Shown here: piece after piece, positions 1-49,521 of the stretch
How positions within the stretch are numbered: the stretch's first letter is position 1
Layout: every line of letters begins with the position of its first letter
IMG/VR virus record: IMGVR_UViG_3300043256_000370
Coordinates: 1 to 49,521 of that record
DNA from: a virus
Length of the DNA: 49,521 nucleotides
Reading direction: 5' to 3' (one strand)
Made by a program: the position numbers and the translations under genes
The notes under the pieces: model-generated
Databases searched by the model: none
What the model was told of the DNA's origin: nothing
Seen by the model: the letters and a program-made list of their open reading frames with translations, nothing else

Positions 1-127
1 AAAAAATGACCCGAAAACCAAGTAAGGGCAAGCGCCTGGTCGGCCGCGACGGTGACGGAAGATTTTGTACGCATCAACATGTTGAAGATGATCCCGATCA
101 TACTGTAATGCACCAATATGACAGTAA
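1..127. repeat. Terminal direct repeat, left copy (contig closure)
   Basis: Bases 1-127 are identical to 49395-49521. The repeat lies inside a coding gene (ATG at 6 and at 49400), so it looks like an overlap made by assembling a circular or circularly permuted molecule, not a specialised end. The unique length is therefore 49,394 bases. A real 127-base direct terminal repeat cannot be excluded, but the length equals a common assembler k-mer. Confidence 0.95.
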
Positions 128-164
128 CAAGAAAGATCCGAAAGATAAAGATGACACTGACTGA
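6..164 (+). CDS. Small charged protein, 52 aa, unknown
   Basis: I do not recognise this protein. It starts with ATG at 6 (equivalent to 49400, where GGAG stands about 8 bases upstream) and ends at TGA 162-164. It begins with a basic stretch (MTRKPSKGKR) and ends in an Asp/Lys-rich tail, with one Cys and several His in between (CTHQHVEDDPDH). On the circular map it overlaps the stop of the gene ending at 49419 and is overlapped by the gene starting at 151, so it sits inside a coupled rightward early unit. Confidence 0.7.
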   Translation: MTRKPSKGKRLVGRDGDGRFCTHQHVEDDPDHTVMHQYDSNKKDPKDKDDTD

Positions 165-405
165 TCGCAAAGCGGCCCTTCATCAAGAATATCTCAACGA
201 TTATCATCCTCTTCATAATTATAAAGGCTATACTCTTTTGATCATGGAAGATGTTGAGCCGCGTGAAAACCGCAAATATTATTATCAATTGATGGATCCA
301 CAGGGGAAGATACTGTACTATGCCGGCAAGGTGTATCATAAAGAGAAGTTCTCAGACTTCATAACAAAGATTGATAAAATTGACACCGGCTTAAATAAAG
401 TTTAG
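151..405 (+). CDS. Hypothetical protein, 84 aa
   Basis: I do not recognise a family. The frame is open from an ATG at 118, but ATG 151 overlaps the stop of the preceding gene by 14 bases and gives the usual compact phage spacing, so I prefer it. The protein is rich in Tyr and Lys (ENRKYYYQLMD, ILYYAGKVYHKEKF) and looks like a small alpha/beta protein: it has the alternating pattern of a short sheet followed by a C-terminal helix. No membrane segment or Cys pair is present. Confidence 0.65.
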   Translation: MTLTDRKAALHQEYLNDYHPLHNYKGYTLLIMEDVEPRENRKYYYQLMDPQGKILYYAGKVYHKEKFSDFITKIDKIDTGLNKV

Positions 406-451
406 CTTTTGTTGAAGCTACAAAATTTTAAATGTTGTGCAGGATAGATAG

Positions 452-838
452 ATGAGACAATATAACAAAAACGAAGCTATCCAGCGTATTGATCTTCTCG
501 CAAATAAAGCAATAGGTTTAAAAACGCCCCGCGGAGAAACAGCTTTTATGGCAATTCAGTTTAGGTATCAGGATGCCCTTGCGTGGGACGGTGTTTCCGT
601 AGCCCCTAAGTCTTTGGTTGGTTATGCGGTGAATAAAGACATATCGGTAACTGAAGCACAAAGCATTACTATTACTAAATATGAACAGCTTAAAGATCAT
701 GTAGCTGACGTATACTTGTTGAGGTCTAATGCACTTGTTGATTTAAGGGTATTGTCAAATAATACCCCGGCCCCGGCAGTCATGGCTGTTTATCTCCTCC
801 ACTTAGGTCTATTTGAGGATATTATGGAGTTCGCCTAA
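452..838 (+). CDS. Hypothetical protein before the fibre block, 128 aa
   Basis: The family is not recognised. The protein looks soluble, mostly helical, with an N-terminal basic segment and a hydrophobic C-terminal helix (APAVMAVYLLHLGLF). Its TAA stop overlaps the ATG of the large surface protein at 838 (TAATG), which implies translational coupling, so it may be a virion-associated or fibre-assembly protein; that role is inference from position only. Local base composition is AT-richer than the capsid genes. Confidence 0.75.
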   Translation: MRQYNKNEAIQRIDLLANKAIGLKTPRGETAFMAIQFRYQDALAWDGVSVAPKSLVGYAVNKDISVTEAQSITITKYEQLKDHVADVYLLRSNALVDLRVLSNNTPAPAVMAVYLLHLGLFEDIMEFA

Positions 839-3411
839 TGCCTACGGTTGATTTTGAAAATGGCTTAATACCTACAGACTTCAGAAACTCCGACACCGCC
901 CCGTGGGTGAATACCACAGATGATGCCAACGGCGGTACTCGTTCCATGAGGGCGGGAACTATCACTCATGAGGAAATGTCATCCATATATATCGCGGGTG
1001 ACTTTGCTGCGGGTGACTTTGATTGTTTTTACAAAGCAAGCTCAGAGAGTGGTGGCAACGACGTTGGATACATTATTGTTGATGGTGTTACGGTAGCTTC
1101 TGACAGTGGTGCCGGATCATGGACAGCCATGACAACCCAAACGTTATCGGCTGGTGTTCATTTCATCCAATTTGTTTACACGAAGGACAATAGCACCAAT
1201 AGCAATGATGACACATTTTATATTGATGATATTGTTTTACCTGCTTTCACAGAAGTAAATTATGAAGATTTCCCAGGCGGGGTAGTACCTAGTGTGGGTG
1301 ATTGGACAAATGACGCTACTGATCCTTGGCAAAGTTCAACTGGTTCTACTGCTGACATAAATGGTCTTAAATCAAAAACCTCTTTAGCTGATGATGGCAC
1401 GTCTACACTGACATATGTTAGCTCGTCAGGTGCGCCTGCTGGTGATGTTATCATGGCTGGCTTTGCCGACAGTGAGTCCGGGTTTGACATTTTTCAATTA
1501 AAAATTGATACGGTTGAGGTGTTCTCAGATAGTGGTAATCACAGCGCAGTCCGTGCGCCGTTAGGGTTTTTTGGTTCGGTAACTTCTGGATCACATACTT
1601 ATGAATTTATTTATTCTAAAGATGGCGGCGGCGCCGATAGTCAGGATGCGGGATTTGTAAATCTTTTTTATGAGCCGGGGTTTGGTGCAATTGTAGAAAA
1701 AGACCAAGAAGCATTTAGATTTTATGATGACGATGGTGACGAGAGCGGATCAACAGCACTTGAAGCGCAGAACGTCGATCTCAGCATTGATAAAGAAACT
1801 GTTTTTCACTTGCGTATAGGTATGCAGACGGTTGGCGATGCGCCGGCAGAGGCGGCGACACTTGAGCATAGAAAGGTTGGCGATCCAGCGTGGGGAGTTG
1901 GTGGCCCTGCCTCTATGAATGTGCAACATATCAATGATAGTATAGCAAATACAGGGGGTGCAAATACATCATTTACAGCGGTTTCATCTTTAACCAAAGC
2001 GATTGAAATTTCTAACAATAACAGAATGACCCATGCCGGAGCGACCACTCTCGACGGGACAAATAGAGAAGGCGATGATTTAGCAGGGGCAAGATTATTA
2101 ACATCGACTTCCACTTTGACATATTATCGTGAAGCCGCTTCCTTAGCTTCGGATATGGAATTTCAAACCACTATCCTGGAATATATTGGGGCCGCTTCTG
2201 GAACTAATGAATTTATTGTGCGGGGTCGGCATGAGGTTGATCTAAACGGAACAACCGCCACGGCTTCGGTGGATATAACATCGGACGGTGTTTCAAGTGC
2301 TGCCAAGTGCATACCATTTATCACGGGTATTCTAAACAATGCTACCGCCGATGATACGGATAGCGCAACATCAACGGCCTATTTGACCAGCACAACCAAT
2401 ATGGAGGTAAATAAGGGGTCGGCTTCCAATAATGTTAAAATTTATATTACCCTTGTAGAATTTACCGGTTCGGCATGGACTGTTTTACATGGCAGGGCAA
2501 CGGCGCAAAATGCAGACACCGGAAACATCACACTTAGGGATGGATCTGACGGTACTAGCGGTACACCAACGAGCGTTTCTGCATGGGCTAACACCGCAAT
2601 TTTTGGGCAGTATAGGAGCAACACGGCTGATGGCACAGATGATGCCATTGCTGATAACTGGCCGAGATACGAACAAGGCACAACGGCTTTGGTGGGGTGG
2701 GCTTTTGATGCAAACCATGCGTCTGTTTCAGCCACAGAAGAACATGTCGTCCACACACTTGAAAACGCTGATATGGACGTCACCATATTCACAGATACAT
2801 CAAGCACGGCTGGTGAAACAACCATTAATATCACTAGCGCGGGTCTTAGTTCTCTTGACACGTCGCTGGCAATTATATCATCAACCTCAAGCGGAACAGG
2901 TGTGGCTCTTCCTAGAGCATATAGGAATGTTTACTTAAACAGCACGACCCAGGCGGCGCATTGGTGTACGAGATCAGGAAACACATGTTCTCACTACATT
3001 CAGATTGTCGATTTTGCTGGTGTAACAGAACCCCCGGCGTTTGAAATGGCTTTAGGTGCAGGAACACCCGGAACAACCACATCAAGGTTGACTGGCTTTT
3101 CTGGCACGTTTGGCGGCGGGCGTTTTGAAGAAGTGCTTAACCCGTCTGCCACAGATACCGATGTCGCAGAAGATGGATACCGGGAAGATGTCTGGTCAAT
3201 TCAGGCAACCGCTGATGCGGTAGACGCAGCAGTTTATGAATTTCGGGCCTTGTATGATGACCGGGTTGCGGATACTATTACAGAAGTTCCAAGGGTTACT
3301 ATTGGCACTGCCCCACCATCCGGCGATGATACACTACTTGCAACTTTACAAACTATGGATCGAGGGGTAGGCTCTGTGAGAGCGGCTCGATTAGGCGGAG
3401 AATTACAATGA
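838..3411 (+). CDS. Large surface/fibre protein with repeated jelly-roll-like domains, 857 aa
   Basis: This is a probable virion surface or tail-fibre protein. It is acidic, very rich in Thr/Ser/Gly/Asp, has few Cys, and is predicted to be all beta. Residues 1-135 and about 140-280 are two copies of one module: each has an F-x-x-G-x-x-P opening, a conserved PW motif (APWVNTT, DPWQSST), and a closing segment with HFIQFVYTKD or HTYEFIYSKD, like MAM/carbohydrate-binding jelly rolls. The rest is a long series of beta-rich segments with TS-rich linkers. The start overlaps the previous stop (TAATG), and the stop overlaps the next ATG (ATGA at 3408), so the block is one operon. No catalytic motif was recognised. 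Glycan binding is inference. Confidence 0.8.
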   Translation: MPTVDFENGLIPTDFRNSDTAPWVNTTDDANGGTRSMRAGTITHEEMSSIYIAGDFAAGDFDCFYKASSESGGNDVGYIIVDGVTVASDSGAGSWTAMTTQTLSAGVHFIQFVYTKDNSTNSNDDTFYIDDIVLPAFTEVNYEDFPGGVVPSVGDWTNDATDPWQSSTGSTADINGLKSKTSLADDGTSTLTYVSSSGAPAGDVIMAGFADSESGFDIFQLKIDTVEVFSDSGNHSAVRAPLGFFGSVTSGSHTYEFIYSKDGGGADSQDAGFVNLFYEPGFGAIVEKDQEAFRFYDDDGDESGSTALEAQNVDLSIDKETVFHLRIGMQTVGDAPAEAATLEHRKVGDPAWGVGGPASMNVQHINDSIANTGGANTSFTAVSSLTKAIEISNNNRMTHAGATTLDGTNREGDDLAGARLLTSTSTLTYYREAASLASDMEFQTTILEYIGAASGTNEFIVRGRHEVDLNGTTATASVDITSDGVSSAAKCIPFITGILNNATADDTDSATSTAYLTSTTNMEVNKGSASNNVKIYITLVEFTGSAWTVLHGRATAQNADTGNITLRDGSDGTSGTPTSVSAWANTAIFGQYRSNTADGTDDAIADNWPRYEQGTTALVGWAFDANHASVSATEEHVVHTLENADMDVTIFTDTSSTAGETTINITSAGLSSLDTSLAIISSTSSGTGVALPRAYRNVYLNSTTQAAHWCTRSGNTCSHYIQIVDFAGVTEPPAFEMALGAGTPGTTTSRLTGFSGTFGGGRFEEVLNPSATDTDVAEDGYREDVWSIQATADAVDAAVYEFRALYDDRVADTITEVPRVTIGTAPPSGDDTLLATLQTMDRGVGSVRAARLGGELQ

Positions 3412-6227
3412 GAATACCAAGTGGTGTTACAGATCAGGTTATATATTTCATCGCGGTGGACAGCACGGATTTGAAAACCCGGGAAACCGGGCTTACCACT
3501 TTTACAGTATATCGTTCTCGTAATGGCGCCGCGGCTGCGGCCATGACCACACCCACTGTCACAGAAGTTGATGCTACCAATATGGCGGGGGTCTATAAGC
3601 TTCTTCTTGATGAAGATATGACTATTGGTTCGGGTAATGACAGCGAGGAAATGATTTTTCATATCACTCAGGCGTCTATGGCTCCCGTTGACCGGACAAT
3701 TGAACTTTATCGTCCTAAATTCACCGCGGGATCTACTCTTACCCTGGCAGCGATCAACGCTGAATGTGATACTGCGATCACTGACGGTGACATCGCGACC
3801 GAAACAAAACAGGACATCATCGATACTAATATTGACCAGATTGAAGCCGCCGTCATTACAAACGCGGCCGGCACTGATATCGCAGCTGATATTATTGCCC
3901 TGAAGGGTGAAACAGTGCTCATTGTTGCTGACACCAATGAGCTGCAGACTGATTGGGTCAATGGTGGAAGGCTTGATCTTCTTCTTGATGCTATCCTGCT
4001 TGATACAACGGAGATCGGCGTCGCCGGTGCCGGCCTTTCCAATATTACTTTGAACGCTGCGAGTATTGATCTGGTTTGGGATGAGCCGCTTACAGGAGCC
4101 ACTCATAATGACCCAACTTCCGCGGGTCGTATACTCAGGACGCTACAGGAAAGCGGGTCGGTTCATGGCGGTGAAGTCTGGGTTGATACGAATAACGGTA
4201 CCGCAGGAACAACACCATATGAAAATGGTACTAAAGACAATCATGTTCTTACATGGGCAGACGCCTTAGTTATCGCTCCTCTTGTTGGTGGCGGTATTAT
4301 TGATTTTCATATTATTAATGGTTCGAGCATAGATTTTACTGGCGCAGCGGTAAATAATTACTCATTATTTGGAAATAATTATACTCTCACTCTTGGTGGT
4401 GTTAGCTGTCAAAATATTTATGTTGAGGGCGCAAGCGTATCCGGTATAGGAACCTCTGCTTCAGGGCCAATGCACTTTGAAGGTTGTCACTTTGGTACTG
4501 CTTCTGTCCAAGGCGGTCATTTTGATTTTTGTGATTTTGCGGATACAGTAACCTTCACTTTAGCTGGTGATTATCAGTGTCATAATTGTTATAGTGGTGT
4601 TGCCGGCCCGGGTTCTCCTACCTTTGCTTTTGCTGCGGTAGCGATATCGGCTGAATTTAGGAATTGGGCGGGGAGTATAACATTCTCAGGATTGACTTCT
4701 GATGATACCTTGACGATAGGTGGAACTCTTGGAACTATTGATCTTGGTTCGCCCGCTTCTGCTGTGGTAATTGAAATTCGTGGCACCTATAAAGAAATTA
4801 TAAATGTAGGTTCTGCTTCGATTAACCTTGCCGGCGCTATTAAAGGCGCTGATGTCGCGGCTATTCTGGTTGATACAATTCTTATTGTTGCTGATACGAA
4901 CGAGCTGCAGACTGATGACATACCCGCTCGCTTTACGGCGATCGAGGGCGCTACATTCAGCGGAGCAACAGACAGCCTCGAGGCAATAAGGAATAGAGGT
5001 GATGCTGCCTGGACGACCGGAGCCGGGGGCACGCCGCCTCACTTGCTGCAGAGTACAACAATTGCAACATTGGCCACTCAAGTCAGCTTCACTTTAACCG
5101 CTGGATCTGCGGACAATGATGCTTATAACGGGTCGATCGCTGTAATTACCGATGCTTCGACCGCCGTTCAAAAAGCGGTCGCTACGGTTTCAGATTACGT
5201 CGGATCCACAAAGACTATTACCCTTGCTGCAGATCCGGCGATCTTTACCATGGCCACCGGCGATACAATTGAAATTATGTCCGCTCTTGGTTCAGCGGGA
5301 TCCGCACCGACCGCGGCACAAAACCGGGCTGAGATGGATAGCAATTCAACTCAGCTTGCGGCGATCCTTGCTGATACGAATGAGCTTCAGGGTGATAACG
5401 TACCTGGCCTGATTGCCGGTGTTGATGCTAAAATTGATATCATTGATACCAATGTTGACCAGATCGAGACGACAGTTATAACCAATGCCGCCGGTGTTGA
5501 TATTGCCGCTGATATTATTGCAATGAAAGCCGAGACGGTATTAATCCTTGCTGATACGAATGAGCTTCAGGGTGATAACGTACCTGGCCTGATTGCCGGT
5601 GTTGATGCTAAAATTGATATCATCGATACCAATGTTGACCAGATCGAAGCTGCTGTTATTACAAATGCGGCCGGCGCAGATATCGCAGCTGATATTATTG
5701 CCCTGAAAGCTGAGACAGTTCTGATCGTTGCCGATACCAATGAGCTGCAGACTGATTGGGTTAATGGCGGAAGGCTTGATCTTCTGATTGACAGCATTAT
5801 TACGGCAGTTATTACAAACGCCGCCGGCACTGATATCGCAGCTGATATTATTGCGCTCAAAGCCGAGACGGTATCAATTCTTGCCGATACGAATGAGCTT
5901 CAGGGTGATTGGGTTAACGGCGGAAGGCTAGATCTTATTCTTGATGCGATCCTGGTTGATACAGGAACGACGATCCAGGATCTTATTAACGGCCTGGCTG
6001 ATATTTCAGTTTCGGATATCCTGACAACGCAAATGACGGAGAGTTATAGCGCCGATGGTACGGCGCCAACGCTCGCTCAGGCGGTCTTCCTGATGCTGCA
6101 ATTCCTTTACGAGCGCAGCGTTACCGGCACGACCGCGACGATCAAGAAACTGGACGGCTCGACCGCAGCGGCAACTTGCACGCTCGATGACGGCACAGAT
6201 CCAACCAGCATAACAAGGGCAACATGA
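3408..6227 (+). CDS. Tail-fibre-like protein with beta-helix and coiled repeats, 939 aa
   Basis: Probable receptor-binding fibre. Residues about 1-110 form an N-terminal adaptor-like beta domain. Residues about 110-220 and 480-860 carry a repeated alpha-helical unit with the pattern I-x-D-T-N-x-(D/E)-Q-I-E-x-x-V-I-T-N-A-A-G, then A-D-T-N-E-L-Q, which reads like a trimeric coiled coil. Between them, residues about 270-480 are a Gly/Ser/Cys-rich beta-helix-like stretch with short strands (IIDFHIING, YTLTLGG, HFEGCHFG, HFDFCDF). At DNA level two copies of a 104-base segment lie 180 bases apart (5364 and 5544). The start is coupled to the previous gene and the stop overlaps the next ATG at 6224. 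No enzyme motif was recognised. Confidence 0.8.
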   Translation: MRIPSGVTDQVIYFIAVDSTDLKTRETGLTTFTVYRSRNGAAAAAMTTPTVTEVDATNMAGVYKLLLDEDMTIGSGNDSEEMIFHITQASMAPVDRTIELYRPKFTAGSTLTLAAINAECDTAITDGDIATETKQDIIDTNIDQIEAAVITNAAGTDIAADIIALKGETVLIVADTNELQTDWVNGGRLDLLLDAILLDTTEIGVAGAGLSNITLNAASIDLVWDEPLTGATHNDPTSAGRILRTLQESGSVHGGEVWVDTNNGTAGTTPYENGTKDNHVLTWADALVIAPLVGGGIIDFHIINGSSIDFTGAAVNNYSLFGNNYTLTLGGVSCQNIYVEGASVSGIGTSASGPMHFEGCHFGTASVQGGHFDFCDFADTVTFTLAGDYQCHNCYSGVAGPGSPTFAFAAVAISAEFRNWAGSITFSGLTSDDTLTIGGTLGTIDLGSPASAVVIEIRGTYKEIINVGSASINLAGAIKGADVAAILVDTILIVADTNELQTDDIPARFTAIEGATFSGATDSLEAIRNRGDAAWTTGAGGTPPHLLQSTTIATLATQVSFTLTAGSADNDAYNGSIAVITDASTAVQKAVATVSDYVGSTKTITLAADPAIFTMATGDTIEIMSALGSAGSAPTAAQNRAEMDSNSTQLAAILADTNELQGDNVPGLIAGVDAKIDIIDTNVDQIETTVITNAAGVDIAADIIAMKAETVLILADTNELQGDNVPGLIAGVDAKIDIIDTNVDQIEAAVITNAAGADIAADIIALKAETVLIVADTNELQTDWVNGGRLDLLIDSIITAVITNAAGTDIAADIIALKAETVSILADTNELQGDWVNGGRLDLILDAILVDTGTTIQDLINGLADISVSDILTTQMTESYSADGTAPTLAQAVFLMLQFLYERSVTGTTATIKKLDGSTAAATCTLDDGTDPTSITRAT
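5364..5647 (+). repeat. 104-base direct repeat with 180-base period in the fibre gene
   Basis: Bases 5364-5467 and 5544-5647 match at all but one position (a T/C change near 5443/5623). The unit codes for the helical repeat LADTNELQGDNVPGLIAGVD and following residues. More diverged copies of the DWVNGGRLDL part occur near 3953, 5757 and 5907. Confidence 0.9.
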
Positions 6228-6649
6228 TGTCGATTGCTGATTTCATTGCCCAGGGTATCGGGCCGAGCGGAGATATTCCGCATTTTATCAATCTCGGTTT
6301 AAGTCAGAAACCCGGCGCATTACCTTGCGAGATACATACTGAATTATCTTTGACTATTGACGGTTTCATCGCCATTACTGCCACCGAACTCAACATCGCA
6401 ATTAGTCACGATAATGAAATTACTCTTATTGAAAAGCATGATAGTGAGCTTAAGATTGATATTGATGGTGTGCTTGGCGTGATAGAGACTGAACTGCAGT
6501 TCGCAATTAGTCATGATAGTGAGATTACTATTACTCCCAAACATGATAGCGAACTTAAGATTGATATTGATGGAGCGATCGGCGTACTGGAAACAGAGCT
6601 TTCACTAAGTATCGAAATGCATACGGAAATGAGTATTTGCAGTGTTTAA
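6224..6649 (+). CDS. Repeat-containing fibre-associated protein, 141 aa
   Basis: This is a small protein inside the fibre block, family not recognised. After about 40 residues it has a strongly periodic beta-type sequence of roughly 37 residues repeated twice plus a partial copy: ETELQFAISHDSEITI followed by KHDSELKIDIDG. The alternating hydrophobic/charged pattern suggests a repetitive beta structure such as a beta-helix or a trimeric fibre shaft. Tandem ATGs at 6224 and 6227 overlap the previous stop. A virion fibre or fibre-tip role is inferred from position. Confidence 0.75.
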   Translation: MMSIADFIAQGIGPSGDIPHFINLGLSQKPGALPCEIHTELSLTIDGFIAITATELNIAISHDNEITLIEKHDSELKIDIDGVLGVIETELQFAISHDSEITITPKHDSELKIDIDGAIGVLETELSLSIEMHTEMSICSV

Positions 6650-6670
6650 TATATTAAATGGAGAAATGAA

Positions 6671-6997
6671 ATGATAGATGTTTTAAGGGTCGGTGAGACG
6701 GGTAAGAGGCATATGATAGGGGTAGGCTTCGATATGGTCAATTTCACGTCCCTGGACCTGGTCTATACCAAGCCTGATGGTGAAACGCTATCAGTCACGG
6801 CAGCCATTGGCGGCTCGACCGAGACAATCGGCGAAAATAGCTACGCGGCAAATCACTGGGTTTATTATGATTGGGATGTCGGTAACGTTGATCAGTCCGG
6901 AACCTGGAAAGTGGATTTTACTTATACCAACACGACCAGCAATCCTGATGATACTTATAAGAATACGGAAGTATCAACTTTTGAAGTAGCTGATTAA
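6671..6997 (+). CDS. Ig-like beta-sandwich accessory protein, 108 aa
   Basis: Last gene of the fibre block, preceded by GGAG a few bases upstream. The start at 6671 is preferred because the ATG at 6666 is followed immediately by a stop. The protein begins with a short MIDVLRVGETG segment and then a beta-strand pattern with LDLVYTKPDGETLSV and GTWKVDFTYTN, which resembles small Ig-like proteins often found beside phage tail-fibre or baseplate genes (from memory, not searched). It may decorate the fibre or assist its assembly. The gene is followed by a GC-rich direct repeat and hairpins. Confidence 0.7.
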   Translation: MIDVLRVGETGKRHMIGVGFDMVNFTSLDLVYTKPDGETLSVTAAIGGSTETIGENSYAANHWVYYDWDVGNVDQSGTWKVDFTYTNTTSNPDDTYKNTEVSTFEVAD

Positions 6998-7036
6998 GGT
7001 GCCCGCGGCCCTACGCTACGCTCAAGGTGCCCGCGG
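6996..7036 (+). repeat. 13-base direct repeat just after the fibre block
   Basis: The sequence AAGGTGCCCGCGG occurs at 6996-7008 (touching the stop codon) and again at 7024-7036, separated by the short repetitive CTACGCTACGCTC. The stretch is much more GC-rich than its surroundings and is not coding in any convincing frame. Confidence 0.8.
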
Positions 7037-7095
7037 GGCGGCTTAGGCCTCTTCCCTTGTCAGCGGGACGCTGCCTGCGGCAAGAGAAAAGAAAG

Positions 7096-7141
7096 AGGAT
7101 CCTTTTTTATGGCGCTACGCTGAAGAATAAAAAAGGATCCT
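7096..7141 (+). terminator. 15-bp perfect inverted repeat, probable bidirectional terminator-like hairpin
   Basis: Arms 7096-7110 and 7127-7141 are perfectly complementary over 15 bases, with a 16-base loop. Each arm holds a GGATCC and a T or A run, so either strand's transcript folds into a stem whose own arms supply the A/U tracts. It lies about 100 bases past the end of the fibre operon. The right arm ends where a candidate -35 box begins. Confidence 0.55.
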
Positions 7142-7169
7142 TGACACTCATAAGATCAGGCAGTAAGGT
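7141..7169 (+). promoter_or_regulatory. Sigma70-like promoter (TTGACA-N17-TAAGGT)
   Basis: A perfect -35 (TTGACA, 7141-7146) and a fair -10 (TAAGGT, 7164-7169) are spaced by 17 bases. The expected start near 7176 falls at the first base of a hairpin, and no gene follows before the terminator at 7246-7275. Confidence 0.5.
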
Positions 7170-7176
7170 CGGTGAC

Positions 7177-7275
7177 GTACAAAGAAGTCCTTCTCTGTAC
7201 AATCTTGATATTCAGTTGAATATCTCCCTATATTTTGAAACTTCAAGAGCTGGATCTGATCCGGCTCTTTTTTTT
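7177..7275 (+). ncRNA. Candidate small RNA of about 100 nt with three hairpins
   Basis: Downstream of the promoter above there are three stem-loops in a row and no credible reading frame. The first is 7177-7186 with 7191-7200 (10 bp, one mismatch, 4-base loop). The second is 7207-7214 with 7217-7224 (8 bp perfect). The third is an intrinsic terminator, 7246-7253 with 7261-7268, followed by a T run. This is the outline of a free-standing small RNA. The alternative is an untranslated tail of a leading transcript. No known RNA family was recognised. Confidence 0.45.
7246..7275 (+). terminator. Rho-independent terminator
   Basis: AGAGCTGG pairs with CCGGCTCT (one G-U pair), extendable through GATC, and is followed by seven or more T on the + strand. 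It closes rightward transcription ahead of the convergent gene ending at 7274. Confidence 0.85.
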
Positions 7276-7618
7276 AATCAAGATATTCGATTTTATGTCC
7301 GGATTTATTCCATGCGTGACCAGGCATTAAATTTGAGTATCTCAGATTTGATTTGTCTTTATCGCGAAACCTCACTTCACCGGGAGGAAGCGTGCCAGTC
7401 ATATATAATATAGCCAGATGTGTTGCCATGTAGGTTTTTCCTTTGAGATAAATATGAGTATATCCCTTGTCATTTGGCCAGCCAATCGGAAACGGCTTGC
7501 ATGGGCGATTTCGATGTTTGATGCGATGGAAAGTACCTTTGGCCGGATCATAGATAAGAAGAGTTTTTAATTCTTCCTGAGTTAATTCTTTATGATGTTG
7601 TGTCATTGGGTGTGTCAT
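7274..7618 (-). CDS. Degenerate HNH-homing-endonuclease-like protein, 114 aa
   Basis: The layout follows small phage HNH proteins: an N-terminal helix (LTQEELKTLLIYDPAKGTFHR), a beta hairpin with GWPNDKGYTHIYLKGKTYMATHLAILYMTGTLPPGE, and a C-terminal NLRYSNL that corresponds to the usual N-x-x-x-N-L of HNH_3-type proteins. The usual D-H-I-(N/D)-G-D catalytic block is replaced by RFRDKDKSN, so the metal-binding His is missing and nuclease activity is doubtful. It is the only leftward gene among rightward ones here and lies between the fibre block and the non-coding region, as expected of an inserted mobile gene. The start may be 7618 or 7606; neither has a clear ribosome-binding site. Confidence 0.6.
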   Translation of the reverse strand: MTHPMTQHHKELTQEELKTLLIYDPAKGTFHRIKHRNRPCKPFPIGWPNDKGYTHIYLKGKTYMATHLAILYMTGTLPPGEVRFRDKDKSNLRYSNLMPGHAWNKSGHKIEYLD

Positions 7619-7738
7619 TTTGGTGGGTAGTGTAATTAGAAGTAGAGGGGTAACTTATAAAATAAACAATCGTAGTTGACAAGAAAATAATGATATGCCA
7701 TGCTTTTTTTGCGGCGATAATAGTGCGTCGATCGCTTT

Positions 7739-7991
7739 TGTAGAGGACAAAAATATTTTGTAGAAGACAGTGTCCTACACATGAATCCTTTAAAAACAAT
7801 TTGTTATATGTATAGCTTTTGGCTTTTAGAGGAGAAGAAGACAAATCAGGAAAAAGTCTCCTACAAAATAAAAAACAAATTCCCAAATCACCTCTTCTCT
7901 TCTAATTCCAACAAGGTTGGTAGGGAACCCCTTATAAACATTCAAAAAAACTGTAGGACACTGTCTTCTACAAGCCGTGTTGTCCTCTACA
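7739..7991. repeat. Bipartite perfect inverted repeat (about 40 + 40 bases, 172 apart)
   Basis: The left arm has a 12-mer at 7739-7750 (TGTAGAGGACAA) and a 21-mer at 7759-7779. The right arm has the exact reverse complement of the 21-mer at 7952-7972 and of the 12-mer at 7980-7991. Each 21-mer is itself nearly palindromic (TGTAG at one end, CTACA at the other, 8 of 10 pairs matching around the centre), the form of a dimeric protein-binding site. Spacer lengths between the two parts differ by only one or two bases (8 versus 7). Confidence 0.85.
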
Positions 7992-8148
7992 GCGTTGTTT
8001 TTAAACGATTTTTTCATTTCTCTTATATATAGGGTCAAAATGTTACCAGTAAGATTTCTTGATTTTTTCTTCTTCTATATTCTACCTATATATAAGGGGG
8101 AAAGGCTATCCCCTTGTGGACGTTCGGCTTTCTGGAATAAAATAGCCC

Positions 8149-8177
8149 TTGACTAGCTGCTATTTCTCCTCTAAAGT
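8149..8177 (+). promoter_or_regulatory. Sigma70-like promoter for the clamp gene (TTGACT-N17-TAAAGT)
   Basis: The -35 TTGACT (8149-8154) and -10 TAAAGT (8172-8177) are 17 bases apart and 75 bases upstream of the clamp ATG. The spacer contains TCTCCTC, which resembles half of the repeated sites at 7739-7991, so binding there could overlap the promoter. Confidence 0.6.
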
Positions 8178-8252
8178 CCAATACACAATTGAGAAATTGG
8201 CGCAATCCTGCGGTTTTTCTCTTCTACAAGCAAAAATTACGGAGATTTAAAG

Positions 8253-9005
8253 ATGTTAAAACAAATATTGAATGTTAATGCTCTGCTGTTTCACTGTGCT
8301 GCGACTTATGCTGCCAGTACGGAAGAAACCAGATATTATTTAAATGGTGTTTTCTGCGAGCCGCATGAGGATGGCGGGGTGATCTTAACGGCAACCGATG
8401 GTCATAGGCTGTTAAGCTTTCGTGATCCGGTCGGCTGGATCGATGAGGCTTATCTTGAAAAGCCGGATGAGAAAGGAATGATCATCGATTATGGTGATAA
8501 GTTTGCCCTGGCTAAGGCGTGCAAGGTCACAACAACAAAAGCGCGGCGGATATTGAAAAAACCAGCGGATCAGACGCAAGGTATTCGGCTGATTGTCGAG
8601 CGCAATAGCGATACCGGACATTGTTTTGCCAAGGTGGTGATCATGGAAATATATAATCTTCCTGCGATCCATGATGGTGATTTGCTGGATGATATATATA
8701 TTCACCCGCAACCGGTGATCATTGATGGAACTTATCCGGATTGGCGGCGGAGCGTGCCGAGCGGGACAATAATGGAAGGGCCCGGGGCAAGTTATAGCGG
8801 GAAATATATTGGTGAATTCGGCACGCTGGCTAATATCATGCCAAGCGAGGCGGGATTTTATGATACTCATACCAGTTTTATGACCATTGATAATCGTGAT
8901 CCAAGCGGTCCGGCGTTGTGCAAGCTCGGTCAATGGGATTGTGTTGCGGTGATCATGCCGATGCGCGGCCCGGGCGGCTGGCCGTCTCTTCCTGCATGGT
9001 ATTAG
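8253..9005 (+). CDS. DnaN-like DNA sliding clamp, shortened (250 aa)
   Basis: Beta clamps encircle DNA and tether the polymerase. TRYYLNGV at residues 27-34 followed by ILTATDGHRL (44-53) matches the second domain of bacterial DnaN closely (VRYYLNGM and VATDGHRL in E. coli). A YPDWRRSVP at about 160 matches the usual YPDYRRVLP, and VIMPMR (233-238) matches the C-terminal VVMPMR. The protein has about 250 residues instead of about 366, and sequence upstream of the domain-II motif is only about 25 residues, so domain I appears to be absent and the last domain is short. GGAG stands upstream of ATG 8253. The gene is a single unit between promoter 8149 and terminator 9093. It may cooperate with the PrimPol at 39557 or recruit host polymerase. 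Confidence 0.8.
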   Translation: MLKQILNVNALLFHCAATYAASTEETRYYLNGVFCEPHEDGGVILTATDGHRLLSFRDPVGWIDEAYLEKPDEKGMIIDYGDKFALAKACKVTTTKARRILKKPADQTQGIRLIVERNSDTGHCFAKVVIMEIYNLPAIHDGDLLDDIYIHPQPVIIDGTYPDWRRSVPSGTIMEGPGASYSGKYIGEFGTLANIMPSEAGFYDTHTSFMTIDNRDPSGPALCKLGQWDCVAVIMPMRGPGGWPSLPAWY

Positions 9006-9092
9006 GGAGCGGGTTGGGGATCAGGATCGTGATCTTTGTAGCGTGCTGGATAATTATATTATCGATGTAAAATGAATATCTCTAAACTGGAT

Positions 9093-9121
9093 GAGCTGGC
9101 AGAAATGCCGGCTCTTTTTTT
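9093..9121 (+). terminator. Rho-independent terminator after the clamp gene
   Basis: A 9-bp stem (9093-9101 with 9106-9114, one G-U) is closed by a GAAA tetraloop and followed by seven T. Confidence 0.9.
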
Positions 9122-9129
9122 GCCTGGGC

Positions 9130-9158
9130 TTGACTTTGTTTGAATAAGCGGCTATACA
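9130..9158 (+). promoter_or_regulatory. Sigma70-like promoter (TTGACT-N17-TATACA)
   Basis: TTGACT at 9130-9135 and TATACA at 9153-9158, 17 bases apart, stand just after the clamp terminator and 37 bases before the ATG at 9195. Confidence 0.7.
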
Positions 9159-9194
9159 GTGGCTACAAGATCAATTAAATAGGAGATATTACAA

Positions 9195-9374
9195 ATGATT
9201 AAGCAAACACATAGGATAACGTTGAATATTATATTCAATGGTCCTATTAATAAAACTAATGCTTTGAGAGAGTTCAAAGATAGTATTTATGGACTTCATT
9301 ATACAAGTTTTGGATATTTGAAAGGTGCACCAGCAAAATATCCGGAGACGTTCAGAATAGGGGCGGCAAAATGA
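9195..9374 (+). CDS. Small hypothetical protein, 59 aa
   Basis: The start is well supported: AGGAG at 9181 and ATG at 9195. The protein is basic, has an N-terminal beta-like stretch (HRITLNIIFNGPI) and ends with RIGAAK. The stop overlaps the ATG of the next gene (ATGA at 9371). I do not recognise a family. It is the first gene of a short unit of four small genes transcribed from the promoter at 9130. Confidence 0.7.
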   Translation: MIKQTHRITLNIIFNGPINKTNALREFKDSIYGLHYTSFGYLKGAPAKYPETFRIGAAK

Positions 9375-9841
9375 GTATGGATAAAACATATATAAATGAT
9401 GCAGTGGCGCTCGCAGCTGGTTGGCGCGGGACTAGTGTCACGTATATCGAGGCGCGGTTATATGCGCAAGTCGGTGGCAAAATTGGAATAGTATGGTGTG
9501 AAATGATTGCTGATGCTTTCGGCACTGAACCGGACTTAAAGCCTCAGCGGTGGCGCGTTGGCCTTTGGCTTGATTGCGGCTGTTGTGGTATGGATTTTCA
9601 GATTTGGTATGGATATAAAGATCAGGATCAAGATGCTGGCTATGGTATTTGTTACGGATGCCAAGACGATGCAGCACAACGAAATTTGAATGAAGAAAAC
9701 CAAATGATTGCAACATTGCGAAGCGGCCTTAATGATGATAATAAAATCAAGTTTGATGCGATGGACCGCGAGTTTCAATTAGGGCTCGTTATGAAAGCCA
9801 TTGAAGACGAAATGCTTGTTTTTAAATGTGTGAGGTATTGA
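9371..9841 (+). CDS. Cys-rich hypothetical protein, 156 aa
   Basis: Not recognised. Residues about 75-105 contain CGCCGMDFQIWYGYKD followed by CYGC, i.e. two pairs of closely spaced cysteines about 20 residues apart, which fits a small zinc ribbon. The N-terminal 65 residues look alpha/beta, and the C-terminal 50 residues are helical and acidic (NLNEENQMIATLRSGLNDD). Translation is coupled to the previous gene. A zinc-binding or DNA/protein-binding role is inference. Confidence 0.7.
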   Translation: MSMDKTYINDAVALAAGWRGTSVTYIEARLYAQVGGKIGIVWCEMIADAFGTEPDLKPQRWRVGLWLDCGCCGMDFQIWYGYKDQDQDAGYGICYGCQDDAAQRNLNEENQMIATLRSGLNDDNKIKFDAMDREFQLGLVMKAIEDEMLVFKCVRY

Positions 9842-9842
9842 T

Positions 9843-10052
9843 ATGACTATGATAGAAAAGGGCTTATGCTGGATAGCTGGATTAATTGGCATTGCTTGCC
9901 TTGGCAGCTGGATCATGGGCGAAATTACATTTCATACATTCATGGAATTTTATTTCAAGCCGATATGGATATCAATTGCCGTATTGTTAATTGTATTTGG
10001 GTTCGCTCAATTGGTGGCAATGCTTAGGGATTTGAGGGGGCCAAGAAAATGA
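9843..10052 (+). CDS. Small membrane protein with two TM segments, 69 aa
   Basis: Two hydrophobic helices are visible: residues about 10-27 (WIAGLIGIACLGSWIMG) and about 40-60 (WISIAVLLIVFGFAQLVAML), followed by a basic tail (RDLRGPRK), which would place the C-terminus in the cytoplasm. No family was recognised. Its TGA overlaps the ATG of the next gene. It could be a holin-like or superinfection-exclusion protein, but nothing in the sequence decides this. Confidence 0.7.
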   Translation: MTMIEKGLCWIAGLIGIACLGSWIMGEITFHTFMEFYFKPIWISIAVLLIVFGFAQLVAMLRDLRGPRK

Positions 10053-10225
10053 GATATTCATTATTAGATGGCGGCAAGCCCCGCGCAAAGGCTCATTATG
10101 TAGTGGATTTATGCCACATCATTGCAGCGATAACGGGTTGTAGCTATGGCAAGCTTGAACAGGAATATTATAAGCATGGCGACGATTTTAACCACCGGGG
10201 CTATTCAATCAAGTGCGAACCATAA
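10049..10225 (+). CDS. Small hypothetical protein, 58 aa
   Basis: ATG 10049 overlaps the stop of the membrane-protein gene (ATGA). The product starts MRYSLLDGGKPRAKAHYVVD and contains two Cys and several His and Tyr residues. I do not recognise it. It is the last gene before the strong terminator at 10247-10274, which supports it as the end of this unit. Confidence 0.6.
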   Translation: MRYSLLDGGKPRAKAHYVVDLCHIIAAITGCSYGKLEQEYYKHGDDFNHRGYSIKCEP

Positions 10226-10246
10226 ACCAGTATATATAATCGGATC

Positions 10247-10274
10247 AAGGGCTCTCAATTGAGGGCCCTTTTTT
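10247..10274 (+). terminator. Rho-independent terminator
   Basis: AAGGGCTCTCAA (10247-10258) pairs with TTGAGGGCCCTT (10259-10270), with one G-U pair, followed by T6. Confidence 0.9.
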
Positions 10275-10282
10275 CATGGTGC

Positions 10283-10310
10283 TTGACTATTGCCTATATA
10301 TAGCTATAAT
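10283..10310 (+). promoter_or_regulatory. Strong sigma70-like promoter (TTGACT-N16-TATAAT)
   Basis: TTGACT at 10283-10288 and a perfect TATAAT at 10305-10310, 16 bases apart, lie immediately after the terminator and 37 bases before ATG 10347. Confidence 0.8.
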
Positions 10311-10346
10311 AGGGCCACAACATTAACAAATAGAGAGAGATATATA

Positions 10347-10475
10347 ATGAGTTACTCAAACGAAATACATCAAAGAATAGCAGATCAGTTAATAGCATTG
10401 CTTAGTGATCCGAGCGCAGAGCATGGCGAATATAAAAAGCGGTGGGCTCGTATCGGAGCAAGGTTATTTAACTGA
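10347..10475 (+). CDS. Small hypothetical protein, 42 aa
   Basis: ATG 10347 is preceded by an AGAGAGA purine tract at the right distance and follows a strong promoter; the longer frame from 10290 would start inside the promoter and is rejected. The product is MSYSNEIHQRIADQLIALLS followed by a basic tail (EYKKRWARIGARLF), probably one amphipathic helix plus a short basic helix. Family and role are unknown; it is an early small phage protein by its position. Confidence 0.65.
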   Translation: MSYSNEIHQRIADQLIALLSDPSAEHGEYKKRWARIGARLFN

Positions 10476-10575
10476 ACAAACAGCACAGGATTATAGATAT
10501 ATGTTCTGCAATGAGCATACGATATTCTTTGAAGATCGAGACACTAAGGAATATTATCTAGTACCAAGACTGTAA
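10423..10575 (+). CDS. Possible overlapping small gene, 50 aa
   Basis: This frame overlaps the end of the 42-aa gene by 53 bases. It reads MANIKSGGLVSEQG, then DYRYMFCNEHTIFFEDRD and ends in YYLVPRL. It is supported by its position between the strong promoter and the terminator at 10596, which would otherwise follow 120 bases of empty transcript, and by a protein-like composition. The true start could also be ATG 10501 (24 aa). No clear ribosome-binding site was seen, so confidence is limited. Confidence 0.4.
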   Translation: MANIKSGGLVSEQGYLTEQTAQDYRYMFCNEHTIFFEDRDTKEYYLVPRL

Positions 10576-10595
10576 ATAACATCACATAGCGTTTT

Positions 10596-10620
10596 AAAGG
10601 GCCTTAGCGGGCCCTTTTTT
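10596..10620 (+). terminator. Rho-independent terminator
   Basis: AAAGGGCC (10596-10603) pairs with GGCCCTTT (10610-10617), loop of six bases, and T run continuing to 10620. Confidence 0.85.
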
Positions 10621-11193
10621 ATGTCCGGTCCGGTGGTGCCGGATTGTTGGCCTTTGCTCATTGGTGGTAGTTTAGAGCTTGATTAATGCTATGATTATTG
10701 TTATATCGTACGGCGGGCCCGTCTCGATTGCGTACATTACCAGCCAGTAACATATTAGATCAAGCTGGATTGTATCAAGCCCTATGTATAAGCCCTGAGC
10801 AGGGCTCAAACAGAGAACAACATCATCCAGTCAACATGAAATACAACGTATGGTTATAAGCCATTGATATCATTGGCCATAATATTCGCATAATATTTAT
10901 TATGGAAAACTTTTGTGCGTTTGGGTTGGGCGAGCGTCCCCCTGGGCAGCGCCCTTGACGGGCCCCGGCCGCGCATTTTTCACTCAATTTTCACATGTAG
11001 CTCTAAACTAGCCCCTTGACAATTTCCGCGCAAAATTTTAAACTTATTCACGCACTCCGGTTTCGATATAATAATGTATCTGACAGCATTGTTTTTTCAC
11101 CGCCGGTCTGCGAGCTCCCGCCCTAAAATGCTAGGAGTTGCGCCATTCTGAAGGTTTCGAAATAGGGATGCGCATTTTATTTAGGAAAAAAAT
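10621..11193. other. 570-base non-coding region before the virion operon
   Basis: No gene is supported on either strand. It contains a weak promoter-like pair (TTGATT 10679-10684, TATATC 10702-10707, spacing 17), a 6-bp hairpin (AGCCCT 10791-10796 with AGGGCT 10801-10806), a GC-rich block at about 10928-10976 standing out from AT-rich flanks, and the operon promoter at 11016. Packaging sites often lie next to the terminase genes, so a pac or cos site here is possible but not identified. Confidence 0.6.
11016..11044 (+). promoter_or_regulatory. Sigma70-like promoter for the virion operon (TTGACA-N17-TAAACT)
   Basis: A perfect -35 (11016-11021) and a good -10 (11039-11044) are 17 bases apart. 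The ATG of the first virion gene is 150 bases downstream, leaving a leader of about 140 bases with no gene. Confidence 0.7.
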
Positions 11194-11637
11194 ATGCCGA
11201 CTAAAAAGAAGCCCAAAGCCCCAGAAGTTGAAGCAACGCCCCAGGTGAAAGCCACGTTAGGGACGGATCCGGCTGTTGTGTTGGGGCCGCAGATTGTAAA
11301 AAAGTTTGATGACTTTGATCGATCGATGGATATTGATCTTAATGGGGAGGTTGACAATGAATTTTTGGTAGCACAGATTGAGAACAAGCTTCATTTGGCT
11401 TTACAGTATATGGGTCCGGATAAGATGCAGGACGCCAATCTTAATACGCTGGTCAAGTTTTTTGGTATTTTGCTTGATCGCCGCCAATTACTGAAGGGTG
11501 AGCCTACGCAGATCGTGACCAATACTGACCGCCGGGCTTTGAATGATCTTTTGCCGGCCATTCTTGCGGAGGCTGAACGTCGCGGGATGACGGTGCCGTT
11601 GATTGAGGGTGATATGGAGGTTGTGAGCAATGGCTGA
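11194..11637 (+). CDS. Putative terminase small subunit, 147 aa
   Basis: The small subunit binds the packaging site and feeds DNA to the large subunit. The call rests on position (first gene of the operon, one gene before TerL) and on its form: a basic Lys/Pro-rich tail at the N-terminus, a helical core (residues about 60-105, IENKLHLALQYMGPDKM and LVKFFGILLDRRQLLKGEPTQI), and an acidic end. The sequence LDRRQLLKGEPT resembles a motif of several small terminase-like proteins as I remember them. No helix-turn-helix is certain. The purine-rich GGAAAAAAAT precedes the ATG. It overlaps the next gene by 8 bases. Confidence 0.5.
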   Translation: MPTKKKPKAPEVEATPQVKATLGTDPAVVLGPQIVKKFDDFDRSMDIDLNGEVDNEFLVAQIENKLHLALQYMGPDKMQDANLNTLVKFFGILLDRRQLLKGEPTQIVTNTDRRALNDLLPAILAEAERRGMTVPLIEGDMEVVSNG

Positions 11638-12073
11638 AATCATCCAACTTTTTCCGACCGACCGCGACCGCGGCAAGGGGCCTGACAGCTCTTCTGTGGT
11701 TAAGGCGCATTTTTCTTTTGATATTAAATATTGTGACGATGGTTATTATCATTTTGTTGCCACTGATTATATGAACCCGGGCACTGAGTTGGATCTTGAT
11801 AAGATGCGGGCTTTTTTGGGGCAGTTTAATTATTTTATTCAGCCTGGTCCGGGTAAAGAGCCGTTTGCGAGTGTGTTGGTATATGGCGATAAAAACGGCA
11901 CGACTTTGAGGAATTTAAGTGAGGCGGATAATTTTAAGAAGTTGCGGTCAAAGTGGTGGTTATTGAAACAATTATTTAGGGCCTGGCTAATTATAGTCGG
12001 GTGGGCGGAGAGTGAAATTAAGACTGAGACGGCGTTGGTCGGACAGGAAGGAAGCGAACATGATGGTGGATGA
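11630..12073 (+). CDS. Hypothetical protein between TerS and TerL, 147 aa
   Basis: Not recognised. The protein begins MAEIIQLFPTDRDRGKGPDS, is followed by a beta-rich part (AHFSFDIKYCDDGYYHFVATDY), then a long helical part with a hydrophobic amphipathic stretch (WWLLKQLFRAWLIIVGWAE) and an acidic tail. It overlaps both neighbours by a few bases, so it is translated with the terminase genes and may belong to the packaging machinery; that is inference. Confidence 0.7.
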   Translation: MAEIIQLFPTDRDRGKGPDSSSVVKAHFSFDIKYCDDGYYHFVATDYMNPGTELDLDKMRAFLGQFNYFIQPGPGKEPFASVLVYGDKNGTTLRNLSEADNFKKLRSKWWLLKQLFRAWLIIVGWAESEIKTETALVGQEGSEHDGG

Positions 12074-13734
12074 TGAGCATTAAAAGTCTCGACAAAATTG
12101 ATCCGGATAGCCTTCAGGCGCTCGATGATGATGCTTTTAGGGATTTGCTTGCTCAGACGCTTGGTGTTGCCCAGGATGATCGGAAAGTTAATCAGCTGCA
12201 GTATTATCAACCGGTTTCTGCTAAGAATATGCAAATTCACGAAGACACTGGCCATGTCATCGGAGCCGGTGGCGGTAATGGCTCAAGCAAGACCGAAACT
12301 TGCTTGGTTGAGCTTGTAATGACCGCCACCGGCGTCTTTCCGGACTGTTGTAAGCATTTGGTTGATCAGAAGTTTCGCGGGCCGATAAACACCCGTATAG
12401 TGGTTGAAAGTCTCACGACCGTCATGCATCCGATTATGTTGCCTAAATTGAAGTGGTTTCACTGGACTGGCATGGCGCCACAAGGGGGAAGTCAGGGACA
12501 TTGGGGGTGGATCCCCCGCGATTGCCTGATCGCCGAGAGTTGGGACAAGTCCTGGTCTGAAAAGCTTCGGACATTGACGGTCAATTGTCGGGATCCGCAT
12601 GATCGATCGGTCATTTTGGGGCAAAGTAAGATCCAGTTTATGTCCCATGACAATGATCCGGAAGATTTTGCTTCCGGAGATTATCATATTGTGATGCTCG
12701 ATGAGCCGCCGACCCACCCTATTTACACTGAAAATCAGGCTCGGACTATGCGGGTAGACGGTAAAATTATCCTGGCGATGACCTGGCCGGACGATCCGAG
12801 TATCCCGGTCGATTGGATTTATGATGAAATTTATGATCGGTCGCAGCATGATCCGGATGTGAGCTGGTACGAGCTCAGCACGCTCGATAATCCTCACTTG
12901 AACCAGACGGCGATCGCCCGGCAAATGGATAAATGGGATGAGGAGACGAAAAAGGTCCGTATCGCCGGCAAGCCTATTCGTTTCTCAAATCTCATTCATC
13001 CGCTTTTTACCGAGCATGAGGAAGTCTGGTCTTTTCAGGCCGGCAAGGCGGTGACGCCTAACATCGATGATGCTGGCAAGTGGCATTGTCCGATCACCGG
13101 ATCTAATAATCTTGAGGCATATTGCCATGTTCAGGAGTTTGACATTCATCCGACCTGGCCGATTGTTTTTGTTTTAGATCCTCATCCGCGAAAGCCTCAT
13201 ATGTTCATGTGGGTCGCGATCGATCCTAATGATGATTGCTGGGTCATTGTTGATGGTAAATTTGAGGGCGATACAGATGATATGTACGAGTATTTGCGCA
13301 CCGTTGAAATGGAGTATCATCTTCAGGTTTCCAAGCGGTTGATTGATCCGAATATGGGCTTGTCTCCGAGCGGTCATAAGCGCGGCGATACCTGGCAGGA
13401 AGAATTTTCCCGCTGCGGTATTTATACTGATCTCGCGGATGATAGTGCGGTTGGCCGGGTTTGGGTTAATAAAATGCTCAAGCCGGATCCGCACCTTAAG
13501 CGGCCGCGGCTTCATGTTCACAAACGCTGTGCTGATACCATTTACCAGCTTAAGCGCTATGCCTGGGATGAATATAAAAAGAACCTTGAAAAAGATCAGA
13601 AGCAGATTGCGCGTGATAAATATGATGACTATCCAACCATGTTGAAGTATCTTGGTAATGATAAGCCGGAATTTTCGATGCTTAAAAATGGTGCGCCTGT
13701 CATCCGTCGTGCTGGCCGTAAAGGCGGATATTGA
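12070..13734 (+). CDS. terL: Terminase large subunit, 554 aa
   Basis: This ATP-driven motor packages DNA into the prohead and cuts it. The ATPase domain shows a Walker A variant GAGGGNGSSKT at about residues 65-75 and a Walker B VMLDEPP at about 206-213. The C-terminal nuclease domain shows acidic motifs at VFVLDPHP (about 367-374), RLIDPNMG (about 424-431) and DDYPTMLKYL (about 518-527), the usual three-site RNase H-like pattern. The length is normal. It starts at tandem ATGs overlapping the previous stop. The packaging mode (headful or defined ends) cannot be set from the sequence alone. Confidence 0.93.
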   Translation: MMSIKSLDKIDPDSLQALDDDAFRDLLAQTLGVAQDDRKVNQLQYYQPVSAKNMQIHEDTGHVIGAGGGNGSSKTETCLVELVMTATGVFPDCCKHLVDQKFRGPINTRIVVESLTTVMHPIMLPKLKWFHWTGMAPQGGSQGHWGWIPRDCLIAESWDKSWSEKLRTLTVNCRDPHDRSVILGQSKIQFMSHDNDPEDFASGDYHIVMLDEPPTHPIYTENQARTMRVDGKIILAMTWPDDPSIPVDWIYDEIYDRSQHDPDVSWYELSTLDNPHLNQTAIARQMDKWDEETKKVRIAGKPIRFSNLIHPLFTEHEEVWSFQAGKAVTPNIDDAGKWHCPITGSNNLEAYCHVQEFDIHPTWPIVFVLDPHPRKPHMFMWVAIDPNDDCWVIVDGKFEGDTDDMYEYLRTVEMEYHLQVSKRLIDPNMGLSPSGHKRGDTWQEEFSRCGIYTDLADDSAVGRVWVNKMLKPDPHLKRPRLHVHKRCADTIYQLKRYAWDEYKKNLEKDQKQIARDKYDDYPTMLKYLGNDKPEFSMLKNGAPVIRRAGRKGGY

Positions 13735-13754
13735 TAATTTAGGAGAAAAATTAG

Positions 13755-14003
13755 ATGGCCCATAAGTTTATTTGTGACGGATGCAAAGCCGTTCATGATG
13801 ACATGACAAAGCTTGAGGCGCGGGGGCATGTTGTGCCGGCGATTTACTGTAAAAAATGTTTGAAGGATGCGGATAAATATCTCGCGAGCCTGGATAAAAT
13901 CCATGAGAAATGTGCGGCGAAGTTTGATGCGGATCTCGCCAAGCTTCGCAAGTCCTATGCGGACCGTGATTTCGATCTTCCTGATAATCCGGGGGTGAAG
14001 TGA
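13755..14003 (+). CDS. Zinc-ribbon-like protein, 82 aa
   Basis: Residues 7-11 (CDGC) and about 34-38 (CKKC) form two CxxC pairs, typical of a small zinc ribbon. The C-terminal half is a charged helix (LASLDKIHEKCAAKFDADLAKLRKSYADRD) that could be a coiled coil. A good AGGAGAAAAATTAG precedes the ATG. It sits between TerL and portal. Function unknown; DNA or protein binding is inference. Confidence 0.75.
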   Translation: MAHKFICDGCKAVHDDMTKLEARGHVVPAIYCKKCLKDADKYLASLDKIHEKCAAKFDADLAKLRKSYADRDFDLPDNPGVK

Positions 14004-14239
14004 TGGCTCGGGAAGTGGCTTGGCTCATTGAGCGTTTTTATCACTCATCCACCAGGGGTGAGGTTAATCTTTTTATGGGATCTCCGTTATCCAGTCAGGA
14101 GAGTGGCTGGTCATTATTGAAGATTGAAGATTTGAGGGTCGTTCGTTTTGCCAGGAAGGAGGATGCTGAGGGGGCGATTAAGGCGATCGGGCTGGATCCT
14201 GAAAAATATGTAGCAACGGAGTATATTTGGGATGACTGA
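14000..14239 (+). CDS. Hypothetical protein, 79 aa
   Basis: The start ATG overlaps the TGA of the previous gene (TGATG) and has GGGGGTGAAG upstream. The product begins MMAREVAWLIERFYHSS and continues as a small alpha/beta protein with a C-terminal FARKEDAEGAIKAIGLDPEKYVATEYIWDD, a pattern reminiscent of small phage proteins that describe a displayed argument-like strand-helix-strand fold. No family was recognised and no active site seen. It overlaps the next gene by 8 bases. Confidence 0.7.
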   Translation: MMAREVAWLIERFYHSSTRGEVNLFMGSPLSSQESGWSLLKIEDLRVVRFARKEDAEGAIKAIGLDPEKYVATEYIWDD

Positions 14240-14669
14240 ATTTACAGATCGCAATAAAGCCGGCTGTTGCTGCCTGACAGGCAAGCCGCTCTATGAAATT
14301 ATCTCTGCGCATCCGCATGGGCATCCTTTTGAGGGCGAGCCGCGGCAAATTGGCAATCCGCTCGATTATGCATTAAATGTTCATTTGTTGCTAAAAAGTG
14401 GCTCAATTATGCAAATTAATATTCATTCTGACCATATTGATGAAGTTGTACCCAATATCAGCCGGATCCACAAAAACATACTCGCGGCTTTTGAGGCCGA
14501 GGCGATCATCGCGGCCGCGGCGGTGGTGGTCGCACAGATTACGCCCGAACAGGCGGCACAAAAACAACGTGACATGATAAGCATGGTTCACAATATTCCG
14601 ATCGGAATATATTGCATTGAAAGGGTTAAAGATCGTGGTGAAAGAGACAAAGCGGCAAGAAGTCATTAA
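14232..14669 (+). CDS. Hypothetical protein, 145 aa
   Basis: Not recognised. The N-terminal segment CCCLTGKPLYEIISAHPHGHPFEGEPRQIGNPLDYALNVHLLLKSGSIMQINIH has three adjacent Cys and several His, which suggests metal binding with the His-rich stretch. The C-terminal half is helical and Ala-rich (ILAAFEAEAIIAAAAVVVAQITPEQAAQKQRD). It overlaps the portal gene start by about 30 bases, so translation of the portal is probably coupled to it. Confidence 0.7.
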   Translation: MTEFTDRNKAGCCCLTGKPLYEIISAHPHGHPFEGEPRQIGNPLDYALNVHLLLKSGSIMQINIHSDHIDEVVPNISRIHKNILAAFEAEAIIAAAAVVVAQITPEQAAQKQRDMISMVHNIPIGIYCIERVKDRGERDKAARSH

Positions 14670-17049
14670 CGGGCAGCGCGTGCGCCGGCTCAGAAAAAAA
14701 TCATTCACTTATGACGCGGGCAATATTTATCAGCGCGTTAAGGATTTTGCGGATACGTGGGATGCGGCGCGGACCGATGAGCGTGATGACCGGATCCAGC
14801 GCCAGGCGAAATTTCGTCAATGGACTGAGGGTAAGGATTGGCCTTGGCCCGATGCTTCGGATATTAAGCTCCCGGATATGACTACCGCTTCGCTTCGCGT
14901 GCAAGATACGCTCCATAATGCGATTATGTCGGCCCGGCCGCCGGTGACGGCGCGGGCGACCGATAAGTTATCCTCAGAGAAGGCCGAGAAGATTGATCAG
15001 CTGATCGATCATCAACTATTTGTCGATATGAACGGCGAGAACTTTATTTCGGAGCTCGCCGATGCTTTTGCCAATGATGGTCATTACGTCGTTTTTGTTC
15101 CTTGGGTCCGCGAGCGATCGCAGATTTCCGACATCATGAAATATCCAAAGATCCCGCCACCGGATGCGGAAGGCAATGTTATTACGCCGGAGGAATATTT
15201 TCAGACGATCATCAAAAAGGCTTATTCCGGCGCCCCGTCTGCAGTCGCCAAAAATGCCGGCCTATGGGATTATGCCGTTACCTTAGCGGACGATACTAAA
15301 GTTGATGTTTCTTTCTATACCGATGAGAGTGACCGCGTTGAAATGGTCAGCACTCGGTTTGCGACCGTCTTTGATGGTCCGTCTCCCCGGGTGATGGATT
15401 GGGAAAATGTTTTATATCCGCCCCGGGCTGCTAACCTTCAGGCGCCGTCGCCGGCTAATCCCAAAGGTGCACAGGCCGTCATCCTTGTGGATAATCCGAC
15501 TTTGGATGAAGTGAAAAAGTTGCATAAAAAAGGGTGGTATGACGGGCTGGATAAAGACGACATTAAGGCGCTTGAGGCTGCGCCGGCTTCCAGTGAGCTT
15601 AAGCAATCGGAGGAAGCTAAAGATACTTTTTCGGGTGTATCAGATACGCAAAAGGCGCCAATCAAAGGTGCAGAAAGCCACAAAGAATTAACTAGATATA
15701 CAGTTTTTGATCGTTTTGACATCGATGGTGATGGTCTTGATGAGGATGTAATCTGGTGGGTTATAAAAGAGCTGCCGGGTAAGGTAGCGAAAGCGCAGCT
15801 GATGTCGGAAATGTATCCGTTTCAGCTGCCTCGCCGGCCGTTGGCACATACCAGCTATATTCCGATCCGCGGTCGTATTGGCGGGATTTCTCAGCTCGAG
15901 CTTACTGAGGGCACTCATGATGCGATGAAGATGTCCTATGATCAAATGGCTGATGCCGGTACGATCGCAAATGTGCCGTTTTTCTTTTACCGCGCCAGTG
16001 GCGGGATGCGTCCTGAGACGATCGAGCTCACACCGGGCGAAGGTTATCCGGTTGGAGATCCGCAGCGTGACGTATTTTTCCCGAATATCCAGAATAATGC
16101 TGCCGTCAATGGTCAGAATACGATCGGCCTTTTGACCAATATGCAGGAAAAATTAACAATGGTCGGCGATCAGCAGCTTGGTCGTGTGCCAGCCGGTGGT
16201 GCGACCGCGCTCCGGACAGTGACCGGCATGGCCATGATGCAAAATAATGGAGATGCCAGGCCCGAGCGAATTATGCGCCGGTTCTATATGGGGCTTCGCG
16301 ATATTTACTCGCTTTGCCATCAACTGAATGAGGTTCATTTGCCCCCGAATAAAATGGTGCGTCTGGCACAAACAGCCGACAAGAACCAAGCTCCTTATAC
16401 TGTCATTCAGACGCCAGCGGAGCTTAGAGGCAACTTTGTCTTTGATTTTGACGCTAATGCTTTCAATACGTCCCGCCAGGCTCTTCAGGACGCTATGGAG
16501 CGGATGATGTCATCCTATATCAGCGATATTAATCTTCAGCTTGGTATTATCGATCAGGATGGTATTTATCGGCTTCAGCGTGATTGGGGTAGGATTATCG
16601 GTCAGGATCCGGATCAGTATCTATCGATGCCGTCTCCGGATAGTACGCTACCGAAAATCTTTGCTGAAGATGCGTTGTTGTTTATTTCTCAGGGTAAGAA
16701 GCCGTTTGGTGTTCCGGCCGAGGCCGGCGGCGCCGCGGAGCATTTGCAGAAGCTTCAGGAATTTATTCAAACAGATCAGTTCGGCCTTATTCAGCAGGAA
16801 TATGTTGAAACAATTATGCGGCCGTATATGGAGCAAGTCTCTCAAAGGGCTCTCCTTCAGCAACAACAGGCGCAGCAACTCGAGGCGGCTGGCAATGCCG
16901 GGACCCCGGCGCAAGCTAATGCGCCTGGGCGACCACCGGGTGGCGTCCAGGAAAATCCGAACGACGCGCCCACTAATGTCCAGCCCAATCAGCCGGCCGA
17001 TCAGACGCAACCGGGCGCTAATGGCAATGGAACAGGAAATGCGATATGA
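14635..17049 (+). CDS. Portal protein, about 804 aa
   Basis: The portal forms the dodecameric ring at the capsid vertex through which DNA passes. Evidence: large size typical of short-tailed phages, position after TerL and before the scaffold, the WENVLYPPRA segment (about residue 255), long helical wing and stem regions, and a Gln/Ala/Pro-rich flexible C-terminus (QQQQAQQLEAAGNAGTPAQANAPGRPPGG). The frame opens at TTG 14617; GTG 14635 or 14638 is preferred because AAGGG lies about 10-13 bases upstream. The C-terminal barrel-like helices precede residue 720. Confidence 0.88.
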   Translation: MVKETKRQEVINGQRVRRLRKKSFTYDAGNIYQRVKDFADTWDAARTDERDDRIQRQAKFRQWTEGKDWPWPDASDIKLPDMTTASLRVQDTLHNAIMSARPPVTARATDKLSSEKAEKIDQLIDHQLFVDMNGENFISELADAFANDGHYVVFVPWVRERSQISDIMKYPKIPPPDAEGNVITPEEYFQTIIKKAYSGAPSAVAKNAGLWDYAVTLADDTKVDVSFYTDESDRVEMVSTRFATVFDGPSPRVMDWENVLYPPRAANLQAPSPANPKGAQAVILVDNPTLDEVKKLHKKGWYDGLDKDDIKALEAAPASSELKQSEEAKDTFSGVSDTQKAPIKGAESHKELTRYTVFDRFDIDGDGLDEDVIWWVIKELPGKVAKAQLMSEMYPFQLPRRPLAHTSYIPIRGRIGGISQLELTEGTHDAMKMSYDQMADAGTIANVPFFFYRASGGMRPETIELTPGEGYPVGDPQRDVFFPNIQNNAAVNGQNTIGLLTNMQEKLTMVGDQQLGRVPAGGATALRTVTGMAMMQNNGDARPERIMRRFYMGLRDIYSLCHQLNEVHLPPNKMVRLAQTADKNQAPYTVIQTPAELRGNFVFDFDANAFNTSRQALQDAMERMMSSYISDINLQLGIIDQDGIYRLQRDWGRIIGQDPDQYLSMPSPDSTLPKIFAEDALLFISQGKKPFGVPAEAGGAAEHLQKLQEFIQTDQFGLIQQEYVETIMRPYMEQVSQRALLQQQQAQQLEAAGNAGTPAQANAPGRPPGGVQENPNDAPTNVQPNQPADQTQPGANGNGTGNAI

Positions 17050-17450
17050 ACCTAGATAAATCAGAATACCGTCAAATAATGGGTGACAAAAAGCTTGAGC
17101 AGGATGAGCGCCACCGGCCGCAATCTGAGCAGCAAGCCCGGCAAGCTGTCAAAATGAGTGAGCTCACCGGTGATGAAAATTGGGATCTGTTTAAAAGTTT
17201 CCTCGAAGCGGCGATGGATGATGCTGAAAAAGCAATGAAATTTTTTAATAATCAAATGACCAACCCTTCTATTGTGGATCCGAACGCGATTGCTCAGGCA
17301 AAACTTAATTATCATATTTGCCGGGAGCGCTATGCGACTTTGAGTGAGGTGGTGACTTTGCCGAATGAAGTGATAAAGTCGGGCGAGGCTGCCAAGGATC
17401 TGCTTTCCCGGCTTAATCCCTTGATAGCCAAGGAAGAGCCAACAGAATAA
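17046..17450 (+). CDS. Portal-adjacent helical protein, 134 aa
   Basis: Family not recognised. The protein is helical and charged; its core LFKSFLEAAMDDAEKAMKFFNNQM and AIAQAKLNYHICRERYATLSEVV look like two long helices. It overlaps the portal stop (ATGA). Small helical proteins at this place can be head-assembly or closure factors, which is inference. Confidence 0.7.
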   Translation: MNLDKSEYRQIMGDKKLEQDERHRPQSEQQARQAVKMSELTGDENWDLFKSFLEAAMDDAEKAMKFFNNQMTNPSIVDPNAIAQAKLNYHICRERYATLSEVVTLPNEVIKSGEAAKDLLSRLNPLIAKEEPTE

Positions 17451-17560
17451 AGCATATTGATTATGTGAGAATTTATGATATAGTTTATTTAATCGGTGTA
17501 TAGGCACTCACCATGCCGGGATCTTCGCCCCTTAGCGATGGTTTTAAGTTGGAGTTTCCA

Positions 17561-18367
17561 ATGAACGATGTAGATGCGGCCGCGTCGGGCCAGGACAATA
17601 CAGGTGGCAAAGGGAGCGATACCGTTCCATTTAACCGCTTTAAAGAAGTTAATGACAAGATGAAGGCCGGAGATGAAGAAAATGTTTCGCTTCGGGCCCA
17701 AATCGCAGAACTTCAAGCAGGAAAAGGCACAGTAGGTATAGCGCCGGAGCCGCCGAGACAGGCAGATCCGCAAACGCCGCCTAAAGTCTATTCCCGCGCT
17801 GAGCTCGAAAACGCTGTAAAAGCAGGGACGATAACTGAGGTAGACGCTAATACGTTATGGGACCAGCAACAAGCGGATAACATTGCCAACCAAGTGAAAG
17901 ATACGGTTGCCAAAACGATCACTTTGACCACTCAGCAGGACGATACAAGTGCTAAGATTAAGCGTTATATGGCGGCACGGCCTGACGCGGCGATCGACGG
18001 TACGCAGGACAGGGTTGCCGTTGCCGGCAAATTCACTGAGCTCGTAAAACGCGGGTATGAGGGGATTAAAGGCAAAGGTGGCGAAAAAACTGAGCTTCTT
18101 GCTCTTGAGATGGCCTTCGGGCCTATCGATGCACTAGAGGCCGCAAACGGCGGATCGCATGAGCGCGATACTCACCAAGAAACAGGTGGTGCCGGCGGTG
18201 GTGATGGTTCTGGCGATGATGCTAATATTCCCAAGGATATAACAGCGAAACAAAAGAACTTCTATGCTGCACAGATCAATAAAGGCATTTATGCCGATTG
18301 GGCTGAAGTGGAAGAAGAATTGAAGCATCAAGATGGAGATCTGGCTAAACGGTCGAATAGTCGGTAA
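17561..18367 (+). CDS. Capsid scaffolding protein, 268 aa
   Basis: Scaffolding proteins guide coat assembly and leave or are degraded. The product is very acidic and polar, with the typical short motif TVPFNRFKEVNDKMK near residue 20-35 (commonly P-(Y/H)-x-R-F-K-E-V in phage scaffolds), a heptad-like segment (NVSLRAQIAELQ), a disordered Pro-rich linker, then helices and a charged C-terminal helix-turn-helix-like segment, the usual coat-binding end. The frame is open from 17513, but ATG 17561 follows TTGGAG at good spacing. It is coupled to the next gene (TAATG). Confidence 0.82.
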   Translation: MNDVDAAASGQDNTGGKGSDTVPFNRFKEVNDKMKAGDEENVSLRAQIAELQAGKGTVGIAPEPPRQADPQTPPKVYSRAELENAVKAGTITEVDANTLWDQQQADNIANQVKDTVAKTITLTTQQDDTSAKIKRYMAARPDAAIDGTQDRVAVAGKFTELVKRGYEGIKGKGGEKTELLALEMAFGPIDALEAANGGSHERDTHQETGGAGGGDGSGDDANIPKDITAKQKNFYAAQINKGIYADWAEVEEELKHQDGDLAKRSNSR

Positions 18368-18645
18368 TGGTTCATTACCATAGTAACGATTGGGATAGTC
18401 CGGAAGGACGTTTAAAGATGGTTCAAGGTGGTGCGCGAAGGCACACCACAACGGGAAGTCACATAGCTGACTTGGCCGCGCTCGGTAAGTGTATATGTCT
18501 CTGCGGCAATTGTATCTCCAAGTTTAATCCGGCTTCGGTGAATTATCACCGGTTAAGTCGTCCGCCTCTAAATCAGGGCGCAGTCGGAGAATGTGACGGG
18601 TGTAAGGAATTTACCATGTGTAAAATTCATATGCCGGTCGAATAA
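18367..18645 (+). CDS. Cys-rich protein between scaffold and capsid genes, 92 aa
   Basis: The protein has Cys clusters CICLCGNC (about residues 42-49) and CDGC with a later C (about 76-86), consistent with one or two zinc-binding knuckles. The first 40 residues are polar and His-rich. Its start overlaps the scaffold stop. I do not recognise a family; a role in head assembly is inferred from context only. Confidence 0.7.
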   Translation: MVHYHSNDWDSPEGRLKMVQGGARRHTTTGSHIADLAALGKCICLCGNCISKFNPASVNYHRLSRPPLNQGAVGECDGCKEFTMCKIHMPVE

Positions 18646-18664
18646 ACTTTATTGGAGACTACTG

Positions 18665-19381
18665 ATGGAACTAGCCCAAATCTTAGGTGGTGGCAACGCT
18701 CGCATCATGAAATATCCAGTATCCTCGACGATTATAGCGGGGATCCCCCTACTTATTCCGGCGGCGGGTGGTAACGGTCTAACGACTTCTACCGCCACCG
18801 GCGCCGCAAATATGGTGGGTGTTTCACTTGATGCCGCAGTGTATGCAACTGCTCAAAACTCAGACAATTCCGATCCTGAAGGCCAGGTATCGGTCATTGT
18901 CAATCCGGACGCCGTTTGGCGTGCAAAACTATCCGGAGGAACGGCAAATAATACGACGCTTGCCGCTCAGACGATCACAACATTATCCTCAACTGGCTTG
19001 GTTATTACAACCGCTGCCGAGTGGGCCACGCCTACCTTTGATGAAGGTACGGTATGGGGTATCACTGGTTCAAATGCCGGTATAATCCGTAAAATTACGG
19101 CTGTTTCTACAACAGCCGGTACTGTTACGGTTGCTTTTCCGCATGATACGGTTGTTGGTGATATTTTTGCTCGGCTTAACTGTGCCCTATTCACCGCAGG
19201 AGTAACAATGACCGCGACACTCGACCAGCTTAATGCTGCCGTCGCTGTGGCCGCTGGCGCTGCCGCTCTTGTTCCTATTAATGTTCGAGGTCTGCTTAGA
19301 GACAACGGCGATGAAGGTTTGACAAATTCATTTGTTGATCTTATTGCCGGTGATCATGCTCTTGGCGGTCGTCCAACCTAA
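18665..19381 (+). CDS. Candidate head decoration protein, 238 aa
   Basis: The product is Ala/Thr/Val-rich and predicted to be mostly beta. The middle (EWATPTFDEGTVWGITGSNAGIIRKITAVS and GTVTVAFPHDTVVGDIF) looks like beta barrels with small loops. The position directly before the coat gene fits a decoration or cementing protein; alternatives include an auxiliary coat domain protein. ATG 18665 is preferred to the longer frame from 18593 because TTGGAG lies about 8 bases upstream and the longer frame overlaps the previous gene by 53 bases. Confidence 0.65.
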   Translation: MELAQILGGGNARIMKYPVSSTIIAGIPLLIPAAGGNGLTTSTATGAANMVGVSLDAAVYATAQNSDNSDPEGQVSVIVNPDAVWRAKLSGGTANNTTLAAQTITTLSSTGLVITTAAEWATPTFDEGTVWGITGSNAGIIRKITAVSTTAGTVTVAFPHDTVVGDIFARLNCALFTAGVTMTATLDQLNAAVAVAAGAAALVPINVRGLLRDNGDEGLTNSFVDLIAGDHALGGRPT

Positions 19382-19397
19382 CTGAAAGGAATTTAAT

Positions 19398-20321
19398 ATG
19401 CCTGGTTCTCCAGCAATTTCGGGTCAGTTTGGCGACTTACTTGATCCTCGTTTTCAAAAGATCTTCAATGATAAATATAAGCAATTGCCTGATCATTTAT
19501 CGAAGGTCTATAACTTCATCGGCACCAATGGCCGTAACAACATGACTTGGAGTGAGGTAGGCGCATTTGCCGACTTCTCTGAATTCGCCGGATCTATCAG
19601 CTATGATAGCCCGGTACAAGGCTTCGATACAACTTCAACACCAATTGAATTTGCATCCGGCTTCCAGGTCGAGCGTAAGCTATTTGATGATGATCAGTAT
19701 AACGTCATGGACCGTCGGCCTTCTGGCCTGGCGACCGCGGCGCAGCGTACTCGTCAGAAGCATGGTGCCCGCCTTTACAATAACGGTTTTTCTATAGACA
19801 GTTATTTTTATACTCGTTCTGAAGGGACTGCGCTTTGTTCCAACAGTCATACGACCAATGCCGGCGGTGTTGATACATCTAGCGGGTTTGACAACTTGAA
19901 TACGGCCGCACTTACTGCCGTTGCCGTTGCTGCCAACCGCATCCAAATGGTAGGTTTCCGTGACGACCGCGGTAATCGTATCAGCACTATGCCAAGCGAA
20001 CTTGTGATCCCGAATGCCCTTTATGAAAAGGCTTTTGAGATTGTCGAAAGTCGTGGCAAGCTTGATGTGGCGACCAATAACCGGAATGTTCATGAAGGTG
20101 CCTACTCTATCTTTGAGTGGAATTACTTGACTGACGATAATAACTGGTTCATGGCCGATGCTTCTCAGCAAAAAGAGATGGTCTATTGGATCGATCGTAT
20201 TCCGCTGGAATTTGCATTCCAGGAGGAGTTTGATACTCTGGTTGCGAAATGGCGTGCTTATATGCGCTATTCTAATGCCTGGATCGATTGGCGTTGGGTC
20301 ATCGGCAACCAAGTTAGCTAA
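19398..20321 (+). CDS. Major capsid protein, gpT-like HK97-fold, 307 aa
   Basis: This is the main shell subunit. Evidence: position after scaffold and decoration genes, strong ribosome-binding site (AAAGGAATTTAAT), a normal length, and the sequence pattern of Mu gpT-like coat proteins: N-terminal DLLDPRFQKIFNDKY, then MTWSEVGAFADFSEF, FEV-type segment EFASGFQVERKLFDDDQYN, a long spine-like helix (RPSGLATAAQRTRQKHGARLYNNGF), PSELVIPNALYEKAFEI and a C-terminal WRAYMRYSNAWIDWRWVIGN. A hairpin follows at 20344-20370, as is common after coat genes. Confidence 0.82.
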   Translation: MPGSPAISGQFGDLLDPRFQKIFNDKYKQLPDHLSKVYNFIGTNGRNNMTWSEVGAFADFSEFAGSISYDSPVQGFDTTSTPIEFASGFQVERKLFDDDQYNVMDRRPSGLATAAQRTRQKHGARLYNNGFSIDSYFYTRSEGTALCSNSHTTNAGGVDTSSGFDNLNTAALTAVAVAANRIQMVGFRDDRGNRISTMPSELVIPNALYEKAFEIVESRGKLDVATNNRNVHEGAYSIFEWNYLTDDNNWFMADASQQKEMVYWIDRIPLEFAFQEEFDTLVAKWRAYMRYSNAWIDWRWVIGNQVS

Positions 20322-20343
20322 AGCTGATTTTGAAGCAATTTAA

Positions 20344-20375
20344 GCAGGGTGACAGTATTTGTCACCCCGCTTATT
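20344..20375 (+). terminator. Hairpin after the capsid gene (partial terminator or processing site)
   Basis: GCAGGGTGACA (20344-20354) pairs with TGTCACCCCGC (20360-20370) over about 10 pairs with a short loop, but only a weak T/A run follows. It probably reduces, not stops, transcription into the tail genes or stabilises the coat mRNA end. Confidence 0.6.
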
Positions 20376-20393
20376 ACTCTAACGGAGAAGATT

Positions 20394-20624
20394 ATGTCTA
20401 AGGTTAAAAAAGGTAACGTATGCCTTCATTATACGCTAGATATCACCGTTTCTCACAAATATGAAAGTGCTGTAAAAGGCATGGTCGATGACCATATGGC
20501 GCAGCTTGCCGAGCAAGTTGGTGGCATCAAGGTCGTTTGTAAGAAAAAAGATGCTAAAAAAGCGCCGGCAAAAAAAGAGCCGGCCGTTAAAAAAGTAATT
20601 TCAAAGTCAGGTGGTAAAAAATGA
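20394..20624 (+). CDS. Basic-tailed small protein, 76 aa
   Basis: The N-terminal 45 residues are an alpha/beta segment (GNVCLHYTLDITVSHKYESAVKGMVDDHMAQLAEQVGG), and the C-terminal 30 are nearly pure Lys/Ala (KKKDAKKAPAKKEPAVKKV), likely to bind nucleic acid or the acidic capsid interior. ACGGAG stands upstream of ATG 20394. The family is not recognised; a role as internal DNA-associated head protein is inference. Confidence 0.7.
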   Translation: MSKVKKGNVCLHYTLDITVSHKYESAVKGMVDDHMAQLAEQVGGIKVVCKKKDAKKAPAKKEPAVKKVISKSGGKK

Positions 20625-20833
20625 CCAATCCTAACTTTGATCAGGACACGGACCGAGCAGATCTTAGGAGCTCAGGCGGCAATGTGCCGGCTACCGGCTT
20701 CATGGGTAAGCGGGCAACGATGTCCAAAAACAAGCCCGGACCGGCCGGAGGTCTGCCCGGAAAATCACAATCCAAAAGTCGCAATCCCGGTGGTGATCCT
20801 CGGGTCGGCTATGTAAAGTCAGAAGGAATATAA
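20621..20833 (+). CDS. Disordered Gly/Pro-rich protein, 70 aa
   Basis: The sequence is low in hydrophobic residues and high in Gly, Pro, Lys and Ser (NKPGPAGGLPGKSQSKSRNPGG), so it is likely unstructured. It is coupled to the previous gene (ATGA) and followed after one base by the next. The family is unknown. Compactness on both sides supports it being a real gene. Confidence 0.6.
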   Translation: MTNPNFDQDTDRADLRSSGGNVPATGFMGKRATMSKNKPGPAGGLPGKSQSKSRNPGGDPRVGYVKSEGI

Positions 20834-20834
20834 G

Positions 20835-21743
20835 ATGCCAGAATTAAATCTTGATTTAGTCAAGCAGGAGAAGGTTGCTAAGGTCAGTGTACGCGAGAAC
20901 ATCCCGAGTTTATTGAGGCCGGCCCAGGTAAAGGAGCTTAATGATGAGGTCGCCGCGATCGAAAATACTTTGCTCGATCCGCTCGCACGCAAGCAAATCG
21001 ATGTTAAAGGTCAAAAGGCGCATCTTCATTCTCTGAAGTCCGCCAAGGCTGATTTTGAGCCGCAAGCATTTAGCTCGGAAAATATGAGCCGGGCGGTCGA
21101 GCTCGAGATTGAGTTGCGCGATAATATTGTTAGCGATGGTATGCCGACGGCCGCTGAAATGCGCAAAAACCCGCCTGGCGCTGTTGATAAGCACCTAAGA
21201 TTTGAAAGGCGCAATAAAAAGAATATCCAGGTGTGGAAGAACTTGCGTTTACGCCTTGGTGCTTCAGGTCATGATTTTGGTGGCGGTATCGATGGTAATG
21301 CGGGTAATTTGGCTAATCTGGAAATGTATCGGCCGAAGGATAAGGCTGATGAATTGTCGATGGATGATGCACAGATTGAGGGCAAGCAATATCATCTCAA
21401 TGAAGGTAAAACAGTTATCTTCACAAAGGCTGAAATGCTGATCATCAAAGCTGAGCTTCCGGAAGTGTACCAAAAGCTTGCATTCCTGACCGCTGATCAA
21501 CGGTATGAGGTCAGGGCTCAAATCGCGATCGCGCTTGAGGAGGCTGGCGTCAAAGACGCCGAAAAAGAGGAAGCAGAAGGCCCGGTCAAGCTCGGACCGC
21601 TCGCGCTTCCTGAAGAGGGACCCTTCAGTATGAAGGATCAATCCTGGTTTGAGCTTCAGAAAGCCATTAAGGCGGCAACCGGTGAGAAGCCAAAAAACAA
21701 GGTGGACGCTGTTCGCTTGGTGCATGAAAATAACCTAACATAA
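20835..21743 (+). CDS. Hypothetical head protein, 302 aa
   Basis: Not recognised. A GGAAT ribosome-binding site precedes the ATG. The N-terminal half is helical and charged, with a coiled-coil-like stretch (VKELNDEVAAIENTLLDPLARKQIDVKGQKAHLHSLKS); the middle has Gly/Asn-rich FGGGIDGNAGNLAN; the C-terminus carries an Asp/Glu/Lys-rich helix and an SMKDQSWFELQKAIKAATGEKPKNKVDAVRLV segment that reads like a small helical domain. The position between capsid and tail-adaptor genes suggests a head-completion or accessory virion protein (inference). Confidence 0.7.
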   Translation: MPELNLDLVKQEKVAKVSVRENIPSLLRPAQVKELNDEVAAIENTLLDPLARKQIDVKGQKAHLHSLKSAKADFEPQAFSSENMSRAVELEIELRDNIVSDGMPTAAEMRKNPPGAVDKHLRFERRNKKNIQVWKNLRLRLGASGHDFGGGIDGNAGNLANLEMYRPKDKADELSMDDAQIEGKQYHLNEGKTVIFTKAEMLIIKAELPEVYQKLAFLTADQRYEVRAQIAIALEEAGVKDAEKEEAEGPVKLGPLALPEEGPFSMKDQSWFELQKAIKAATGEKPKNKVDAVRLVHENNLT

Positions 21744-21752
21744 GGATTTACG

Positions 21753-22766
21753 ATGACATATCCCTATATTTTTGAAGAAAATTTCGAGGAGGGCGACAAG
21801 GGCGCTTTTGACACTGAAACGGATACAGCGAACCAGCTTGATTTTCCTCATTATAAGGCATTGTCAAAGCTTCCGGAGCGAGGTCTTATCCCGTTTTCCG
21901 GGGCGTATTGTGCTCGCTGGACTTTAGCCGGCGGCACGGCGGATGCGATACTGATTGAGGGTTCTTTGGATGTAGGGAGCAATGTTGATAGATATTTTCG
22001 CTTTCCGCTTTATTTCTCTGAAGACTTTGCGGCGAGCGCGAATGATACGGTCCATTTATTAGAGCTGCTTGCTTCGACAACAATTGAGGCCTGTTTTGGC
22101 TTCCGGGTTGTCGCTGCGACCGGCGTGATTAATCTCGGCGTTGGCGAGGTTGCTCCTACTGTCTTTATGGCGGAGGCTTTAGAGCGCGGCGTTTGGTACA
22201 CGGTCGAGCTTGAGGTTATTTGGGATGAGGCGGCCGAAAATGATGGTGAAATTAACCTGACTATTACAAGAGACGGCGATCCTTCATCTTCCGTTGTGGC
22301 AGCAATTGGTTCGCTTAACCAGGGCGCTGCGACAACAGGCTCGCTCGGCATTCAAAATCATCTTGCTACGACAACAGGAGTAATTTTGATTGATAACCTG
22401 GTCTTTGATGATACTCGGTTGCTCCCTAAACAACGCTATGAACTTTATCCGACAATTACTGATGCTCGTCATGTTTTTGTCGGCCCGGGTTATATCGATT
22501 ATGCTGCGCTGGTATCCTTCGCCACAGACAACACGATGTTGCTTTATGATGTCGATGATGGCGTCGCCAATCCGGAACGGCTTAGGCTCACGTTGGCTGT
22601 TGGTGGGGTCATAGAAAAACGTGAGCGAATTAAATTCGAGCGCGGTTGCTATGCTGTCGTTACGGGCGGAACAGACCCGCTCGGCACGGTTCATATTTCT
22701 CAAACTTCAGTCGGGCCGCTGGCGCTTAATGATGCTAACGTAAGACGTCATGGATCACAAATTTAA
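21753..22766 (+). CDS. Concanavalin/LamG-like beta-sandwich virion protein, 337 aa
   Basis: Residues about 1-225 have the strand pattern of a laminin-G/concanavalin jelly roll: FEENFEEG, GAYCARWTLAGGTADAILIEGSLDVGSNVDRYFRFPLYFSE, RGVWYTVELEVIWD, INLTITRDG and GVILIDNLVFDD, a typical set for carbohydrate-binding sandwiches in phage decoration proteins. The last 110 residues form a second beta-rich domain. AAGGAT precedes the ATG. Surface display on the capsid and binding to a glycan is inference; the fold call is from pattern only. Confidence 0.65.
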   Translation: MTYPYIFEENFEEGDKGAFDTETDTANQLDFPHYKALSKLPERGLIPFSGAYCARWTLAGGTADAILIEGSLDVGSNVDRYFRFPLYFSEDFAASANDTVHLLELLASTTIEACFGFRVVAATGVINLGVGEVAPTVFMAEALERGVWYTVELEVIWDEAAENDGEINLTITRDGDPSSSVVAAIGSLNQGAATTGSLGIQNHLATTTGVILIDNLVFDDTRLLPKQRYELYPTITDARHVFVGPGYIDYAALVSFATDNTMLLYDVDDGVANPERLRLTLAVGGVIEKRERIKFERGCYAVVTGGTDPLGTVHISQTSVGPLALNDANVRRHGSQI

Positions 22767-22779
22767 TGGAGGCGGTTAA

Positions 22780-23823
22780 ATGTCAACGGACGGAGCACGC
22801 GCACCGAAGGATTTTGCAGATCTCTATACAGATCTGGTAAATCGGATCCGCGAACAAACTGGCGTCACAGCCACCGATAACCAGGCAAAGCGTTATATCA
22901 ATCTCGCTTTGCTTGATATGCATATAGGCACTCAATATAAGGTATCTTGGGCTGAGCGCGATGCTGTGCTCCGGACAAAAGCAAAATATACCACCGGTAC
23001 GATCTCCGTCAACAAGGGTGATAATAAGGTTATCGGCGTCGGGACGGCATTCTCGGGTGATGATGCTTTTGGTGTTAAAAATGTTGTCCCGGGCGGCAAA
23101 ATTACCCTGGGCGGCAATGATGAGGTTTATGAGGTCCTGAGTGTTGAAAGCAATACGCAGCTGACGCTCGTAACTGATTTTATATCAACATCGATCCTAA
23201 CCGCCGATGAGAATACGTTTATCTATTTTGAGGATGATTATTTCCTTGCGGATGATTTTCTTCGCTTTGTGGATACTCGGAGTTTTAATCCGTCGCGCCA
23301 TATAAGCATTATTTCGCGCACTCAGTTTCGTCGGCAGCATGTTGCAAATGATGTCACCGGCTATCCAACTGTTGCGACAATTATGGACAGGTCATTTGGG
23401 TCTACAACGGCGCCGGTGCGTAAAGTCCGGTTTTCTCGAGCCCCGGATAAAGAATATTTGATCCCCTATGAATATATTACTGACAAGCTGGCTGTTAGTG
23501 CTGCCGGAGAGGAGGCGGTATATCTTGTTGAGGACACGGATGAGCCGATCGTCCCTTATCGATATCGGGCCATTCTTACCCATTATGCGCTTTCAATTTG
23601 GTATCGTGACAAGAAAGACGATTTAAAGCGTGCTGAGAGCGCGAGGAAGGATTATGAGAGCCTTATGACCAGAATGACCGAAGATCAGGAAATTGGTGCT
23701 CCCAGGGCACGCTTACAGCCTAAACACGGACCTTACAAGCGTCGTGCTCAGCAACCTTACTCCGGATCCGGGTCTCGCAAAATCTCTGCGTCCGGGTTTG
23801 ATGAAATGAGGGATCGCTTCTGA
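22780..23823 (+). CDS. Head-to-tail adaptor protein, 347 aa
   Basis: This protein probably attaches beneath the portal and starts the short tail. The N-terminal helices DFADLYTDLVNRIREQTGVTATDNQAKRYINLALLDMHI match the helical adaptor proteins of short-tailed phages (DUF6682/gp4-like as I remember them). The middle is an inserted beta domain (residues about 70-150, TTGTISVNKGDNKVIGVGTAFSG), and the C-terminus again is helical, then a basic Arg/Ser-rich tail. GGAGG is upstream. Its stop overlaps the start of the nozzle-like gene. Confidence 0.68.
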   Translation: MSTDGARAPKDFADLYTDLVNRIREQTGVTATDNQAKRYINLALLDMHIGTQYKVSWAERDAVLRTKAKYTTGTISVNKGDNKVIGVGTAFSGDDAFGVKNVVPGGKITLGGNDEVYEVLSVESNTQLTLVTDFISTSILTADENTFIYFEDDYFLADDFLRFVDTRSFNPSRHISIISRTQFRRQHVANDVTGYPTVATIMDRSFGSTTAPVRKVRFSRAPDKEYLIPYEYITDKLAVSAAGEEAVYLVEDTDEPIVPYRYRAILTHYALSIWYRDKKDDLKRAESARKDYESLMTRMTEDQEIGAPRARLQPKHGPYKRRAQQPYSGSGSRKISASGFDEMRDRF

Positions 23824-25430
23824 TGCCAGGCAAGCGGAAATTTATAAAACATCATTTTGCGGGCGGTTGGGCCACTGATTTCGGCCCGGTTTATGACGGT
23901 GCTCCGGATCGCGGAGGGTTTATGTCTATTCCTTTTTTGGTTAAGGCCGAGAATGTATTTTTTGAGCTCGATGGAGCTCCGCATAAAGTGGGTGGCGTCT
24001 CGAAGCTCAATTCATCGGTGCTCGAAAGTGGTGCAACTATTATGGGGCTACATGACATGTGGATATCCGGCATTTCCGGAACACCAACGCAGCACCGGGT
24101 AGTTGTGGTCGGTACTGTTATTATGAAGGACGATGCTGATGGATCCTTCAGTAATATTTTTACCGGCAAGGTCAGCGGCGCTATTCCTGATTTTGAGGTC
24201 TTCGATGATCTTTTAATTATTGCTAACGATGCTTCAGCTGATGTGCCGATGAGTTGGGACGGAACCACTGCACAGAACTTAGCCGGCACGCCGCCGAATT
24301 TCGCCTTTAGTACGACGCACCTTGCCCACTTATTCGCGGCCGGGGTTGATGCTAATCCGTCTACTTTATATTGGTCTGCGCCGTTTGATCCGGAAGATTG
24401 GGCCGGGGCCGGGTCTGGTAACATCAAAGTTGATCCTGATGATGGCGATCGTATTACGGCGATCATTTCCCATAAAAAGCGCCTGTTTATTTTTAAGGGG
24501 CCCTATACGGGGTCAATTCATATTCTGACCGGAACATCGAGCTCCGATTTTGCTCTTGAGCTATTTATTAAAAAAGTCGGCGCGGTTGCACAACGCCTCA
24601 CATTTCCGTTTAAGGATGATATTGCTTTCATGTGGTCTGATGGATCTGTCCGGACATTATCGGCCACGGATCGTTTTGGCGACTTTAGTGAAAATAGTTT
24701 GAGTGTTCCGATTAATCGGGGGTTTTTGGGTAGCAAAATTACTTTTAGCTCACTTGCCAAGGGTCAGGCAGTAGATGACGGATCTGCCGGCTATGTTTTA
24801 TTTACAATCCCGATCAACGGATCTACTGATAATAATGTTGTTTTGATGATGGATTATCGTTTTATGACTGACACGGAGCCGGTTCGGTGGGCTCAATGGA
24901 CGAAATATGATGATGCCAGCTGTATTGCGTCGGTGATCGATCCAACAGATAGTAATCGGCGGATTATCATGGGTGGTCATCAAGATGGTTTTGTCAGAAA
25001 GTGGAATATTAATAATCGAAATTTTGATGGGGCTGATAGTATATCGGCTATAGTGACAACGCCTTTCGTTAATTATGGTCTGCCGGCGCAGATGAAGACC
25101 CTTGGCGCGGCATCTTTGTCGGTCGCTGTTAAAAATTCCGGAGATATTATTTTTGGTTGGACGCGGGATACTATGCCGCAGCAATCTGTTGCGATCAGCC
25201 AGGGCGGTTCTGGCGCTGTATTGGGGTCTGCCGGATCCAATCAGTTCGTTCTTGGAACATCAACTCTTGGGGCGAATGATTATGCGGATAAATTTACCGC
25301 GCTTGAAGAGGAAGGTGGCGAATTCAGGTCTATTCAGTATGAGATCGCAAACGCGGCCTTTAATGAAGATATTGAAATTCACGGGATTGGCGCTTTTATT
25401 AGCAGCGGTGCAGAAAGTACGGAGAATTAA
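23823..25430 (+). CDS. Tail nozzle/hub-like beta-propeller protein, 535 aa
   Basis: All-beta protein that probably forms the lower short tail. Regular segments such as MGLHDMWISGISGTPTQHRVVVVGT, DFEVFDDLLIIANDASADVPMSWDG, ITAIISHKKRLFIFKGPYTGSIHIL and IIMGGHQDGFVRKWNI look like blades of a propeller, as in phage nozzle or stabilisation proteins. Coupled start after the adaptor (stop/ATG overlap) supports a structural partnership. No enzyme motif was seen. The identity as nozzle is from position and fold pattern. Confidence 0.65.
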   Translation: MPGKRKFIKHHFAGGWATDFGPVYDGAPDRGGFMSIPFLVKAENVFFELDGAPHKVGGVSKLNSSVLESGATIMGLHDMWISGISGTPTQHRVVVVGTVIMKDDADGSFSNIFTGKVSGAIPDFEVFDDLLIIANDASADVPMSWDGTTAQNLAGTPPNFAFSTTHLAHLFAAGVDANPSTLYWSAPFDPEDWAGAGSGNIKVDPDDGDRITAIISHKKRLFIFKGPYTGSIHILTGTSSSDFALELFIKKVGAVAQRLTFPFKDDIAFMWSDGSVRTLSATDRFGDFSENSLSVPINRGFLGSKITFSSLAKGQAVDDGSAGYVLFTIPINGSTDNNVVLMMDYRFMTDTEPVRWAQWTKYDDASCIASVIDPTDSNRRIIMGGHQDGFVRKWNINNRNFDGADSISAIVTTPFVNYGLPAQMKTLGAASLSVAVKNSGDIIFGWTRDTMPQQSVAISQGGSGAVLGSAGSNQFVLGTSTLGANDYADKFTALEEEGGEFRSIQYEIANAAFNEDIEIHGIGAFISSGAESTEN

Positions 25431-25432
25431 TT

Positions 25433-25984
25433 ATGGCAATTAGTCCATTTAAAACGTTTTCAGCGGGTGAGGTTTTAACGGCTTCAGATCTAAATTCGTC
25501 ATTCACTCAAATTACGAATAATGGTGAAGATCTTGGTTGGCCTGCGACAAAAAGTAAAGATCTTGATGGAAATGAATTGGTTTTGGATGCTGATGGAGAT
25601 ACGAGTATTCATGCCTCGACTGATGACCAGATTGATTTTAAGATTGGCGGAAGTGATATTGTTGTAATGACAGCACCAATGGTCACTTTTACAAGTGATA
25701 TTACTATGTCTACCGACGATAGTACCCTCACCTTAAAAGGCTCTGTTGCTGATGTGATAATCACGACTGACGCAGGAGGTGTGTCATTTGGTACAGGTAA
25801 TAACCAACCAGTTAATATTGTTTCCAATGGGGCAGACAGAATAAGCATAGCAGTTGGTGGGGCTATTACCATTCCGAACGATTTTACTGTATCAGGGGGT
25901 AATGAAGTATTTTTAAATCTGCCAGTCAGTGCAGGAACAGCGGGTTCTTTATGGAACGACAGCGGAACGGTGAAAGTGGCATAA
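25433..25984 (+). CDS. Tail-fibre-like protein, 183 aa
   Basis: The N-terminus FKTFSAGEVLTASDLNSSFTQITNN is the conserved attachment motif found in many phage tail proteins (F-x-x-G-x-x-L-x-A-x-D-L-N). The rest is short repetitive beta sequence (IDFKIGGSDIVVMTAPMVTFTSDIT) ending with SLWNDSGTVKVA, a frequent fibre ending. The length is short for a whole fibre, so it is probably a short tail fibre or fibre base. GGAG is upstream of ATG 25433. Codon use is AT-richer than its neighbours, which may reflect exchange. Confidence 0.72.
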   Translation: MAISPFKTFSAGEVLTASDLNSSFTQITNNGEDLGWPATKSKDLDGNELVLDADGDTSIHASTDDQIDFKIGGSDIVVMTAPMVTFTSDITMSTDDSTLTLKGSVADVIITTDAGGVSFGTGNNQPVNIVSNGADRISIAVGGAITIPNDFTVSGGNEVFLNLPVSAGTAGSLWNDSGTVKVA

Positions 25985-26316
25985 TGAAAGCAATAACTAA
26001 ATTTATAAACGGACTTGGTGATTGGAACCATGCCTTTATTGTCGCTATTGGTATATGGCCCGTTGCTACTATAATATGGTTATGCGGTTATCCGCTCGCT
26101 ACAGCTATGTTTTGGGCAGCATCTATGTGGGCAGCCTTCTATCTCGGAAAAGAACATTTATCATATAGGTGGTACACCGACCCGCATGGATTTTGGTTAT
26201 CAGTAAACCCTTTTGCATGGAACAACCACGATAAATATCAGACACTTTATATGGTAATAGTGGCATACGGTTTGGCAGCTCTTATAGATTGGTGGTTGCC
26301 GTCTATTGGATATTAA
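25984..26316 (+). CDS. Membrane protein with about three TM segments, 110 aa
   Basis: Hydrophobic segments lie at residues about 16-34 (AFIVAIGIWPVATIIWLCG), 38-56 (ATAMFWAASMWAAFYLG) and 88-105 (LYMVIVAYGLAALIDWWLP). The start ATG overlaps the stop of the fibre gene (TAATG). The family is not recognised. It may be holin-like because a second small membrane protein and a lipobox peptide follow, but this is only context. Base composition is AT-rich compared with the flanking virion genes. Confidence 0.7.
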   Translation: MKAITKFINGLGDWNHAFIVAIGIWPVATIIWLCGYPLATAMFWAASMWAAFYLGKEHLSYRWYTDPHGFWLSVNPFAWNNHDKYQTLYMVIVAYGLAALIDWWLPSIGY

Positions 26317-26329
26317 CGGAGAGAAGACA

Positions 26330-26434
26330 ATGATGCAGAGTATCATCAATTTTTGGAATGACGATCGAAAAATGCTAAATCTGATTGTTATTTGCATATG
26401 GGCCGGCGTGTTATTCGCTTGCTCATCACAATGA
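26330..26434 (+). CDS. 34-aa membrane peptide with lipobox-like end
   Basis: Tandem ATGs at 26330 and 26333 are preceded by ACGGAGAGAAG. A charged N-terminus (WNDDRKML) is followed by a hydrophobic stretch (NLIVICIWAGVLFACSSQ) whose LFAC could serve as a lipobox four residues from the end. It could be a lysis-type lipopeptide or simply a small membrane peptide. It lies between two membrane-protein genes. No family was recognised; gene status is moderate because of its length. Confidence 0.5.
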   Translation: MMQSIINFWNDDRKMLNLIVICIWAGVLFACSSQ

Positions 26435-26456
26435 ACGATAAAAAGGTAAAAATATA

Positions 26457-26708
26457 ATGGCGGGCACTGGTGGTGATACGGGTTTGTTGACGGCATTGAT
26501 GGCGCTGCCCGCGCTGATCCTTATTTGGTTTTTTGCCTGGTTAAAATCCATGAGCACAAAACTTGATAAGGCGCATCAGCGCACATCGGATCATGAGCTT
26601 CATGTTTCTGAGCATTATGTTAAGAATAAAAATTTTGATAAGTTTGAAGAACGGCTTTTTGAAAAATTAAAACATATTGAGGGAAAAATTAATGGAGATG
26701 GTCAATAA
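26457..26708 (+). CDS. Single-TM protein with coiled-coil tail, 83 aa
   Basis: Residues about 9-28 (LLTALMALPALILIWFFAWL) form one TM helix; the following segment (STKLDKAHQRTSDHELHVSEHYVKNKNFDKFEERLFEKLKHIEGKI) is a charged helix. This layout is shared by some phage holin-like and antiholin-like proteins. The stop overlaps the next ATG (TAATG). The start lacks a strong ribosome-binding site (AAAAGG 14 bases upstream). Confidence 0.65.
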   Translation: MAGTGGDTGLLTALMALPALILIWFFAWLKSMSTKLDKAHQRTSDHELHVSEHYVKNKNFDKFEERLFEKLKHIEGKINGDGQ

Positions 26709-27127
26709 TGGCAAGGGGCGCAATCATCGATGTCCGGATGGCCAAAAATTCGGATGGCAACAAGATCAAAGACCTGGCGAGGGATAACGACTTCGACGGA
26801 TTGGATCATCTTGATTGGTCAGATATTGAGCCTTATTGGCTGGTCGCCTGGCAGCACGGCGAAATTGTAGGCGCTGTTGAAGTTTTGCCCGGCAAGCCGG
26901 TCGGCAGAGTAGAATATCTTTCTGTGGATCAAACACTTTCCAAGATCCAGGCGGCGAGGATTTTACAGAAGCTTCTCATTCAGGCCATGGCAACGCTGAA
27001 GGTCAGCGCTTGTCAGGCGATGATGGGAATTGTGCCCTTCAGCAATAAGGGCCTGAAGAGAATTTATAAAAACCGTGGTGGATGGGTATGCGCTACTGGA
27101 AACATGCTAGTGAAAAGGATCATATAA
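26708..27127 (+). CDS. GNAT-family acetyltransferase-like protein, 139 aa
   Basis: GNAT enzymes transfer acetyl from acetyl-CoA to amines. The order of elements fits: N-terminal strand and helix (IIDVRMAKNSDGNKIKDLAR), strands WLVAWQHGEIVGAVEV and GRVEYLSVDQ (the usual acceptor-side and CoA strand), then a helix after the CoA loop region (AARILQKLLIQAMATL), and the C-terminal GIVPFSNKGLKRIYKNRGGWVCATGNMLVKRI, comparable to the A-x-x-L-Y-x-x-x-G-F pattern. The CoA loop (Q/R-x-x-G-x-G/A) is not canonical, so the activity is not assured. It sits in the tail/internal-protein block with TAATG coupling. Confidence 0.65.
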   Translation: MARGAIIDVRMAKNSDGNKIKDLARDNDFDGLDHLDWSDIEPYWLVAWQHGEIVGAVEVLPGKPVGRVEYLSVDQTLSKIQAARILQKLLIQAMATLKVSACQAMMGIVPFSNKGLKRIYKNRGGWVCATGNMLVKRII

Positions 27128-27128
27128 A

Positions 27129-28604
27129 ATGGGTGGCGGAAGCGAAAAAACATCGACAACGACAATCAGACCCTCTCCTCCTAGCCGGTCGGAATTAAGG
27201 CTGCAGAGGCAACAGATACGCCTTGGTGAGCAGCAAGCCGCGGCGATTGATCGGGCGACTAATTTTACGGCCGAGTTTTTGAAGCAGCAAGCTCTTACGG
27301 AGATTTCACTACTTCAGCAACAGGGCGAAATTAACTCGCAAACGGGTGAAATTGTATCTAATGAGAATGAGCAACTCCTGGCGGATAGTGCTGCGCGCAA
27401 GCGCATTGTTAGTAATCAAACGCTCTTTGGTGAGGATGCGAGTTCGAGATCCCTGGGTCTGCGGCCGATCGAAGATGAGCTTCTGGCAACACAGGTCAAT
27501 AATGTTGCTTCAATTATTAACCCAGGCGAAAATGAACAGATCCTTACTGATCTTGCGAGGACGCAATCTGAAGCGTCCGGACAAGTCAGCAGGACGATTG
27601 GCGAGAGTGCTGACATTGCTCTTGAAAATTTACGAAGTGCTAATCGTTCTCCGGAAGAAATCCGGGCGTTGATTGGCGAGGAGGCGGATCTGCGTATCGA
27701 GGGTGGTCTTTCTGATATTGAAAGCTTCAGCCGGCGCCTTGGCACACAATTGCGGACAGTCATTGCCCCGTCTCGCGGATTGCGGCCGGGCGATAGTCCG
27801 ATCCTGGATCGGGCCGGTGAGATCCAGCGGACCGGTGTTGAGCAGGGTGCTCAGTTAATCCGGGATATTCGGTCCGCTCAAACTCGGGCAAACATCGATG
27901 TGCCGGGACAAATTCAAGAGCGGGTTGGATCCTTGTCAGCTCAAAATATTAATAGCGCCAATACCACCGCGGCCGGCGCCGGATCTATTGCGACCGCCGG
28001 CGCAGATACCGAGAATACCAGGAAGTCGCTTGTTGCGTCTGCGGCTGGTGGTCAGCAAAATCTTATTGCTGCCGGCAATCAATTCCAGCAACAGCTTGCG
28101 GATGCTGCGGCCGCGAACAGGCTTGCCCTTACCGGATCCTTTAATGACACGGTTGGTAATGCTGCCATTACCGCCACCGGGCTGGCAACAGGCATTAATC
28201 CTAATATTGCCGGTGCGTTGGGTTCAGAAAAACAATTTCGGGCATCGGTGGCCAATAGAACGACGAATGAGACAGAGAAGAAATCCGCCGGCGTTGGTGA
28301 AATTTTTGGCGGCGTTGGTGGTTTTCTTACCGGTGTTGCAGCGGTATCATCCAAAGATTATAAAACCAATAAACGCCCGGTTACTATTCTTGATAAGCTG
28401 GCTTCTGTTCCTGTGGAAGCCTGGGAGTATATTTGGGATAAAGGTGTCATTCATATCGGGCCATATGCGGAAGATTTTAACGCTGCTTTTGGCATTGGTC
28501 AGAAAAATCCAAAGGTTATTCAGATCATTGATTATCTTGGAGTGTTGCTCGGATCCGTTAAAGAGCTAAATGATAAAATGGAAAGGATCGAACATGCCGC
28601 CTAG
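27129..28604 (+). CDS. Virion protein with C-terminal peptidase S74 intramolecular chaperone, 491 aa
   Basis: Residues 1-400 are Gln/Ala-rich, helical and unlike a fibre (MGGGSEKTSTTTIRPSPPSRSELRLQRQQI, LGEQQAAAIDRATNF), so this may be an internal or tail-tip protein. The last 85 residues are an S74-type autoprocessing chaperone: SSKDYK at 407-412 gives the Ser and Lys spaced by five (as in known endosialidase chaperones), then EAWEYIWDKGVIHIGPYAEDFNAAFG, IIDYLGVLLGSVKELNDKMERIE. Such domains help trimer folding and then cleave themselves off just before the Ser. It overlaps the next gene by 11 bases. Confidence 0.8.
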   Translation: MGGGSEKTSTTTIRPSPPSRSELRLQRQQIRLGEQQAAAIDRATNFTAEFLKQQALTEISLLQQQGEINSQTGEIVSNENEQLLADSAARKRIVSNQTLFGEDASSRSLGLRPIEDELLATQVNNVASIINPGENEQILTDLARTQSEASGQVSRTIGESADIALENLRSANRSPEEIRALIGEEADLRIEGGLSDIESFSRRLGTQLRTVIAPSRGLRPGDSPILDRAGEIQRTGVEQGAQLIRDIRSAQTRANIDVPGQIQERVGSLSAQNINSANTTAAGAGSIATAGADTENTRKSLVASAAGGQQNLIAAGNQFQQQLADAAAANRLALTGSFNDTVGNAAITATGLATGINPNIAGALGSEKQFRASVANRTTNETEKKSAGVGEIFGGVGGFLTGVAAVSSKDYKTNKRPVTILDKLASVPVEAWEYIWDKGVIHIGPYAEDFNAAFGIGQKNPKVIQIIDYLGVLLGSVKELNDKMERIEHAA

Positions 28605-30543
28605 AGTACAGACCACATTAGGCCTTGCGGACGTCGCTCAAAATCCAGCGACTTCGCCGCTTACATTGGCAAACATCGAAGAGAGCGCCGCGGCCAGCGG
28701 TGTCGGCCTTGGTTTGGCTGAAGCGGCGCCGGCGACTGAAGCAACCGCAGCTCCGCAAGCCGAGCAAGTTGTCCAGGCTGTGCCGGAAATTATCCCGCAA
28801 TCTCAGGAGGAAGCGGCGCCGGCACAACAGGAGCAACAGCAAGAAACAAATCCAGCCCTGACATCGCAGATCCCTAATTTTAAAGAGGATCCTCTTGGCG
28901 CCCTGGGCCTTATTTTTTCTTCTACGGCCGCCGGAATACGCGGTCAGCCAAGTCCTCTAGCGGAACTTCGGTCTTTGCGGATCCAGGAAGAAAAAATGCG
29001 GATTGAAAATAATCGTGCCGTGGGTCAGGCTGTGACAAAATTTTTACCTAGTTTATCAGGAAAAACAAAGGCACAGCAAACGGCGCTTATTGATGCTTAT
29101 GCGAATAGTTTTGCCAGTGATGGCGGATCTGCAGAGTTTGGTAATGGCGTCCGTGAAGCGTTGGTTTCAACAGTTCAAGCCCTCGAGGATCATGCGATCC
29201 CGCTTGATCAGGCTGGGCCGATGGGTGAGCGTTATGCGCAGACCCTTCAGCTCTATGTAAATCAGGGCTGGCCCGATCCGGTTGGTAAGTTGCTCAGCGA
29301 TACATCGACAAAGCAGAAGCGAGAGCAAGTCCAATTTGCTGAGGATCAAATGAATTTACGGCCCGCGCTGGCTGATATCGCAACTTTTGCTAAAGTGATA
29401 GACGCTTCTGTGGGGACGGAACTTGATGGCCGGGCTGCCCTTAATGTTTTGCTGGAACCAAACGGCCAAATTGGTGGGATGCCGGTAATTACAGAAAATG
29501 AGCTCGCCGCATTGCCGGGAATGATGCTGAAGCTTGGCGGTGATGAGAGGGCGCAAGAGCTTTCCGGTCCCGAAATTACCGCAATTTCAAATCTCGGCCG
29601 CAATGATGTTGCCGAGCTGCTCGGCGCGGTCTTTATTCCCGCGGCTGAAAACAGGGCCCGGCTTGATCAGATCGCACAACAAGACGGCACCAACAAAGGC
29701 CCTTCAGCTGCAGAAGAGGAAATTCAGCGCAATATGAAGCAGTTTGGCCTTAATGAAGAGACTGCGACCGCGCTGGCCCATAATCTTATTGAACGTGATC
29801 CTGTTTCCGGGCAATTGATAAGCCTAATCCCGGGCAAAACGGTTGAGGATATTACTGCAGGGATTTCGATCGGCGGTGGGGACAATATCCCGGCTGGAGA
29901 TCCGCGTCCGGTTGTTGATGAAGATCCACCGGCAGCGCCAGGAAAAGCTGAAGATATTGAGGCTAAGCAAGAGGTCGATTTAAAAGCAATTGAAGATCGC
30001 GTCAGCCTGGTCCGTCCGGGTCTTAATGTCATCGAGGAAGTAAGCGGCCCGTTTGACCGGATTTCAGCCATTATCGAGCGGGTCCCGGTATTATCCAGCT
30101 TATCAACCGGTGAGGATCGGCGCGAGGCTCAGGTTATCTTTGCAGCCCTGGGAACCAGTTTCCAGACGGCATTTGCTAATAATCCCCGCTATACTGAAGG
30201 TGAGCGCAAAATGATCCGTTCGCTGATTTCGCCTACGGCGGGTGCATTTTCAACGCCGACATCAATCATTGCGGATCTTAAGGGCGCCCGCGCCTTTGTG
30301 GTTAATAAAATTGATCAGGAAGCGCGGGTTGCAGCTGATACCAGCCAATCTCCGGAGGCTCGCAAGGATGCACAAATGATCGCCACAAATGGCAAAATGT
30401 TCATCGAAACGCTCGATGACGTGATCAATAGCGCCGCGCCGCTAATTAAAGATGAAGAGGCATGGGCAGCTTTACCGCCTGGCACTACTTATCGAACTAC
30501 CGCAAACGGTAAGCTTTATCGCAAAAAGGAGACTAAAAACTAA
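28594..30543 (+). CDS. Internal virion protein candidate, 649 aa
   Basis: A large helical protein with an Ala/Gln/Glu-rich, likely disordered N-terminal 100 residues (EAAPATEATAAPQAEQVVQAV, QSQEEAAPAQQEQQQETNP), followed by helical domains. A Pro/Asp-rich linker occurs near residue 440. Proteins of this kind placed between the tail-tip gene and the last large virion gene are ejected internal (core) proteins in podoviruses; this is inference. ATG 28594 with GGAAAGG upstream is preferred over 28570. No peptidoglycan-lytic motif was recognised. Confidence 0.65.
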   Translation: MPPRVQTTLGLADVAQNPATSPLTLANIEESAAASGVGLGLAEAAPATEATAAPQAEQVVQAVPEIIPQSQEEAAPAQQEQQQETNPALTSQIPNFKEDPLGALGLIFSSTAAGIRGQPSPLAELRSLRIQEEKMRIENNRAVGQAVTKFLPSLSGKTKAQQTALIDAYANSFASDGGSAEFGNGVREALVSTVQALEDHAIPLDQAGPMGERYAQTLQLYVNQGWPDPVGKLLSDTSTKQKREQVQFAEDQMNLRPALADIATFAKVIDASVGTELDGRAALNVLLEPNGQIGGMPVITENELAALPGMMLKLGGDERAQELSGPEITAISNLGRNDVAELLGAVFIPAAENRARLDQIAQQDGTNKGPSAAEEEIQRNMKQFGLNEETATALAHNLIERDPVSGQLISLIPGKTVEDITAGISIGGGDNIPAGDPRPVVDEDPPAAPGKAEDIEAKQEVDLKAIEDRVSLVRPGLNVIEEVSGPFDRISAIIERVPVLSSLSTGEDRREAQVIFAALGTSFQTAFANNPRYTEGERKMIRSLISPTAGAFSTPTSIIADLKGARAFVVNKIDQEARVAADTSQSPEARKDAQMIATNGKMFIETLDDVINSAAPLIKDEEAWAALPPGTTYRTTANGKLYRKKETKN

Positions 30544-33434
30544 TGCCTTTGGGTTATTTTAGTCCGGTACCGGGTGATGATGAAGAGAAAACTATCATTA
30601 GCCCGGTGCAATCGATTGCCGCTGAAACCGCGGTCGCTGAGCCAGCGTTTGTAATGAATGATGAAAATCCTTTTGGTGATGAAGTTGTTGAGCAGGGTCG
30701 GGTTGATCCGGATCAAAATCTTTTTGGTGATACTCCCGTTGAGGATGAAGAAAGTACAGCTACAGGGGCGGCCCTTGGTGCACGGCGCGGCGTTAATGAT
30801 GTGCTCGGGATCCCGACCGATATCACTAATTTGCTTTTTAACAGTTATGATTATGGCCTGGCCAGCTTAACCGGATCTAAGCCAATTCGTGAGGCCGGCG
30901 TCTTTAATCTCGATGAAAGTGGCGGCCAACAGATTTCGCGCACGCTTACGCAGCGCCTTTATCATCCTGACGTTACTGACGCCCGGCTTAATGCTTTGCC
31001 ACCGGATGCAAAAACCGCCGCTCGTTTTGGGCGGATTTTTACTGCCGGCACTACAACAGCATTGATCCCGCTTGTTAAAGCAGCTCAAGCCCTTACGGCG
31101 AAGCAGATCCTTGCACAGCAAATATCAATGACCAAGGGAAATACTGGCGCGGTGCGGGCGGTTGGTGAAAATATCATGGCTACTGCCAGGCGCAATCCCG
31201 GTCAGTTTTTAACCGCTGATGTCATTGCCTCGGCCGGCGCGGCGCAAGGTGATTTTTTGGCGCGGATCTATCATCCGGACAGTGAGATCGCCGGGACTTA
31301 TGGCCAGGTCGCCGGAGGCATTGTTAATCCGGTTGGTTTTATTTACAGCATGGCTCGCAACGCTGGCGGAAAAGTATTTAGCGCTGGCCGGGCTTTAGTC
31401 ACTCCGGCCGGACGTGAACAACAAGCAGCTGATCATTTGGCTAAGATACTGATCAAAGCCGGTGAAGATCCGGCGGCCGTTCGCAGAATGCTCGAGGAAG
31501 TCCCGGCGGAGTTTGCGGGCATCCCACAGTTAACGACCGGGCTCACATCCGGATCGCCGGCTCTCTTGCATCTTGAAAATACTCTCGTCCAGCGCAGTCA
31601 GAATTTCGCCGATTTTAAAGCTGATGCGGTGGACGATACATTCAAATTTCTCCGCAAGCAAATTGATCAGCTTTCTAACAGTAAGGATCCGCGAGCTGTT
31701 AAAATTGCAGCCGAAATGAGAATAACTTATTTTGATGAATTGCTTGCCGGTCGGATTGCTGTAGCACAGAATGAGGCTTCAGAAGCCCTTTCCAGGATCC
31801 CCACAACAGCAACCAAGAGCGAGGCGAGTGCCGCGGTGCATACCGCTACCAAAACAGCGCTTCGCGAAGCCAGGGACGTCGAAAGCGCCTTTTGGGAGGC
31901 TATCCCGAGAGGGACAATAGTTCCGGACACTTCAAATACGCTCAATAAATTTCAGAAAGTTGCATCTCAGTTAACGCGGGATGATAAAATGCCGTTTGCA
32001 AAGACCTTTGCCGACATACTGAATCCGACAACACAGACATCCGCAGGACAAATGATCACCTTAAGATCTCGCCTTCTTGGCGAGGCAAGGGATCTGCGCG
32101 GAGCTAATCAATATAATGCAGCTCGCCGGCTCGATGAGCTCGCCGATGGCATTCTTGCTGACATTAGTAAACTTGAATTGCCGGTTGCCAAAGAGGCCCG
32201 GGACTTTTCAAGAATGCTCAACGATGTTTTTTCCCGGACCTTTGCTGGTAAGGTACTCCGGGTCGATGATGCCGGTGCTGACAGAATTTCACCGGAGCTT
32301 CTTCTTGAGCGGGCATTCGGCGGAGGTGGTACGGCTGCGAATGTTCGTTTCAGGGAGCTTAGCGAAGCGGGCGAGTTCGGCGATCTCGCCCGTAACGCTA
32401 ATGCTCAAATTCAAAATACGGGCATTCCGATCGGTCAGGCCCTTGGTGCGGATGTTTTGACCGCTCAGGAGCGTTTTATCGGCACCATGGCTCAGGCGAC
32501 CGTTAAGGATGGCGTGGTAGATCCACAAAAGCTTGCAGTCTTTATGAATAAAAACACTGAATTGCTCGATCGCTTCCCCGAACTGAAGAATGCGCTTGCC
32601 GATGCCGGCAGTGCGACAAAAGCCTATAAGCAAGTCATAAAAGACAGTGAACGTGCTAGTAAAGCGATGATTAGTAGAACAGCATTCTCCAAGGTAACAG
32701 GCTCAGAAAATGGTGAAATTGTCATCAAATCAATCATGAACGGCCCTAATCCGGAGACTGAATTTGGCCAGTTGATGCGCATGGTTAATACTACTGTCAA
32801 ACGGACCGGCAGCCATGCCGCGACCGAAGGCGCCCGTCACGCCACACTTGACTGGGCAAAAACCAAGGCAACCGGCCCTAGCGGGCTTGATTTCAGACAA
32901 TTAAGAGCTGCTTTATATGATCCGATCTCTGCCAACCGTAAATCGGTCATGTCGATGCTTAGGACTAATAATGCCATGACCGGCGTACAGGCCGGCAATC
33001 TCGAGAAAGTACTCGCTCGCGGCATTGAGATACAGGACGCCATGAGCACCGGGCGCGGTCTTGATGAGCTGATGGGCGAGCCTGATGCAATGTTTGATCT
33101 TATGATCCGCCTGGCCGGTGCCCGGGCTGGTACTGATATTGGTGGTGCGATCGGCGGACAGACTTTGGTTGTCGCCGGCGCGACCAGTAAAGCAGCGCGA
33201 AATGCTTTTGAAAAGGTCCCGGCTGCTCGAATAACTGCGATCATCGATGAGGCGATGCGCAATCCTAAATTCGCCGCCCTATTGCTTAAAAAGGCCCGGC
33301 CGCCTTCCGATCAAGGGCTGTTGAGCAAAATTGGCGGCTTCGGAAAAAGCCTCTTAACTCAAGATCAAATCAACACACAAATAAATGGCTTTTTAATCGG
33401 TGCCGGCATTATCGATAAGGAAACAGATAAATGA
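30543..33434 (+). CDS. Large internal/ejection protein candidate, 963 aa
   Basis: This is the largest protein of the window. It is acidic at the N-terminus, then mainly helical with many Ala/Leu/Lys heptads, with a hydrophobic stretch around residues 880-905 (DIGGAIGGQTLVVAGATSKAARNAF). Its start overlaps the previous stop (TAATG) and its stop overlaps the DUF5675 gene. Its place as last gene of the virion operon and its size match the ejected core proteins of short-tailed phages. The repeat NPFGDEVVEQGRVDPDQ and NLFGDTPVEDEE near residues 40-70 is a short internal duplication. Confidence 0.65.
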   Translation: MPLGYFSPVPGDDEEKTIISPVQSIAAETAVAEPAFVMNDENPFGDEVVEQGRVDPDQNLFGDTPVEDEESTATGAALGARRGVNDVLGIPTDITNLLFNSYDYGLASLTGSKPIREAGVFNLDESGGQQISRTLTQRLYHPDVTDARLNALPPDAKTAARFGRIFTAGTTTALIPLVKAAQALTAKQILAQQISMTKGNTGAVRAVGENIMATARRNPGQFLTADVIASAGAAQGDFLARIYHPDSEIAGTYGQVAGGIVNPVGFIYSMARNAGGKVFSAGRALVTPAGREQQAADHLAKILIKAGEDPAAVRRMLEEVPAEFAGIPQLTTGLTSGSPALLHLENTLVQRSQNFADFKADAVDDTFKFLRKQIDQLSNSKDPRAVKIAAEMRITYFDELLAGRIAVAQNEASEALSRIPTTATKSEASAAVHTATKTALREARDVESAFWEAIPRGTIVPDTSNTLNKFQKVASQLTRDDKMPFAKTFADILNPTTQTSAGQMITLRSRLLGEARDLRGANQYNAARRLDELADGILADISKLELPVAKEARDFSRMLNDVFSRTFAGKVLRVDDAGADRISPELLLERAFGGGGTAANVRFRELSEAGEFGDLARNANAQIQNTGIPIGQALGADVLTAQERFIGTMAQATVKDGVVDPQKLAVFMNKNTELLDRFPELKNALADAGSATKAYKQVIKDSERASKAMISRTAFSKVTGSENGEIVIKSIMNGPNPETEFGQLMRMVNTTVKRTGSHAATEGARHATLDWAKTKATGPSGLDFRQLRAALYDPISANRKSVMSMLRTNNAMTGVQAGNLEKVLARGIEIQDAMSTGRGLDELMGEPDAMFDLMIRLAGARAGTDIGGAIGGQTLVVAGATSKAARNAFEKVPAARITAIIDEAMRNPKFAALLLKKARPPSDQGLLSKIGGFGKSLLTQDQINTQINGFLIGAGIIDKETDK

Positions 33435-33892
33435 GAGTTATCGTATCACGTAATGAGGAATATCAAGGATCCACCATCGGCGAAATGACTGTCGATGGCG
33501 CTCATATTTGCTATACACTTGAGGATGGATATCAGGAAAAAAAGGTCTATGGTGAAACCCGGATCCCGGCCGGTATTTACGAGCTCGAGCTGCAGACGGT
33601 CGGCAGATTTCACGAACGTTACTCAAGAGTAACATGGCTTCCTGAAGGGATGCACCGCGGGATGATCCATGTCAAGGACGTGCCTGGCTTTACCGGGATC
33701 TTAATGCATACCGGGAACACCAAACTCAATACCGACGGATGCCTGTTGGTGGGCAAGGGTTTTTCCAAGCATGACGACGGATTTTTTCTCGAACGCTCGA
33801 GAGACGCTTACAAAATTGCCTACCCTGTTATCGCCGATCAGTTATCCGCGGGTGAACGGGTTTATATTGAATATCAGGATAACGATAGATAA
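33431..33892 (+). CDS. DUF5675 family protein, possible cell-wall-active lysis protein, 153 aa
   Basis: The pattern is that of DUF5675: N-terminal R-x-E-Y-x-x-S-T-I-G-x-x-x-V-D-G (residues 7-23), a hydrophobic strand with TLED (29-32), GETRIPAGIYEL (41-52), MIHVKDVPGFTGILMHTGNTKLNTDGCLLVG (78-108). His93, Asn96, Asp102 and Cys104 are arranged like the H...GN...GC of L,D-transpeptidase-type folds, so a murein-related role is possible but unproven. It overlaps the virion gene (ATGA) and opens the lysis module; no other endolysin was found in the window. Confidence 0.8.
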   Translation: MRVIVSRNEEYQGSTIGEMTVDGAHICYTLEDGYQEKKVYGETRIPAGIYELELQTVGRFHERYSRVTWLPEGMHRGMIHVKDVPGFTGILMHTGNTKLNTDGCLLVGKGFSKHDDGFFLERSRDAYKIAYPVIADQLSAGERVYIEYQDNDR

Positions 33893-33903
33893 GGAAAAAT
33901 ATC

Positions 33904-34059
33904 ATGATTGTTTTTATACTCAGCTTAATACCCTATATACTTGCTGTTCTATGGCTCGCGGAACGTATCGCCAAGTGGATCCCGGATGACGCCACCGGCT
34001 TTTTCGGCGCGGTCCGCAAGATCTGTAAAACGATATCGGTCTATACTGAAAACAAGTGA
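33904..34059 (+). CDS. Small membrane protein of the lysis module, 51 aa
   Basis: Residues about 2-20 (IVFILSLIPYILAVLWLAE) form a TM helix, followed by a positive segment (RIAKWIPDD) and a short C-terminal tail. The ATG follows AAGGAAAAATATC. The stop overlaps the GTG of the next gene. Its size and context suggest a holin-type or lysis accessory protein (inference); the family is unknown. Confidence 0.65.
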   Translation: MIVFILSLIPYILAVLWLAERIAKWIPDDATGFFGAVRKICKTISVYTENK

Positions 34060-34310
34060 GCACCGAAGTTAAACCTTATATGCCTTCAAAACGGTCGCGG
34101 AGAACAGTTGTCCGATCGACATTGATCTTCTGCGCCGTTTGGGTATCTTATATCATCGCTAAAGATACCAATACTCAAACTCACGTCGCCGCCCTTTATT
34201 CCCTTTGTGGCCTCGCGGGAAGTATTGTGTTATGGTATATTCACGGATCTTCAAAAGATACGGCCAGCTACAATGAAACACTGGCAAAAATCGCAGAAAG
34301 TCAGAGATAA
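34056..34310 (+). CDS. Holin-like two-TM protein, 84 aa (GTG start)
   Basis: The start is GTG at 34056, inside the stop of the previous gene (GTGA). A basic N-terminus (PSKRSRR) precedes two TM segments at about residues 18-36 (STLIFCAVWVSYIIA) and 47-63 (ALYSLCGLAGSIVLWYI). Two TM helices with a basic N-terminus, located between a DUF5675 gene and the spanins, is the form of a class II holin; the call is by context and topology. The stop overlaps the i-spanin ATG. Confidence 0.65.
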   Translation: MSTEVKPYMPSKRSRRTVVRSTLIFCAVWVSYIIAKDTNTQTHVAALYSLCGLAGSIVLWYIHGSSKDTASYNETLAKIAESQR

Positions 34311-34828
34311 TGATACCACCATTTGTCGCGAGCTTTGGAGCCAAGCTGATTAAAAACTCCGGTAAATATATATTACTTGGGATCGGCGCGTACTTCCTGT
34401 ACGGCGAACTCCGGACCGTCATCGGTAATTATAAGCAAGAACAGAAGGACATCGGCGCTTATGAATTGGCGGATGTTGTTCATCAAGCGACACTGGCTAA
34501 AAAAGATGCCGAAATCACCGCCCTACAACTTCAGTTAGCCGTTCAGCAAGCCGCCGATGCCAGGAACAAGGCTAAGATTGTTGAGGTGCAAGATGAAAAT
34601 GAAGAATTTAGAATAAGGATCCAGCGCCATGACATTGACGCCATTATTGCAAGCCGCGGCTCAGAAGTTGTTGAGCGTGCTTATACTCGCGGCACTAATG
34701 CTTATTTCAAGCTGTGGAACGACAAAACGCGGGAGCTTGAACACTACAGTATCAACCGAGCAAACGATCTGTCCCCCTTGCTTGAAATTAGACCCGCCAC
34801 CGGCAACCCGGAACGTCCATCAAATTAA
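34310..34828 (+). CDS. Inner-membrane spanin subunit (Rz-like), 172 aa
   Basis: i-spanins anchor in the inner membrane and, with the o-spanin, fuse the two membranes at lysis. Residues about 17-36 (NSGKYILLGIGAYFLYGELR) give an N-terminal signal anchor, followed by a long charged helical region (KQEQKDIGAYELADVVHQATLAKKDAEITALQLQLAVQQAADARNKAKIVEVQ) typical of the periplasmic coiled coil. Another gene starts inside it in a different frame at 34629 (the o-spanin), which is the classical nested Rz/Rz1 arrangement. The start overlaps the holin-like gene's stop. Confidence 0.8.
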   Translation: MIPPFVASFGAKLIKNSGKYILLGIGAYFLYGELRTVIGNYKQEQKDIGAYELADVVHQATLAKKDAEITALQLQLAVQQAADARNKAKIVEVQDENEEFRIRIQRHDIDAIIASRGSEVVERAYTRGTNAYFKLWNDKTRELEHYSINRANDLSPLLEIRPATGNPERPSN

Positions 34829-35018
34829 ATGGATTATTCATCTTGTCGATGATATAACCTATGCTTCGATTACGATCTCGGACTATAATACCCTGGCAGA
34901 GAATAATAAAGAAATGGAAGCCTGGCGCAAAGTCGCCGTAGACCAGCTGAAACAATATCTCGATCAGAAACAAGTCATAATTAAGGTGGAAGAAAATGGC
35001 CCTCAGCACGAAAATTAA
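34629..35018 (+). CDS. Outer-membrane lipoprotein spanin (Rz1-like), 129 aa
   Basis: The o-spanin is an outer-membrane lipoprotein that pairs with the i-spanin. It begins within the i-spanin gene at ATG 34629 (AAGGATCCAGCGCC upstream) and runs 190 bases past its stop. Residues 1-28 are a lipoprotein signal (LLSVLILAALMLISSC; ISSC is the lipobox, Cys29 would be modified), then a Thr/Ser/Pro-rich segment (CPPCLKLDPPPATRNVH) and a helical C-terminus (LAENNKEMEAWRKVAVDQLKQYLDQKQV). It is longer than most Rz1 proteins. Confidence 0.82.
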   Translation: MTLTPLLQAAAQKLLSVLILAALMLISSCGTTKRGSLNTTVSTEQTICPPCLKLDPPPATRNVHQIKWIIHLVDDITYASITISDYNTLAENNKEMEAWRKVAVDQLKQYLDQKQVIIKVEENGPQHEN

Positions 35019-35286
35019 ATGGATATCCGGAATTTGCGCCCTATTGCTTCCGATCGGCGGCGTGAGCGTTGCTATTTGGGCTTTTGCTGATGACGTTCTT
35101 TATACGCAAGCTGAAGCCGATATTCATTTAAGCCAGGATAGCCGTCGGATATGTATTGAGGATGGCGCGAAGCTTGTTATCCTGGAAGCTCAATATCCGC
35201 CTGGATCTGTCATCCCCCCGCATGTTGCAGTCATGATCGCGGAGCTGAGGGAAAGCGTTGCGCAACATTGTGTCAAGCGCGGATGA
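34996..35286 (+). CDS. TM-anchored small protein of the lysis module, 96 aa
   Basis: Residues about 8-30 (KWISGICALLLPIGGVSVAIWAF) are an N-terminal membrane anchor or signal; the rest is a soluble, probably periplasmic segment with two Cys (RRICIEDG, QHCVKRG). It has a good GGTGGAAGAAA upstream and overlaps the o-spanin stop by 23 bases. It may be a lysis accessory protein. The family is not recognised. Confidence 0.65.
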   Translation: MALSTKIKWISGICALLLPIGGVSVAIWAFADDVLYTQAEADIHLSQDSRRICIEDGAKLVILEAQYPPGSVIPPHVAVMIAELRESVAQHCVKRG

Positions 35287-35669
35287 AAACAATCACCGCA
35301 GCTGAATATCAGAAAAAGGTCAAAAAACGAAAATTCCCTGAAGATGATCTATCGATCGAGTGCAATCAGGAATGCGTCCGGCTTTCCAAGCGCCATATTT
35401 TTGACTGGTTTCATGTCCCTAATGGCGGCTATCGGAATAAACTTGAGGCGATCCGCTTCAAAAGAATGGGCGTCCGACCAGGTGTTTATGATTATTGCAT
35501 TCTGCGGCCGCACAAAAGTCCAGGCTGGATCGAACTTAAGATAAAGCCGAACCGACCGTCAGCTGACCAAAAAAAATTCGGCGTGAAGATGGATGAATTC
35601 GGATCTCCCAATTATATCGTCTATAATTTAGAAGAATTTAGGTCGGCGTTAATTTCCATGTTGACATAG
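35283..35669 (+). CDS. VRR-NUC domain nuclease, 128 aa
   Basis: VRR-NUC proteins are PD-(D/E)xK-type nucleases. The pattern fits: a glutamate in the first helix (E27 or E30), then MGVRPGVYDYCIL (62-74) with Asp70, and GWIELKIKPN (81-90) with Glu84 and Lys86 for the (D/E)xK part, then PSADQKKFG (92-100), like the family's LSPxQ. The ATG overlaps the previous stop. It is next to the SNF2-like helicase gene, a frequent pairing in phages; a joint role in recombination, branch cleavage or replication is inference. Confidence 0.82.
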   Translation: MKTITAAEYQKKVKKRKFPEDDLSIECNQECVRLSKRHIFDWFHVPNGGYRNKLEAIRFKRMGVRPGVYDYCILRPHKSPGWIELKIKPNRPSADQKKFGVKMDEFGSPNYIVYNLEEFRSALISMLT

Positions 35670-35687
35670 CTAATCAAGTGCTATACG
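35661..35687 (+). promoter_or_regulatory. Possible promoter for the replication module (TTGACA, TATACG)
   Basis: A perfect TTGACA (35661-35666) lies at the end of the nuclease gene and TATACG (35682-35687) follows at 15 bases, short for sigma70. The ATG of the helicase starts at 35697, leaving little leader, so either the promoter serves the later genes or the match is accidental. Confidence 0.35.
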
Positions 35688-35696
35688 ACTAATTAA

Positions 35697-37508
35697 ATGT
35701 TGTCAGCACTTTCAGAAATCCAGCGAGATAAAATCGCTATCAGAGGCGAATTCGGCGTTGGGCCGCTCATCGCCTCTCTCACCGGTGCGAATTGGGTTAA
35801 AGAAGCCAATTCATACCACTTCCCCAAAACTCCACTCATTGCGCAGGGTATCTTAAATTCTCCGCTTGAATTTCCTGCCGATCAGCGCGAGCAGCTCACA
35901 AAAATTGCTATAAGGTGGCTTGATGAGGAAGCCGTTGGTATTATGCGGGTTATGGACGGTCTTGCTCAGCCGGCCGTCCGGAGAATTGACAGCTGGAACC
36001 ACCAAAAACAAGGTTATCATTTCGGTCGCCATATGGACGGACTTATGCTGGCGATGGACATGGGCACCGGCAAAACCAAAGTCGCCATCGATATCAGTCA
36101 GAATAACCATCATAAATCCCATTTAATCAGCTGCCCGAAATCGGTAGTCGGCGTTTGGCCGCGGGAATTTGCCCGGCACGCGGTCGGCGATTATGACTTT
36201 GCAACGCTGGATCTCGGCGATACCAAGAAAAACCTGAAGGCAGCGGAAAAGTGCGCCCGGATCGCCCGGTGCAAAGGCAAGCCCTTTGTCATCATTGTTA
36301 ATCACGAAAGCGTTTGGAGAACTGTTCTCGGCGAGTGGATCCTTGACCAAGATTGGGATTGCTCGATTTTGGATGAAAGTCACCGGGCCAAGGATCCGGG
36401 CGGCGTGCTCGGGATCTATATTTCAAAGCTGGCATCGATATCAGATCAGCGCATGTGCCTGACCGGGACGCCCATGCCGCATTCACCGCTGGACTGCTTT
36501 TCTCAATACCGGTTTTTGGAACCTGGTCTTTTTGGTATCAACGCCCATAAGTTCCGACAGGGCTTTGCGGTCTTTGAAGAGAAAACCGTCTATAATAATC
36601 TCGATGAGCGCTATGACAAAGCAAAAGCATTGCTGGCTGAATATGAGATGAAAGAGAAGAAGCCGCCGAAAAGCCTGACCGACAAGCTTGCCAAGCTCGA
36701 GCTCGAGCTGATGCCGTACAAAAATGAAAAGGCCGATGTCCACAAAGGGGGGAGATCCATTAACCGTATCGTCGATATCCAGAACGAGAGAGAGCTGAAC
36801 GAAACTTATCAGCGGATCGCCTTCAGGGTAAAGATTGATGATGTGATGGATCTGCCACCAATGACATTCACAACACTTCCTCTCAAAATGGATGCCAAGT
36901 CATATGATAGCTATGCTGATTTAGAGGAGCATTTCTTTGCCCTTGTGGATGAGGGAGAAGTGACTGTCAGCAATGCCCTTACCCGGCTTATAAGGTGCCG
37001 GCAAATGGCGTCCGGATATATCGTCGATGATGATGAGATTATGCGGGATATGTCCACTCATAAGCTTGAGGCGCTGAAGGATATACTCGAGGGCATCGAT
37101 GAGCCGATTATCGTATTTTGTAATTTTACATGGGAAGTTGAGAGATGTCTTGAAATAGCTGTTGCCCAGGGCTTGCGGACCGGTGAAATCACTGGTCGGC
37201 GTCATGACCTTACTCCAACTTCTGAAATGCCGGACGACATTGATTTTATGGCTGTCAATATAAAATCAGGTGGAACCGGCATCGACCTGACCAGGGCGGC
37301 GCTCGCGGTTGATTTTTCACCTACTTTTTCCCTCGGTGATTATGACCAGTCCAGAGCGCGAATACGCCGTCCTGGTCAAACTCGACCAACCCGGATCATT
37401 CAGTTTTCTACTGTAGGAACGATTGAGCCGGTCGTTTATCAAGCCCTAATCAAACGCCGCAAGGCAATCAATTCCGTACTAGAAATGAGGAGCAATGCCA
37501 ATGAATGA
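35697..37508 (+). CDS. SNF2-like superfamily 2 helicase, 603 aa
   Basis: This is an ATP-dependent DNA translocase. Motifs in order: I, MDMGTGKTKVA (about 118-128); II, DESH (about 225-228) inside SILDESHRAKDP; III, CLTGTPMP (about 254-261); V, KSGGTGIDLTRA (about 521-532); VI, YDQSRARIRRPGQTRP (about 550-565), the arginine-rich QxxxRxxRxGQ type of SNF2 proteins. The N-terminal 100 residues resemble the HARP-like or substrate-binding region but this is uncertain. It could remodel forks or help recombination. The start ATG at 35697 has no clear ribosome-binding site. Confidence 0.88.
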   Translation: MLSALSEIQRDKIAIRGEFGVGPLIASLTGANWVKEANSYHFPKTPLIAQGILNSPLEFPADQREQLTKIAIRWLDEEAVGIMRVMDGLAQPAVRRIDSWNHQKQGYHFGRHMDGLMLAMDMGTGKTKVAIDISQNNHHKSHLISCPKSVVGVWPREFARHAVGDYDFATLDLGDTKKNLKAAEKCARIARCKGKPFVIIVNHESVWRTVLGEWILDQDWDCSILDESHRAKDPGGVLGIYISKLASISDQRMCLTGTPMPHSPLDCFSQYRFLEPGLFGINAHKFRQGFAVFEEKTVYNNLDERYDKAKALLAEYEMKEKKPPKSLTDKLAKLELELMPYKNEKADVHKGGRSINRIVDIQNERELNETYQRIAFRVKIDDVMDLPPMTFTTLPLKMDAKSYDSYADLEEHFFALVDEGEVTVSNALTRLIRCRQMASGYIVDDDEIMRDMSTHKLEALKDILEGIDEPIIVFCNFTWEVERCLEIAVAQGLRTGEITGRRHDLTPTSEMPDDIDFMAVNIKSGGTGIDLTRAALAVDFSPTFSLGDYDQSRARIRRPGQTRPTRIIQFSTVGTIEPVVYQALIKRRKAINSVLEMRSNANE

Positions 37509-37869
37509 CGAACACTTTCAAACCGCTGTCGCCGTACCGTCGTTTAACATCGATAGTGCAATCAGCCATATAAGCATTGAGATCGATGTCGCTACTGAGA
37601 CATTAAATATAATTAAACAGATTAACGATGATGTATTTGGCTTTGAAAATAACGAAAAAACGTCTGAAGGAGATAAAAGCCCGCCCGCGCCGAATGCCCT
37701 CGATCGACTTAAGGTTTCTTGCGAGACTTTACACGATGTAAATAGGGAACTTTCCTGTCAGGTGCATCGTTATATAAAAATTATCACACCCGACGGACTG
37801 GTAGGAAGTTCCTGCACCATCGGAGGTGCGCTCAATGCGGCATCGAAGGAGGTCAGGGGAACGCCATGA
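37495..37869 (+). CDS. Hypothetical protein, 124 aa
   Basis: Not recognised. The sequence looks like two helical segments separated by a polar acidic linker (NNEKTSEGDKSPPAPNAL); the second half contains LDRLKVSCETLHDVNRELSCQVHRYIKII. The start overlaps the helicase stop and the stop overlaps the next gene, so it is a member of the same operon. No catalytic motif is visible. Confidence 0.65.
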   Translation: MPMNDEHFQTAVAVPSFNIDSAISHISIEIDVATETLNIIKQINDDVFGFENNEKTSEGDKSPPAPNALDRLKVSCETLHDVNRELSCQVHRYIKIITPDGLVGSSCTIGGALNAASKEVRGTP

Positions 37870-38138
37870 AATCAATCACCGATCCAGAAAATGTCAATCC
37901 TATCCGGGAATGGCGCGAGCGCCATGGCTATACGCGAAGGGATCTCGCTAAAAAGCTCGGTAAAACATCATGGCAAGCCGTCAAAACTTGGGAAGAGGGT
38001 CGCAATTTCCCGAGCCTGTCCGCACTTCGGAAATTATCTGGCGTCATGAAAGTCCCGATACCTCACATTTATGATTGTATCAAAGATGGTACATTAATCA
38101 GAACGGAGGAAGAAAATGATGCTACTTCTGAAGCGTGA
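37866..38138 (+). CDS. XRE-family helix-turn-helix regulator, 90 aa
   Basis: Residues about 9-63 are a typical Cro/CI-type helix-turn-helix: IREWRERHGYTRRDLAKKLGKTSWQAVKTWEEGRNFPSLSALRKLSGVM. The recognition helix is TSWQAVKTWEEG. It lacks an oligomerisation or cleavage domain, so it is a small Cro-like or accessory regulator. AGGTCAGGGGAACGCC is upstream. It lies in the replication operon; its target is unknown, and the palindromic sites at 7739-7991 are a candidate, unproven. Confidence 0.82.
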   Translation: MKSITDPENVNPIREWRERHGYTRRDLAKKLGKTSWQAVKTWEEGRNFPSLSALRKLSGVMKVPIPHIYDCIKDGTLIRTEEENDATSEA

Positions 38139-38751
38139 GGGTCGCAGGACCGGCACCGCTCGCCATGTCCGGGATCTCGGTTTTATGTATCTTGAGCTCA
38201 ATGCGGCAAAAAAGGCGGCACAGATCTTGAAAAAAGAAATCGCTAATTTAAACAAAATCATTAAAGAAGAGAAGAAAATGTCAAAAAAATCTCCGCTGGA
38301 AGCTGAGGGCGATAATACCGGCGTCGCTATACATGTCAGAGAAATGGCCGTTATGGTCATGAGAAAAAATGAGCTCGCTGATGAGCTCGAAGCCATTAAG
38401 GCCCGAATTGCCGAAAAAGAAGAGCCGGCAATGTACCATTTTCAACAAATGGGCTATTCGTCCGTTAAAATAAATGGCATAAATCTCCATCTTCGCCGCC
38501 GAATTGCGGTAGGGAAAAAACCTGAAGTAGAGCCCGAAGAAATGGCCAGAGTATTAGAGGCCGTTGGCATGGGGGATTACGTCAGGCCCTCGGTAAATGA
38601 AATTAGTTTATCGAGCTATTACCGTGAAATTGAAGATCAGTTGATTGCTGATGGAAAGATCCCGGACAACATCGAGGATTTAATGCAACCGGAAGTCCGG
38701 GAAGTCCTTAACATTAATGAAGTTATCACACTAGGAGCAAGAAAAGCATGA
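38116..38751 (+). CDS. Hypothetical protein with internal duplication, 211 aa
   Basis: Not recognised. Residues about 10-45 (RRTGTARHVRDLGFMYLELNAAKKAAQILKK) and about 66-100 (NTGVAIHVREMAVMVMRKNELADELEAIKAR) are two copies of a T-G-x-A-x-HVR helical unit. A second in-frame ATG at residue 55 (38278, GAAGAGAAGAAA upstream) would yield a shorter product carrying only the second copy. The C-terminal part (YHFQQMGYSSVKINGINLHLRRRIAVG) is alpha/beta. A GGAGG site precedes ATG 38116. Located just before the ssDNA-binding candidate, it may be a replication accessory protein. Confidence 0.7.
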   Translation: MMLLLKREGRRTGTARHVRDLGFMYLELNAAKKAAQILKKEIANLNKIIKEEKKMSKKSPLEAEGDNTGVAIHVREMAVMVMRKNELADELEAIKARIAEKEEPAMYHFQQMGYSSVKINGINLHLRRRIAVGKKPEVEPEEMARVLEAVGMGDYVRPSVNEISLSSYYREIEDQLIADGKIPDNIEDLMQPEVREVLNINEVITLGARKA

Positions 38752-39494
38752 ACGATAAAAGTTCAAAAGAAGTTGCCGTCACAGACGGAGCCAACTTCGC
38801 AGTATGTACCGTTGATCCAGCCGTACTTACTGAAGTCATAACAGAAAATGTCGGGCCTGATCTTAATATCTTTGATCTCGATAAACTCATAATTCCGTCA
38901 TCCGGCGGCACGTTTTGGGCAATATCCACACTTCAAGGCGATAAAATGGTTGACCATATTGACGGTATTCTGATCTATTTTCAGGATGTCCGCGGCTATT
39001 GGGCAACCAGCTTCGAGGATAACCCGGGCCAGCCGCCAGCGTGCTCATCAACTGATTGTCGTCAAGGCGAAGGCACACCGGGCGGCGACTGTCTTAAATG
39101 TCCGCTTGCTGAATTCGGCTCAGCCAACAAAGGCGAAGGTCAGGCTTGTACACAATCGCGCCGCCTGTTCCTTCTGACTGAAGGATCCTTATTGCCGGTG
39201 ATGATTGTCTGTCCGCCGACAAGCCTCAAGAATGCGAGAAAATACTTTATCAAGCTCGCCGGCTTTAATGTCCCTTATCATGGCGTGATCACACGCCTGA
39301 AGCTCAGCAAGGATAAAAATACCGGCGGGGTAGAGTTTTCAAAAGTTGAATTTGAAACAATCAGTCCGATTAAAGAAGCGCCTCACGCCAAGATCCAAAG
39401 TTATAGAGATATGATTAATGGTGCGCTTGGTGCTATTCCGATTGATAGTTCGGACTTTGAGGATGTCTCAGAAAAAGATGTCGATCGCAGTTAG
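38748..39494 (+). CDS. Cys-rich putative ssDNA-binding protein, 248 aa
   Basis: The protein resembles a family often placed beside phage replication genes (from memory). It has a Cys cluster CSSTDCRQGEGTPGGDCLKCPLAEFGSANKGEGQACTQSRRL (about 100-140) that could bind zinc, followed by LLTEGSLLPVMIVCPPTSLKNARKYFIKLAGFNVPYHGVITRLKLSKDK, a strand-loop pattern compatible with an OB fold. The C-terminus is acidic (DSSDFEDVSEKDVDRS), a feature of ssDNA-binding proteins. It has an AGGAG site and precedes the PrimPol gene. The ssDNA-binding role is inferred. Confidence 0.6.
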   Translation: MNDKSSKEVAVTDGANFAVCTVDPAVLTEVITENVGPDLNIFDLDKLIIPSSGGTFWAISTLQGDKMVDHIDGILIYFQDVRGYWATSFEDNPGQPPACSSTDCRQGEGTPGGDCLKCPLAEFGSANKGEGQACTQSRRLFLLTEGSLLPVMIVCPPTSLKNARKYFIKLAGFNVPYHGVITRLKLSKDKNTGGVEFSKVEFETISPIKEAPHAKIQSYRDMINGALGAIPIDSSDFEDVSEKDVDRS

Positions 39495-39556
39495 CTTCAA
39501 TCAGGGCGACCGAGACTGGTCAGCGGTCGCCCGACTAACTTTAGAAGGGATATATT

Positions 39557-41110
39557 TTGTCGGATTGGTTCAATCTGCCGACGCTGGATATTCCTGCCAT
39601 TGCAGAGCTCGCAAAGTTGCCGCAATGGCTGGTATGGAAGGCAAAAAAAGTTGAGGGTAAGGATAAGTTTACAAAGCCGCCCTATAATGCTCAGACGGGA
39701 CAACTTGCATCGGTAACAAACAAAAATGACTGGACAACGTACCAGCTGGCTTATCAAGCGGGCAAGGAAAACATACAATATGATGGCATAGGTTTCGTTC
39801 TCACTGAACAGGATCCCTATACCGGCGTCGATCTCGATAATTGCCATGATCCGGATACAGGGATTATTGAAGAGTGGGCGCAGGAAATTGTCGATAAAGT
39901 CAATAGCTACACAGAAATAAGTCCGAGCGGAACCGGATTACGGATCCTCGTTAAAGGCCCGGTAAAGCTTCAGCGCAACAGGCGCGGCAAATTAGAGGTT
40001 TACCAAACAGAGAGATATTTAACAATCACCGGTCATCATATCGATGGCACACCTAAAAATATAACCACCAATGCCGGCGTTCTATGCGACATCTTTGGCA
40101 AAGATGATAGCCCGGTCGATATTTCAGCTGGTCCACGGCGCGTGCTTCAGGAGCTCACTGCGGAGCTTACGCCTCATCTTGACGAAAAAGCGAAACCGGA
40201 TCCGGACAGATTAAATATCTTGTGGGAAAATGTCCCGCAGAGTTTTGAGGTCTGGAACAGAACCCGGGGCGATTTCTCGAGCGATAGCGAATGGGATCTC
40301 TCGATGGCTAATTATTTTGTTGGTGCTAACTGGTCGCCGGTCGAAATTATGTCCGGTTTAATCGCCTTTAGAAGAGCCGCAGGGGCCGAAATCAAATTAA
40401 GGGCCGATTACTTCGCCCGGACCATCATCGCGGCCAGAAGAGGCAGAGAAGCCGAAGAAGCACACTTTGAGCTTAACAAAGAAAGTCTCGATCACGTTGA
40501 CGAAGATAAGAAGCGCGAGCATATCAAGGGCAGTTTGGCCAAAATATACGGCTTCAAGATCTTGCGGATCCTTAAATACCTGATGGATCCAGCGCCAATT
40601 TACCGAATCGTGACAAATCTCGGATCCGTGCAAGGTGATATTAATATGCTGTTCTCACAGACAGCATTTTGCAAGGCCATGGCTCAGGCCGTTGATCAGC
40701 GGCCGGTCGAGAATAAAAAAGATGAGTGGCTGAAGATCTCGCAAAGTCTACTCACTTTATGTGAGGCGCAGGATATCGGCGCCGAGGCAACGGATATCGG
40801 TTTTGGTAAGGCCCTGGTACATCGTTATCTTGATGAGGCCGGCGAGATCGCCGACGGCTTTGATAACGAAATCGCAGAAGAGGGCCGGCCGTTTAGAGAT
40901 GACGGATTTATATGCATCTTCAGCAGTAGCATAAATCGATATGCTCAAATGACAGATCGCTATAATACCTCACCACAAAAGATCGGAAAGATACTTAAGG
41001 ATGGCGGATGGACATCGAGGCAGAAAGCTTGGGGCGTCGCTGGTCGGCGTCGCAATGCTAATATCTACTTTATAGAAGCAATCAAAATTTACGACGCAAC
41101 AGGAGAATAA
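39557..41110 (+). CDS. PrimPol-type primase-polymerase (archaeo-eukaryotic primase fold), 517 aa
   Basis: The N-terminal domain has the order of an NrS-1-type prim-pol: LPQWLVWKAKKV (about 21-32), TKPPYNAQTG (39-48), GIGFVLTEQDPYTGVDLDNC (77-96) with the DxD-like metal motif Asp92/Asp94, SPSGTGLRILVKG (122-134), and ERYLTITGHH (152-161), the motif III of the family. Such enzymes start and extend DNA. The rest (200-517) is a helical region with no P-loop helicase motif. The start is TTG at 39557 with AGAAGGGA upstream. This is the only polymerase-like gene that I see in the window. Confidence 0.8.
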   Translation: MSDWFNLPTLDIPAIAELAKLPQWLVWKAKKVEGKDKFTKPPYNAQTGQLASVTNKNDWTTYQLAYQAGKENIQYDGIGFVLTEQDPYTGVDLDNCHDPDTGIIEEWAQEIVDKVNSYTEISPSGTGLRILVKGPVKLQRNRRGKLEVYQTERYLTITGHHIDGTPKNITTNAGVLCDIFGKDDSPVDISAGPRRVLQELTAELTPHLDEKAKPDPDRLNILWENVPQSFEVWNRTRGDFSSDSEWDLSMANYFVGANWSPVEIMSGLIAFRRAAGAEIKLRADYFARTIIAARRGREAEEAHFELNKESLDHVDEDKKREHIKGSLAKIYGFKILRILKYLMDPAPIYRIVTNLGSVQGDINMLFSQTAFCKAMAQAVDQRPVENKKDEWLKISQSLLTLCEAQDIGAEATDIGFGKALVHRYLDEAGEIADGFDNEIAEEGRPFRDDGFICIFSSSINRYAQMTDRYNTSPQKIGKILKDGGWTSRQKAWGVAGRRRNANIYFIEAIKIYDATGE

Positions 41111-41112
41111 TT

Positions 41113-41409
41113 ATGACTAAGAATAAACTTATAGATCTGAATGATCATTTATTTGCACAGATTGAAAGACTGTCTGATGAAGAAATCAGCAATGAAGAAC
41201 TTGAAAAGGAAGTTGGCCGATCGGAGGCAATTGTCAAGGTTTCTGATCAGATTATCAAAACTGCGAGTGTTTCTGTCCAAGCAGCAAAACTGAAGTTCAT
41301 GCATGGTGATTTTATGGGGCGGACGCTCAATGAAACTGCGCCGATGCTTGCGCCTAAAAAAACAATTAAGACAATTGAAGGTGAAAAGAACGATGGCAAA
41401 ACCGATTAA
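41113..41409 (+). CDS. Hypothetical replication-module protein, 98 aa
   Basis: A small helical protein (DLNDHLFAQIERLSDEEISNEELEKEV, AIVKVSDQIIKTASVSVQAAKLKF). I recall similar short proteins preceding HNH genes in many phage genomes, but function is not known. AGGAGAATAATT is upstream of the ATG. Its end overlaps the HNH gene start by 17 bases. Confidence 0.7.
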   Translation: MTKNKLIDLNDHLFAQIERLSDEEISNEELEKEVGRSEAIVKVSDQIIKTASVSVQAAKLKFMHGDFMGRTLNETAPMLAPKKTIKTIEGEKNDGKTD

Positions 41410-42037
41410 TTGGACACCGGAAGAATTAGCCTGGATTGAGAAAAATAAATTGATGGTCCGGCCTGAAGCTTACAAGCTGTTTTGTCAGACATTCAGCCGC
41501 ACGAACATCAAATTTAGTGCTTACGCCGAACTTTGCAAACGAAAAGGCTGGCGTACTGGTCGCACCGGTCAATTTTCAAAAGGATCTGTTCCCGCGAATA
41601 AGGGTAAAAAAATGCCCTTCAATGCGAATAGCGCAAAAACCCAATTTAAAAAGGGTCATCTTAGCGGCTTCGCAAAAGAGAATAAAAAGCCGATCGGCGC
41701 AAAGGTTATCCGCGAAGACGGATATGTGTATCAAAAAATGAATAATGACCTGCCCTATTACAAACGATGGTCCGTCGTTCATGTAATGTTATGGGAAAAG
41801 ATAAACGGACCTAAACCGGATGGCCACTGCCTTAAATGCATCGATGGTGACAGAACCAACACGGATCCGGATAATTGGGAGCTCATTAATCTCTCTATGT
41901 TACCACGGCTTGCGGGCCGGTGGGCCACCCCTTATGACAGCGCCCCCGACGAATTAAAGCCCGCAATTCTCGCTACCGCGAAACTTGTTCAGGCAAACCG
42001 CGAAATTAAGAAAAAAAAGGATTTTGGCCATGGATAA
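41393..42037 (+). CDS. HNH endonuclease, 214 aa
   Basis: The architecture matches free-standing phage HNH endonucleases. An N-terminal helical DNA-binding segment (PINWTPEELAWIEKNK) is followed by a basic FSKGSVPANKGKKM and FKKGHLSG pair (typical KG-x-x-P-x-N-K-G linker), then the nuclease part GYVYQKM, WSVVHVMLWEKINGPKPDGHCLKCIDGDRTNTDPDNWELI (about 140-180), with VH, DGD and N-x-x-x-N-W as the beta-beta-alpha metal motif. It overlaps the gene before it and the beginning of the helicase reading frame after it (42030). It is probably a mobile element of the homing type. Confidence 0.85.
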   Translation: MAKPINWTPEELAWIEKNKLMVRPEAYKLFCQTFSRTNIKFSAYAELCKRKGWRTGRTGQFSKGSVPANKGKKMPFNANSAKTQFKKGHLSGFAKENKKPIGAKVIREDGYVYQKMNNDLPYYKRWSVVHVMLWEKINGPKPDGHCLKCIDGDRTNTDPDNWELINLSMLPRLAGRWATPYDSAPDELKPAILATAKLVQANREIKKKKDFGHG

Positions 42038-43642
42038 TGAATTTCACATCTATGGCCCACCGTAACAGGCGCCGGCAAGACAACAACCATGATTAAAAAT
42101 ATTGAGCGTGCTGTTGAGAAACACGGTGGCGATAATGTTGTTGTCAGCACTTTTACCAAGGCCGCGGCCGTTGAGATATCAGCCCGCAATTCGGTAGTCA
42201 ATCCGGATCATCTCGGGACGCTTCATTCAATTTGTTACCGGGCTCTTAATCAGCCGGCAATCGCTGAAAGCAAAACGGCAGAATGGAACATCGAGCATCC
42301 AAACTATATGATCAGCGGCGAAGTCAATGACCTCGATGATGAAGGTGTGACAGATAGCGGCAACGGCGACGGACTACTTCAGCATTATAATTTACTCCGC
42401 TCCAAATTGACGCCGCCGGATCTTTGGCCCGGGCGGATCGTCCGCTTTGGCGAGCGGTGGGAAGCCTGGAAAGCCGGCAATGACCTGATTGATTATGGCG
42501 ATATGATAGATCTTGGTTTTAAATCATTCGCCCAATGTCCGGGCAAGCCATCCGTTATGTTTGTGGATGAAGCCCAGGACTTCAATGCTGCTCAATTTCA
42601 ATGCGTCCGCAAGTGGGCGAGATCGATGGAGCGGATTGTCTTCATTGGTGATGATGACCAGGCTATTTATCGGTTCACCGGCGCTGATGCCCGGCATATG
42701 ATCGATCGAAACATCCCCGCGCAGAACAGGATCATTTTAAAAAAGTCATGGCGGCTCGGTAAGCCGGTCCACAAGGTAGCGACAAACTGGATCGAAAAAT
42801 GCAATCACCGGATGCCCAAGGACTTTAAGGCGGAGCATGACGAAGGCGAAGCAAAATATTTAAAACGCGGATCCTACAAAGAGCCCCGGGCTGTTATGGA
42901 CCTGATTGCGCAGAAGATCGACGCCGGTGAAACCTGTATGTTACTGGCCAGCTGTTCCTATATGCTCACTGAAGCGATCAAGCAGCTGCGTGCAGCCGGG
43001 ATTATTTTTCATAACCCCTATAAACAAAAGCGCGGCGATTGGAACCCGATCATGCGAAAAGAAGGATCTACGCTTTTCCGGATCAGTCAGTTTTTACGGC
43101 TCGATGAAGATAAAATGTTTTGCGCCTGGTCGGCTCATAATCTTTTTCAATGGTCAAAGCTGGTTAAGAAAACAGGCATCTTCAGGCGCGGATCTGCAAA
43201 GATCCTTGAGGAGCTCGCAACCGGCATCCATATGCATAAAATGTTAACAGTGGATGAAATGCGGACCTTCCTGGAAGATGGTCCCTGGTTCGGTTTTGAT
43301 CCGTGGGGTCCTCATATGATCCCTTTTCTTATTGATCACGCTGCAGCGGGCAAGACTGAGGTGCTGAAATTCATTGCCCGGGCCACTGACCGCCTTGGAT
43401 ATGTTCCACGCCCCTTTGACACTCCGCAGCTCATTGTAGGCACTATCCACAGCGTTAAAGGTGCTGAAGCGGATAATGTTTTTTTATTTCCGGATATTTC
43501 GCGGGCCGGTGCCAAAGAGTGGGATCGCGGTGGCGACGATCGGGACGCGCAGCGCCGGGTTTTTTATGTTGGAATGTCAAGAGCCCGGAAGAACCTTTAT
43601 ATAGTTCCGCCGAGCTCTCAATTTTCGGTTAGGCTGTTTTAA
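42030..43642 (+). CDS. UvrD/Rep-like superfamily 1 helicase, frame interrupted at Walker A
   Basis: The ATG at 42030 opens MDNEFHIYGPP and hits TAA at 42063. In the -1 frame the sequence continues VTGAGKTTTMIKNIERAV from 42062, i.e. the remainder of the Walker A motif, and stays open to 43642. A single missing base (G near 42062) would join the two. The helicase motifs are clear: Ia VVSTFTKAAAVEI, II FVDEAQDF, III IGDDDQAIYRFTGAD, IV KKSWRLG, V VGTIHSVKGAEADNVFLF, VI RRVFYVGMSRARKNLYIV. The open part from ATG 42089 lacks the P-loop and would be inactive alone. The break may be a sequencing or assembly error, a real mutation, or a programmed shift; no canonical slippery heptamer is visible. 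Confidence 0.8.
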
Positions 43643-43834
43643 AAATATATATAGCTGTCAAATTCACCTAATCAGGTTATAAACCCTTTTCAATTTATTG
43701 ACCGTTAGAAGCTTGGTCTATTTACCTGTGACCCCTCATAAGACCTTTGGGGTGGTATCCCGTGTCACTAGATGCTTCCATAGCGTCTTCACCCGTCTAC
43801 CGCTTGTAGCAGAGCTATAATATACGCTTAATAA
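43643..43834. other. Structured non-coding region between convergent operons
   Basis: 190 bases lie between the stops of the helicase and the leftward repeat gene. GTGAC at 43728-43732 pairs with GTCAC at 43764-43768, enclosing CCC/GGG pairs (43733-43735 with 43749-43751), and AGATGC at 43770-43775 pairs with GCGTCT at 43783-43788. There is no long T run on either strand, so a simple terminator is not apparent; a structured RNA or a factor-dependent stop is possible. Confidence 0.5.
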
Positions 43835-44287
43835 TTATTTATATCCGCCGTAACCGTCACCGGAACCGTAACCGTCACCGTAACCGTAACCGTAACCGTA
43901 ACCGTCACCGGAACCGTAACCGTAACCGTCACCGTAACCGTCACCGGAACCGTAACCGTAACCGTAACCGTAACCGTCACCGTCACCGTCACCGGAACCG
44001 TAACCGTCACCGTAACCGTCACCGTAACCGTCACCGGAACCGTAACCGTAACCGTAACCGTAACCGTCACCGTCACCGTCACCGGAACCGTAACCGTCAC
44101 CGTAACCGTCTAGTCTGGCAGCAGTTCTAACATATTGTTTTTCGGAACTATTCACCAGCTTCAATAGCATTTTCGCGGGCATTGCCGCTGCGATCTTATC
44201 TTTTAGCCTTACAACAGCATCATAAACACCACTAGAACAAGCCCCTGATTTAATTATATCATCGGTGGTTAAAATAGGATTGTACAT
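43835..44287 (-). CDS. Gly-X (GY/GD/GS) low-complexity repeat protein, 150 aa
   Basis: Residues 1-60 are a normal domain (MYNPILTTDDIIKSGACSS, YDAVVRLKDKIAAAMPAKMLLKLVNSSEKQYVRTAARL). Residues about 61-148 are an uninterrupted Gly-X repeat where X is Tyr, Asp or Ser, coded only by GGT-TAC, GGT-GAC and GGT-TCC. I recall similar proteins in other phages and plasmids beside DUF6948-like genes. The start ATG overlaps the stop of that upstream gene (TAATG at 44287). The tail ends in GYGGYK. Function is unknown; such sequences can be disordered or phase-separating, which is inference. Confidence 0.8.
   Translation of the reverse strand: MYNPILTTDDIIKSGACSSGVYDAVVRLKDKIAAAMPAKMLLKLVNSSEKQYVRTAARLDGYGDGYGSGDGDGDGYGYGYGYGSGDGYGDGYGDGYGSGDGDGDGYGYGYGYGSGDGYGDGYGYGSGDGYGYGYGYGDGYGSGDGYGGYK
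43847..44110 (-). repeat. Hexanucleotide tandem repeat with a 90-base higher-order unit
   Basis: Hexamers CCGTAA, CCGTCA and CCGGAA (top strand) run without break. At higher order, 43921-44020 is identical to 44011-44110, i.e. a 90-base period (15 hexamers) over about 2.1 copies. The hexamers code for Gly-Tyr, Gly-Asp and Gly-Ser. Confidence 0.95.
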
Positions 44288-44556
44288 TAGGCGCCCTCCC
44301 ATTTCCCCCACGCTTCATCAGTAATATCAAAGATGGCAGTTATATTGTGTAAGGCTGGGATATCTGCTTTTGCGCTAATAGTGGAACTGCTAGTAGGCCC
44401 CGTTTCCGCAAGCTGCATAACGCCTTTTGTGGTCCCCCAATAAATGGCCATCTTAGCGTTTTTCAAAGGCATGGAGCGAGCAGTTATGTCTTGATCGTCT
44501 TCGATCTGTCCGGCGAATACGCCTTTATGCTCTGTTGTGATTAATACATTCTTCAT
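44287..44556 (-). CDS. DUF6948-like protein, 89 aa
   Basis: The sequence MKNVLITTEHKGVFAGQIEDDQD, then AKMAIYWGTTKGVMQLAETGPTSSSTISAKADIPALHNITAIFDITDEA, matches a conserved phage/plasmid family that I remember as DUF6948 (ITTEHRGVFAG, AIYWGT.KG...L...GP). It has a good AAAGGAAAAACG ribosome-binding site. Its stop overlaps the start of the Gly-X repeat protein, and this pairing recurs elsewhere as I recall, so the two probably act together. Molecular function is unknown. Confidence 0.75.
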   Translation of the reverse strand: MKNVLITTEHKGVFAGQIEDDQDITARSMPLKNAKMAIYWGTTKGVMQLAETGPTSSSTISAKADIPALHNITAIFDITDEAWGKWEGA

Positions 44557-44582
44557 CGTTTTTCCTTTCGGTTTGCTGTTAT

Positions 44583-44595
44583 GCCCAATGTGGGC
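44583..44595. promoter_or_regulatory. Short hairpin upstream of the DUF6948-like gene
   Basis: GCCCA at 44583-44587 and TGGGC at 44591-44595 enclose ATG as loop. It lies in the 54-base gap between two leftward genes and could modulate readthrough or translation. It lacks a T run. Confidence 0.35.
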
Positions 44596-44609
44596 GTTAA
44601 GTAATTATT

Positions 44610-45146
44610 TTAATCCTTCATATCAGGCCGTTTATGCCGCATTGTCCCCTTGTTTGCGGTATTATTGCGCGGCTTCCAATCTTCTTCATCTTCAGGGATC
44701 AGATCTTGCGATCGCTCAAATGCCGGCACGTCCATTTTACCGCATTTATTGTTCACCGGATTTTTAGAGTAAGCCAGGATCCCGTCTTCTACCAGATTTT
44801 TAACGGCTATTGCCACAAGGGCAGTTGATACACCATGACGTTTGGCCAGTTTTTCACGGTCCGGATTAAGTTTGTAAAGCATAAGATCCCGCATAATATT
44901 GATTTCAACTTCCTGACAATGCATATCGAGCATTGCTTTTACCCGGCGGCAAATATGCTCGGGAACGGTTGTTTTCTTGGCAACGGCGCGGGCCCGGGCG
45001 GTCTTATCGGTAACGATCCAGCTTCTAAGTGACTGATCGGAAACACCCCATTTGCGGCAAAAGCCCGGCCGTGAACAATGGCAGAGATTGAGGATGTGCC
45101 GGACTTGCATTTCGTTATATTCAAGCAGGTTTTTTCTTGGACGCAT
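44610..45146 (-). CDS. Helix-turn-helix protein, putative regulator, 178 aa
   Basis: Two helix-turn-helix-like segments are visible. The first, about residues 10-40 (VRHILNLCHCSRPGFCRKWGVSDQSLRSWI), looks like a transposase/terminase-type HTH; the second, about 95-120 (REKLAKRHGVSTALVAIAVKNLVEDGIL), looks like a winged-helix pattern. The C-terminus is polar and basic (WKPRNNTANKGTMRHKRPD). The start at 45146 is chosen because GAGGAG lies about 10 bases upstream; a longer frame would overlap the upstream gene further. Its target is unknown. Confidence 0.65.
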   Translation of the reverse strand: MRPRKNLLEYNEMQVRHILNLCHCSRPGFCRKWGVSDQSLRSWIVTDKTARARAVAKKTTVPEHICRRVKAMLDMHCQEVEINIMRDLMLYKLNPDREKLAKRHGVSTALVAIAVKNLVEDGILAYSKNPVNNKCGKMDVPAFERSQDLIPEDEEDWKPRNNTANKGTMRHKRPDMKD

Positions 45147-45639
45147 TTTGCTCTCGCTCCTCTTTGCAGATATTAATAACCAGCTGGCACTCCACTTCAT
45201 CAAACATGCCAATATGACATTTACTGTGCTCGATGCCCATTTTCTTCGATAGCCACTTATAGGCCTCCAACCGGATCGTATAACGAATGGTCCGACTTTG
45301 CAGCTGGTTCGGGACTTTGACCATCCGGCGCCGGCCGTTTTTTACTAACGGCCGCTTGATCCGGCTATTCTTACCCTTTTTAGGGATCCTGGCTTTCCAG
45401 AGCGGATCAAAGGCATCATGGGCCCGGGACTTGAGATATCGGAGCCTGGATTTCGCCAGGCGTCCGTATGGTTCAAAATCTTTGCTGTTTTTATGCGTCC
45501 CCACATAAGCACCGCACGGCTTACAGCGCCAATAATATCGGAAATGAAGCGCCGGTTTATCCGGATAAATGACATCACCGAGTACAAGCTCCGCCGGCTG
45601 GTCGCAATAATCGCAATCAATGCTTCGTTTTTTGTTCAT
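45121..45639 (-). CDS. DUF3268 zinc-finger protein, 172 aa
   Basis: CDYCDQPAELVLGDVIYPDKPALHFRYYWRCKPCGAYVGTHKNSKDFEPYGRLAKSRLRYLKSRAHDAFDPLW at residues about 9-82 matches DUF3268 as I remember it: a C-x-x-C ... W-x-C-x-x-C-x-A-Y-V-G-x-H zinc part, then P-x-G-R-L-A...R...H-x-x-F-D-P-L-W. A later IEHSKCHIGMFDEVECQLVINIC also fits the family. The start at 45639 overlaps the end of the upstream gene. Function of the family is not known; it is common in phages and prophages. Confidence 0.85.
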   Translation of the reverse strand: MNKKRSIDCDYCDQPAELVLGDVIYPDKPALHFRYYWRCKPCGAYVGTHKNSKDFEPYGRLAKSRLRYLKSRAHDAFDPLWKARIPKKGKNSRIKRPLVKNGRRRMVKVPNQLQSRTIRYTIRLEAYKWLSKKMGIEHSKCHIGMFDEVECQLVINICKEEREQNASKKKPA

Positions 45640-46021
45640 AAGCTTTGATCGCTTCCATATGTTGACGTTCGAGCTCCGGAAGACTTTTGATTGTCTGGAT
45701 AGTACATTGTTCAAACAGCCTGGATATCCGCAGTAATGTTTCAGCTTTCATTTCGATACCACGAAGATGAATAATGATTGCATTAAGTACGATATTATTC
45801 ATCATTTGCACGGTCGCGATGATGCCAGTATAGGCATCTTTTTTCATAGCTTCAGTAATATGCCTGATCGCAATCGGCTGGACCTCTTTGACCAGGCGAG
45901 CGACCGCGGCTTCCATTGGTGAGCCCTCGCTGATCATACGATTAAGCTTAAGAATATTATCAACATCATTATCATGGGCACTGACGGTCGTACGCATTAT
46001 TGTTTTTTTCTTATCTGTCAT
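45617..46021 (-). CDS. Helical hypothetical protein, 134 aa
   Basis: The family is not recognised. The product is almost entirely helical with heptad-like hydrophobics (VDNILKLNRMISEGSPMEAAVARLVKEV, IIATVQMMNNIVLNAIIIHLRGIEMKAETLLRISRLFEQC). AGGAAATAAC precedes the ATG. It belongs to the leftward operon. It may be a dimeric helical regulator or host-protein binder; no motif decides. Confidence 0.7.
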   Translation of the reverse strand: MTDKKKTIMRTTVSAHDNDVDNILKLNRMISEGSPMEAAVARLVKEVQPIAIRHITEAMKKDAYTGIIATVQMMNNIVLNAIIIHLRGIEMKAETLLRISRLFEQCTIQTIKSLPELERQHMEAIKAYEQKTKH

Positions 46022-46029
46022 GTTATTTC

Positions 46030-46254
46030 CTAGAATAATGTTCGTTTGTTTTTAATGACACACTTCAAAGCGAAGGTGGCGTTATTCGGAAGAGGCAGGA
46101 GCTCGCCCCGCTCATCCAGCGTTTTCTCAAGTAAGACTTGGCAAGCAGCGCGGTTATCAAACTCGAAATCCCCAATCTGCGAAATGCTGATAATTTCAGA
46201 CGGCACACCCCAAGACCCGGCCTTAATTAATACTAAAATTATGATATATTTCAT
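46030..46254 (-). CDS. Small exported protein, 74 aa
   Basis: The N-terminal MKYIIILVLIKAGSWGVPSE is a short signal-like hydrophobic segment. The remaining 55 residues contain two Cys (AACQVLLEK, ALKCVIKN) that could form a disulfide in the periplasm. GGAAATAAT is the ribosome-binding site. Family unknown. A periplasmic role, e.g. lysis control or exclusion, is inference. Confidence 0.65.
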   Translation of the reverse strand: MKYIIILVLIKAGSWGVPSEIISISQIGDFEFDNRAACQVLLEKTLDERGELLPLPNNATFALKCVIKNKRTLF

Positions 46255-46255
46255 A

Positions 46256-46483
46256 TTATTTCCAATCTTTTTTAAATCTATTGTGGACCTTATGCCCTTT
46301 ATCGGTCAAATGATATTGAGCATGAAAGTCTGTTGCTTCGAGGACCCCCCGGTTGACCAGGCTTTTCAACGTAACGAGCTTAAAAACGCCGTTAGCCTTA
46401 TAGTTTCCGGAAGAATATTGTCGCCGGACGTAATCTTTAGCGGCCAGTGATATACATTGCTTCTGTGTTGTTGATAAGCTCAT
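46256..46483 (-). CDS. Winged-helix-like small protein, 75 aa
   Basis: FKLVTLKSLVNRGVLEATDFHAQYHLTDKGHKVHNRF is a winged-helix end pattern (L-x-x-L-x-x-R-G-x-L ... Y-x-L-T-x-K-G) of the kind seen in phage MarR-like small proteins; the N-terminal helix precedes it. ATG 46483 follows ACGGAG; the longer frame to 46504 lacks a site. DNA binding is inference. Confidence 0.7.
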   Translation of the reverse strand: MSLSTTQKQCISLAAKDYVRRQYSSGNYKANGVFKLVTLKSLVNRGVLEATDFHAQYHLTDKGHKVHNRFKKDWK

Positions 46484-46484
46484 A

Positions 46485-46655
46485 TTATTCTCCGTTTTTT
46501 TCAACTAAAGGAACGTCTGGTTGACGTTTTTGTTTTGAAATAAACTCTACTTCTATCTGGTCATCTGAATATCCACAGTGACAACAAGCACCATCCACTA
46601 ATAGATTTGAAAGTCTTGATGCTTTTCCGCATCCGCATAATACAATTTCACTCAT
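46485..46655 (-). CDS. Small zinc-ribbon protein, 56 aa
   Basis: CGCGKASRLSNLLVDGACCHCG at residues about 7-28 gives paired cysteines like a zinc ribbon, followed by an acidic beta segment and a basic Lys/Arg tail. ATG 46655 overlaps the stop of the upstream gene (ATGA), and this start is preferred over the frame's earlier ATG 46670. It is one of several Cys-paired small proteins in this operon. Confidence 0.65.
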   Translation of the reverse strand: MSEIVLCGCGKASRLSNLLVDGACCHCGYSDDQIEVEFISKQKRQPDVPLVEKNGE

Positions 46656-46822
46656 TTCTTTTCTACCCATGTTTGTTTTCCATCTTCACCAAGCGCAAAA
46701 TAGCCACCTTTTTTCTTCATTGCTTTGATTGCATTTTCCGAATGCCACTTTTTCTCGGACGCAGTTAATTTTGCTATAGCGATGTCAATATCTTCTTGTG
46801 ACCATCCATCATTGTAAGGCAT
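46652..46822 (-). CDS. Small hypothetical protein, 56 aa
   Basis: Not recognised. AAGGAGATAAATA precedes ATG 46822, a very good site, and the start overlaps the stop of the upstream gene (TAATG). The product has an acidic start (MPYNDGWSQEDIDIAIAKL), a helix with SEKKWHSENAIKAMKKKGG and a hairpin (YFALGEDGKQTWVEKK). The end pattern resembles small beta-hairpin modules. Confidence 0.7.
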   Translation of the reverse strand: MPYNDGWSQEDIDIAIAKLTASEKKWHSENAIKAMKKKGGYFALGEDGKQTWVEKK

Positions 46823-47079
46823 TATTTATCTCCTTGAACGTCTGGTGATTTCAAAACCAGATGTTTTTTTACTTCTTTTTCATAGTCGGCTTGTGCTGCG
46901 TCTTTCGCGTTTTCTAATGTTTTGAAATACCGAACAACACCGTTGCGGCAACCATAAAGAGTTATTCTCGGTTCTTTTCTTATGTCATAATAATATATTA
47001 TAAAAGCGGTTCTGGCCGCGACAAAGTTAGGATCAACATCATCATCTTTCCACTCAAGTTTTTTAATAGCGTATGTCAT
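46822..47079 (-). CDS. Hypothetical protein, 85 aa
   Basis: Not recognised. A small alpha/beta protein (MTYAIKKLEWKDDDVD, TAFIIYYYDIRKEPRITLYG, VVRYFKTLENAKDAAQADYEKEV) with a strand-strand-strand-helix layout. The start overlaps the stop of the upstream gene (ATGA at 47079). Confidence 0.65.
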   Translation of the reverse strand: MTYAIKKLEWKDDDVDPNFVAARTAFIIYYYDIRKEPRITLYGCRNGVVRYFKTLENAKDAAQADYEKEVKKHLVLKSPDVQGDK

Positions 47080-47228
47080 GGCTTTTTCCGAACGTTAAGT
47101 TCACGTTCTATTATTTTGTAATCTTCAATAATCACTTTCCCGCCTTCTGTTCGCAAATTAACTTCCACGTGGACGTCACGATCAAAAGCGAGGTCAACAA
47201 AAATAACTCCGTCTTTTTGGTCGCTCAT
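47076..47228 (-). CDS. Small hypothetical protein, 50 aa
   Basis: AGGAATAAATC precedes ATG 47228. The sequence is strand-rich and charged (VIFVDLAFDRDVHVEVNLR, GKVIIEDYKIIEREL). Its stop overlaps the next gene (ATGA) and its start overlaps the upstream gene. No family was recognised. Confidence 0.65.
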   Translation of the reverse strand: MSDQKDGVIFVDLAFDRDVHVEVNLRTEGGKVIIEDYKIIERELNVRKKP

Positions 47229-47461
47229 GATTTATTCCTAATTTTTTCAAGCTCTCTTAAGGTCTTTTGATCATCTGAAAAGCTACCTTCTGGATGAACG
47301 AATAGTATTTCATAATTATCCCACTTGACCCATAAATGGCCACATTGAGGGCATCCTATTTTATATAAATCGCTATCCATGTTTTTTTGATAATCCTTGT
47401 CTCTAATAAATTTATGCTTACATTTGCAGCACGTAAATTTTCCCGGCGAATTATTTATCAT
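47225..47461 (-). CDS. Zinc-ribbon protein, 78 aa
   Basis: FTCCKCKHKFIRDKDYQ and GCPQCGHLWVKWD (residues about 9-50) give two CxxC pairs spaced by about 25 residues, a regular zinc ribbon. The acidic C-terminal helix is FSDDQKTLRELEKIRNKS. ATG 47461 lies within the last codons of the upstream gene. A DNA- or RNA-binding or transcription-modulating role is possible but inferred. Confidence 0.7.
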   Translation of the reverse strand: MINNSPGKFTCCKCKHKFIRDKDYQKNMDSDLYKIGCPQCGHLWVKWDNYEILFVHPEGSFSDDQKTLRELEKIRNKS

Positions 47462-47609
47462 CGGGAACGTTAAGTAATTTTGCTTTTTCGAGATATTTTT
47501 GCTCGCACTCCTCGGAGCAAAACATAGAAAGTACGTGTTGTTCCATCCTATATTTATCAGTCCCCGGATAAGGGGCTTCTCCACATTGTAGGCATGGTGC
47601 TTTTATCAT
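47451..47609 (-). CDS. Small zinc-finger protein, 52 aa
   Basis: CLQC at 6-9 and CSEEC at 31-35 form a compact Cys4 finger of the FCSxxC type (FCSEECEQKYL), like TRASH/MYM-type fingers. The start ATG overlaps the upstream stop (TGATG) and it overlaps the next gene by 11 bases. Function unknown. Confidence 0.65.
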   Translation of the reverse strand: MIKAPCLQCGEAPYPGTDKYRMEQHVLSMFCSEECEQKYLEKAKLLNVPDDK

Positions 47610-47743
47610 CACTCACCGCCTTCCCGAGGAACGAATAGTTTGCGCTCTCTACGTTCTTTCATCATTTTCATTAATTGCTTTACCGATTGGCTAGGCTTTG
47701 CTGTGTAATCCCAAACATAGCCATATGATTTTTTAATCCACAT
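47609..47743 (-). CDS. Small basic protein, 44 aa
   Basis: The sequence MWIKKSYGYVWDYTAKPSQSVKQLMKMMKERRERKLFVPREGGE has a basic helix in the second half. It is overlapped by both neighbours in the coupled operon. No family was recognised. Arg/Lys-rich helix suggests nucleic-acid binding, but this is only composition. Confidence 0.6.
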   Translation of the reverse strand: MWIKKSYGYVWDYTAKPSQSVKQLMKMMKERRERKLFVPREGGE

Positions 47744-47987
47744 CGTCTAAACCTTTCTGTGAATGAACGTAAAATAATTTCAATTCATCTGATAATAACT
47801 TATCGCCAGCATGTTGCTTGCATAAATTTATGCCATCTATTTTATATACAGCCAACCGATCACATTGATGATCACTTTCTGGAAAATAACAAGAACCAGA
47901 TTTTGTAAAGCATTCACAGCCTGCATCTTTAAACCTTCTTAGATGTGCCGCTTTAGTGCGTTTAAGTATTTCTATCTCATACCCCAT
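47733..47987 (-). CDS. Cys-rich protein, 84 aa
   Basis: CECFTKSGSCYFPESDHQCDRLAVYKIDGINLCKQHAGDKLL (residues about 24-66) has Cys and His in the order expected of a zinc-binding domain similar to phage proteins that end with LCxxHA. The start overlaps the upstream stop, and ATG is at 47987. It is one of the small metal-binding proteins in this operon. Function unknown. Confidence 0.65.
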   Translation of the reverse strand: MGYEIEILKRTKAAHLRRFKDAGCECFTKSGSCYFPESDHQCDRLAVYKIDGINLCKQHAGDKLLSDELKLFYVHSQKGLDDVD

Positions 47988-48107
47988 TTACGGCACCTTT
48001 TTGAAATAACATTTACGAGCTTGGTGACCGCTTCCGCAATCACTCCGTCCCTCTTCAGTTTGGTCATTTGTTTCACTCTGAACGAGTAATTTTTTAAGAT
48101 CACACAT
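47988..48107 (-). CDS. Very small Cys-containing protein, 39 aa
   Basis: ATG 48107 follows AAAGGAGCTTATTA, a strong site, and lies just inside the end of the upstream gene. The product has Cys at 2, 24 and 34 with His 28 (CGSGHQARKC). It ends exactly where the next gene starts. The frame is open further upstream to 48188 but that would overlap the upstream gene fully, so it is rejected. Confidence 0.55.
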   Translation of the reverse strand: MCDLKKLLVQSETNDQTEEGRSDCGSGHQARKCYFKKVP

Positions 48108-48306
48108 TAATAAGCTCCTTTGTCTCGGCCAACAAAGCATCGATCTCCGCAAGTTTGCGATAAAAAGTATGATCGGTGGTGTGGGCATTGGCGCCCGCGG
48201 CGGGCCGCTGCATCTTACTATAATTTGCTTGCGCGGACGTTACCTGATCGCGTGCCGCCTGAAGGTTATAGAGCGTATTGGCCCTGAGTGTGTCATCTAG
48301 GCTCAT
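48100..48306 (-). CDS. Small helical protein, 68 aa
   Basis: MSLDDTLRANTLYNLQAARDQVTSAQANYSKMQ and FYRKLAEIDALLAETKELINV form two helices separated by an Ala/Gly/His-rich linker (RPAAGANAHTTDH). ATGA overlap with the upstream gene. Not recognised; could dimerise. Confidence 0.65.
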   Translation of the reverse strand: MSLDDTLRANTLYNLQAARDQVTSAQANYSKMQRPAAGANAHTTDHTFYRKLAEIDALLAETKELINV

Positions 48307-48482
48307 CGATGTCCCCTTCCCATAAAGCTTGAAATCATCAAGTTAACGACATCAATTACCGAGGCATTTACTACGGCCGGTAGGCTGACTGGCCGAAATT
48401 TGCGGCCGCTGGATTTACCCGGACCGTGCCGGCGATGAAGTGCCCGTTTGTGAGGACGATTTTTACAAAATTTTTGTTTCAT
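48303..48482 (-). CDS. Small Arg/His-rich protein, 59 aa
   Basis: The first half is strongly basic (KFCKNRPHKRALHRRHGPGKSSGRKFRP) and the second half hydrophobic (VSLPAVVNASVIDVVNLMISSF). AAAGGAACAAATA stands before ATG 48482. It overlaps the end of the MazG-like gene by 20 bases. No family; nucleic-acid binding is possible by composition. Confidence 0.6.
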   Translation of the reverse strand: MKQKFCKNRPHKRALHRRHGPGKSSGRKFRPVSLPAVVNASVIDVVNLMISSFMGRGHR

Positions 48483-48852
48483 TATTTGTTCCTTTAACTT
48501 TGAAATTATGCTCAACTACCATTTTAATGTGTGCCGTTTCGCTTGGGTAAACAGGCAAACAATGATGAAGATATTTACCTACCGTTTTTGAGCGCTGTTC
48601 CATTTGTGCCATACACAAGCTTTGGTCAATAACCCCATATTCAAAAAGCATGTGAATTTGATATAAAACATCTCCACACTCACATGATAAAAGATCACGA
48701 TTATCTAAAGAATGTTCGTTTGTAGGATCTTTACTCTTTAATCCATGTCTGAGTGTCTTACCGATCATTTGTAAAGCTTCGCCCATTTCCTCGGCTAATA
48801 TTGCGAGCATTTCATTTTGTGCGGGTGTAATACCATTATCAAATTTGGTCAT
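48463..48852 (-). CDS. MazG-like nucleotide pyrophosphohydrolase, 129 aa
   Basis: MazG-like enzymes hydrolyse NTPs, dNTPs or (p)ppGpp-type nucleotides. The motifs are E21-E22-x-x-E25 (AEEMGEALQ) and E58-x-x-D61 (CECGDVLYQ), plus the usual K-x-L-R-x-G (33-38) and N-R-x-x-L (51-55), all in the expected all-helical order. The length is normal. AGGAACAAAAAA is upstream of ATG 48852. Phage MazG proteins are thought to modulate host nucleotide pools; the substrate here is unknown. Confidence 0.72.
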   Translation of the reverse strand: MTKFDNGITPAQNEMLAILAEEMGEALQMIGKTLRHGLKSKDPTNEHSLDNRDLLSCECGDVLYQIHMLFEYGVIDQSLCMAQMEQRSKTVGKYLHHCLPVYPSETAHIKMVVEHNFKVKGTNNETKIL

Positions 48853-49069
48853 TTTTTTTGTTCCTGTAAGCTTTATCAGTAAATACGATTTCCGCATCGA
48901 GAGCGATGAGGATCTTTGATACAATATCGAAGGTGGCAACGCCTGGTCCGACATCTTCTTTTTCGATCCGGATGACGGATCCGAGCCCAACGCCAGCATG
49001 TTCAGCAAGCCTTTTTTGCGTCCAGCGCCGTTTAATTCGTGCAAATCTGATATCATTGGCCGTTAGCAT
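48839..49069 (-). CDS. XRE-family repressor-like protein, 76 aa
   Basis: The helix-turn-helix is RFARIKRRWTQKRLAEHAGVGLGSVIRIEKEDVGPGVATFDIVSKILIALDAEI, a standard XRE/Cro domain (residues about 8-62). It is the first gene of the leftward operon and starts at a divergent control region, where two AGCATATG boxes lie (49065 and 49109), one over its own start. It likely controls its own operon and possibly the rightward genes. No cleavage domain is present. Confidence 0.82.
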   Translation of the reverse strand: MLTANDIRFARIKRRWTQKRLAEHAGVGLGSVIRIEKEDVGPGVATFDIVSKILIALDAEIVFTDKAYRNKKNDQI

Positions 49070-49116
49070 ATGTTCGCCTTTTTGAATTTTAATGTTGACT
49101 TACCGATCAGCATATG
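49065..49116. promoter_or_regulatory. Divergent control region with paired AGCATATG boxes
   Basis: AGCATATG occurs at 49065-49072, at the regulator's start codon, and again at 49109-49116. Between them lies TTGACT at 49095-49100 with a weak AATTAA (49118-49123) 17 bases on, a possible rightward promoter. The arrangement fits auto-regulated divergent transcription. Confidence 0.45.
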
Positions 49117-49230
49117 CAATTAATCGAACTTGTCAAGCGGTTTTCCGATCGCAAGACAACCCGGAGCGGGTATTCCCCCCCCAAGGTATTCGCTCCGGTC
49201 CTCCCTCCAAACATTCATAGAAGTGTCATA

Positions 49231-49419
49231 ATGGACAATGTTGACAAAAACGGACCCTGGAAAGCATATGAAATCAAAGGCCGAAAACGGATACCTCTTG
49301 ATTGTCACCTTGACCCGACAACCAGAATTGTGGCAGTATTCATCCCGAAAGTAACGGCACGTAAAAAACTTGTAATTTATATTGAATATGGAGAAAAAAA
49401 TGACCCGAAAACCAAGTAA
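49231..49419 (+). CDS. Small hypothetical protein, 62 aa
   Basis: The frame is open from ATG 49114, but that codon lies within the operator/promoter area, so ATG 49231 (AGAAG upstream) is preferred; the 101-aa form cannot be excluded. The product reads MDNVDKNGPWKAYEIKGRKR, then TTRIVAVFIPKVTARKKLVIYIEYGEKNDPKTK, a small basic beta-rich protein. It overlaps the 52-aa gene that crosses the contig join. It is the first rightward early gene; function unknown. Confidence 0.6.
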   Translation: MDNVDKNGPWKAYEIKGRKRIPLDCHLDPTTRIVAVFIPKVTARKKLVIYIEYGEKNDPKTK

Positions 49420-49521
49420 GGGCAAGCGCCTGGTCGGCCGCGACGGTGACGGAAGATTTTGTACGCATCAACATGTTGAAGATGATCCCGATCATACTGT
49501 AATGCACCAATATGACAGTAA
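49395..49521. repeat. Terminal direct repeat, right copy
   Basis: Exact copy of 1-127. The gene that starts at 49400 continues across the join and ends at 164 in window numbering. Confidence 0.95.
49400..49521 (+). CDS. Start of the same 52-aa gene (partial, right end)
   Basis: This is the second copy of the gene at 6-164, cut by the contig end. It overlaps the stop codon of the preceding gene (49417-49419), and a GGAG ribosome-binding site lies at about 49389-49392. Confidence 0.75.
   Translation, partial: MTRKPSKGKRLVGRDGDGRFCTHQHVEDDPDHTVMHQYDS

What the first reader, a model, noticed from the sequence alone, without database searches (positions are those of the whole stretch)
7141..7275. 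Candidate stand-alone small RNA: promoter, three hairpins, terminator, no gene
TTGACA-N17-TAAGGT predicts a start near 7176, the first base of a 10-bp hairpin (7177-7200). A perfect 8-bp hairpin (7207-7224) and a U-tailed terminator (7246-7275) follow, about 100 nt in all with no credible ORF. It lies between the fibre block and the inverted-repeat region. Phage small RNAs can act as decoys or regulators.
Basis: partly seen in the sequence, partly recalled or inferred. Interest (0 to 1): 0.65.

Follow-up and report, generated by a model that had tools for sequence, protein, structure and literature searches.

The report
Phage promoter–hairpins–terminator unit, no gene
A short stretch of an uncultured phage genome has its own promoter and stop signal but no protein gene, so it probably makes a ~100-letter RNA; it lies opposite the tail end of a damaged nuclease gene, but no relative carries it, so what the RNA does is unproven.

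Summary
At 7141-7275 (+) lie TTGACA-N17-TAAGGT, two short hairpins (9 pairs interrupted by one A·C mismatch; 7 pairs; not 10 and 8), an 11-pair terminator with U8, and no ORF of 20 aa. The -10 box alone is weak, but the promoter fits a class used by this phage: all six CTTGAC sites in its 7-11 kb noncoding DNA are on the + strand (0.37 expected, P about 3e-6). A matrix built from the four neighbouring promoters ranks this one 7th of about 99,000 positions. The terminator is one of only four strong + strand terminators found in 49.5 kb. A ~100-nt independent transcript is therefore likely. HNH transcripts reaching the probable minus terminator (7141-7096) would be antisense to the whole RNA, so an OOP-like cis-antisense or boundary role is my first guess. 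The dyads fold as well or better on the minus strand; no homologue exists except one identical contig; trans targets and Rfam resemblances fail controls. Verdict: a plausible candidate phage sRNA of a known kind, function unproven.

The parts
7140..7169 (+). Promoter CTTGACA-N17-TAAGGT; predicted transcript start about 7175-7177
   Evidence: one of 6 + strand CTTGAC sites in 7-11 kb noncoding DNA, 0.37 expected; rank 7 of ~99,000 in a matrix built without it
7177..7200 (+). Hairpin 1 / near-perfect DNA dyad GTACAAAGAA-GTCC-TTCTCTGTAC; 9 pairs with A-C mismatch on +, 10 pairs on the minus strand
   Evidence: no second copy in window with up to 3 mismatches
7207..7224 (+). Hairpin 2 / DNA dyad GATATTC-AGTT-GAATATC, 7 pairs
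7225..7244 (+). Unpaired linker (UCCCUAUAUUUUGAAACUUC), the only long single-stranded part
   Evidence: target search (not significant once structure or the whole genome is considered)
7245..7275 (+). Intrinsic terminator, 11 pairs, U8; also the first strong + terminator after the tail genes
   Evidence: shares GAGCTGG...CCGGCTCTTTTTTT with the terminator at 9093-9121
7096..7141 (.). Perfect 15-bp inverted repeat, 16-nt spacer; followed on the minus strand by CTTTCTTTTCTCTT, so a probable terminator for leftward (HNH) transcripts
7274..7618 (-). Convergent HNH_3 protein, 114 aa; truncated and without the VDH residues of its relatives; its mRNA 3' UTR would be antisense to the small unit

Best explanation
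7140-7275 is an independent rightward transcription unit that makes a ~100-nt non-coding RNA. It is one of a series of promoter-to-terminator units in the 7-11 kb block, and it sits in the convergent junction between the tail genes (rightward) and a degenerate HNH gene (leftward). Shown by sequence: promoter-class and terminator-class membership, no ORF, convergent layout. Inferred: that it is transcribed. Inferred and weaker: how it acts. Its most likely action is local. The terminator closes rightward transcripts before they enter the HNH gene, and the short RNA pairs in cis with the complementary HNH 3' UTR, as lambda OOP RNA does with the 3' end of cII, or its promoter interferes with leftward transcription.
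For: CTTGAC sites: 6 on + and 0 on - in 2,067 noncoding bases at 7-11 kb, 0.37 expected, P 2.6e-6, and 4e-5 for the five others alone. Each of the neighbouring units at 8148, 9129 and 10282 runs from such a promoter to a strong terminator. A leave-one-out promoter matrix ranks 7140 7th of ~99,000. The whole window has only four strong + terminators by the scan used, this being one, and it shares both stem halves with the clamp-unit terminator. No ORF of 20 aa within the unit. Transcript fold z -5.1. The HNH stop codon lies in the U-tract, and a leftward terminator-like stem with a U-rich tail lies just beyond the unit at 7141-7096, so any HNH mRNA ending there contains the full complement of the RNA.
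Against: The -10 box is poor (3 of 6). No expression data. No independent homologue, so no covariation. Hairpin 1 is weaker as + RNA than as - RNA (-7.7 against -11.5 kcal/mol). The antisense overlap touches only two bases of the HNH stop codon, not the rest of its reading frame. The HNH protein itself looks decayed.
Confidence: 0.45

Rival explanations
1. It is only the 3' UTR and terminator of the tail-gene transcript. The TTGACA is a chance or dead promoter and no separate RNA starts here; a stable 3' fragment may still accumulate.
For: It is the first strong + terminator after the + genes ending at 6997; -10 box only 3 of 6; GC-rich hairpin-forming sequence fills 7000-7090.
Against: The promoter belongs to a locally enriched class on the right strand, with the right spacing and a terminator about 100 nt downstream.
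Confidence: 0.25
2. A gene-less remnant of a moron-like cassette: promoter and terminator remain after the gene between them was lost. The two dyads are DNA operators of the promoter (the first lies at about +1 to +25), not RNA elements.
For: Neighbouring units have the same layout with genes inside; the dyads are strand-symmetric and fold at least as well on the minus strand; terminator resembles the clamp-unit terminator; the HNH neighbour is truncated.
Against: No trace of a lost reading frame; dyad 1 has no second copy at other promoters.
Confidence: 0.15
3. A trans-acting sRNA whose unpaired linker binds mRNAs, for example the leader of the late operon (11149-11170) or host messages through CUCCC.
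For: The linker pairs with the gene-11194 leader at -18.9 kcal/mol, reached by 7 of 300 shuffled linkers against the 71 gene starts. Weak Rfam match to alphaproteobacterial MmgR/suhB, 24.4 bits.
Against: Genome-wide, 16 of 120 shuffled linkers do as well as the best site. With folding included, 68 of 200 shuffles match the best target. The MmgR score is far below the cut-off of 41, and unrelated families score nearly the same; another terminator of the phage gets 27.8 bits for sroB.
Confidence: 0.1

Closest known systems
Lambda OOP RNA (general knowledge; reviewed in PMC12197685)
   Same: Short phage RNA with its own promoter and terminator, antisense to the 3' end of a convergent gene's transcript, in a region that may be near replication functions
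   Different: OOP overlaps the cII reading frame (general knowledge); here only the 3' UTR and two bases of the stop codon overlap. The target is a degenerate HNH gene, not a lysogeny switch. No sequence relation found
Phage-encoded trans-acting sRNAs such as lambda PreS and VP882 VpdS (PMC12197685)
   Same: Phage-encoded small RNA outside the protein genes
   Different: No significant target found here; chaperone binding untested; host unknown
Rfam RF00519 suhB/MmgR
   Same: Short hairpin, unpaired stretch containing CCCU, terminator hairpin
   Different: 24.4 bits against a gathering score of 41; sequence outside the terminator scarcely matches
Moron-type phage transcription units (general knowledge)
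   Same: Own promoter and terminator between neighbouring gene blocks
   Different: No protein gene inside

Membership tests
Rfam RF00519 suhB/MmgR | Covariance score at or above gathering score (41 bits) | tested here: not met
   24.4 bits
Any described Rfam family | Match at gathering threshold | tested here: not met
   0 matches in the whole window
OOP-type cis-antisense RNA | Own promoter and terminator, short transcript | tested here: met
   (by sequence only)
OOP-type cis-antisense RNA | Overlaps the 3' part of the target reading frame | tested here: not met
   Overlap is 2 bases of the HNH stop codon, otherwise 3' UTR only
OOP-type cis-antisense RNA | RNase III-dependent decay of the target | not testable with these tools
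   needs experiment
Independent phage sRNA gene | Mapped 5' and 3' ends of a discrete transcript | not testable with these tools
   no expression data
Independent phage sRNA gene | Structure conserved in relatives with compensating changes | tested here: inconclusive
   only one other copy, 100% identical; none in 60 other loci of distant relatives
HEARO / IscB-associated RNA | Rfam match, next to a full-length IscB | tested here: not met
   no Rfam match; neighbour is a 114-aa HNH_3 protein
tRNA or tmRNA | ARAGORN match | tested here: not met

The most novel reading that the evidence does not exclude
A new phage small-RNA gene, restricted to one phage lineage, that controls the convergent HNH gene or the late operon by antisense pairing.
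Probability: 0.25. Interest if true: 0.45.

Novelty: new member of a known kind. Interest (0 to 1): 0.27.

Why it matters
If transcribed, it would be a small RNA gene in a group of uncultured phages (SU10-like portal) that has no close named relative in the collections searched. The useful by-product is a promoter motif (CTTGAC-N17/18-TA) with paired terminators that predicts the transcription units of this phage and can be tested by one 5'-end mapping experiment. Phage small RNAs as a kind are already known.

Tried and rejected
Rfam: no match at threshold; sub-threshold matches (MmgR, L20 leader, snoR117, BjrC1505) appear driven by the terminator and composition, since another terminator of the phage does as well. 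Sequence homologues: none in named phages or plasmids beyond short chance matches, and none in the records of portal relatives except the identical contig. Viral-contig scans with the terminator, the neighbouring tail gene and the clamp gene all gave only that contig. Synteny: portal relatives at 58-67% identity carry no detectable copy of the tail-HNH-clamp region. A covariance model built from the single sequence found nothing outside the window. The same architecture (promoter followed by a strong terminator within 400 nt) was not found in the stretches of six related records examined. Trans-target prediction: fails the stricter controls. Upstream similarity of the small unit to the clamp 3' UTR outside the terminator: 156 of 1000 shuffles as good. 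Host: four MAG contigs carry portal relatives, titled Alphaproteobacteria, Rhodospirillales, Gammaproteobacteria and candidate division TA06; these may be binning errors, so the host stays unknown.

Full report
What the window is. The window is an IMG/VR virus record of 49,521 bases whose first and last 127 bases are identical, so it is probably a complete genome. It has an SU10-like portal. The nearest named phages share only about 22-25% identity in terminase or portal. Rightward genes end at 6997; a leftward HNH gene lies at 7274-7618; the next rightward gene, a sliding-clamp-like protein, starts at 8253.

Checking the observation. The sequence reads as stated. Three details change. The -10 hexamer TAAGGT matches only three consensus positions. 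Hairpin 1 has nine pairs with an A-C mismatch on the + strand, while the complementary strand forms all ten. Hairpin 2 has seven pairs. The terminator is strong. The whole 100-nt transcript folds better than all 200 shuffles. The part without the terminator is in the best 1.3% of genome windows by z-score, but its reverse complement is slightly better still, so the hairpins alone do not tell which strand matters, or whether the symmetry serves DNA binding.

Promoter class. The best new evidence is the promoter context. In the 2,067 noncoding bases between 6998 and 11193 the word CTTGAC occurs six times on the + strand and never on the minus strand; 0.37 are expected on one strand (P 2.6e-6; without the site in question, five others, P 4e-5). 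Five of the six have a TA-type -10 at 17-18 bases. Three of the other units run from such a promoter to a strong terminator: 8148 to 9121 (clamp-like gene), 9129 to 10276, and 10282 to 10620. The fourth, at 11015, precedes the gene block beginning at 11194. A matrix from those four promoters, built without the site in question, ranks 7140 seventh of about 99,000 positions. By the scan used, the window has four strong terminators on the + strand, all in this block. The one at 7245 shares GAGCTGG...CCGGCTCTTTTTTT with the one at 9093. Within 7141-7275 there is no ORF of 20 aa. I conclude that this is probably a real short transcription unit.

The missed neighbour. The HNH stop codon (7274-7276, minus) overlaps the terminator's U-tract. 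Leftward of it, the perfect 15-bp inverted repeat 7096-7141 is followed on the minus strand by CTTTCTTTTCTCTT, a likely leftward terminator. A leftward HNH transcript ending there would carry the complete antisense of the small unit. The HNH protein is 114 aa against about 160-168 in the two relatives aligned; it lacks their C-terminal part and has VRF where they have VDH, so it is probably not an active nuclease.

Relatives. Only one other record contains the region, identical over at least 14.7 kb. Portal relatives at 58-67% identity and below show no copy, and a covariance model finds none in 60 loci.

Function. The linker's pairing with the leader of the late operon looked promising against the gene starts (7 of 300 shuffles). 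It failed genome-wide (16 of 120 shuffles) and with folding (68 of 200). Rfam gives nothing at threshold, and its sub-threshold matches are no better than at another terminator of the same phage. The geometry favours a local role: closing rightward transcription at a convergent junction, and cis-antisense pairing or promoter interference with the HNH transcript. Lambda OOP RNA is the nearest functional analogue (PMC12197685), but overlap with a reading frame, a feature of OOP, is not met.

Verdict. Observation confirmed with corrections; interpretation partly supported. A candidate phage small RNA, a known kind of thing, without homologues and without proven function.

Noticed in passing
7739-7991: Inverted arrays of TGTAGARGACA-type sites, including a 22-bp perfect inverted pair (7758-7779 / 7952-7973), just upstream of the clamp-like gene; 12 matches with up to one mismatch in the window against 5.2 expected. 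Possible origin or repressor-binding region.
   Followed up: partly
7274-7618: HNH_3 protein truncated at its C-terminus, with VDH changed to VRF and the nearby AHR changed to ATH; probably catalytically dead.
   Followed up: partly
8148-11044: Serial units each with a CTTGAC-N17/18-TA promoter, several closed by strong + strand terminators (9093, 10247, 10596).
   Followed up: yes
10282-10620: Second short unit: near-consensus promoter TTGACT-N16-TATAAT, 42- and 56-aa ORFs at most, strong terminator; then about 570 bases without a convincing gene before 11194.
   Followed up: no
1-127 and 49395-49521: Identical 127-bp ends; the record is probably a complete circularised genome.
   Followed up: no
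7000-7090: GC-rich (68%) patch with repeated AAGGTGCCCGCGG directly after the last tail gene, in an otherwise 47% GC genome.
   Followed up: no
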